Made by a program: the position numbers and the translations under genes. From the NCBI GenBank assembly GCA_927405585.1, contig CAKMJS010000108.1:1-34053 (forward strand): 34,053 nucleotides of DNA. Reading direction: 5' to 3'. The stretch's first letter is position 1. The number at the start of each line of letters is the position of its first letter. This document shows, in pieces, positions 1 through 34,053 of this stretch. Below the pieces are notes generated by a model. The model was not told where the DNA came from. It saw nothing but the letters and a program-made list of their open reading frames with translations, and searched no databases. Source of the DNA: an uncultured Desulfosporosinus sp. (GTDB lineage Bacteria > Bacillota > Desulfitobacteriia > Desulfitobacteriales > Desulfitobacteriaceae).

Positions 1-1270
1 GCTTCCCCTCAATAAGTTGATCGGCAACATTAAAGTTTTGAACAACAAAATTCTTAGCGGAAGCAGATAGGGTTAGACGAGAGGGATTATATACATCCTG
101 CCAAGCACTTTTGCCAAGAGTTATTAAGTCTCTTAAAATCATAGAGGAGGCTATACTGTTCGTCATTCCCCACTTGCCGTACCCCGTTGCAATATACATA
201 TTGGGGGTTCTTGCTGTGAAATGCCCCACGAAGGGCAATCCATCCATAGTCATACAGTCTTGGGTTGACCATCGATAAGGAATATCCTCTACTGTATACG
301 TTCTATTTGAAAAATCAATTAAAGCTTCGTAATGTTTCGAGGTATCTTCACTCTGGCCAGTTTTATGCTTTTCACCGCCTAGGAAAATTAATTCGCCATA
401 GTCGGACATCTGACTTCGAAATGAGTGGCCAGTTTCTTCAGCAGCTAGATACATGCCACCTGGATAGTTTTCTTTGACCTTAATAGCAACGACATAGGAC
501 CTCTCTGTATAAATTCGACTGAAATAAAGACCAGCTTTATTATAACAGGGGTAATGGGAAGCAATAATTATCTTTTCAGAAGTAATCTTTTTACCTTGAC
601 TCGTAATAATCTCATAAGTGCCATTAGTTTGTTCAATATCGACGAAACGTGTTTGTTCAAAGATCTGGCCGCCACTCTTAGTATAATCGTTGGCGAGAGC
701 GAGTAAGAATTTGCGTGGATGAAATTGAGCTTGATGATCAAAACGAATCGCTGCCTTGATCGGAAAGGACAACGGTATTTCTTCTAGAAAGCTAGCCTTA
801 ATCCCAAGGGAAGAGGCCACCTCCACTTCGTCTCTTATCTGATTAATATACTGATCTTCTAAGGTATAAATATAGGCGGATTGTGGAACAAAGTCACATT
901 CGATTTGATTATCAGCGGCCATTTTTTCAATCATTCGAATGGCAGACTCATTGGCATCCGCGTATTGTTTAGCAAATTCTTCACTGATTTGAGTTTTGAT
1001 TTTATTATAAATCAGTCCATGTTGGGAGGTTATTTTGGCTGTCGTATGCCCAGTGGTACCCTGCAAGATTTGATCTGCCTCAAGGATGACTGTTTTTACC
1101 CCTTCTTTATTAAGCATGTAAGCACAGGATATACCAGCCATACCACCTCCAATAATTGCAACATCAATTTTCAAATCTTCATTCAATATCGGGTAATTAT
1201 TTTGGGGTGTAGAGGCCATCCAATAGGATTGGGGTGGCTTACTAACTGTCTTTTGTGCTTCCATAGTCAT
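1..1270 (-). CDS. FAD-dependent oxidoreductase, YhfW-like (3' end outside window)
   Basis: The reverse strand is open from an ATG at 1270 to the left edge, about 423 codons. An AGGAGGT ribosome site (complement of 1276-1282) lies 5 nt before the start. Near residue 40 is the FAD dinucleotide fold (DVAIIGGGMAGISCAYML), followed by the GTTGHTTAKITSQHG stretch. Both are typical of the DAO-family oxidoreductases related to Bacillus YhfW. Family members run to about 500 residues and end in a Rieske [2Fe-2S] domain; that part would lie left of position 1 and cannot be seen. The protein probably oxidises an amine or amino-acid-like substrate in the cytoplasm, but the substrate is unknown. It is divergent from spo0A. 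The fold call is firm; the YhfW-like assignment is from remembered similarity. Confidence 0.82.
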   Translation of the reverse strand, partial: MTMEAQKTVSKPPQSYWMASTPQNNYPILNEDLKIDVAIIGGGMAGISCAYMLNKEGVKTVILEADQILQGTTGHTTAKITSQHGLIYNKIKTQISEEFAKQYADANESAIRMIEKMAADNQIECDFVPQSAYIYTLEDQYINQIRDEVEVASSLGIKASFLEEIPLSFPIKAAIRFDHQAQFHPRKFLLALANDYTKSGGQIFEQTRFVDIEQTNGTYEIITSQGKKITSEKIIIASHYPCYNKAGLYFSRIYTERSYVVAIKVKENYPGGMYLAAEETGHSFRSQMSDYGELIFLGGEKHKTGQSEDTSKHYEALIDFSNRTYTVEDIPYRWSTQDCMTMDGLPFVGHFTARTPNMYIATGYGKWGMTNSIASSMILRDLITLGKSAWQDVYNPSRLTLSASAKNFVVQNFNVADQLIEGK

Positions 1271-1395
1271 GTAATACCTCCTGTCTTTTCTTCAAGTATT
1301 TGATAAATGCTTCTTATTTATGTGTATTTTCAGCATAATCGCGGGCTCTGGGGGGTTAAAGGAGATCAAACAAATAAAGGAAGATCAACAACATT

Positions 1396-1428
1396 AAAGG
1401 GGGATCCCTTTTGATGAGATCTCCCTTT
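1396..1428. terminator. Inverted repeat in the divergent oxidoreductase/spo0A gap
   Basis: AAAGGGGGATC and GATCTCCCTTT can form an 11-bp stem with one G-T wobble around an 11-nt loop. A weak U-run (TTTATATT) follows on the plus strand. It lies about 125 nt upstream of the minus-strand oxidoreductase start and 295 nt upstream of spo0A. No gene ends nearby, so it may be a leader hairpin or a relic terminator. Confidence 0.4.
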
Positions 1429-1501
1429 ATATTACTATCCATAATGCCCATAAGTCAGGTGAACTATATTTGGATTGTTGAGTGATCGATAAAATAGTCT
1501 C

Positions 1502-1515
1502 CTCGAAATTTCGAG
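1502..1515. promoter_or_regulatory. 14-nt perfect palindrome
   Basis: CTCGAAATTTCGAG is a perfect palindrome in the divergent intergenic region. Its TTTCGA core resembles part of a 0A box, and an imperfect 0A-like TTCGACT follows at 1541-1547. It could be a binding site for a dimeric regulator acting on either gene. No factor can be named. Confidence 0.35.
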
Positions 1516-1643
1516 TTGAAGTTGGATAAGCAAAAGAGATTTCGACTAATTCACTTAGAATCTCAGTTTTTATCTTAATAAATGAAAAACGTGTAGAATT
1601 TAAAACCTTAACTACTTTATTAAGTAGCTTTATTTATCACGAT

Positions 1644-1668
1644 TTCGACACGCTACTTAACGTATAAT
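1644..1668 (+). promoter_or_regulatory. 0A-box-like site and -10 element upstream of spo0A
   Basis: TTCGACA at 1644-1650 is the reverse complement of the Spo0A-binding heptamer TGTCGAA. A TATAAT at 1663-1668 could be a -10 element, 55 nt before the spo0A start. No good -35 sits at 17 nt, as expected for an activator-dependent or alternative-sigma promoter. Spo0A autoregulation is known in Bacillus; here it is inferred from the site. A 19-codon frame starting at 1667 ends in an ATGA overlap with the spo0A start but has no ribosome site. Confidence 0.45.
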
Positions 1669-1722
1669 GATGAAACCGGTGAGGAATTACTTGGAAAAAC
1701 AGTTAAGGCGGGATGTTAGAGA

Positions 1723-2529
1723 ATGAGTAAAACAGTTAAAATTATTATCGCAGATGATAACCGTAATTTTTGTGCCATGCTACAGAACTATCTACAAAGT
1801 CAAGAACATATAAGGATTGTTGGAGTTGCCAACAATGGGTTGGAAGCCTGGGAACTGATTCAAAACCAAGAACCGGATTTAATCATTCTTGATCTAGTAA
1901 TGCCCAATTTAGATGGTTTAGGGGTAATGGAGCGGATTAATTCGCGAACAACCATGGCGCGTCCTAAAATTATCATGCAAACTGCTTTTGGGCAGGAATC
2001 TCTCACACATCAAGCGATGATGCTCGGTGTTGACTACTTTATTCTAAAACCCTACGATCTTGAGATTCTCAGTAAGCGTATTCACTCCTTAACGCAGGAT
2101 CTGCCGACAACTGCCCCTTCCCAGTTTTCTTCGTCGTCTTCAGCTTATCCAAGTATGTCTACGATAGGAAACGAGCACAATCTAGTTTCCGAAGTAACCG
2201 CGATTATGCACCAAATTGGGATACCGGCCCATGTTAAAGGGTACCAATATATTCGAGAAGCCATCTTAATGGTGGTGGAGGATGTCTCATTGATAGGGGC
2301 GGTAACCAAGGAACTTTATCCTGGCATCGCGAAAAAATTTGATACGGCATCCAGCAGGGTAGAACGCGGAATTCGTCATGCCATTGAACTGGCGTGGGAA
2401 CGTGGACAAAAAGATACTCTTAAACGAATATTCGGATATTCTATGAATATTGAGCGTCAAAAACCAACGAACTCAGAATTCATAGCCCTTCTTGCTGACA
2501 AATTACGAATACAGAGTAATGTGAGCTAA
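1723..2529 (+). CDS. spo0A: Sporulation master response regulator Spo0A
   Basis: This 268-residue protein is collinear with Bacillus Spo0A (267 residues). The receiver domain (about 5-120) carries the acidic pair D11/D12, phospho-acceptor D57 in LIILDLVMP, T87 and K109. A Ser-rich linker (about 128-150) leads to the Spo0A C-terminal DNA-binding domain, with IGIPAHVKGYQYIREAI and the recognition-helix region ASSRVERGIRHAIE. When phosphorylated it should bind 0A boxes and switch on sporulation while repressing transition-state genes. In most relatives spo0A follows spoIVB; here no spoIVB is adjacent, so this could be a relocated or second copy. A strong terminator follows. The histidine kinase at 20273 is a possible distant input. 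Confidence 0.93.
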   Translation: MSKTVKIIIADDNRNFCAMLQNYLQSQEHIRIVGVANNGLEAWELIQNQEPDLIILDLVMPNLDGLGVMERINSRTTMARPKIIMQTAFGQESLTHQAMMLGVDYFILKPYDLEILSKRIHSLTQDLPTTAPSQFSSSSSAYPSMSTIGNEHNLVSEVTAIMHQIGIPAHVKGYQYIREAILMVVEDVSLIGAVTKELYPGIAKKFDTASSRVERGIRHAIELAWERGQKDTLKRIFGYSMNIERQKPTNSEFIALLADKLRIQSNVS

Positions 2530-2531
2530 GT
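2488..2531 (+). repeat. Direct repeat copy 1: spo0A 3' end
   Basis: These last codons of spo0A plus the first bases after the stop recur at 3103-3146 with 39 of 44 bases identical. This copy encodes the genuine C-terminus LLADKLRIQSNVS. Confidence 0.85.
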
Positions 2532-2620
2532 CAGTGATGCCAAGGGTTTTTAACCGAATGTTTATCCATAGTCTTATTGATCGCCCTTGAACTACATTTG
2601 GGGACATTAAAATGAAACAA

Positions 2621-2657
2621 GAAAAACGCTTTAACCTTTTTGGTTGGAGCGTTTTTC
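2621..2657 (+). terminator. Intrinsic terminator after spo0A
   Basis: GAAAAACGCT pairs with AGCGTTTTTC, with an inner AACC/GGTT helix closing a T-rich loop. The stem ends in a run of T. It lies 92 nt after the spo0A stop and would insulate the downstream membrane-protein gene. Confidence 0.85.
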
Positions 2658-2771
2658 TTATTTGATGGGAGGAAAAGACAAATACAATAGCGAAACAATA
2701 TGGTAATAAAAGGAAAATATATGAAGTCATATATCCCTTGTGTTCGATTGCTTGAAGGAGGAGGTAATACC

Positions 2772-3095
2772 TTGAAGAAGGTTTATATGCTATTACTGAT
2801 TTTTTGTATATTGAATGTCATGGATTATTTTACAACCATTCTAGGTCTGAGGCATGGAGCAATGGAAGCGAATCTAATTGCTAGATATTTTATTGACCTC
2901 AATGCTCTTCATTATTTCAAACTTGTGGGAGTTGGACTAATCTGTATTTATATGATTCATGCCTCAACAAGGAGCTTTAAAAGCCAGGTGAGAGTAACTA
3001 GATTAGTGTGGTGGGCAAATTTTGCTTATAGCATAATTTGTGTTTCAAATGTAGCTGTGTACTATGTCCAGAAGTATAGTATTGCATTTCAGTGA
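2772..3095 (+). CDS. Small membrane protein, DUF5658-like
   Basis: A TTG start at 2772 is preferred because AAGGAGGAGGT (2755-2765) lies 6 nt upstream; an in-frame ATG at 2700 has no ribosome site. The 107-residue product has about three transmembrane helices. It shows the N-x-x-D and G-x-x-E-x-N pattern (LNVMDYFTTILGL, then HGAMEANLIARYF) typical of DUF5658 proteins. The function of that family is unknown. The gene lies between the two copies of the spo0A-tail repeat, so it may have arrived with the duplication event. The domain assignment is from pattern memory. Confidence 0.7.
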   Translation: MKKVYMLLLIFCILNVMDYFTTILGLRHGAMEANLIARYFIDLNALHYFKLVGVGLICIYMIHASTRSFKSQVRVTRLVWWANFAYSIICVSNVAVYYVQKYSIAFQ

Positions 3096-3102
3096 GATGA
3101 AG

Positions 3103-3146
3103 CTTCTTTCTGACAAATTAGGAATACAGAGTTATGTGATTTAAGT
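3103..3146 (+). pseudogene. Degenerate duplicate of the spo0A 3' end
   Basis: This 44-nt block repeats the tail of spo0A with five substitutions. It still reads LLSDKLGIQSYVI and a stop, against LLADKLRIQSNVS in the gene. All the changes alter amino acids, as expected of a non-functional remnant. No spo0A similarity was seen upstream or downstream of the block. It probably marks a past duplication or insertion that brought in the gene at 2772. Confidence 0.8.
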
Positions 3147-3192
3147 TGCAACCTTGTACTTGGAAAGTTATGTATTGTAAGGTATACTAGAT

Positions 3193-3236
3193 AAAGTGTA
3201 GACTTCAGGATATTCTTCAAAAGAAGCTTACACTTT
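3193..3236 (+). terminator. Hairpin before the racemase operon
   Basis: AAAGTGTA-GA-CTTC pairs with GAAG-CT-TACACTTT across a 14-nt loop, with a 2-nt internal mismatch. ATTTC follows. A TATACT (3183-3188) just upstream could be a -10 box, so the hairpin may lie in the operon leader (42 nt before the start) rather than end an earlier transcript. Confidence 0.5.
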
Positions 3237-3277
3237 ATTTCAGTTATGATCAAAATTAGTAAGGAGGAAAATAAAAA

Positions 3278-4384
3278 ATGCGCTTACATAAAATAATTCT
3301 GCATCAACTGCAGATGCCGCTCAAGCAACCCTTCGAGACAAGTTTTGGTGTCCAGAATAACCGTGTCTTTCTCTTGGTCGAGGTGCATAGTAAAGAAGCA
3401 GTTGGCTATGGAGAAGTGACTGTCATGGCGGCACCCTTTTACAACGAAGAGACCCCACAGACTGCTCGACATATCATTAAGGACTTCCTTGCTCCGCTAG
3501 TACTTAACAAGGAAATAGGGCACCCCAGTGAAGTTAGTGCTCTCTTTAGGCCTATTCGACGAAACAATATGGCCAAGTCTGGGCTGGAAGGAGCGATTTG
3601 GGATCTCTGGGCGAAAGAACATGGGCTATCTCTGAGTAAGGCCCTTGGGGGAGTCAAAGATAAGATAGCCGTAGGGGTAAGTGTGGGAATTCAGCCATCC
3701 ATGGCTGATCTGGTAGAAGTGGTCGGCAAATACCTCACGGACGGATACCGCAAGATAAAGGTGAAAATCAAACCAGGCCGGGATATTGAAACAGTAAGAA
3801 CCTTACGTGCTGAATTCGGGGATATTTCCTTGATGGTCGATGCCAATTCTGCATATTCACTCGCTGATCTTGAGGTCTTCAAAGAACTCGATCAGTATGG
3901 CTTAATGATGATTGAACAGCCTCTGTCCCACGATGATGTGATTGACCACCGCAAACTCCAAGCTGTGATAACTACCCCAATCTGTCTAGATGAGAGCATT
4001 CATACATTAGATGACGCCCGCCACGCTATTGAACTAGATAGCTGTCGAATTGTAAACATTAAGGTCGGTCGAGTAGGTGGCTTGCAGGAGGTTATCCTGA
4101 TACACAACTACTGTCAAGAGCGGAAGATTCCGGTATGGTGTGGCGGAATGTTGGAATCAGGGGTTGGACGGGCGCATAATCTTGCCCTCTCCTCCTTACC
4201 AAATTTCACCTTACCGGGCGACACATCGGCATCCTCTCGATATTGGGAGGCTGATATTATCGAGCCTGAGGTGATAATGTCGAGAGATGGGTACATTGAA
4301 GTCCCTACCGGACCGGGCATCGGCTTTCGAGTCGTGGACTCCCTAGTTAAGCGGTATTTAGTGAATAGTGAAAGTATTTTTTAA
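3278..4384 (+). CDS. N-acylamino acid racemase / o-succinylbenzoate synthase (MenC type 2 family)
   Basis: This 368-residue enolase-superfamily enzyme aligns along its length with Bacillus MenC and NSAR proteins. The catalytic lysines are in the KVKIK motif (K161, K163) and in NIKVGRVGG (K262). Metal ligands are D188 (MVDAN), E213 (MIEQP) and D238 (LDES). AGGAGG lies just before the ATG. The family makes o-succinylbenzoate for menaquinone, racemises N-succinylamino acids, or does both. No other men gene is near, while an acyltransferase and an M20 deacylase follow. N-succinylamino-acid racemase is therefore the better role. The hairpin at 3193 may control transcription. Family certain; substrate inferred from context. 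Confidence 0.85.
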   Translation: MRLHKIILHQLQMPLKQPFETSFGVQNNRVFLLVEVHSKEAVGYGEVTVMAAPFYNEETPQTARHIIKDFLAPLVLNKEIGHPSEVSALFRPIRRNNMAKSGLEGAIWDLWAKEHGLSLSKALGGVKDKIAVGVSVGIQPSMADLVEVVGKYLTDGYRKIKVKIKPGRDIETVRTLRAEFGDISLMVDANSAYSLADLEVFKELDQYGLMMIEQPLSHDDVIDHRKLQAVITTPICLDESIHTLDDARHAIELDSCRIVNIKVGRVGGLQEVILIHNYCQERKIPVWCGGMLESGVGRAHNLALSSLPNFTLPGDTSASSRYWEADIIEPEVIMSRDGYIEVPTGPGIGFRVVDSLVKRYLVNSESIF

Positions 4385-4396
4385 TAGGAGATACCC

Positions 4397-5269
4397 ATGC
4401 AAAACATTACAGAACGGATACGCAAATCCTATGAGGAATTCACACCGAGTCAAAAAGCCGTGGCTAAATTTGTAATTGATCAACCAAAGAAACTCGCGCT
4501 GCATTCAGCCAAAAAGATTGGAGAGCTGACGGACACCAGCGAAACCACCGTGATTAGATTCTGTTACGCTCTGGGTTATTCCGGTTATAGCGCTCTACAA
4601 ACAGAAATTAGAGAGTCGTTGCTTAATTCCGATGACGAACTAGAAAGACCGCTCAAAAAGTACCGCGACACAACCGGGGAACTGATCAGTGAGGATAACC
4701 TCATACAACGCGTCATGGAGCAAGAAATAGCTTTCATTCAACATACTCTGAATTCTATTAATATAGAGCGCTTTTCCCAAGCTGTTGACCTTATCTTACA
4801 GGCACGAAAGATTGTTGTCGTAGGGTTTAGGTCATCCTACCCCTTGGCGAACTGGACTTCTTTTACACTCAATCTTATTCGCGGTGAAACTTCTCTCTAT
4901 AGGGGCCCAATTGATGACGCCGATAGTATAATCATGAAAATGGATGAAGCTTGGCTGGTCATTGCCATTTCTTTCCCGCGTTATGCCGCAGAGACAATTT
5001 CTTTTGTACGAGCAGCGAAATCAAAAGGGGTTAAAGTTCTGGGGATTTCTGATGATGAGCTTTCCCCGATAGGGATTGATGCCAATGTCTTACTAAAAGC
5101 TATTACTCCGCAGCCTTCTGCGTTGAATGGTATGGCCACAGTTTTCTCGCTCCTTAAAGCCCTAACTACGGGAGTAGCAGCGGCGGATTGGCCAAACGTT
5201 CAGGATCGAGTACGGATCTACGACGACCAATCTGGTTTTCAATTTCACGTACCAACGAAGCAAGCTTGA
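4397..5269 (+). CDS. RpiR/MurR-family transcriptional regulator
   Basis: The 290-residue protein has an N-terminal HTH_6 domain (about 1-77, with helix region GELTDTSETTVIRFCYALG). A SIS sugar-isomerase-like domain follows (about 120-265; KIVVVGFRSSYPLANW). SIS domains usually bind a phosphosugar or similar ligand. The gene begins 12 nt after the racemase stop with a GGAG site, so it is co-transcribed and probably regulates this operon. In an amino-acid operon the effector may not be a sugar phosphate; it cannot be read from the sequence. Confidence 0.88.
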   Translation: MQNITERIRKSYEEFTPSQKAVAKFVIDQPKKLALHSAKKIGELTDTSETTVIRFCYALGYSGYSALQTEIRESLLNSDDELERPLKKYRDTTGELISEDNLIQRVMEQEIAFIQHTLNSINIERFSQAVDLILQARKIVVVGFRSSYPLANWTSFTLNLIRGETSLYRGPIDDADSIIMKMDEAWLVIAISFPRYAAETISFVRAAKSKGVKVLGISDDELSPIGIDANVLLKAITPQPSALNGMATVFSLLKALTTGVAAADWPNVQDRVRIYDDQSGFQFHVPTKQA

Positions 5270-5303
5270 GGGAATAATTAGGAGATGGGGGAGGAGCGGG
5301 AGC

Positions 5304-6116
5304 ATGAAACAGGACATTATTTATAGAGTTTTAACCTCCGTAAGTGAAATCAAAGAGACCCTGAGTATGCAAAAAAGAATTTGGAGCGACAGTGTCGCTG
5401 CTTCCCTCCCTGAGATGATGGCTACAAGCCATAACGGGGGTGTAATCATCGGGGCATTTATGGACGAGACTATGATTGGCTTTTGCTATGGATACCCTGG
5501 TTATAAAGGCACGGAGGCCTACCTTTGTTCGCATATGCTTGCAGTTGACCCGAATTACAGGAATCTCGGTTTAGGCAGAGAGCTAAAGCTGAAGCAAAAG
5601 GATTGGGCGGTAGATTATGGCTACAAGAAAATGGTCTGGACCTACGACCCCTTGGAGACTAGAAATGCTTACTTAAATCTTTATAAACTGGGTGCCTATA
5701 CGAAAACCTATCTTCCGAGTTATTATGGCGAGATGGAAGATCAGTTGAACCACGGTCTGCCTTCAGATCGCTTTCTGGTGGAGTGGGAGCTATTATCCGA
5801 ACGGGTGGCGAAGGCTATAGCTAGTTTCTCTTTGGAATCAACTAAATGGCAGAGTTATCCTCTGCTTTCAACTTTGAGCTTCCTGGGGGAATACCCAAGA
5901 CCAGCAGATCTCAAGGATATCCAGGATGCACCAGGGTTTCTTGTCCCAGTTCCGGTTTCTATCCAGGATATCAAAGTCAAGAACTCAGAACTGGCTCTGG
6001 AATGGCGATTGGCAGTTCGTAGTCAGATGCTTCAAATGTTTGCTAAGGGCTATTCTGCTGTGGGATTATGGCGTCATGATGCCTCTATCTGCTATTATGT
6101 TTTAGAAAGAATATAA
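5304..6116 (+). CDS. GNAT-family N-acyltransferase (COG3375-like)
   Basis: The 270-residue protein has a GNAT fold in its N-terminal half. The CoA pyrophosphate-binding motif R86-N-L-G-L-G91 lies in VDPNYRNLGLGRELKLK. The C-terminal half is longer than in simple GNATs, as in COG3375 proteins. In Geobacillus a related protein beside NSAR succinylates D-amino acids with succinyl-CoA. That role is inferred here from the neighbours on both sides. The ATG at 5304 follows a GGGGGAGGAG purine-rich site and lies 34 nt after the RpiR gene, consistent with one operon. The acyl donor and the substrate are not shown by sequence. Confidence 0.75.
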   Translation: MKQDIIYRVLTSVSEIKETLSMQKRIWSDSVAASLPEMMATSHNGGVIIGAFMDETMIGFCYGYPGYKGTEAYLCSHMLAVDPNYRNLGLGRELKLKQKDWAVDYGYKKMVWTYDPLETRNAYLNLYKLGAYTKTYLPSYYGEMEDQLNHGLPSDRFLVEWELLSERVAKAIASFSLESTKWQSYPLLSTLSFLGEYPRPADLKDIQDAPGFLVPVPVSIQDIKVKNSELALEWRLAVRSQMLQMFAKGYSAVGLWRHDASICYYVLERI

Positions 6117-6214
6117 CCTGACTGACATTCCTTTTAAAATCAATTTCTTAGAATGCCTGGGACTTAGACAAGCAGAAATTGCTTCTAAAAATCTTATTTT
6201 AAGGAGACGGTTTA

Positions 6215-7342
6215 ATGTTGGAACTTCTCCATTTTCTCAAAAAACACCAAAGTGAGATGTTAACCTCTCTGGAACAACTTGTGAAAGCGGAGTCACCTAG
6301 TCATTCTAGAGAATTAGTCAACAAGTCCAGTGACCTTGTGGAACAGCTTTTTGCACAGCATTTGAACATTCGTGCTGAGAAAATCCTTCAAGCTCAAGTG
6401 GGTCATCACTTAAAGCTGACTTACGGTAGCGGGGTGGAACAGATTCTAGTACTTGCTCACCTGGACACGGTTTGGGATGAAGGGCGTTTGCCCTTTCGGG
6501 TGGAGGGTAACCGCGCTTATGGCCCGGGTATTCTAGATATGAAGGGCGGAATTATTCAAGCTCTGTGGGCAGTGAAGGCCTTAAAAGAATTAAGAGTGAA
6601 ATTAAATAAACGTATTGTCTTTCTTATCACCTCGGATGAAGAGATAGGAAGTCTTACGTCCAGACCCTACATAGAAGCGGAGGCCCGGAAAAGTAAAGTT
6701 GTTTTGGTAGCGGAACCAGCTGAAGCGATCACTGGGGCACTAAAAACTGGGCGTAAAGGGGTTGGGATGTTCGTTGTGAAGGCACAGGGAGTAGCAACCC
6801 ATGCAGGAAACAATCATGCCCAAGGGGTAAGCGCCATTGAGGAATTAGCACACCAGATTCTTAAATTACACAGTTTAACCGATTATGAAAAAGGCACAAC
6901 GCTTAACGTTGGAGTGATCAAAGGAGGTACTCGTTCGAATGTCGTCGCTGCGGAAGCTGAGGCTGAAGTGGACGTACGAGTAGCTACTATGGCAGAAGGT
7001 AAACGCTTGGAGCAAGCAATTATGAGCCTAGAACCAAAGTTGAAGGGTTCATCACTCTTGGTTACGGGTGAAATGAATCGCCCGCCCCTCGAACGGACTG
7101 CAGACATTGGGGCACTCTATGAGATGGCTCGAGGTATCTCGGCTTCCCTTGGTTTTGAATTAGGGGAGGCAAGCGTTGGTGGAGGAAGCGACGGGAACTT
7201 CACAGCAGCTTTAGGCATCCCTACCTTAGACGGCTTGGGTTGCGTAGGCGACGGAGCTCATGCGGAATACGAACACATTGAGATCGATAAATTAGGTGAG
7301 CGGTCAGCGCTCTTCGCTAACCTGCTGGTGAAACTAGCCTGA
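6215..7342 (+). CDS. M20-family metallopeptidase, probable N-acyl-L-amino acid deacylase
   Basis: The 375-residue protein is a di-zinc M20 hydrolase of the carboxypeptidase G2/ArgE/DapE group. Visible residues are H82 and D84 (LAHLDTV), bridging D108 (GPGILDMKGG), the E142/E143 pair (SDEEIGS), E167 (VAEPAE) and H349 (GDGAHAEYEH). The lid dimerisation domain spans about 175-285. No signal peptide is present, so it acts in the cytoplasm. After a racemase and an acyltransferase, its likely job is removing the acyl group from N-acyl-L-amino acids. An AAGGAGA site precedes the ATG. The 98-nt gap before it has no clear terminator. Confidence 0.82.
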   Translation: MLELLHFLKKHQSEMLTSLEQLVKAESPSHSRELVNKSSDLVEQLFAQHLNIRAEKILQAQVGHHLKLTYGSGVEQILVLAHLDTVWDEGRLPFRVEGNRAYGPGILDMKGGIIQALWAVKALKELRVKLNKRIVFLITSDEEIGSLTSRPYIEAEARKSKVVLVAEPAEAITGALKTGRKGVGMFVVKAQGVATHAGNNHAQGVSAIEELAHQILKLHSLTDYEKGTTLNVGVIKGGTRSNVVAAEAEAEVDVRVATMAEGKRLEQAIMSLEPKLKGSSLLVTGEMNRPPLERTADIGALYEMARGISASLGFELGEASVGGGSDGNFTAALGIPTLDGLGCVGDGAHAEYEHIEIDKLGERSALFANLLVKLA

Positions 7343-7428
7343 GATAGGTAGATTGTGTAGAGGTAGATTTGTATTTCATATATTCAGACATTGACTAGAC
7401 GACGACTTAGACTAGTGAGGGTTAAGCT

Positions 7429-8280
7429 ATGAAAGCGATAACTAAGAATTTAGTGGAAATTCATTTGGCGGTTCTGTTATTTGGTCTATCGGGATTATTC
7501 GGGAAATTTTTGTCACTTTCACCCACCATCATTGTGCTTGGAAGAGTATTCTTTTCCAGTATATTTTTATTGATTATTATTCTTTATCTTAAGAAGGATA
7601 TGAAGCTAAAAGAGAAAAAGCATTATTTGTATTTGATTATGATGGGCGTAATTTTAGCGCTCCATTGGAGTGCTTTTTTTAAGTCGATTCAAGTGTCAAC
7701 AGTAGCAATCGGCTTACTTACATTTTCTACATTCCCTGTCTTTGTAACATTTTTGGAGCCATTTTTTTTCAAAGAAGAAATCAAGCTATCTAATATTATG
7801 ATTGCCATAGCGACCTTACTCGGGGTAATGCTTGTGATTCCAACCTTTGAATTTGGGAATCATTTAACCCAAGGAGTTATCTGGGGTATCGTTTCAGGAC
7901 TAACCTATGCCATTTTATCGATGCTGAATAGGAAATTTGTCCAAGACTACTCCGGCGTTGTAATAGCTTTCTATGAACAATTGATTGCGACGCTTATCCT
8001 AATTCCTTTCTATTTTTGGCAGAGACCGATTTTTAGTCTTCAGGATCTATTGTTACTCGTTTTATTAGGAGTCGTCTTTACAGGAATTTCTCATTTGCTC
8101 TTTATTAACAGTTTAAAGAATCTCAAGACACAAACGGCCGGAATTATTTCCAGCCTTGAACCTGTCTATGGCATCTTTTTTGCAATTTTTCTGATCAGAG
8201 AAATACCGACCCTTCGGGAAGTCCTAGGTGGAATTGTAATTTTGAGTACTGTTTTTTACAGCACTATTAAAGTAAAATGA
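7429..8280 (+). CDS. EamA/DMT-family transporter
   Basis: The 283-residue protein has about ten transmembrane helices in two EamA repeats (about 10-135 and 148-280), the standard size of drug/metabolite transporters. The second repeat ends with the usual SSLEPVYGIFFAIFLI segment. It lies 86 nt after the M20 gene in the same direction. It may export or import an amino acid linked to the upstream pathway, or be independent. The coding sequence is more AT-rich than the upstream enzymes. Confidence 0.82.
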   Translation: MKAITKNLVEIHLAVLLFGLSGLFGKFLSLSPTIIVLGRVFFSSIFLLIIILYLKKDMKLKEKKHYLYLIMMGVILALHWSAFFKSIQVSTVAIGLLTFSTFPVFVTFLEPFFFKEEIKLSNIMIAIATLLGVMLVIPTFEFGNHLTQGVIWGIVSGLTYAILSMLNRKFVQDYSGVVIAFYEQLIATLILIPFYFWQRPIFSLQDLLLLVLLGVVFTGISHLLFINSLKNLKTQTAGIISSLEPVYGIFFAIFLIREIPTLREVLGGIVILSTVFYSTIKVK

Positions 8281-8335
8281 CGATCTCCAGCTGATTTGAC
8301 AATTAAACCTCGGTAAGAAAAATTCCGAAAAAGTG

Positions 8336-8449
8336 AACTCGTTCTAAAGTTAAACATTCGAGACTTCGGTGGGGAGTATACCCCCACCGAAGAGAGACTG
8401 GGTAAGCACTCCCGCTTATAGAAGTGGGAGTCTTATACGATTGGATAAA
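8336..8449 (+). repeat. Two-hairpin palindromic repeat, copy A
   Basis: This 114-nt block aligns end to end with 13564-13680. Hairpin one is CTTCGGTGGGG/CCCCACCGAAG (11 bp, perfect). Hairpin two is ACTCCCGCTT/AAGTGGGAGT (10 bp, one wobble). Shared ends are AACTCGTTC and CGATTGGATAAA. There is no coding potential. The paired hairpins recall the ends of IS200/IS605-type elements or derived non-autonomous repeats, but no transposase is present to confirm it. It lies 55 nt downstream of the EamA stop. Confidence 0.8.
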
Positions 8450-8669
8450 TTTAAGTTAGATTTAAGATTAACTACAGCCACATTTAAGTATGAACACCGC
8501 AAATTGATTGAGAAAGCGTTTCAAAAGGCCAAGTGTACTTGGATGAGTAAATTTAACCTTTTGAGTTAGAATAATTGAAATGCGAACTTAGTATCTATTG
8601 TCTCCGAAAATGAGCTATCGATCTAGAAGGTCGTAGCGTAGGGAGCCCTTATCACTTCAGCATTAACCT

Positions 8670-8729
8670 GAACAAATATAAACAATAGTGAACAAAAACA
8701 AACAATATTGAATGAATATGAACGATTAA
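8670..8729. repeat. Three degenerate 20-nt tandem units
   Basis: The units are GAACAAATATAAACAATAGT, GAACAAAAACAAACAATATT and GAATGAATATGAACGATTAA, head to tail with no spacer. A 20-nt period is close to two helical turns, so equal sites would face the same side of the DNA. It lies about 750 nt before the first mrp gene. Confidence 0.6.
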
Positions 8730-9127
8730 AATAGGAATAGACTTATTCTATGTATTAAATTGAATTATAAGAAGCAACTAGGTAGCTAGCAAAAGATTTG
8801 TTTGAATAAATAGTAAATTAATGAGCGTTTATTTTAATTTATGAAACCTTAGCAGGGAATAAAGGAAACTTGTCGAAAGTATTAAATTTATATTTTAAGT
8901 TAGGATAATTCCTCTCAGCACATATTCATGTTTATTTGAATTATGGAGCAAATGTCTATCTGGAGATTAATTTTTATACAATTCTGAAAACTTGAATTAA
9001 TTGATTGTGTGGTTTAAACTATGAGTAGCTTGGACGACAATTTACATATGAATGAAGGGAGTACAAAGGAACGTCTTTGTTCAATAGTTCCATAAAAGTA
9101 GATTTTTGCCAAGTCCAGTTTCAATAA

Positions 9128-9196
9128 AGACTGTCTTCAATATAAACTTCGTTAGGGGATGCCGCATGCGGCATTGGTATTAAGGATAGTCTTTTT
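9128..9196 (+). terminator. Composite hairpin with U-tract in the mrp leader
   Basis: AAAGACTGTCTT (9128-9139) pairs with AAGGATAGTCTTT (9182-9194) as 12 continuous pairs including two wobbles. Inside is the perfect 16-nt palindrome ATGCCGCATGCGGCAT (9161-9176). TTTTTGTTT follows. The nearest upstream gene ends 850 nt away, so this is more likely a leader attenuator, or the end of a small RNA, than the EamA terminator. Confidence 0.65.
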
Positions 9197-9436
9197 GTTT
9201 ATCTATAGGTAAGTTAATATTCGTAGAGTGACTGAAGTAGACTAATAATGGGAGAGGTGTATTTTATAAAAAATAAAAGTAAAGAATGATAGTTGATACC
9301 AATTATGTCACAACGAATTCCGAATGCTATGAATGGGTTGAGACACAGAACTATTGACTCAGGGTAGAATACGAGTCGATTCACTATCATTGCACTAGTT
9401 ACCAAGAATAACAATAGATTGTGAGTTGTGGGAATT

Positions 9437-9922
9437 ATGCTTAGTTTTTTACTAACATTCATTTTGATGTTTATTTTTTGGTTTAGTTTATCAGGGCAAA
9501 CAGCACCAATGTTCCTAGTACTTGGGACGGTTTCTTGTTTGCTGGTAGCCTACTGGTCCCACGATTTGTTAATCAGCAAAATGTATAAGGGACCAAACCT
9601 AAGGAGAATCCTTTCAATAATAAAGTATTTCCCTTGGTTAGTCTGGGAGGTTGTGATCGCTAACAAGCATCTTATCTATCTTGTTCTGCATCCCAAGATG
9701 CCCATTGACCCTAGCATTGTAAGATTCAAACATACCTTAAAGACCGACGCTTGCATTACACTTTTAGCCAACTCAATTACCCTGACACCTGGAACTATTA
9801 CCATTGATGTCGACCGTGATGAATATATTGTCCATGCTGTGTCAAGGGAAACTGCCGAAGGGTTACTGTCCGGTTCGATGCAGGCAAAGATATACGAAAT
9901 TGAAGACGGTGTAAGGAGATGA
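9437..9922 (+). CDS. mrpE: Mrp-type Na+/H+ antiporter subunit E (MbhA-like)
   Basis: The product belongs to the MnhE/MrpE family. Two or three N-terminal hydrophobic helices are followed by a soluble domain containing LLANSITLTPGTITIDVDRDEYIVHAV, the family signature. The ATG at 9437 is chosen with a weak GTGGGA site; a GTG at 9428 would add three residues. Length (161) is normal. It opens the nine-gene antiporter cluster and overlaps or nearly touches the next gene. MrpE is a membrane subunit needed for assembly of the hetero-oligomeric Mrp complex. Confidence 0.9.
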   Translation: MLSFLLTFILMFIFWFSLSGQTAPMFLVLGTVSCLLVAYWSHDLLISKMYKGPNLRRILSIIKYFPWLVWEVVIANKHLIYLVLHPKMPIDPSIVRFKHTLKTDACITLLANSITLTPGTITIDVDRDEYIVHAVSRETAEGLLSGSMQAKIYEIEDGVRR

Positions 9923-9931
9923 GTAAGGCTT

Positions 9932-10201
9932 ATGTATAATATGTTTGATCTCGCTATATTCACGATTATATTATCTGCAGTGCTCATTCTTTATCGATTA
10001 GTGGTTGGCCCCTTTGTTTTTAACAGGATTTTGGCCGTTAATTTCTTCGGAACCAAAACAGTAGTAATCCTGCTCCTCATAGGATTCATGTATGGCAGAC
10101 CGGATGTTTTCATAGATATTGCCTTTGTTTATGTTTTGATTAACTTTACTGCTGTATTGGCATTTCTAAAATACGTTGAGTCTGGCCGTTTCGACCACTA
10201 A
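9932..10201 (+). CDS. mrpF: Mrp antiporter subunit F (MbhB-like)
   Basis: The 89-residue protein has three transmembrane helices and the MrpF pattern YRLVVGPFVFNRILAVNFFGTKTV and DVFIDIAFVYVLINF. Length is typical. It begins 9 nt after mrpE; an in-frame ATG at 9941 is an alternative. It is a small membrane subunit of the complex. Confidence 0.92.
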   Translation: MYNMFDLAIFTIILSAVLILYRLVVGPFVFNRILAVNFFGTKTVVILLLIGFMYGRPDVFIDIAFVYVLINFTAVLAFLKYVESGRFDH

Positions 10202-10232
10202 AAACAAAATTTAAGTAACGGGATGGGAAAAT

Positions 10233-10619
10233 ATGGATATAGATATTCGCGTTATTCTTACGGGGTTTTTCTTAGCCGTAGGATGTTTCTTGTTTCTAGT
10301 TGCCTCCATTGGGGTAATCAGGTTTCCTGATTTCTTTACTAGGATGCATGCCGCGGGCAAATCGGATTCTCTGGGGCAAGCTTGTATTATCATCGGACTC
10401 ATTATTTATTCGGGCTTTAACCAAGTAAGCCTGAAATTGCTGATGATAATGGTTACTGTTTTTATCATTAACACTACAGCAACTCACTATTTGGCCAAGG
10501 CCGCCTATATGAAGGGTGTTAAACCTTGGGTGAAGGGCTGCAAGTATGGGGAAGCCGACCCCTTTGCGATATCCTCTCCTACCAATGTGACCCGTAAGAA
10601 AGCCAAAGCTAATAAATAA
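10233..10619 (+). CDS. mrpG: Mrp antiporter subunit G (MbhC-like)
   Basis: The 128-residue protein has three helices and the MrpG core IGVIRFPDFFTRMHAAGKSD, which is nearly invariant in the family. A hydrophilic, Lys-rich tail ends the protein. A GGGATGGGA site precedes the ATG. It lies 31 nt after mrpF and completes the E-F-G block in the Mbh A-B-C order. Confidence 0.93.
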   Translation: MDIDIRVILTGFFLAVGCFLFLVASIGVIRFPDFFTRMHAAGKSDSLGQACIIIGLIIYSGFNQVSLKLLMIMVTVFIINTTATHYLAKAAYMKGVKPWVKGCKYGEADPFAISSPTNVTRKKAKANK

Positions 10620-10650
10620 ACACTAAAACGTGATTTATGGAGTTGAAAAT

Positions 10651-11691
10651 ATGACTGATTTAGCCATTCCGCTTTTTCTAGTGGTTTGTGGTATTGCAGT
10701 ATTACTCGTCAAGGATTTAATGAGTTCTATTATGATTTTCTCAGTCTACAGTCTGATGATGGCTATTGAGTGGTGCCGCCTGAATGCGGTTGACGTCGCT
10801 ATTACAGAGGCGGCTGTGGGTGCTGGAATTTCTACTGTTCTGTTTTTAGTGATCTTAGGACGTACGAAGTCTGTGGATGAGGGCAAAAAACATATAAATC
10901 TTCCTGCTCTGCTGATTACCGTTGCAGTTGCAGCAGTCTTGTTGTATGGAACCATCGACCTCCCCCATCTACGGGATGCGAGCATTGCACCCAATACCCA
11001 TGTAGTCACGCCCTATTACCTAGAGAACTCTTACGAACAGACAGGCCAGATTAACGTTGTTGCTGCCATTTTGGCCTACTTCCGAGGGTTTGATACCTTG
11101 TTCGAAACGACCGTGGTGGCCACTGCGGGTTTTTCTCTAATTATGCTTCTCAGGGCGGGAAACAAGAAACCTGGGGCCTTAGATAAAACCGGGGTAACGG
11201 CCATCTATAAGAAAACTCCCGCTAGTATAGGAGTTAAGCCAACTGCAACCTTTCCGGCTGTCTTAGATCAAGACAAAGATATCGTCAAGAGAACGGTAAC
11301 TAAATTTTTAATACCATTCATTCAGCTCTTTGGACTGTATGTCATAGTCCACGGAGAACTGGGCCCTGGCGGGGGATTTCAGGGTGGTGTGGTTCTAGGA
11401 GTTAGTATCATTATTTACTCCCTAGTATTTGGCTTCGAAGAGGCCAAACAGAGACTGTCTGTCAGGACAAAAGACCTGTTAGTTTCCACAGGAGTTTTGG
11501 TTTATGGCGGTATCGGTGTTATAGCACTTTTCTTAGGAGGTAACTACCTTCAGTATAGTGTGCTTTTGCCTGACCCCCAATTTGCCAGTATCGTTGGAAT
11601 TATGGGTGTTGAAATTGGTGTAGGTATAACTGTTGCCGCGGTCATGATCACCCTATTTTATGAAACAGTAAGGATAGATGCCAATGATTGA
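10651..11691 (+). CDS. Fused MbhD/MbhE-like and MrpB subunit
   Basis: The start is the ATG at 10651, with GGAG 8 nt upstream; a GTG at 10630 lacks a site. Residues about 1-80 match MbhD (DUF4040; VDVAITEAAVGAGIS), equivalent to the end of MrpA. Residues about 85-170 match MbhE, with FRGFDTLFETTVVATAGFS. Residues about 205-346 are MrpB (HGELGPGGGFQGGVVLG). Three polypeptides that are separate in Pyrococcus Mbh are therefore one 346-residue chain here. No full MrpA is encoded in the cluster. The fused subunit would link the antiporter subunits in the membrane. Confidence 0.87.
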   Translation: MTDLAIPLFLVVCGIAVLLVKDLMSSIMIFSVYSLMMAIEWCRLNAVDVAITEAAVGAGISTVLFLVILGRTKSVDEGKKHINLPALLITVAVAAVLLYGTIDLPHLRDASIAPNTHVVTPYYLENSYEQTGQINVVAAILAYFRGFDTLFETTVVATAGFSLIMLLRAGNKKPGALDKTGVTAIYKKTPASIGVKPTATFPAVLDQDKDIVKRTVTKFLIPFIQLFGLYVIVHGELGPGGGFQGGVVLGVSIIIYSLVFGFEEAKQRLSVRTKDLLVSTGVLVYGGIGVIALFLGGNYLQYSVLLPDPQFASIVGIMGVEIGVGITVAAVMITLFYETVRIDAND

Positions 11692-12055
11692 ATTATTAGC
11701 GAAATATAATTATTGGATTGTAATAATTCTGTTGACCACGGGGTTATACGGGGTAATGGCTAGAAAAAACCTAATTAAAAAGATTATCGGGTTAAACGTC
11801 TTTCAAACGGCAGTGCTCCTGTTTTATGTGTCTATGTCTAAAATCGAGGGTGGAACCGCGCCTATCCTCTTAAATCATGGTCATGGCCCACAACCTGTTT
11901 TCGATAACCCGCTACCCCAGGTATTAATGCTGACTGCCATTGTGGTAGGAATTAGCACTACTGCTGTGGCTCTGACCTTTGTCACGCGTATTTACCGTGA
12001 ATACGGAACCATAGAGGAAGATCAAATACTGGAGTTGAACAAGCAAAATGATTAA
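11684..12055 (+). CDS. mrpC: Mrp antiporter subunit C (NuoK-like)
   Basis: The 123-residue protein has three helices like NuoK/MrpC, with GLYGVMARKNLIKKIIGLNV and a C-terminal QVLMLTAIVVGISTTAVAL. It overlaps the preceding stop by 8 nt, showing translational coupling. The ATG at 11684 has AAGGA at a 9-nt spacing; the ATG at 11678 (two residues longer) would be too close. A His-containing loop (LLNHGHGPQP) lies between helices two and three, as in other MrpC proteins. Confidence 0.92.
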   Translation: MIELLAKYNYWIVIILLTTGLYGVMARKNLIKKIIGLNVFQTAVLLFYVSMSKIEGGTAPILLNHGHGPQPVFDNPLPQVLMLTAIVVGISTTAVALTFVTRIYREYGTIEEDQILELNKQND

Positions 12056-13565
12056 ACATTTGCCCGCTCTGTTAATAGTGATACCTCTGCTGGTAGCGAT
12101 TATTACCCCGATCATCGGTCGCCTACACTGGGTATTAAGTTGGTATGCCGTAACCATTACAACCTTCATAAGCTTTGTGATCTCCCTTTTACTCTTGCAA
12201 ACTGTCTCAGTGCAAGGGAGGATCAGTTATTGGATGAGTGGTTGGGAACCGCCCTTTGGTATTGAGTACTCAGTAGACTATCTGAATGCTTATGTGCTGA
12301 TTATTGTTTCCTTTATGGCTTTTGCTGGCGCTATCTACTCTAGGAAGAATATTGATGTCGAAATTGAAGATGAAACAAGAAAACCACTTTTCTACACGAT
12401 TTATCTGTTGTTTGTAACTGGTCTATTGGGTATGGTAGTTACTGGCGATATTTTTAACATTTATGTCTTATTGGAGATTGCCTCACTTGCCGGTTATGCC
12501 CTGATAGCTCTAGGTAAAAAGCGTCAAGCCTTGGTGGCGGCGTACAATTACCTGGTAATGGGCACGGTGGGGGCTACATTTTTTCTATTGGGCGTCGGTT
12601 ACCTGTATCTAATGACGGGTACCTTGAATATTGCGGACTTAGCCGTTAGATTACCGGAATTTTATGAGACCAAAGCGATTTTCACAGCCTTCGCGTTTAT
12701 CGTGGTAGGACTTTCGATTAAATTAGCTATTTTCCCACTCCATTTTTGGCTTCCTAATTCGTATGGTTATGCTCCTTCCGTCGTTAGTGCGGTTATGGCC
12801 GCCACGGGTGCCAAGGTAGCAGCCTATGTCTTAATTCGCGTTATGTATTCGGTATTCACTCCAGCGTTTTTCACCCATACGCCTTTCAACATCCAGTATA
12901 TCTTCTTGTTATTAGCGGTAGCGGCGATTCTTGTAGGGTCTATTATGGCCTTAGCTCAAACCGATATCAAGAAGATGTTAGCCTATTCGAGTGTTGGGCA
13001 AATCGGTTATATCGTGCTGGGTATTGCCTTAATGAATGTTACTGGTATGATGGGCTCTTTGATCCATCTGTTAAATCATGCCCTGATGAAGGGCGCTCTC
13101 TTCTTTGCAGTGGGTGCCGTGGTTTATAGAACCGGCTTATGCAGCATAGAAAACTTACGAGGTTTGGGTAAGAAAATGCCCTGGACCATGGCAGCCTTTA
13201 CGATTGCCGCACTTTCTATGACGGGTATTCCGCTGACGGTTGGTTTTATTAGTAAATGGTATCTGGCAGTTGCTTCAATTGAAAGTGGGATGTGGTGGTT
13301 AGTTCCCATAATTTTGTTAAGCTCCATTCTCACGGCGGTTTACTTCTGGAGAATTTTGGACAATGTATGGCTTAAGCCCGCACCGGGAGAAGAAAGCCAC
13401 GAACACGGACATGACTCCCATCAGAAGCCTGTTAAGTCAAATGATGCTCCGTTATCTATGGTAATCCCTACCTTTACAGTGGCTGTGCTGTGCCTAGTTT
13501 TCGGTCTCTTTGCCTATGCGCCAGTATCCATAGCAGAAAAAGCGGCCTTGATTCTTCTGAAGTAA
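12048..13565 (+). CDS. mrpD: Mrp antiporter subunit D, ion-translocating (NuoM-like)
   Basis: The 505-residue protein has about 14 helices and belongs to the proton-conducting NuoL/M/N family. Channel residues are present: E143 in NIYVLLEIASLAGY, K225 in GLSIKLAIFPLHFWLP and K256 in AATGAKVAAY. A His-rich loop (ESHEHGHDSHQKP) lies near residue 450. The gene overlaps mrpC by 8 nt. It probably carries the main H+ or Na+ path of the complex. Repeat copy B begins at its stop codon. Confidence 0.93.
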   Translation: MIKHLPALLIVIPLLVAIITPIIGRLHWVLSWYAVTITTFISFVISLLLLQTVSVQGRISYWMSGWEPPFGIEYSVDYLNAYVLIIVSFMAFAGAIYSRKNIDVEIEDETRKPLFYTIYLLFVTGLLGMVVTGDIFNIYVLLEIASLAGYALIALGKKRQALVAAYNYLVMGTVGATFFLLGVGYLYLMTGTLNIADLAVRLPEFYETKAIFTAFAFIVVGLSIKLAIFPLHFWLPNSYGYAPSVVSAVMAATGAKVAAYVLIRVMYSVFTPAFFTHTPFNIQYIFLLLAVAAILVGSIMALAQTDIKKMLAYSSVGQIGYIVLGIALMNVTGMMGSLIHLLNHALMKGALFFAVGAVVYRTGLCSIENLRGLGKKMPWTMAAFTIAALSMTGIPLTVGFISKWYLAVASIESGMWWLVPIILLSSILTAVYFWRILDNVWLKPAPGEESHEHGHDSHQKPVKSNDAPLSMVIPTFTVAVLCLVFGLFAYAPVSIAEKAALILLK

Positions 13566-13680
13566 CTCGTTCAGTTTAAAGTTATACATTGAGACTTCGG
13601 TAAGGGAGTCTACCCCACCGAAGCAGAGACGGGGTATCCACTCCCACTTGTTAGAAGTGGGAGTCTTACGATTGGATAAA
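13564..13680 (+). repeat. Two-hairpin palindromic repeat, copy B, inside the mrp operon
   Basis: It aligns with 8336-8449 from AACTCGTTC to CGATTGGATAAA. Hairpin two is a perfect ACTCCCACTT/AAGTGGGAGT. Hairpin one is imperfect (CTTCGGT helix kept, GGG/CCC offset). The left end abuts the mrpD stop codon. The right end is directly followed by GAGGTG, the ribosome site of the next gene. It therefore fills almost the whole intergenic space of an otherwise tightly packed operon. Confidence 0.82.
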
Positions 13681-13692
13681 GAGGTGATGAAC

Positions 13693-15177
13693 TTGGAAAT
13701 AATCGAATCAGCAAGACCGGTATATGCAGTTTTGGTTTCACTGTTGGCAGTCGTGCTAATAGGTAGTTCTGGCAAATACCCAAATCTAAGAGAATTGTGG
13801 ACAATGCTGGCCGCTTTGCTAAAATTTGGCTTGGTAGTTTCAATGTTGCCAACAATTCTGGCAGGTAAGGCTATTGAATATCATGTAATAACGGTTCTGC
13901 CGGGGCTTGACATTGCGTTTAGAGTGGATTCACTAGGTATGGTTCTTGCCTTAACAGCATCATTTTTGTGGATTATTACATCGATTTATGCAATTGGTTA
14001 CATGCGCTCCATGGATGAACATGCCCAGACGAGGTTTTTTATGTGTTTTGCCATAGCTTTGTCTGCCGCCATGGGTGCCGCTTTTTCAGCGAACGTATTT
14101 ACCCTGTTTGTCTTCTATGAAATGATTACTGTTTCTACCTTTGCTTTGGTGGCTCATGAAGAAACGCCTGAAGCGATTAGTGGAGCAAGGCGATACCTGG
14201 CCTATTTGCTGGGTACCTCAATTTTCTTCTTCCTTCCAGCTATGTTTTTAACTTACAATTATGCAGGAACTCTGGATTTTGCCAGTCAGGGGATTTTGGC
14301 GGGCAAAGCCTCCTATACAATCATTAGCATAATTTTTGTTCTCTATATTGCGGGCATAGCAAAAGCAGGGATGATGCCCTTTCATTCCTGGCTACCAGCG
14401 GCGATGGTTGCGCCGACTCCAGTAAGTGCCCTGCTACACGCTGTGGCAGTCGTCAAGGTCGGTGTTTTTACAATTATTCGGATTTTGCTTTTTGTGTTTG
14501 GCGTCGACCTGCTCACTGAAATTGGACTTGGCATCTATTTAGCCTATTTTGCCTCGTTCACCATTCTTGCTGCCTCCATCATGGCCTTAAAGCAGGATAA
14601 CCTTAAGTTAAGGCTAGCTTACTCTACAGTCAGTCAACTTTCTTACATTGTACTGGCAGTTGCCTTGCTAACTCCTAGTGGTATAACGAGCAGTATTATG
14701 CATATTACGATTCATGCCTTTGGCAAGATTACGCTCTTCTTTGTGGCAGGGGCAATTTATGTTCGAACTCACAAGAAGAAGGTGAGCGAGCTGAATGGGA
14801 TTGGTAGACAAATGCCCTTTACCATGGCAGCCTTTACCGTAGGAGCATTTTCTATGATAGCTGTACCACCCTTTGGTGGCTTTATCAGCAAATGGTATCT
14901 GGTTATGGGTACCTTTGAGGCTCACCTCTTGCCCATACTCGTAGTCATCGTGGCAAGTACGTTACTCAATGCTGCTTACTTTTTACCCATTATCTATGCG
15001 GCTTTTTTCAAGCAACCAGAGTCAGGAGAAGTGCATGGGATTGAGGAAGCTCCTGCATTAATGGTGGTGCCAATTCTAATTACGGCCACCGGTGTTCTGA
15101 TCTTATTCTTTGCATCGCCGCTTCTGCTTAACCTTGTTAAGATCGCTGTGGCCAGTGCTTTGGGAGGTGGCTATTAA
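13693..15177 (+). CDS. Second MrpD/NuoL-M-like antiporter subunit
   Basis: A TTG start at 13693 is preferred because GAGGTG (13681-13686) lies 6 nt upstream. The ATG at 13687 would have no spacing, and farther starts lie inside the repeat. The 495-residue protein has about 14 helices. It keeps the key charges E143 (FVFYEMITVSTF) and K222 (GIAKAGMMPFHSWLP), followed by the LLHAVAVVKVGVF segment. It should be a competent ion-pumping subunit. Its presence after mrpD makes this cluster larger than the Mbh A-H module. Confidence 0.9.
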   Translation: MEIIESARPVYAVLVSLLAVVLIGSSGKYPNLRELWTMLAALLKFGLVVSMLPTILAGKAIEYHVITVLPGLDIAFRVDSLGMVLALTASFLWIITSIYAIGYMRSMDEHAQTRFFMCFAIALSAAMGAAFSANVFTLFVFYEMITVSTFALVAHEETPEAISGARRYLAYLLGTSIFFFLPAMFLTYNYAGTLDFASQGILAGKASYTIISIIFVLYIAGIAKAGMMPFHSWLPAAMVAPTPVSALLHAVAVVKVGVFTIIRILLFVFGVDLLTEIGLGIYLAYFASFTILAASIMALKQDNLKLRLAYSTVSQLSYIVLAVALLTPSGITSSIMHITIHAFGKITLFFVAGAIYVRTHKKKVSELNGIGRQMPFTMAAFTVGAFSMIAVPPFGGFISKWYLVMGTFEAHLLPILVVIVASTLLNAAYFLPIIYAAFFKQPESGEVHGIEEAPALMVVPILITATGVLILFFASPLLLNLVKIAVASALGGGY

Positions 15178-15423
15178 ATGAAAAAAGAAGAATCTGATTT
15201 TTTTGATCGACCTAAGGTTAGAAAGGCGTTGGTCGTACTCTTCGCTTTAACGTTTATTGGTCTTTTGGTGGCAGATTTTCTCCTTCATAAACATTCCTAT
15301 TTCTATTGGGATGGAATTCCCTCGTTCAATGCTGTATTTGGTTTAGTGGGAAGTCTTGCTCTTGTCTTAATCGCCAAACATTTGCGTCGGTTCATAGAGA
15401 GGGAGGAAAAATATTATGACTAG
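15178..15423 (+). CDS. Small two-helix membrane protein of the mrp cluster
   Basis: The 81-residue protein starts on the base after the previous stop and overlaps the next start by 8 nt, so it is coupled on both sides. A charged N-terminus (KKEESDFFDRPKVRK) is followed by helix one (18-35). The loop HKHSYFYWDGIPSFN and helix two (about 48-67) follow, with a charged tail. It is probably an accessory subunit joining the two large antiporter proteins. No named family is recognised. Confidence 0.75.
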   Translation: MKKEESDFFDRPKVRKALVVLFALTFIGLLVADFLLHKHSYFYWDGIPSFNAVFGLVGSLALVLIAKHLRRFIEREEKYYD

Positions 15424-17200
15424 CATTTTTCCGCCTGCACTTGTCTTTATCCTGGGCGCAGTACTAATCCCGTTTCTAAAGGGAAGAGTTAAGTCTGTCT
15501 ATATGCTGATTCTACCGATCATCGCGTTTCTGGTATTACGGGGAATTCCTGTAGGAAACTATGTAATCGGCCAAATAATGGACAAAGACCTCTTTTTAAG
15601 AATTGACAAACTTAGTCTGGTTTTTGGTTATGTATTTATTCTGGCAACCTTCATCGGGATTGTTTACGCTCTGCATGTCAAAGAAAGTACTGAACACACC
15701 GCAGCCTTTGTTTATGCGGGTAGCGCTCTAGGGATTGTCTTTGCAGGTGATTTAATTACCCTGTTTATATTTTGGGAGTTGCTGACCATCGGTGCCTTAG
15801 TTGTCTTATGGTCAAATAAAACCAAAGCAGCCCAACGTGCGGCCTATCGTTACATCATGGTACACCTTTTTGGTGGGGTATCCTTGATGTCAGGTATCAT
15901 TCTAAGGGTGGTTGAAACTGGTTCCACAGAATTTAGCTTTATCGGGGTAAGTGGGTTATCTTCCTACTTAATTCTACTGGGTGTGGCAGTGAACGTTGCA
16001 ATTCCGCCGTTTCATTCCTGGCTGCCGGATACCTATCCGGAGGCTAGTGTTACAGGGGCAGTTTTTTTAAGCGTTTTTACTACAAAAGCTGCAGTCTATG
16101 TTTTGGCCAGAGCCTTCCCAGGGGCAGAAATTTTAATCATTGCCGGTGTTATTATGGCAGTATACCCAATCTTCTTCGCAGTACTGGAGAATGATCTGAG
16201 AAGGGTTTTGTCGTATAGTCTTATTAACCAGGTTGGCTTCATGGTGGTCGGTATTGGGATCGGAATTCCTTTAGCCTTCAACGGGGCAGTAGCGCAAGTA
16301 TTTGTCCATGTTTTATTCAAATCGTTACTGTTTATGGCTGTTGGAGCGGTGTTATATCGAACGGGTACAGCGAAGGCCACAGAGCTTGGCGGTCTATATA
16401 AAAGTATGCCCATAACACTCGTCTTCACGTTGATCGGTGCGGCTTCGATTTCAGCGTTTCCGCTCTTCAGCGCGTTTGCGACAAAGTCTATGATCATTTC
16501 AGCAGCAGGCCACGAAGGAATGACAGTTGTCTATTTCCTACTACTCTTTGCGGCTGCCGGTGTCTTCCATCATGCTGGTATCAAGGTTCCGTTTTTCACC
16601 TTTTTTGCGCACGATTCCGGCAAGAGACCCAAAGAGGCTCCTCTGAACATGTTAATCGCGATGGGAATTGCGTCGGTCATCTCTATAGGTATTGGGGTGT
16701 ATCCTGAAGCCCTCTATAGTATTTTACCCAATACCGTAGATTATGTTTATGTCCCCTATACAGCAGATCACGTGATTTCTCAACTCTTGTTATTATTCGG
16801 TGCCTTTACTGCTTTTTCTTTCTTAATGTATACCGGTATCTATCCGCCTGAAAAGCGTTCGATTAACATCGATGCTGATTGGGTTTATCGAAAGGCTGCT
16901 CCTGCTGTGGTTTCCCTCATTGGGTCCCCCATTGGTAGAATCTACGCTTGGTTTGCCAGAGCAGTCTTTGAGACCTTGCCAAGGTTTTTAGCCTGGGTCA
17001 CTAAAAATCCGCTGGCTGCAATGAAAATCGGTACGGATACCCTTTTGTTGCCTCTTTCGGGTGGGAGCAAAGAAGCCAAAAAAAGTTTAGCAAGAGAGAA
17101 AGCAGCCTATCCAGGCACTGTTGCGCAGTGGTCCGTTAGTACAGCTTTAGGAATTGCGCTAGTTATCTTTTTAGCCTATCTGATACTTTTATTCATATAA
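15416..17200 (+). CDS. Third NuoL/MrpD-like antiporter subunit, TM7 lysine replaced
   Basis: The 594-residue protein is the longest of the three large subunits. It has E121 in LFIFWELLTIGAL and K224 in SVFTTKAAVYVL. The position of the usual TM7 lysine is N193, in GVAVNVAIPPFHSWLPDTYP. A lysine is kept in FSAFATKSMII. The last 120 residues add an amphipathic/soluble stretch and a final helix. GGGAGG lies before the ATG. It may be structural, or use a changed ion path. Confidence 0.88.
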   Translation: MTSIFPPALVFILGAVLIPFLKGRVKSVYMLILPIIAFLVLRGIPVGNYVIGQIMDKDLFLRIDKLSLVFGYVFILATFIGIVYALHVKESTEHTAAFVYAGSALGIVFAGDLITLFIFWELLTIGALVVLWSNKTKAAQRAAYRYIMVHLFGGVSLMSGIILRVVETGSTEFSFIGVSGLSSYLILLGVAVNVAIPPFHSWLPDTYPEASVTGAVFLSVFTTKAAVYVLARAFPGAEILIIAGVIMAVYPIFFAVLENDLRRVLSYSLINQVGFMVVGIGIGIPLAFNGAVAQVFVHVLFKSLLFMAVGAVLYRTGTAKATELGGLYKSMPITLVFTLIGAASISAFPLFSAFATKSMIISAAGHEGMTVVYFLLLFAAAGVFHHAGIKVPFFTFFAHDSGKRPKEAPLNMLIAMGIASVISIGIGVYPEALYSILPNTVDYVYVPYTADHVISQLLLLFGAFTAFSFLMYTGIYPPEKRSINIDADWVYRKAAPAVVSLIGSPIGRIYAWFARAVFETLPRFLAWVTKNPLAAMKIGTDTLLLPLSGGSKEAKKSLAREKAAYPGTVAQWSVSTALGIALVIFLAYLILLFI

Positions 17201-17239
17201 TATAATATAACTTAACTTAACTTACAATATCGGTTAAAA

Positions 17240-17283
17240 TGCCCTGGCATAATTCCAACAGATGAGAGGAATTGGCCAGGGCA
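17240..17283 (+). terminator. Inverted repeat after the mrp cluster
   Basis: TGCCCTGGC and GCCAGGGCA form a 9-bp stem, extended by ATTCC/GGAAT after a bulge. No U-tract follows. It lies 40 nt after the last mrp stop. Its CCAGGG arm could also pair with the CCCTGG arm of the hairpin at 17353. Confidence 0.55.
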
Positions 17284-17341
17284 CTACTTCACTCTTGACA
17301 GAGTGGAGAGGGTAAAGGTCTTCAGCGAAGGAGGAAGGAAC

Positions 17342-17401
17342 ATGAGAATACCAAAAATCCCTGGAAGCCAGTGGCCCTCCAGGGATTTTTGTATGGAATG
17401 A
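17342..17401 (+). CDS. Possible 19-residue leader peptide overlapping a terminator
   Basis: An ATG at 17342 has a near-perfect AAGGAGG (17328-17334) at 7-nt spacing. It encodes MRIPKIPGSQWPSRDFCME. The frame runs through both arms of the terminator at 17353-17390. A TTGACA at 17295-17300 could be a -35 box, but no matching -10 is evident. The strong ribosome site is the main argument; the peptide has no known relatives I can name. Confidence 0.35.
   Translation: MRIPKIPGSQWPSRDFCME
17353..17390. terminator. Strong bidirectional intrinsic terminator
   Basis: AAAAATCCCTGGA pairs perfectly with TCCAGGGATTTTT across a 12-nt loop, giving a U-run in both directions. It would end the mrp transcript from the left and the small minus-strand gene from the right. 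Confidence 0.9.
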
Positions 17402-17416
17402 TTTCACTTAGATTCT

Positions 17417-17602
17417 CTACCAAATTTCCGACTTCTGAATTTGTTTCTTGCTCTCGATTTTGTTTAAGGGTCCATATTTCTCCCAATCTTCGGGTGTCAT
17501 CATTCGAGTCATGCAATCACTTTCCGCAGGGGGAGGATCTTCTTTTTCGAACATCATTTGTGCGGTTAGCAAAGTGCCAGGGTTGATTGCTTTTCCATAC
17601 AT
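17417..17602 (-). CDS. Small hypothetical protein
   Basis: The 61-residue frame encodes a soluble, charged protein with FEKEDPPPAESDC and MMTPEDWEKYGPLNK, which looks like real protein sequence. It ends 27 nt before the bidirectional terminator, as a gene should. The ribosome site is poor (AAAGGA is 13 nt upstream), so an internal ATG such as the one at MFEKEDPPP is possible. Function is unknown. Confidence 0.5.
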   Translation of the reverse strand: MYGKAINPGTLLTAQMMFEKEDPPPAESDCMTRMMTPEDWEKYGPLNKIESKKQIQKSEIW

Positions 17603-17656
17603 AGCTCGTCAAGCATCCTTTCGAGTTTTTTATACAGTTTACAAGAGAAAAGGAGA

Positions 17657-17707
17657 AAAGTGCATATGTCCTTAGTCATATATGAATAGGACTTAAGCAC
17701 TTTTTTT
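17657..17707 (+). terminator. Hairpin with seven-U tract
   Basis: AAGTGC..GTCCT pairs with AGGAC..GCACTT (two central mismatches) and ends in TTTTTTT. No plus-strand gene ends just upstream, so it may stop read-through from the mrp region or end a small RNA. Upstream of rocD the next 290 nt hold no other clear element. Confidence 0.7.
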
Positions 17708-18007
17708 GACGGGTCATCGTCCTCCTGCTCGCGATCATATCTAAGGGGGAGTCGTTTCGATTAAATACATCAACTAGACATTGGAAGTAGACTTTGATAG
17801 TAATAAATGGCGGTTTTGTTCGGTGATGAAAGAAGATCCTTGTTTATTCATTTATTTTTGTGCCTATACACTAGCGACCGGAATGATTGTCTTAAGAAAA
17901 ATTAAATTATAAAAGGAAATTAACAAAAATAATTGAAACTAACAATTATAAGCTGTAAAATTTTGATAAAGGCTAAAAAATCAAAAAAACAGGAGGTCAT
18001 GATTGCT

Positions 18008-19204
18008 ATGATAAAAACAAAATCAAATGAAATTATTGAGTTAACACAAAAATTTGGTGCACATAACTATCATCCGCTACCAATCGTTATTGCAAAGGCA
18101 GAAGGAGTATGGGTGGAAAGCCCTGAGGGAATTAGATATATGGATATGCTTAGCGCCTATTCAGCTTTAAACCCAGGTCATCGTCATCCTAAGATTATCA
18201 AAGCATTAAAAGACCAAGCAGATAAAGTAACCCTTACTTCTCGTGCTTTCCATAATGATCTGCTGGGTATTTGGTATGAGAAGATTTGTAAGTTAACGAA
18301 TAAAAATATGGCACTTCCGATGAACACTGGTGCAGAAGCGGTTGAAACTGCTCTAAAAGTAGCTCGTCGTTGGGGCTATGATGTAAAAGGAATTGCCGAT
18401 AATCAGGCGGAAATTATTGCTTGTAACGATAATTTCCATGGTCGTACGATGGGGGCTGTCTCCTTATCATCTGATCCAGAATATAAGCGGGGCTTCGGAC
18501 CGATGTTGCCGGGAATTATATTAGTTCCTTACGGCGACATTGAGGCGTTAAAAGCAGCAATCACGCCCAATACTGCCGCATTTTTGATTGAGCCAATCCA
18601 AGGGGAGGCTGGAATAATCATGCCTCCGGAAGGATTTTTGAAAGCGGCAGCTGATTTGTGTAAAGAAAACAAGGTATTGTTTATTGCCGATGAAATTCAA
18701 GTAGGTTTGGGGCGTACTGGGAAAATGTTTGCCTGTGAATGGGAAGATGTAAATCCAGATGTGCTAATTTTGGGTAAAGCACTAGGTGGCGGTGTGTTCC
18801 CAATTTCCTGCATAGTTGCAAACTCCGATATTCTAGGAGTATTTAATCCTGGTTCACATGGATCTACTTTTGGTGGAAACCCACTTGCTTGCGCAGTTTC
18901 TATTGCCTCATTAGAAGTGATTGAAGAAGAAAAATTAGCGGAACGCTCTCATGAATTAGGTGAATACTTCCTTGAACAGTTAAAAACTATAGAAAATCCA
19001 ATCATAAAAGAGATTAGAGGTAAGGGCTTATTTATTGGCGTTGAACTTATTGAAGCAGCAAGGCCATATTGTGAACAATTAAAAGATGAAGGCCTATTAT
19101 GCAAAGAAACCCATGAAGCAGTTATTCGTTTTGCGCCACCACTTGTCATTACAAAAGAAGAAATCGATTGGGCTGTGGTTAAAATTAAAAAAGTTTTAGC
19201 TTAA
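18008..19204 (+). CDS. rocD: Ornithine aminotransferase
   Basis: The 398-residue class-III PLP enzyme matches Bacillus RocD over its length, e.g. [26 protein letters not shown] and NFHGRTM. The Schiff-base lysine is K257 in [11 protein letters not shown]228 is in FIADEIQVG. It converts ornithine and 2-oxoglutarate to glutamate semialdehyde and glutamate in arginine catabolism. AGGAGG at 17991-17996 favours the ATG at 18008 (11-nt gap) over the ATG at 17999 (2-nt gap). It is a single-gene unit with its own terminator; no other roc gene is adjacent. An AT-rich TATTCATTTATTTTT upstream recalls an arginine box only weakly. Confidence 0.93.
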
Positions 19205-19208
19205 ACGC

Positions 19209-19245
19209 AAAGGCCTTGAATCATGATAGTGATTCAAGGCCTTTT
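19209..19245 (+). terminator. Intrinsic terminator after rocD
   Basis: AAAGGCCTTGAATC pairs perfectly with GATTCAAGGCCTTT over an 8-nt loop and ends in TTTT. It starts 4 nt after the rocD stop. Confidence 0.93.
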
Positions 19246-19322
19246 ACAATCTTGTGAATATTAATTACATTACGTCAGGGAAATACTCCTGAAAAAAGAA
19301 GGAATTTTCAACGATATATAGA

Positions 19323-19415
19323 ATGAATACCGTTGGGTATACAGTTACTTTTCTTAAAGAGCAGAAAGTATTTTGGGAAGTTATAAAAAATCAAGCCAGA
19401 TACTTAATCCAATAG
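19323..19415 (+). CDS. Possible 30-codon frame, unrecognised
   Basis: The frame begins MNTVGYTVTFLKEQ and ends NQARYLIQ. Composition is protein-like, but no ribosome site precedes it. It sits in the 250-nt gap between rocD and the HD remnant and may be a fragment of a lost gene. Confidence 0.2.
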   Translation: MNTVGYTVTFLKEQKVFWEVIKNQARYLIQ

Positions 19416-19453
19416 TTAAAGAGGCTTGGGGTAAGATTGTAGGGTTATAACAG

Positions 19454-19873
19454 ATGAAGGTAAACATTGAATACGATGAGATTCCAATATACCATAATCG
19501 TCATGGGTTTGTGAAAATAACTTCTACAGAAAAGGCAATTATTAACTCAATATACTCTCAAGGGTTAAGAGAAATTAAGCAACTGAGTTTTACTTACTAC
19601 GTTTTACCAGGTACAGCACATACTCGTTTCGCCCTTAGTATAGGAGTTCTTGCGATAGTTGAAAAAATATTAGATCGGTTGATTGAATTAGAAGAAGTAA
19701 AAAGCCCATCAAAAATTACAGAGACTGATGTTAAGATACTTCGGATGTCGGCATTGTTGCAAGGCATTGATCATTATCCGTTTTCACATCTTGTAGTAAC
19801 AAGAATACTTCTTGAAAATGGGTTTACCTTAAGCGAAATTAATGACATAGCATCAATTATTCCAAAGTCTTGA
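19454..19873 (+). pseudogene. Truncated, degenerate HD-domain phosphohydrolase
   Basis: The 139-residue frame resembles the start of COG1078 HD hydrolases: NRHGFVKITSTEKAIINS, IKQLSFTYYVLPGTAHTRFALSIGV, then ALLQGIDHYPFSHLV. In working enzymes the last stretch reads LLHDIGHGPFSH. The metal-binding His-Asp pair is replaced here by Gln-Gly. Intact members have over 300 residues; this frame stops soon after the motif. The ribosome site is weak. It is most likely a decaying gene, or less likely a non-catalytic regulatory fragment. Confidence 0.6.
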
Positions 19874-19926
19874 ACCTTCATTTGTTGTTCATGCAGCAAG
19901 ACCTCTCTGACAAAGTGTTCCCTTTG

Positions 19927-19971
19927 GGGGACGGAGCTACTGCACCAATCATGGTACGTAGAACCGTCCCC
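19927..19971. repeat. REP-like palindrome
   Basis: GGGGACGG pairs with CCGTCCCC. Inside, CTAC pairs with GTAG and ACCA with TGGT, separated by small internal loops around an ATCA tip. GAACCGTCCCC ends of this kind are common in Clostridia and recall REP sequences mobilised by RAYT transposases; that link is from memory. No transposase is in the window. Confidence 0.55.
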
Positions 19972-20169
19972 TCGTTCTATTCACTCGTTCCATCGATAGC
20001 AAGTCAACCTGACCTCACCCATAAAAATCATCTGCTCCAAAGAGGTCTTATTTGAGTTTAAAAAACGCGTGGTACTAATGGATTGACTGACACAAAAAAT
20101 GATGAGCTCACTTCTTAATACGACAAATTTCTTCTAGCATTAGAGGTATAATTACAGCGTTGTATATTT

Positions 20170-20217
20170 ATGTCAAAGAGGTAGTTATTTGACATTATAA
20201 CGTTGTAAGTTCATGAT
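20170..20217 (+). promoter_or_regulatory. Promoter and operator-like inverted repeat of the kinase gene
   Basis: TTGACA (20189-20194) and CATGAT (20212-20217) are spaced by 17 nt, a plausible sigma-A promoter. ATGTCAAA and TTTGACAT form an 8-bp inverted repeat with a 10-nt spacer (20170-20195) that covers the -35 box, as a repressor site would. Near-identical GCGTTGTA and ACGTTGTA octamers flank it. Confidence 0.5.
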
Positions 20218-20272
20218 TTAAGGCCTTATTTCTCATTGAATAGAGATTTATTGTAGAGTTGGAGGAAGATTA

Positions 20273-21355
20273 ATGAAAAGCTTTTCAGATGAGAAAGAAA
20301 AGGAGCTATTGGATAAAGCATTCCACGCCAGCCCTTGTTTGATGGCGATCAGCACTATTTCTGACGGTTGCTATATAAAAGTAAATAGATGCTTTGAGGA
20401 AACCACTGGTTATACGGCACTTGAAGTAATCGGTCGAACTTCAGTTAGCCTTAACATCTTCGACAATTCAACTCGTGCTAGAGTTTCCGAACTACTCACT
20501 AATCAAGGTATCATAAATAACTTTGAGATTAGTTTTAAAAAGAAAGATGGTACTCTAAGGGTCGGCTTGTTTTCAGCTGAAATAATTGATTTCTATGGAG
20601 AACAATGCATCTTAAGCGTAGCCAATGATGTAACCGAATTAAGAAAGTATGAAAAAGAAGGATTAATGCTCGAACGAATGAGCTTAATCGGGCAATTAGC
20701 CGCAGGAATTGGGCATGAAATAAGAAATCCTATGACGACAGTGCGGGGTTATCTCCAATTGTTGGGTGAAAAACCTGATTTCTTAGCTCAGAAATCTACT
20801 TTCGAGCTAATGATTTCGGAGCTCGATCGAGCAAACGCGATTATTACTGAGTTTCTATCACTAGCTCAAATAAAACGAACGGAGCTGAAACCCCAAAACT
20901 TAAACTGCATCATAATGAATTTATACCCTCTGATAGAGGCGGACGCCTTTACTCAAAATAAACAAATTTACTTTGTTCAAGGCGTGATTCCGAACCTTCA
21001 ACTAAATAGAAAAGAAATTGCTCAACTCGTACTTAACTTAACCCGTAATGGCCTTGAAGCGATGGAGGAGAGGGCCTCTCTGACCATCAAAAGTTATGTT
21101 AAAGGGAGTAAGGTAGTGCTCTCGATCCAGGATGAGGGATGTGGTATTCCACCAGAAAACCTTAACAAGTTGGGAACCCCCTTTTTTACAACCAAAGATA
21201 GTGGGACTGGATTAGGTTTGGCCACGTGCTACAAAATTGCTGAATCTCATAACGCTAAGGTGCGTATTAATTCTAATTCTAATGGAACAACCTTCCGTTT
21301 ACTATTTCCGATACCTGAGCAGGAACAAGTTGAGCTCATATCCGCCCTTCACTGA
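20273..21355 (+). CDS. PAS-domain sensor histidine kinase (KinA/KinE-like)
   Basis: The 360-residue soluble kinase has one PAS domain (about 10-125). HisKA follows with phospho-acceptor H148 in GIGHEIRNPMTTVRG. The HATPase domain has N259 (LTRNGLEAM), the G1 box (DEGCGI) and the G2 box (GTGLGL, 311-316). No transmembrane segment is present, so it senses a cytoplasmic signal. There is no partner regulator gene beside it. Orphan kinases of this type feed Spo0F/Spo0A in Firmicutes, so input to the spo0A product at 1723 is a reasonable guess. GGAGGA lies 7 nt before the ATG. Confidence 0.9.
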   Translation: MKSFSDEKEKELLDKAFHASPCLMAISTISDGCYIKVNRCFEETTGYTALEVIGRTSVSLNIFDNSTRARVSELLTNQGIINNFEISFKKKDGTLRVGLFSAEIIDFYGEQCILSVANDVTELRKYEKEGLMLERMSLIGQLAAGIGHEIRNPMTTVRGYLQLLGEKPDFLAQKSTFELMISELDRANAIITEFLSLAQIKRTELKPQNLNCIIMNLYPLIEADAFTQNKQIYFVQGVIPNLQLNRKEIAQLVLNLTRNGLEAMEERASLTIKSYVKGSKVVLSIQDEGCGIPPENLNKLGTPFFTTKDSGTGLGLATCYKIAESHNAKVRINSNSNGTTFRLLFPIPEQEQVELISALH

Positions 21356-21698
21356 GCAGAAAAGGAAGAATAGGCAGAGGTACTGAAGCTGAATTAAAGC
21401 GTCTTTTTGTTTCGCAAATATATGCCTTATCAAGTTGGAGGAAAACAGCAACTTATAGAGAATAATCATATATGTTGACAATGGACCTCAATGCTTGGAG
21501 CCTGTAGAATCTAGCATGGGTCAACTAAGCTTTTAATATTTATTAGTGGGATATATTCAGGAAAATTGAAGTTTTGTAAGAACTGAGAGAACCACGCAGC
21601 TGGCATATCTGGCCTCGTGATGTACTGTAGTTTATGAACACGATGCATGGGTGAACCAATCGATTAGGTCGTAGGAAGTAAAGTGTATGGAGTAGTAT
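21356..21698. other. Intergenic gap, no gene seen
   Basis: No convincing frame or strong terminator was found in these 343 nt. A weak inverted repeat, GTTGAC...GTCAAC, occurs near 21475-21530. Confidence 0.5.
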
Positions 21699-22802
21699 AT
21701 GACTATAAATGACGAACTAAAACAACTTCCGGAGAAACCCGGTGTTTATACGATGATCGATTCACTCGGAAATATTGTCTATGTCGGTAAAGCGAAAAAC
21801 CTAAAGAATAGGGTCACACAATATTTTCAAAATCAGAAGGACAGAGCGCCCAAGGTCACTGAAATGATACGTCATATTCATACCTTAAAATATAGTGTGA
21901 CGGATACAGAATTGGATGCGTTCATCGAAGAATGTCGCCTGATCAAGGAAATAAAACCTCGGTATAACAGTCAAATGAAAAACGATAAAAAGTATAGTTA
22001 TATGAAAATTCCGGCTGAACGCTACCCCAAGGTTTTGATAGTTAATGAAAAAGCAGAGGATGGTGCTTTATATTTTGGCCCTTTTACCAGCCCTCAGCGG
22101 GTTGAGACAGCCTTACAGTATTTGAAGGATTTCTATCCGATACGAAAATGTTCTACTCCGGGACTGGTTAAGAGGCGTAATGGTTGCCTGTACCTGCAAT
22201 TAGGTACTTGTTTGGGTGTTTGCACTGGGAGGGTAAGTCCTGAGGAGTACCAGGAACTCATTGAAAAAATCCGGCAGCTTTTGAACGGGAAAGAAAGGGC
22301 CGCGATTCAGGAATTATCTACTTGCATGGATACGGCTATCGAAACTCTTAAGTTTGAAAAGGCCGCCCAATACAGTGAGTATCTAATAGGAATTCGACAT
22401 GTCATTGCCAAGCAGCGCTTAGTTCAAGCCTCAAGTAGAAATCGGAAGGTCCTTGCGGTTGAAGTAATCGACAGAGAGCTTGCCAAGTTATTTCTGATCA
22501 AAGGAAATAAGATTATTTATCGGAAAATTTTCAATATAGGAACGGCTGGTATTTCAGAATTAAGGCAGACCCTCACTCAGAGTATCCGAGAACAATTTGG
22601 GCCAGAGAATCGTGACCTAGTCCGATTGGCACAGCATGATATCGATGAAGCGCAAATTATTTACTCCTATTTGAAGAAGAATCGGAGTAGGATGCCGAGT
22701 TTTTGGATACCGACAACACAACTAAAGGGCGAACCAGCTCGTCTAGAGGCCACTGTCTTGAAGATCATAAACCAGATTAGTAAGAAATTCAGCAACAAGT
22801 AA
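21699..22802 (+). CDS. UvrC-like GIY-YIG protein lacking the C-terminal nuclease half
   Basis: The 367-residue protein matches the N-terminal half of UvrC. The GIY-YIG domain (13-90) has G15-V-Y17, Y28-V-G30, R38 and E78. The Cys-rich segment NGCLYLQLGTCLGVCTG follows, then a UVR-like helix pair near 200-235. The RNase-H-like nuclease and the helix-hairpin-helix domains of full UvrC (about 600 residues) are absent. It resembles Cho-type auxiliary nucleases, which make only the 3' incision. The start has no strong ribosome site. It stands alone, with no uvr genes adjacent. Confidence 0.82.
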   Translation: MTINDELKQLPEKPGVYTMIDSLGNIVYVGKAKNLKNRVTQYFQNQKDRAPKVTEMIRHIHTLKYSVTDTELDAFIEECRLIKEIKPRYNSQMKNDKKYSYMKIPAERYPKVLIVNEKAEDGALYFGPFTSPQRVETALQYLKDFYPIRKCSTPGLVKRRNGCLYLQLGTCLGVCTGRVSPEEYQELIEKIRQLLNGKERAAIQELSTCMDTAIETLKFEKAAQYSEYLIGIRHVIAKQRLVQASSRNRKVLAVEVIDRELAKLFLIKGNKIIYRKIFNIGTAGISELRQTLTQSIREQFGPENRDLVRLAQHDIDEAQIIYSYLKKNRSRMPSFWIPTTQLKGEPARLEATVLKIINQISKKFSNK

Positions 22803-23003
22803 AACAATCAAGAACTGGCCTGGGAGTTTCTGAAGTTATTAGTCTCGGATGAAATGATGTTCCAACGGACACTTGTAGGAATGCCAATTAATAAGAGTGT
22901 CGTTCCACAAAGGTTTTCGAAGCTGCTATGCAGGAAAAAAGTCAACGCAGTTTCTTTGAGTGAAGCCTTAAAATCAGGAATGGAAGAGAAGAAGGCTATT
23001 TAA
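22803..23003 (+). pseudogene. 3' remnant of an extracellular solute-binding protein gene
   Basis: Directly after the UvrC-like stop, the same frame is open for 66 codons. It reads NNQELAWEFLKLLVSDEMM then GMPINKSVVPQR, the C-terminal pattern of ABC-type solute-binding proteins. Past about 22915 the +1 frame (VFEAAMQEKSQRSFFE) looks more natural, suggesting a frameshift. There is no start codon context. A hairpin terminator follows at 23008. Confidence 0.6.
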
Positions 23004-23007
23004 TCAA

Positions 23008-23041
23008 GAGAGACCTGCACAAATTTCATGCAGGTTCTCTC
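23008..23041 (+). terminator. Hairpin after the solute-binding-protein remnant
   Basis: GAGAGACCTGC pairs with GCAGGTTCTCTC (one bulged base) around an 11-nt loop. The 3' side is T-poor, so termination may be weak. It is consistent with the former end of the lost gene. Confidence 0.6.
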
Positions 23042-23064
23042 GTGGTTAATTAGTGTATCTGTCT

Positions 23065-23157
23065 CTACAGCAGGACTGTTAAGAGTAAAATGATTGCAAT
23101 AAGTGCGATGAGCGCAAGACCAATGACTAATAAATTGCTGCTACAGTTAGTGCTCAT
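23065..23157 (-). CDS. 30-residue hydrophobic peptide
   Basis: The minus strand encodes a 30-residue peptide: a short polar start (MSTNCSSN) and one continuous hydrophobic helix (LLVIGLALIALIAIILLL). An AGGTGGTGA ribosome site lies 5 nt before the ATG, which is strong support for translation. It recalls the tiny sporulation membrane peptides of Bacilli (YjcZ-like) in form only. It may also be a type-I toxin-like peptide. Function unknown. Confidence 0.6.
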   Translation of the reverse strand: MSTNCSSNLLVIGLALIALIAIILLLTVLL

Positions 23158-23217
23158 ATTTTCACCACCTTGTCCTTGCTTAATATGAGATTAGGTTTGT
23201 CTTATATAAACTATGGG

Positions 23218-23271
23218 ATTAGTCTAAAATGTGTGCAAGCTGTAGGGGGCTTGTACACATTTTGGACTAAT
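23218..23271 (+). repeat. 23-bp hairpin, fully paired only as plus-strand RNA
   Basis: The arms 23218-23240 and 23249-23271 (start ATTAGTCTAAAATG, end CATTTTGGACTAAT) pair along 23 positions around TGTAGGGG. The two non-Watson-Crick positions are G-U in plus-strand RNA but A-C in minus-strand RNA. No gene or U-tract adjoins it. It lies between two minus-strand genes. Confidence 0.7.
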
Positions 23272-23281
23272 CAATGTAAAA

Positions 23282-23313
23282 GAGTCACCCCCTGATGCTG
23301 ACAGAAGTGACTC
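23282..23313 (-). terminator. Secondary minus-strand terminator
   Basis: On the minus strand GAGTCAC pairs with GTGACTC across an 18-nt loop and is followed by TTTTAC. It backs up the stronger terminator at 23369-23398. Confidence 0.45.
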
Positions 23314-23368
23314 AAATACCAGAATAATCATTATTATAAATTTGAGTCGAAGAAACCAATAGATTTGT

Positions 23369-23398
23369 AAAAAAAACGACTTCCTGTAAAGGAAATCG
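23369..23398 (-). terminator. Terminator after the cytochrome c frame
   Basis: On the minus strand CGATTTCC pairs with GGAAGTCG (one wobble, 6-nt loop) and is followed by eight T. It lies 45 nt after the cytochrome stop. Confidence 0.88.
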
Positions 23399-23442
23399 CG
23401 TCAGGCTTATGTGTATCAAGATGGGGCAAAGGGCGCGTTAAT

Positions 23443-23643
23443 CTACTTAAGACTCGTGATATAGACAACTAGATCAGCTACTTGCTCACTACTAAGTGAA
23501 CTAGGCTTATTACGGGGCATATTGGCTTGGATATAACTGGCCGAAGGGGTTTTACCAATCAAGCTCGGACCACTTCCCCCAGAACCATTTGTCCCATGAC
23601 AAACCTTACATTGGTTATTGTAAATACTTTGGCCCCGGGTCAT
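23443..23643 (-). CDS. Cytochrome c domain without leader, possibly 5'-truncated
   Basis: The 66-residue frame is a class-I mono-haem cytochrome c: CKVCH at 12-16 and a probable axial Met in NMPRNKP (M42). It has no signal peptide, although haem attachment happens outside the membrane, and no ribosome site. In frame upstream of the ATG the codons read ECETPVTPV, like a proline-rich linker, back to a stop inside the flavin reductase end. This suggests the tail of a longer, exported cytochrome protein that lost its front. Intact gene or remnant cannot be settled here; the clean terminator favours a formerly working gene. Confidence 0.7.
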   Translation of the reverse strand: MTRGQSIYNNQCKVCHGTNGSGGSGPSLIGKTPSASYIQANMPRNKPSSLSSEQVADLVVYITSLK

Positions 23644-23668
23644 AACTGGAGTTACTGGAGTCTCACAC

Positions 23669-24163
23669 TCATATTGCGATGACCTTTACGATTTCTCCAT
23701 AATAAATGGTATGATAATCGTGATCTCCATACATCTTAGCTTGAATGTCCTCACTCAAAAAATTCGGATCCATATCCTGCTTGTATACGATCTTACATTC
23801 ATAGACCATTTCGCATCCTTCAATGGAGGGAGTGGCAATCGATTCTCCAGCTTTTAAAGTTAATCCGCTTGCTTGAAATTTATCGATATCTCTTCCGGAT
23901 TTGGTTCCGCACACAGCTAAAGCCTGTTTCAAGCGGTTACTTAGTGGAACGCTTACCGAAAATTCAGTTGCCTTTTCAATAAGTTCATGTGTAAATCTCG
24001 ATTTCCTAACAAGCACAGTAAATATAGGCCTATTCCATTCAAAACCAATATTTCCCCAACTAATGGTCATGGTATTGACTGTTTCTCCGTTTTTCACCGT
24101 GAGAAAAGCCCCTTGTTTATGAAGATGGGTCATTGTTTTTTCGATATTTGTAGTGTAAGACAT
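23669..24163 (-). CDS. Flavin reductase-like (flavoredoxin-type) protein
   Basis: The 164-residue protein has the FMN-binding split-barrel pattern NTMTISWGNIGFEWNRP, FTVLVRKSRFTHE and FSVSVP. AAGGAGGT lies about 9 nt before the ATG. Such proteins bind FMN and serve as flavoredoxins or NAD(P)H:flavin reductases in anaerobes. The cytochrome frame follows at 25 nt. The partner is unknown. Confidence 0.85.
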   Translation of the reverse strand: MSYTTNIEKTMTHLHKQGAFLTVKNGETVNTMTISWGNIGFEWNRPIFTVLVRKSRFTHELIEKATEFSVSVPLSNRLKQALAVCGTKSGRDIDKFQASGLTLKAGESIATPSIEGCEMVYECKIVYKQDMDPNFLSEDIQAKMYGDHDYHTIYYGEIVKVIAI

Positions 24164-24296
24164 TTATGTAGATACCTCCTTAACATTTATCCTAGTATAC
24201 ACCAATTCTAGGAGTTATCGATACATTATTCGCAAATTGCAGAAGAGTGAAAATATCTAAAAGACGATTGAAAGAGGGGTTTCTTTCTGGCAGTAA

Positions 24297-24311
24297 GAAG
24301 AGTAGCTCTTC
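24297..24311 (-). terminator. Short hairpin after the PQ-loop gene
   Basis: GAAGAG and CTCTTC form a 6-bp stem with a 3-nt loop, 8 nt after the stop of the minus-strand gene. The U-run is short, so this is a weak candidate. Confidence 0.35.
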
Positions 24312-24319
24312 ACTTCATC

Positions 24320-24631
24320 TCATTTAGCAGTCACACTAGGGTGAGAATTATTTGACGCATAAGGATGAGCAGGAGTATCGGTGATTCGACTATTGCGATA
24401 GTAAATCAGAAGATCGATAAATACCATAATGAAATTAAGTAGGTATAAATATATGACCTGATCATACTGGTTGAAAATTTTATTCAAGATCCCCGCAACA
24501 TACCCAATCAGGACAACGATTAGAAACAACACACTCTTACCTTCAGTTGATCGGGAGATGTAAGCTTTATAAATGGAAAGGGGCCATGCAGCGCCAAAAC
24601 AAATCAGCATAATAATCTCAAAAATACTCAT
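24320..24631 (-). CDS. PQ-loop/SemiSWEET-like small membrane protein
   Basis: The 103-residue protein has three transmembrane helices. The first loop, AAWPLSIYKAYISRSTEGKS (15-33), follows the PQ-loop pattern of SWEET-like and cystinosin-like transporters. One three-helix unit is the size of bacterial SemiSWEETs, which work as dimers. The tail is polar. The substrate is unknown. It stands apart from its neighbours, in the same direction as flavin reductase. Confidence 0.7.
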   Translation of the reverse strand: MSIFEIIMLICFGAAWPLSIYKAYISRSTEGKSVLFLIVVLIGYVAGILNKIFNQYDQVIYLYLLNFIMVFIDLLIYYRNSRITDTPAHPYASNNSHPSVTAK

Positions 24632-24851
24632 AAGAAAAACTCCTCAATTAGATATGTATTTAGTTTCACAAACAATATTGCTATTATACACCCTTTTGAA
24701 GTTCTATAATAGGTAATTTCCCAATGTTCTACAATTCCAAAAAGAGTGAATAAAGAGCCAATAGCAATACTTGAATTTGTGCATTTCAGAAAAGTTATAT
24801 ATAATTTTAATTGAGTGAATTGCAGAAAATAGGTGCCTGGGTGGGCTTAAG

Positions 24852-24878
24852 AACCAGCATTTCGAAAGAATGCTGGTT
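24852..24878. terminator. Hairpin AACCAGCATT/AATGCTGGTT
   Basis: A perfect 10-bp stem encloses a 7-nt loop. TTTTGC follows on the plus strand. It lies 39 nt after the stop of the small minus-strand gene at 24918, for which it could also act. Confidence 0.65.
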
Positions 24879-24917
24879 TTGCTAATCCCTCCAATTCGAT
24901 CCTTAACGCTGAGTCCG

Positions 24918-25079
24918 TTAATTTTGTGCTCCTTTAGTTTCCCCTAATCTTTCAATTTGAGGTTCATTGGCTTCTTTTTTTATCTCATCAAATTTCTGAA
25001 CCATCTCAGGATATTTAGCTTTAATTTGATCAAGTTCACTGCCTGATACTTCTCTTCTAAATTGATCACTATTGCTCAT
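24918..25079 (-). CDS. 53-residue charged soluble protein
   Basis: The minus strand encodes 53 residues starting MSNSDQFRREVSGSELDQIK, continuing with KYPEMVQKFDEIKKEANEP and ending GETKGAQN. A GGGAGG ribosome site lies about 7 nt before the ATG. The charged helical composition without Cys or membrane segments looks genuine. Function and family are unknown. Confidence 0.6.
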   Translation of the reverse strand: MSNSDQFRREVSGSELDQIKAKYPEMVQKFDEIKKEANEPQIERLGETKGAQN

Positions 25080-25255
25080 ACTAACGCCTCCCAAAATATT
25101 TAACTTATCAACTATAAAGTCTTCCCTGAATTTCAGGAATGATGTTTGGAATTATATAGTGAAAAATAATCTAGTAATGTAGAATTTCAGGTTATAATGG
25201 TATGATTAGAAGAGCGTCATTGTTTCTGAATTGTGCTCAGGGAGGAAATCAGGTA

Positions 25256-25291
25256 ATGAAGATTGAAGAAGTCTGTGAAGGCTGGTGCTAA
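25256..25291 (+). CDS. Possible 11-codon frame before the transglutaminase
   Basis: MKIEEVCEGWC is preceded by GGGAGG (10-nt gap). A TTATAAT (25194-25200) upstream could be a -10 box. It may be a leader peptide or chance. The rest of the 320-nt gap from 25080 holds nothing I can name. Confidence 0.2.
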   Translation: MKIEEVCEGWC

Positions 25292-25428
25292 CATCAAATT
25301 TGGTGGACATTCATTTACCTTTGCTTAGACTTATCTGCAAACATTAACTAATCACGCTAAAAATAGAGTACAATTCAACAAAGGGAGCTGCGTGCCGTAA
25401 ATTGATAACAAAGGAGCGTATAATCAAC

Positions 25429-26490
25429 TTGAAACAATTAAAACATATAAAACTCTTTAAAGTTACCGACCAATGGCCTTGGCTCGTCATGATATTACTA
25501 ACAATATCGCTCTTAATGACTCCCTCTCAGGCATTCGCCAAGGGTCAAACCCTAACTAATTTAGTAGACCTTCAAAAGGCTATACACGTCGACTTAACGA
25601 ACCGTGAAACCAACTTCACCCTCTACTATACAGGGGATACGACTCAAATGATTGAGAATCTCACGACGGTTTTTGAACAAGCAAAACAAACAGATGATTA
25701 CCTGAATAGGTCTTTAACCAGTTGGGGATATAACGTGGCAGGAACGACAATAAAAGCAACTCTTGAGTTCACCGTCGGTTACCTAACGACTAAAGAGCAA
25801 GAGGATTATATTGATGAAAAAGTAAAGGCTCTAGTTCCGACGTTAATAACCTCAGATATGAGCGATGTTGCCAAAGAAAAAGCCCTTCATGATTGGTTGA
25901 TTAATCATGTTTCCTATGACTTCACCTTAAATCAAAGGACAGCTTATACCGCTTTGACCACTGGCAAAACAGTATGTACTGGGTACGCTATGCTTATGTA
26001 TAAAATGTTGAATCTAGCAGGCATTAAAAGCTATATCATCGCTGGGAATCTTTCTGAAACTAGCTCCTCTATACCTAACGCTGAATGGGAAAATCACGTC
26101 TGGAACTTAGTTCAAATTGATAACCAGTGGTATCATGTCGATGTTACGAACGATTGGAATAATCCAGACAGCCATATGTTTTTTAACAAAGGCAGTGCAT
26201 TTATGCAGGAGAAGGGGTTTGCATGGAGCGAAGATCAGCTCATTCGCCCTGTTAAGTCTAAGTTACCGCCAACAAACCCCTCGAATGAACCCGTCAACGC
26301 CGAATCCCCTGAGAACTCCGGCGAAATCATTGATCCTCAGCTCTCTAAAGTAAGCATTGGACTTAATCTATCCGAACGAGTGTTAAAGATTATAGGGTTA
26401 ATAGAAACCATCGTAACCATGTTTGCAAAGTGGATTTATACGATAATTCAGCAACTATCTTTATTAATTAGAGATTTGATACAGACGTAA
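25429..26490 (+). CDS. Secreted transglutaminase-like protein
   Basis: A TTG at 25429 is taken as the start; AAGGAG lies 12 nt upstream. The 353-residue product begins with a signal peptide (hydrophobic WLVMILLTISLLM, cleavage likely after SQAFA). The transglutaminase core has C183 (TVCTGYAMLMYKML), H223 (ENHVWNLV) and D238 (WYHVDVTND). A proline-rich linker leads to a hydrophobic or amphipathic C-terminal helix that may hold it at the membrane. Such proteins act on cell-wall or spore-surface peptides, or as proteases. It is monocistronic here. The target is unknown. Confidence 0.83.
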   Translation: MKQLKHIKLFKVTDQWPWLVMILLTISLLMTPSQAFAKGQTLTNLVDLQKAIHVDLTNRETNFTLYYTGDTTQMIENLTTVFEQAKQTDDYLNRSLTSWGYNVAGTTIKATLEFTVGYLTTKEQEDYIDEKVKALVPTLITSDMSDVAKEKALHDWLINHVSYDFTLNQRTAYTALTTGKTVCTGYAMLMYKMLNLAGIKSYIIAGNLSETSSSIPNAEWENHVWNLVQIDNQWYHVDVTNDWNNPDSHMFFNKGSAFMQEKGFAWSEDQLIRPVKSKLPPTNPSNEPVNAESPENSGEIIDPQLSKVSIGLNLSERVLKIIGLIETIVTMFAKWIYTIIQQLSLLIRDLIQT

Positions 26491-26601
26491 TTGATCAAAT
26501 ATATGCATGGTTTTTTGTGGGACAACTTTATAACTACCCTTGTAATCATTGTATTTGATATGAAATTCTTAAACACTTGTGATTATTGGGGGTAATAAAA
26601 A

Positions 26602-27768
26602 ATGGATTTAAAAAACAGCTCGGAAGATACTGGGACAGGTCGATTAATGTGTATTGATGCATTTAGAGGAATAGCAATAGCCTTAATGCTGTTATGTGAT
26701 AATCCCGGGAATCCAGCTAGAATATATCCACAATTAAGACACGCGCTCTGGAATGGATATACAGTAGCAGATCTGGCATTTCCGTTCTTTATCATAATCA
26801 TGGGGATGGTAGTACCCTATACAATCAATCAACGATTAGCAAAAGGTGTTTCACCGTTGAACATTTTTGCTCATATCATCGTACGAAGTGTAGGAATATT
26901 TTGTCTCGGATTATTAATAAATGGGTTTCCAGTGTATGACTTTTCAAGTATTAGAATTCCCGGAGTACTACAGCGAATTGCAGTTACCTACCTTATCATA
27001 AGCACCTTGATATTAGTGATAACCTATGCAGTTAAAAACAAGCTAATTCAAGCATCCGTACAACTTGGAATGGCATTTGCGATTATTATTGGCTATTATT
27101 TGTTAATGAACTATACGAATGTCCCAGGGTTTGGGAAGGGGATTTTAGAACCGGATGGAAATTTGGTTCAGTATATCGACCTTCAATGGCTGAAAGGGCA
27201 TATGTATACACCAAGCTGGGATCCCGAAGGTATTTTAGGTACATTACCTGCCGTTGCGTCAGCTCTGTTTGGTGCGGTCGCTGGACAAGTACTTATATAT
27301 CCTTCAGATAAAAGAATATACAAGGTTTTAGGTATAGCAATTTTTGGAATCCTAACCGTAGCCCTAGCATACCGCGCTAATATGTGGGTTCCTTTTAATA
27401 AAAATTTATGGTCCAGCTCTTTTGTTCTATTGACCGCCGGAATTTCTTATCTAATGGTGGCGATACTGTATTTGATTATGGATATAATCAAATACGATTC
27501 TTTATTTAAACCCTTTGCAGTGCTAGGAAGCAGTTCGATCGTTGTGTATTTTGTGTCAGAGATTGTTCGTAAGACGCTTTGGGTGATCCCAGTAGTAGAC
27601 ACGATCACGAAAGAACAATTAACTTTAGATGTGTGGTTGACGACTCACTATATAATGCCATGGTCAGGTAATATTCTGGATTCGGTTTACTTCTCAATTA
27701 TCTATACAATACTATGGAGTGGAATCATGAGTTATTTTTATAATAAGAAGTCCTTTATGAAATTGTAA
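26602..27768 (+). CDS. Membrane acyltransferase, COG4299/HGSNAT-like
   Basis: The 388-residue protein has about ten helices. The N-terminal motif RLMCIDAFRGIAIALMLL plus CDNPGNPARIYP, then YTVADLAFPFFIIIMG, is typical of COG4299 proteins related to heparan-alpha-glucosaminide N-acetyltransferase. These are thought to move acetyl groups across the membrane onto sugars, including cell-wall amino sugars. A GGGGG purine run precedes the ATG. It may act with the upstream exported transglutaminase at the cell surface, but the 110-nt gap does not prove co-transcription. Confidence 0.85.
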   Translation: MDLKNSSEDTGTGRLMCIDAFRGIAIALMLLCDNPGNPARIYPQLRHALWNGYTVADLAFPFFIIIMGMVVPYTINQRLAKGVSPLNIFAHIIVRSVGIFCLGLLINGFPVYDFSSIRIPGVLQRIAVTYLIISTLILVITYAVKNKLIQASVQLGMAFAIIIGYYLLMNYTNVPGFGKGILEPDGNLVQYIDLQWLKGHMYTPSWDPEGILGTLPAVASALFGAVAGQVLIYPSDKRIYKVLGIAIFGILTVALAYRANMWVPFNKNLWSSSFVLLTAGISYLMVAILYLIMDIIKYDSLFKPFAVLGSSSIVVYFVSEIVRKTLWVIPVVDTITKEQLTLDVWLTTHYIMPWSGNILDSVYFSIIYTILWSGIMSYFYNKKSFMKL

Positions 27769-27802
27769 TTCAAATGGATGAAATGTTGGACTTTTAGGAA
27801 AA

Positions 27803-28125
27803 ATGCTCTCGAGCACAATCGCCATGGTACTCTCAAATCTCCTCATCTATAAAGCTGGAAAAACTGAAATTCTTTATGGTCATATTGCAGGCTCGGATTC
27901 TACACAGCCAAGCCCCACCTCACAAAAACAGGTTATTCCGCACTCTGGAATAATTTTGTATATGGTGTTGTCACTGCCTATTCGATTAAATGGTTGGCAC
28001 ATCCCTCAGTAGTTTTAGCTCCGGAACCTCATATAGGTCCTCAAGAGGGGATGGACCCGGATAACAACAAAGTGTACCCAGAACCGAAAATTGAGAATGC
28101 AGAGACGCAAGTTCAGTTTCACTAA
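27803..28125 (+). pseudogene. Frameshifted small gene, unrecognised
   Basis: The first frame reads KMLSSTIAMVLSNLLIYKAG then a polar Ser/Pro-rich part up to QVIPHSG near 27950. A shift then gives a better frame, NNFVYGVVTAYSIKWLAHP and later EPHIGPQEGMDPDNNKVYP, ending at TAA 28123-28125. One base change in number would join them into about 107 residues with an N-terminal hydrophobic helix. A bidirectional terminator follows. The family is unknown; a sequencing error rather than a true mutation is possible. Confidence 0.45.
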
Positions 28126-28148
28126 AAGAGTTGAGGATAACACAAAAA

Positions 28149-28183
28149 TAAGCCCCAAGCATAACACGTCTGCTTGGGGCTTA
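28149..28183. terminator. Bidirectional terminator between convergent genes
   Basis: TAAGCCCCAAGC pairs perfectly with GCTTGGGGCTTA around an 11-nt loop. TTTTTG follows on the minus strand and TTTGG on the plus strand. It lies between the frameshifted gene and the lipoprotein gene. Confidence 0.88.
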
Positions 28184-28197
28184 CTTTGGATTACTGC

Positions 28198-28554
28198 TTA
28201 TTTTACATTCTTGAAAATTTCTTTCGCTTTATCATTGGCCGTTTCCAGTGCGAATAACCCTTTGACTTGCCAATCGGCTACAAATTTGAATTCTTTCTTG
28301 GCTTTATCGAAGTCTTGCTTAGATGCGAATTCATAAATTTTAACGGGTTTTTCATCCATATATAATAGCATACCATCTTTGGCATACACCGTTGCAAACT
28401 CGATTTTTTTCTCGGGATCTACAGTAACTCCCGCAGCGGTATAGGCTTGCGTAAAGTCTGCCATTGTTAAATCTTTAGTAGCAGCAGATCCACACCCTAC
28501 CATCGTGATCATTAGGGCAATGGATAATACATAGATAAGCTTTTTAATTTTCAA
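28198..28554 (-). CDS. Small lipoprotein
   Basis: A TTG start at 28554 gives 118 residues. A lipoprotein signal (MKIKKLIYVLSIALMI) ends in the lipobox MVGC with Cys21. The mature part is a small alpha/beta domain with KIYEFASKQDFDKAKKEF. It is surface-anchored; function unknown. The ribosome site is weak (AAAGAGAG). An inverted repeat at 28621-28644 lies 70-90 nt upstream. Confidence 0.8.
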   Translation of the reverse strand: MKIKKLIYVLSIALMITMVGCGSAATKDLTMADFTQAYTAAGVTVDPEKKIEFATVYAKDGMLLYMDEKPVKIYEFASKQDFDKAKKEFKFVADWQVKGLFALETANDKAKEIFKNVK

Positions 28555-28620
28555 TTGGATTTCAACTCTCTTTCTTTGTTCTTTTAGTCCACCATAGTTT
28601 CAAGACAAAATAATCGAATG

Positions 28621-28644
28621 GACTCGCAAAATTCTTGCGAAGTC
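28621..28644. promoter_or_regulatory. Inverted repeat upstream of the lipoprotein gene
   Basis: GACT-CGCAA and TTGCGAAGTC pair around AATTC with one bulged base. Its position about 70 nt before the minus-strand lipoprotein start fits an operator or a leader hairpin. The rest of the 28555-28840 gap shows nothing clear. Confidence 0.4.
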
Positions 28645-28840
28645 ATTCTTGAATAGTTCGAAGTGGGTGGGCTTACTTCATTGAGTATAAACGATCTATC
28701 AGGTTTACACAAACTTGACGACTTAAATCAGACTCTTAAATTAACTGATTCCGAATCAAAATCCACCAGAGTGACGACATAAAGGGTTAAGTTGTTCAGG
28801 TGCATGAGGGGATTAGTGTGCACCTTCGGGGATGAAAAGA

Positions 28841-28859
28841 GGGGGCTATTAACGCCCCC
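28841..28859 (-). terminator. Terminator after the Tat-exported protein gene
   Basis: GGGGGC pairs with GCCCCC across a 7-nt loop. On the minus strand TCTTTTC follows. It begins 15 nt after the stop. Confidence 0.75.
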
Positions 28860-28873
28860 CACATTTCATTATT

Positions 28874-30121
28874 TCAACGGTCTGTTACTCTTTTGACGAT
28901 ATTATCCAAGGTTCCTTCAGTATATCCTATATACCAAAACTTTTCCTTCGAGCAGGCAGAATACCAGATGCGAAATTTAGGCGATTCTCCAGGTTCCACA
29001 ACAAAGCCGCTGCGGTAAATGAAACCATTGTCCCATTGTTCACCGCCGCTAGGTACAAGTAATGGTCCGTTAAGAGGCATGCTAAGCTCTTTCGGTTGAG
29101 ACATCGGTGCAGTCGCATAGAACAATTGAGAATCTTTCATAGTTCCATTTTTAGGCCATCCAGCGATTAAAAAATCGATTGTTTGTTTAAGGTGATTGGG
29201 CTTAGCTGATATATGCCAAGGAATATACCCACCATTCCATGTATTCCAGGGAAGACTACAAGGTTGTCCTGAACTCCAGGTTAAACCATCTGTCGATGTA
29301 TGCAAATGCATCGTCACATTTCCGTCAGTTGTCCACATATACCAAAGTTCAGCACTTTTGCGCCAAATCGTCGGGGATAGAACTAAACCAGTTCGGCGGT
29401 CCCAAGGCTTTACTAGGCAGAGGATTTTATCGCTTAACTTATGATTTGAACTTATTATAATAGCCCATATTTTTTCATAATTATCCCGGTAATTTTCTCG
29501 CCAGTATAAGATTAATGCATTTCGATCCGGGTCATAAACTAATTCCGGGTCAGAGTTATAGTTGCCATTTAAGGAGGCTGATGGTTTTACTGCTACCGGA
29601 TTTTTAATGCCTGGGGAGCTAATCCAGTTCAGTCCATCCTTGCTAACTAGAACACTAGGATTTTCAAAGGCACTATCGAAGTGTGGATAAGGGGTAAGTA
29701 CCATCCAATAACGAAAGCCTCCCCAAGTTTCAAGACCATGTTCTGTTTTAAAATCGATTACACTCGGATGAACAGCTTGACCTGAGCGGTCATAGGTTGG
29801 AGTCTCTATGTGTTTTAATGCATTAATAAAGGGCTTATTAATTATTGAAGGCTGGGGAGGTTGGACTTCGTCCGCAATGACTATAGTAGCTTGAGGAGGC
29901 ATTAATGTTGTTGAAACTTTATTTTGTGAGAAAAAACCAAAAAAGTACAGACCTGCCACTGTTCCTGTAAATGTTTTTAAGAAAGATCTCCTTGTAATAA
30001 TATTATTTGATTCAATTTCAGATTCAGATTCAGAGTGAGAGTCAGAATCAGAGTCAGAGTCTTCCATCATTAATACCTTCGAAGTGTCTTTAAATGAGGC
30101 AAGCATTTTTTCTTCCAGCAT
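28874..30121 (-). CDS. Tat-exported beta-propeller (GH43-like) protein with Asp/Ser repeat
   Basis: The ATG at 30121 is chosen for its GAGGGGA site 9 nt upstream; the frame extends six codons farther without one. The 415-residue product has an unusual N-terminus: about 20 residues, then DSDSDSDSHSESESEIES (21-38). A twin-arginine signal follows, TRRSFLK (R44, R45) plus a hydrophobic core. The mature domain resembles five-bladed propeller glycosidases: SDPELVYDPDRNALILYW and two Asp-box-like motifs (SKDGLNW, STDGLTW). It probably binds or cuts a polysaccharide outside the cell. Catalytic residues were not assigned. The Asp/Ser block before a Tat signal is odd, because it leaves a long acidic tail in the cytoplasm during export. 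Confidence 0.75.
   Translation of the reverse strand: MLEEKMLASFKDTSKVLMMEDSDSDSDSHSESESEIESNNIITRRSFLKTFTGTVAGLYFFGFFSQNKVSTTLMPPQATIVIADEVQPPQPSIINKPFINALKHIETPTYDRSGQAVHPSVIDFKTEHGLETWGGFRYWMVLTPYPHFDSAFENPSVLVSKDGLNWISSPGIKNPVAVKPSASLNGNYNSDPELVYDPDRNALILYWRENYRDNYEKIWAIIISSNHKLSDKILCLVKPWDRRTGLVLSPTIWRKSAELWYMWTTDGNVTMHLHTSTDGLTWSSGQPCSLPWNTWNGGYIPWHISAKPNHLKQTIDFLIAGWPKNGTMKDSQLFYATAPMSQPKELSMPLNGPLLVPSGGEQWDNGFIYRSGFVVEPGESPKFRIWYSACSKEKFWYIGYTEGTLDNIVKRVTDR
30008..30061. repeat. Hexanucleotide-type repeat encoding Asp/Ser-Glu/Ser
   Basis: The DNA is a run of near-identical six-base units (GATTCA, GAGTCA and variants on the plus strand). It encodes residues 21-38 of the Tat-exported protein. 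Such runs can change length by slipped-strand replication. Confidence 0.75.
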
Positions 30122-30364
30122 CTTATTGTCTCCCCTCAATAATTGCTACTGTTGTATTGCTTAATGCATTAGACCCTTACCCACTATAGTCGTTGAATCT
30201 ACACTTCTATTTAACCTTAAGCAGATATTAGTTCAACTGAGGGCCGGTTAATTCCTTCCAGTTTATGCCGATAAAATAAATAATTATTTTAATCTAAATA
30301 GACTAGTTTGGTTATCTTAGCAAAAATCTTAATGACTGCGTATCTGATTATATATTCTGCAAAG

Positions 30365-30391
30365 AAAAAAAACTCCAAGTAAATATTGGAG
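30365..30391 (-). terminator. Minus-strand terminator with eight-U tract
   Basis: On the minus strand CTCCAA pairs with TTGGAG over a 7-nt loop and is followed by eight T. No minus-strand gene is seen to its right, so it may insulate the Tat gene or remain from lost DNA. Confidence 0.65.
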
Positions 30392-30419
30392 AATTAGTAC
30401 GCAAAGAACCCGTAGTTTT

Positions 30420-30512
30420 TTGCTGTTACTTGAATACCAACCGACGATTTTGTTTGTAGAGCACGACAGAACATTTTACGAGAACATCGCGACAAAGTTT
30501 GTAAATATCTGA
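30420..30512 (+). pseudogene. C-terminal remnant of an ABC-F ATPase gene
   Basis: The frame reads LLLLEYQPTILFVEHDRTF then YENIATKFVNI and a stop. This matches the H-loop end of ABC-F ribosome-protection ATPases (usually TLLFVSHD or IFVEHD). Only about 30 codons remain; no Walker A or signature motif is found nearby. Confidence 0.65.
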
Positions 30513-30613
30513 TTACCTGTCACGAGCATCATCTATAGTTAGCACAGGAAATAGTATCCTTCAAAAATCTTGAAAGGGAATCATATAAAGAACTAATAAT
30601 TACTTCTAGATAC

Positions 30614-30647
30614 TTAGCACCAAGGGAGCGCTATCCCTTGGTGCTAA
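30614..30647. repeat. Perfect 14-bp palindromic hairpin
   Basis: TTAGCACCAAGGGA pairs perfectly with TCCCTTGGTGCTAA around GCGCTA. There is no U-tract. It sits between the ABC-F remnant and another gene tail and may be a repeat end. Confidence 0.75.
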
Positions 30648-30703
30648 ATGAGTTTATTCGTCCATTGAAAGAGTTAGGCTACGATGATACAATTAATTAT
30701 TAG
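30635..30703 (+). pseudogene. Orphan gene tail, unrecognised
   Basis: The frame PLVLNEFIRPLKELGYDDTINY ends at TAG 30701-30703, 20 nt before a terminator. It looks like the C-terminus of a protein whose front is missing. No family is recognised. Confidence 0.4.
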
Positions 30704-30723
30704 GTTAATCGAGCTAGTTACAG

Positions 30724-30756
30724 ACTCCAGCATGATACGATGCTAGGAGTTTTTTG
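30724..30756 (+). terminator. Terminator upstream of the MFS gene
   Basis: ACTCC-AGCAT pairs with ATGCTAGGAGT (one bulge) around a short loop and ends in TTTTTT. It would close the gene whose tail ends at 30703. Confidence 0.75.
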
Positions 30757-30801
30757 GTTTGGGTGAGGACAAGACAATCGATTGAAAAATGAGGTTATTG
30801 C

Positions 30802-32043
30802 ATGAATTCTATCCAGAATTCTTCAGAAAGCACGTCCAAACAACCTGTTGTAATCGTTGCTTTAGTGATTGCTTTATGCTTGGCCGCCGATTCAATGTTA
30901 TATATTGCCTTGCCAATTTATTGGAAAGAGGCAGGTCTAGGTTCTTTGTGGGAAGTAGGTATTATACTTTCCATTAATCGTTTTATTCGCTTGCCAATCA
31001 ACCCTTTGATTGGTTGGTTGTACAACCGTATTTCTTTGCGCCAAGGCTTACTCATAGCTGTGATTTGCGCACTCATTTCCAATCTAGGATATGGATTAGC
31101 TAATAACCTATGGTCATGGATTATTCTTCGCTGTATCTGGGGTATAGCTTGGTCATTACTTAGCCTAGGTGGACTACTTACCGTTACGAACTATTCTACA
31201 GAATATAACCGTGGTCAATTAATGGGCACCTATAATGGGTTATATAGACTAGGCAGTTTGTTTGGTATGCTGTTAGGTGGCTTTCTACCGGTAATTTTAG
31301 GATTTAGCAAGATGTGCTTATTTTTTGGCAGTTTGGCGTTTTTTGGTATTCCATTAGTACTTTTCTTTGTTTCCCATGATACGGTTAACAACTTTGCTGG
31401 GAAACAAGGTGCTAAAGTATTTCATAGAGGTTTACTAATTAAGCCTGTTATTATTGTTGCTTTGTCCGGCTTGTTACTAAATATGCTGTTCAGAGGTCTT
31501 ATTAACTCAACGTTGAGTCTTGTCATTAAGGAGCATTTTGCCTCAGGGTTAGTTCTAGGGGGCATAGTGATTAGTGCCGTTGCTTTGTCGGGAGTCATTC
31601 AGGGTGCACGTTGGTCCTGGGAACCCTTCTTGGCGATAAGCTTTGGACGTTGGTCTGACGGCCCTAAAGGGCGTCTTCCTTTGTTTTTGGCTTCTTTAGT
31701 GATTGCTGCCCTTGCCTTTAGTTTTGTTCCGATCAAGCTTCCAATGGCCTTATGGATAATCGTTATTCTTGTTGTGATGCTGTGCGGAACCTCTCTGACG
31801 ACATTAATGGACTCCCTAGCCTCTGATACGGCTAAAGATAGTAATTCAACGATCTCTGTAATGACGGTCTATTCTATTGCTGGAGATTTAGGAGCAGCAT
31901 TGGGTCCCTTGATTAGCTACCTAATTATAGGTTTAGAAAATGGGCTAATCTATAGCTATAGTAGTGCAAGTGTTATTCTTCTAATCGTTGCAGGGCTGTG
32001 GTATAGTAGACGATTTGAGGATATAAAGGTTCAAAAATATTAA
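30802..32043 (+). CDS. Major facilitator superfamily transporter
   Basis: The 413-residue protein has twelve predicted helices. MFS features include GWLYNRISLRQG after helix two and SFGRWSDGPKGRLP between helices eight and nine. GAGG lies about 10 nt before the ATG. It is followed by gntR and xsc in the same direction, so a sulfonate or related C2 compound is a possible substrate, but sequence alone does not show it. Confidence 0.85.
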   Translation: MNSIQNSSESTSKQPVVIVALVIALCLAADSMLYIALPIYWKEAGLGSLWEVGIILSINRFIRLPINPLIGWLYNRISLRQGLLIAVICALISNLGYGLANNLWSWIILRCIWGIAWSLLSLGGLLTVTNYSTEYNRGQLMGTYNGLYRLGSLFGMLLGGFLPVILGFSKMCLFFGSLAFFGIPLVLFFVSHDTVNNFAGKQGAKVFHRGLLIKPVIIVALSGLLLNMLFRGLINSTLSLVIKEHFASGLVLGGIVISAVALSGVIQGARWSWEPFLAISFGRWSDGPKGRLPLFLASLVIAALAFSFVPIKLPMALWIIVILVVMLCGTSLTTLMDSLASDTAKDSNSTISVMTVYSIAGDLGAALGPLISYLIIGLENGLIYSYSSASVILLIVAGLWYSRRFEDIKVQKY

Positions 32044-32098
32044 TGTAAGTCTGAAAGTAGGCAAAATCGTATATTCTTATCAGATTGGACAAAGCCAA

Positions 32099-32161
32099 TT
32101 GACTATTCACGCTAGATATACTATATTTAGCAAAGGTATACACATCATGACGTTATGATGT
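32099..32161 (+). promoter_or_regulatory. gntR promoter and operator
   Basis: TTGACT (32099-32104), a 17-nt spacer and TATATT (32122-32127) form a good sigma-A promoter. ACATCATGACGTTATGATGT (32142-32161) follows, with 7-nt arms ACATCAT/ATGATGT around a TGACGTT core. The site lies just past the expected transcription start, suiting repression, probably by the GntR product itself. Confidence 0.65.
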
Positions 32162-32209
32162 TATAACTAAAACAATCTAAAACTAAAACAATGGAGTGGA
32201 GCGATAAAA

Positions 32210-32953
32210 TTGGAGATAAATCCTAAAAGCCAAATGCCATTACATGTTCAAATAAAGGATTGTCTTAATGAGGAGATTCGGCTTGGAAAGTTAGAAGGGA
32301 AGATACCCAGTGAAAGGGAACTTATGGATATTTTCTCTGTCAGCAGAACAACTGTCCGTGAGGCGGTTGCGGCATTAGATCGAGAAGGTGTCGTTGAAAA
32401 AAGACACGGTAAAGGGACGTTTGTTTGCTTGAGGCCAGTCCAAGAACAATGGTTAGGGAATATAAGTACATTCTCAGAAACAATTGCACGTGCAGGAATG
32501 AAACCAGGGGCCAAGTTACTTTCTAAAGAAATTAAGTCTTCGCCTCAATTTATAACAGATATGTTTGGCGGACAAGAATTCTACGTGATTGAACGATTGA
32601 GGTCTGCAGACGACAAAATAATTGCCATAGAGCGAAAGTGTTTTGAAGTAGGAGTTGGACTTAAATTAGCGAACTATAATTTAAATGATACAAATATTTA
32701 TAAGTTATTAGAAGCTAATCTCGGGATCACACCATGGACGGCTGAACAAACCGTCACGAGTAATAAACCTTCAAAGGAAGATGCTGCCTTGTTGGGGATA
32801 TCTAAAAATTCCAGCGTACTTGTCATCGAGAGACTGACTCGGGATCCCGAAGGTGTACTGATTGAGTTTGTTAATACGATCTTCCGAGCGGATAAATATT
32901 CGGTGAATATTCAAATGTCGCGTCATAGTAATTTTAACGGGGTAGGTCGCTAG
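32210..32953 (+). CDS. GntR-family (HutC subfamily, UTRA) regulator
   Basis: Translation starts at TTG 32210, with GGAG 9 nt upstream. The 247-residue protein has an N-terminal winged helix (about 8-75; PSERELMDIFSVSRTTVREAVAALDREGVVEKRHGKGTF). A UTRA effector domain follows (about 90-235; FYVIERLRSADDKIIAIERKCF). UTRA domains bind small metabolites. The operator core in its own promoter recurs before xsc, so autoregulation and control of xsc are likely. The ligand could be taurine, sulfoacetaldehyde or a related compound (inference). Confidence 0.9.
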   Translation: MEINPKSQMPLHVQIKDCLNEEIRLGKLEGKIPSERELMDIFSVSRTTVREAVAALDREGVVEKRHGKGTFVCLRPVQEQWLGNISTFSETIARAGMKPGAKLLSKEIKSSPQFITDMFGGQEFYVIERLRSADDKIIAIERKCFEVGVGLKLANYNLNDTNIYKLLEANLGITPWTAEQTVTSNKPSKEDAALLGISKNSSVLVIERLTRDPEGVLIEFVNTIFRADKYSVNIQMSRHSNFNGVGR

Positions 32954-32982
32954 GATAGTTGATCGTGATTCGATTACTATTT

Positions 32983-33028
32983 AAAGAATCGGGTATTAAT
33001 TCGCAAGAATTAATACCCGATTCTTTTT
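32983..33028 (+). terminator. Terminator after gntR
   Basis: A perfect 20-bp stem (32983-33002 with 33007-33026) encloses a GCAA tetraloop and runs into TTTTT. It separates gntR from xsc. Confidence 0.95.
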
Positions 33029-33092
33029 CCAGCTAGGGTCAAAACATCACTCGGGCATTACAATTCTTTATAGACAAAATATTACTTTAGCA

Positions 33093-33166
33093 TTGACTTC
33101 TATTATGGGTAATCATATAGTATAAATAAATTAACTGGTACGTACGTCGTGACGTTCTTACGTACG
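33093..33166 (+). promoter_or_regulatory. xsc promoter and operator
   Basis: TTGACT (33093-33098), a 17-nt spacer and TATAGT (33116-33121) form a strong promoter. CGTACGT (33141-33147) and ACGTACG (33160-33166) flank a TGACGTT core (33150-33156), the same core and symmetry as the gntR operator. The site is downstream of the promoter. Confidence 0.65.
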
Positions 33167-33203
33167 GTACTGTTTGCGTCAGTAAAGAATATGAGGAGGA
33201 TTA

Positions 33204-33941
33204 ATGAGAATGGCAAAAGTTAGAATGACTCCCAGTGAAGCCATCGTGGAAACTCTATTAGCAGAAGGAGTAGAGCATGTAACGGGTATTCTCGGATCCG
33301 CATTTATGGATCTCTTGGATTTGTTCCCTACGGCTGGGATTGAGTTCATCCCAGTCCGTCATGAGCAATCAGCCGGTCATATGGAAGATGCTTTCTGCCG
33401 CGTAACCGGTAAATGTGGAGTCATCATTGGACAAAACGGTCCAGGAATCACCAATATGGTCACCTCCGTTGCTGCTGCTAACTCGGCCCATACTCCGATG
33501 GTTATTATTTGTCCATCTGCTGGTACTCCTACCGTTGGTTGGGATGGTTTCCAAGAGGCGGATACAGTTCAAATTTTCAAAGCGATCACAAAAGCAACCA
33601 TCCAAGTTCCTCATCCAAAGCGTGCCGCTGATTGCTTAAGAACCGCCTTCCGCATTGCTTATGCAGAACGTGGCCCCGTCCTTTATGATATCCCACGCGA
33701 TTACTTTTATGGCGAGATTGAAGAACAAATCTTAGAGCCCCATCAATACCGTGTCGACAATCGCGGCTGTGGTGCCGTAGAATCGCTCGATAAAGCGGCT
33801 GAAATCCTTTTCTCAGCTAAAAAACCTGTGATAGTCTCTGGCCGCGGAGTGGTCGATACCAAGTCCACTGGTTTTGTGGCAAAACTCGCTGAACTTCTCA
33901 CAGCTCCCGTTGCTTGTACTTATATTCCTAGCTGCTTTTGA
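33204..33941 (+). pseudogene. xsc: Sulfoacetaldehyde acetyltransferase, N-terminal part, interrupted
   Basis: The 245-codon frame matches the N-terminal and part of the middle domain of ThDP-dependent Xsc. It includes the cofactor-activating Glu54 ([14 protein letters not shown]), [13 protein letters not shown] and [24 protein letters not shown] precedes the ATG. Xsc turns sulfoacetaldehyde plus phosphate into acetyl phosphate and sulfite. The intact enzyme has nearly 600 residues. This frame stops after [13 protein letters not shown] +1-frame fragment at 33940 resembles the third domain, so roughly 190 residues appear to be missing. It may be a real deletion or a sequence-assembly fault. Confidence 0.75.
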
Positions 33942-34053
33942 TCCCATGTATCCGATCGGTCCCACCCAGAGAGGATGGTCACACGGAAACGCAGGATTTT
34001 CATACCCATCAGCCCTTGGGGCCCAAATGGCAAGTCCAGAGGCACCGGCCGGC
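33940..34053 (+). pseudogene. Fragment of a ThDP-binding third domain, xsc-like (runs off the edge)
   Basis: In a frame one base off the xsc start, the DNA reads PTQRGWSHGNAGFSYPSALG, then AQMASPEAPAG to the window end. This resembles the GNCGYAFPTALGAK stretch at the head of the C-terminal ThDP domain. It has no start signal of its own, so it is probably the continuation of xsc after a deletion and frameshift. Confidence 0.55.

Follow-up and report, generated by a model that had tools for sequence, protein, structure and literature searches.

Two hairpin-bearing blocks in a Desulfosporosinus contig, one inside an mrp operon, are very probably copies of a mobile PATE-type element

A multicopy element with two copies in the window

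Two related blocks in the window (the whole 34,053-nt stretch of Desulfosporosinus DNA that was analyzed) are very probably copies of a short noncoding element of the PATE (palindrome-associated transposable element) type, nonautonomous and of IS200/IS605 character. The first-pass annotation had singled out both blocks, and they proved to be real units, with family-defined boundaries at positions 8333 to 8444 (copy 1, 112 nt) and 13562 to 13675 (copy 2, 114 nt), both on the minus strand in IS orientation. The limits of copy 1 were drawn from a covariance model match (C108:8333-8444), BLAST, and the ends in a family alignment (A1), and those of copy 2 were drawn from a model match (C108:13561-13675) and an empty site in relatives. 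Copy 1 sits between an EamA-transporter gene and the mrp operon, and copy 2, about 5 kb away and in the same orientation, is inserted after mrpD and ahead of the antiporter gene that follows it. On the minus strand, each copy adjoins a target pentanucleotide TTTAT, at positions 8445 to 8449 for copy 1 (assigned from the sequence and from the motif of 62 copies) and 13676 to 13680 for copy 2 (also present in the G016 empty site). The second block had at first been extended to position 13680; the block itself stands, but its last 5 nt are the target, ATAAA on the plus strand, and lie outside the element.

The family was found at 45 places in the same genome by BLAST (E ≤ 0.01) and in 107 matches by covariance model (E ≤ 0.01), the latter being the genome-wide count that had been proposed at the outset, and these counts identify a multicopy element. 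It had also been reasoned that the lack of further copies and of covariation would reduce the pair to a chance duplication; instead, many copies and compensatory changes were found. The two window copies are identical at 83 of 117 positions, and a genome BLAST search with copy 2 recovered copy 1 at an E value of 5e-26, far above chance. A local duplication inside the contig would suit two copies in the same orientation at this distance, but each window copy is nearer to the family consensus (88/116 and 90/115 identities) than to the other, and copies on contigs C158, C49, and C76 give copy 2 better scores than copy 1 does. The genome-wide copies already refute such a duplication, and we give it practically no weight.

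Within the class, 38 of 82 genomes carry the family, among them 28 of the 29 in the genus Desulfosporosinus, and its copies are found beside many unrelated genes, in either orientation. The 60 near-full copies are 101 to 128 nt long, mostly 110 to 115 nt, which is too short to encode a transposase. In a genome of a related genus (G054), all 10 examined copies were identical, with TTNAT at 9 of the 10 left flanks and T at position +1 in all 10; in this one genome, movement was apparently recent. Searches of plasmid and phage collections returned no match to the element.

Target site, ends, and clean insertion

On the minus strand, the intact element begins directly after TTNAT with CCAATCGTGAG, followed by the LE hairpin (ACTCCCACTT..AAGTGGGAGT), a spacer, the middle hairpin (CTTCGGTGGGGG..CCCCCACCGAAG), and the RE hairpin (GTTCAAC..GTTGAAC), and it closes with GAGTTCAC, directly before a T. 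The left flank was TTNAT in 50 of 62 distinct copies and ended in AT in 60 of them, against a TTNAT background of 0.0078 (0.8%; binomial P = 8e-94). Of 95 copies, 97% had a T immediately after the right end, and the remaining 24 flank positions each carried <0.2 bit. These counts were restricted to copies with a recognizable left end (CCAAT-like) or right end (TTCAC), and strongly decayed copies are therefore missing from them. An invariant T at this place is not known from IS200/IS605 elements and speaks against the IS200/IS605 reading.

The mrpD junction is empty in three relatives, with CCTCTTTAT joined to TTCAGAAG without a gap in G016, a likewise gapless junction in G017, and one base missing in G043. 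A second empty site, GTCAT joined to TC, was found for a copy on contig C139 in L155 and others, and there was no target duplication at either site. The empty-site alignments for L003, L006, and L012 involve sequences too diverged for judging target duplication, and for copy 1, the orthologous sequence recovered did not reach past the EamA gene. Terminal inverted repeats are absent: by inspection, alignment A1 shows no complementarity between GTGAACTCG... at one end and ...CGATTGG at the other. The TTNAT target and clean insertion support the early suggestion that elements of the IS200/IS605 kind should be considered. MITEs of DDE transposons have terminal inverted repeats and usually a target duplication; this identity was ruled out by the noninverted ends and the lack of a target duplication.

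Hairpins and folding

The two hairpins described earlier as shared by the blocks, the middle hairpin and a second one, were confirmed in both. From sequence and fold, the LE hairpin (ACTCCCGCTT/AAGTGGGAGT on the plus strand in copy 1 and ACTCCCACTT/AAGTGGGAGT in copy 2) occupies positions 8408 to 8431 and 13640 to 13664 of the minus strand. The middle hairpin lies at positions 8364 to 8392 in copy 1, from sequence and fold, and at 13595 to 13623 in copy 2, where it is seen in the minus-strand fold; the plus-strand minimum-energy fold of that copy lacks it as drawn. Compared with dinucleotide shuffles, the RNA folding z scores for copies 1 and 2 were −4.98 and −3.26 on the plus strand and −4.00 and −2.84 on the minus strand. 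The intact family consensus has three hairpins, and the third, the RE hairpin near the GTGAAC end (GTTCAAC TAAA GTTGAAC), had been overlooked. It is degraded in both window copies, in copy 1 at positions 8338 to 8360 of the minus strand (a gap in alignment A1), and with such RE hairpins both copies are probably immobile.

The view that base changes mostly leave the second hairpin paired was correct but thin when drawn from two copies, because the changes between them amount to one A-U to G-U replacement plus loop changes; the 56 copies of alignment A1 clearly keep the pairing. To build that alignment, the set of 60 near-full copies was trimmed by four, L036 and the three poorest ones (L246, L250, and L024). 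Of its pair cells, 95.6% were kept and 16 were changed on both sides, a result reached in 0 of 500 shuffles. Among 52 distinct copies, paired cells made up 98.4% in the LE hairpin and 94.4% in the RE hairpin.

Effect on the mrp operon

The mrp copy extends, as had been claimed, from the stop codon of mrpD to the AGAGGTG-ATG of the next gene. The mrpD-like gene (Proton_antipo_M) occupies positions 12048 to 13565 of the plus strand, and the downstream antiporter subunit gene (Proton_antipo_M and _N), whose start codon was placed from the sequence, occupies positions 13687 to 15177 of the same strand. The mrpD stop TAA at positions 13563 to 13565 (plus strand) is supplied by the element end, where the family consensus reads GTGA (compared with L066/L067), and the original TAA is now at positions 13677 to 13679. 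The insertion regenerates the mrpD stop and pushes the following ribosome site 114 nt downstream of it. A test for preferential insertion at gene ends in the register that lets the element provide the stop gave no convincing bias: the three registers had 7, 6, and 3 of 60 copies, and L001 was set one base off in this count.

A role in tuning mrp stoichiometry or mRNA processing, as first envisaged, found no support: the junction is empty in three relatives that have the operon, no promoter- or terminator-like site was found at the mrp copy, and copies elsewhere lie between many unrelated genes. A structured regulatory RNA maintained by selection, with a part in processing or tuning the mrp mRNA, would account for hairpins that fold well and covary and for a copy between two codirectional genes. 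Recognition of the hairpins by a transposase would equally predict covariation, however, and the end hairpin of the mrp copy is degraded; together with the unrelated neighbors in both orientations and the three empty junctions, this makes a regulatory RNA very unlikely. No Rfam family reached its gathering threshold within the window, and a lax search of seven loci gave four matches, all below gathering; one of these lax matches, to a Caenorhabditis snoRNA model in L017 (23.6 versus 80 bits), overlaps an element. For the mobile element, the splitting of a tight gene junction is likely the sole local effect to be expected.

Proposed mobilization

We infer that the element is mobilized by an IS200-type HUH tyrosine transposase (TnpA) through a single-strand route. 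TnpA, provided in trans, would bind both near-terminal hairpins in single-stranded DNA and cut after TTNAT and after GTTCAC, and the excised strand would then be joined on the 3' side of another TTNAT, leaving the target unduplicated. A tnpA gene with the ends of the element was looked for in 21 loci of the IS200 type, 9 of the RAYT type, and one fragment and was not found, and no element copy forms the ends of any examined TnpA or TnpB element; those close to L186/L236 and L212/L232 inserted separately. Genome G022 (85% complete) is rich in the element, yet it is among the genomes without a Y1 transposase match. A single-strand mechanism is expected to leave an orientation bias relative to replication; in G008, 36 of 58 copies were concordant (P = 0.087), which is only a trend and weakens at stricter score cutoffs. 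The LE aligned to those of the TnpB-only elements L226 and L224 with a score of 24, against a shuffled mean of 10 (equaled in 1/500 and 0/500 mononucleotide shuffles). These two elements are likewise preceded by TTTAT and end in GGTTCAC, and the RE hairpin is dissimilar to those of the resident TnpB elements.

RAYT (TnpA_REP), a low-copy Y1 gene of many of these genomes, might instead spread the element as a REP/REPIN-like repeat; RAYT-type genes occur in much of the genus, and the element is palindromic, intergenic, and multicopy. Canonical REPs, according to PMC6006769, carry a GT[AG]G tetranucleotide at the hairpin foot, whereas the consensus end hairpins do not. The nine RAYT-type loci (L032 and L199 to L206) have no element within about 1.5 kb, and the conserved ends beyond the hairpins and the target pentanucleotide suit IS200/IS605 better, so that spread by RAYT is improbable.

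Nested modules

In some copies, the middle hairpin contains nested hairpin modules of about 65 nt, which occupy hairpin tips, including their own. The count took in only near-complete modules flanked by 25 nt at both ends; it gave 38 distinct modules, and all 38 were used in the test. We tentatively propose, as a possibility falling a little short of an even chance, that the modules form a mobile DNA class of their own, which recognizes hairpin tips and inserts after CC at the apex of palindromes, its own included, in single-stranded or cruciform DNA. Insertion at the apex would therefore yield stems within stems, each unit of the left arm being matched by one in the right arm. The modules could then be a bacterial counterpart of SMR-A of Haloquadratum, which are also small repeats within PATE palindromes; SMR-A measure about 110 bp and carry inverted terminal repeats (PMC3119063), whereas the modules show no evident inverted ends and also nest in themselves.

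Comparison with known systems

The family is a sharply bounded, high-copy IS200/IS605-type passenger of Desulfosporosinus and its relatives with defined target and empty sites, and thus a ready system for trans-mobilization by HUH transposases. It also cautions that intergenic hairpins need not mean regulatory function, and through the nested modules, the question raised for Haloquadratum of how small palindrome-targeting repeats move can be approached in bacteria.

Among known systems, the IS1341-like (TnpB-only) elements L223, L224, L226, and L235 of the same genus have a left end preceded by TTTAT or ATTAT, a similar LE motif (ATCGTG..GAGA..CTCCCAC), and the right end GTTCAC; they differ in encoding TnpB (length, about 1.5 kb) and in the sequence of the RE hairpin. 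ISDra2 of Deinococcus radiodurans (PMC2806898) similarly inserts 3' of a pentanucleotide (TTGAT) beside its left end and has subterminal secondary structures; unlike the present element, it has its own tnpA and a fixed G at the third target position. The PATEs of Haloquadratum walsbyi (PMC3119063) share the lack of inverted terminal repeats and of target duplication, the near-terminal palindromes, a length too short for a transposase, a short target oligonucleotide at the left flank, and small repeats of another kind lodged in the palindromes. Their ends are related to those of IS605-type transposons; for the present family, the LE and the terminal GTTCAC resemble those of resident TnpB-only elements, and the RE hairpin does not. 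Here the host is a Gram-positive bacterium rather than a haloarchaeon, the target is TTNAT with a T after the element, and a third, middle hairpin carries the nested modules; the likeness is drawn from shared features.

A repeated hairpin element and its distribution

Two similar blocks of hairpins, each reported in the first-pass annotation, proved to be copies of one noncoding element with many further copies in the same genome, a 4.48-Mb draft of 181 contigs in which the window is contig C108. Copy 1 (positions 8333 to 8444) and copy 2 (13562 to 13675) were identical to each other at 83/117 positions and to the family consensus at 88/116 and 90/115 positions, respectively. In a BLAST search of the genome, copy 2 matched copy 1 with an E value of 5e-26, and copies on three other contigs outscored copy 1; altogether, 45 places matched copy 2 at an E value of ≤0.01, a number that in some cases counts the two halves of a single split copy separately. 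The genome-wide covariance model count that the annotation had proposed, made with a model built from 56 copies and with 150 of 1,516 first-look candidates scored, gave 107 matches at an E value of ≤0.01. These E values are rough, and borderline matches and those at module inserts may be chance or partial ones. At an E value of ≤1e-5, the element was matched in 38 of 82 genomes of the class: 28 of the 29 genus genomes, 8 of the 16 from the family's other genera, 2 of the 28 from the rest of the order, and none of the 9 from outside it. The plasmid and phage collections searched contained no match.

In window orientation, the consensus contained three hairpins, GTGAACTC-GTTCAACTAAAGTTGAAC-ATCGAGA-CTTCGGTGGGGG..CCCCCACCGAAG-CAGAGTACGGGGTACC-ACTCCCACTTGTAGAAGTGGGAGT-CTCACGATTGG, of which the right-end (RE) hairpin was damaged in both window copies. 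Pairing was kept despite base changes, as had been noted for the second hairpin of the two window copies: among 52 distinct copies, standard pairs made up 95.6% of pair cells, and 16 cells were changed on both sides, compared with a shuffled mean of 3.3. The observed values for paired cells, changed cells, and covariation score were each reached by 0 of 500 shuffles. On the opposing side, 7 of 500 shuffles reached the observed count of doubly changed pairs, and a one-column slide yielded 7 such pairs, compared with 5 as aligned. Ten sequences shared the most frequent double change, replacement of an A-U pair by G-C in the RE hairpin, which may represent a single event.

Some further features were noted. 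Locus L003, which carries another copy, had a TwoAYGGAY RNA match at 151 to 314 (minus strand; 41.3 bits, below the gathering threshold of 43). In the window, a 44-nt direct repeat (89% identical) occupied 2488 to 2531 and, 615 nt on, 3103 to 3146, its first unit spanning the end of a response-regulator gene (1723 to 2529) that we take to be Spo0A-like, and an inverted repeat whose 20-bp arms match perfectly across a 4-nt loop (32983 to 33026) lay between open frames 32210 to 32953 and 33204 to 33941.

Insertion site and mobilizer candidates

Read in insertion sequence (IS) orientation, the reverse complement, the left flank was TTNAT in 50 of 62 distinct copies (TTTAT, 24; TTCAT, 17; TTGAT, 5; TTAAT, 4), TNAT in 58, and AT in 60, with TTNAT occurring at 0.78% of positions in the examined loci. 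The ten positions preceding this motif carried ≤0.18 bit each. Immediately 3' of the right end, 97% of the 95 distinct flanks had T, with no other fixed position. When the element was removed in silico, the mrp junction of copy 2 matched relative G016 without gaps through CCTCTTTAT/TTCAGAAG, was likewise gapless against G017, and lacked one base against G043, these being the three relatives compared. For the copy on contig C139, the empty site in relatives was GTCAT/TCAGG or similar. At both sites, the T following the element was present in the target before insertion.

Y1 (PF01797) and TnpB (PF07282) genes were present in 24 and 17, respectively, of the 29 genus genomes, and the right ends of the genus IS605/IS1341 elements were TTCAC, GTCAC, or TCAA. 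Four TnpB-only, IS1341-like loci (L223, L224, L226, and L235) were preceded by TTTAT or ATTAT; they began with CATC.TGCGGCGAGAAGACTCCCA or closely similar sequences and ended in GAGGTTCAC. Their left end (LE) aligned with that of the element with a score of 24, against a shuffled mean of 10 (1/500 and 0/500 mononucleotide shuffles) and scores of 10 to 15 for LEs of four other types. With their TTTAT/ATTAT target and GTTCAC right end, these loci may be mobilized by the same transposase as the element. No tnpA gene with ends of the element's type was found among 21 IS200-type loci, one fragment, and 9 RAYT-type loci. All ten copies examined in G054, a genome of a related genus, were identical and lay at ten different sites, which suggests recent transposition there. 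Replication-strand concordance in genome G008 (36/58; P = 0.087) was a trend only.

The IS200/IS605 lead of the first-pass annotation was supported by the TTNAT target and the clean empty sites. We classify the element, with high confidence in the class, as a new family of the palindrome-associated transposable element (PATE) type, of an ordinary mechanism class. The features compared were taken from passages of PMC3119063 and PMC7290912 (PATEs), PMC2806898 (ISDra2 target), and PMC6006769 (REP). Among the matches listed for open-licence PMC literature on Desulfosporosinus repeats or IS, on Desulfitobacterium repeats, and on small mobile repeats, the family was absent from titles and abstract beginnings.

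Consequences for the mrp operon

The operon was assigned as mrp from hits to the Pfam families Proton_antipo_M, Oxidored_q2, and MNHE, and the individual mrp names of these antiporter genes are presumed; the closest named MrpD relatives were from Desulfosporosinus sp. Soudan_1 (86%) and SRJS8 (81%). In relative L066, the sequence at the end of mrpD is CTG AAA TAA AGAGGTGATG, and the insertion point lies between AA and ATAAA. The mrpD stop now comes from the GTGA-type element end, leaving the C-terminal residues LLK unchanged, and the next ribosome site, formerly directly behind the stop, is 114 nt downstream. Translational coupling could have been lost, or polarity introduced. The proposal that this copy tunes the operon, and host function of the element generally, found no support, and no terminator-like site was found at the mrp copy. 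Eighteen of 19 full copies in the genome lay outside open frames of at least 120 codons, the sole exception being the mrp copy, which is overlapped by an antisense frame. The GTGA end gives a new stop both here (13562 to 13565) and at L039, the contig C76 copy; across all copies, there was no convincing bias toward insertion where this end supplies a stop.

Nested modules

The more surprising finding, which merits separate study, is the nested modules. The middle hairpin carried an insert in 6 of 8 own-genome loci examined (modules at L012, L017, L019, L020, L025, and L027), and modules were also found at L126 to L136, L144, L154, and others, including sites outside PATEs (e.g., L144 and L134). 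The inserts comprised left units of about 51 nt and right units of about 15 nt, and single modules were about 65 nt long. Modules occupied hairpin tips, including those of earlier modules, and their left and right arms matched unit by unit. By eye, three right arms in L136 paired with three left arms in reverse order, and unit counts were unequal in L020 (3 left, 4 right) and L019 (2 left, 3 right). Flank complementarity for 38 distinct complete modules was 12.05, compared with 10.17 for mispaired and 8.52 for random flanks, and was reached by 0 of 2,000 permutations, common ancestry of the flanks being incompletely controlled. The rule is not absolute, because 53% of modules exceeded the 95th percentile of random flanks. 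A passage of PMC3119063 describes haloarchaeal SMR-A repeats that insert in PATE palindromes and terms their mobilization enigmatic; the nested modules are a possible bacterial counterpart of these repeats.
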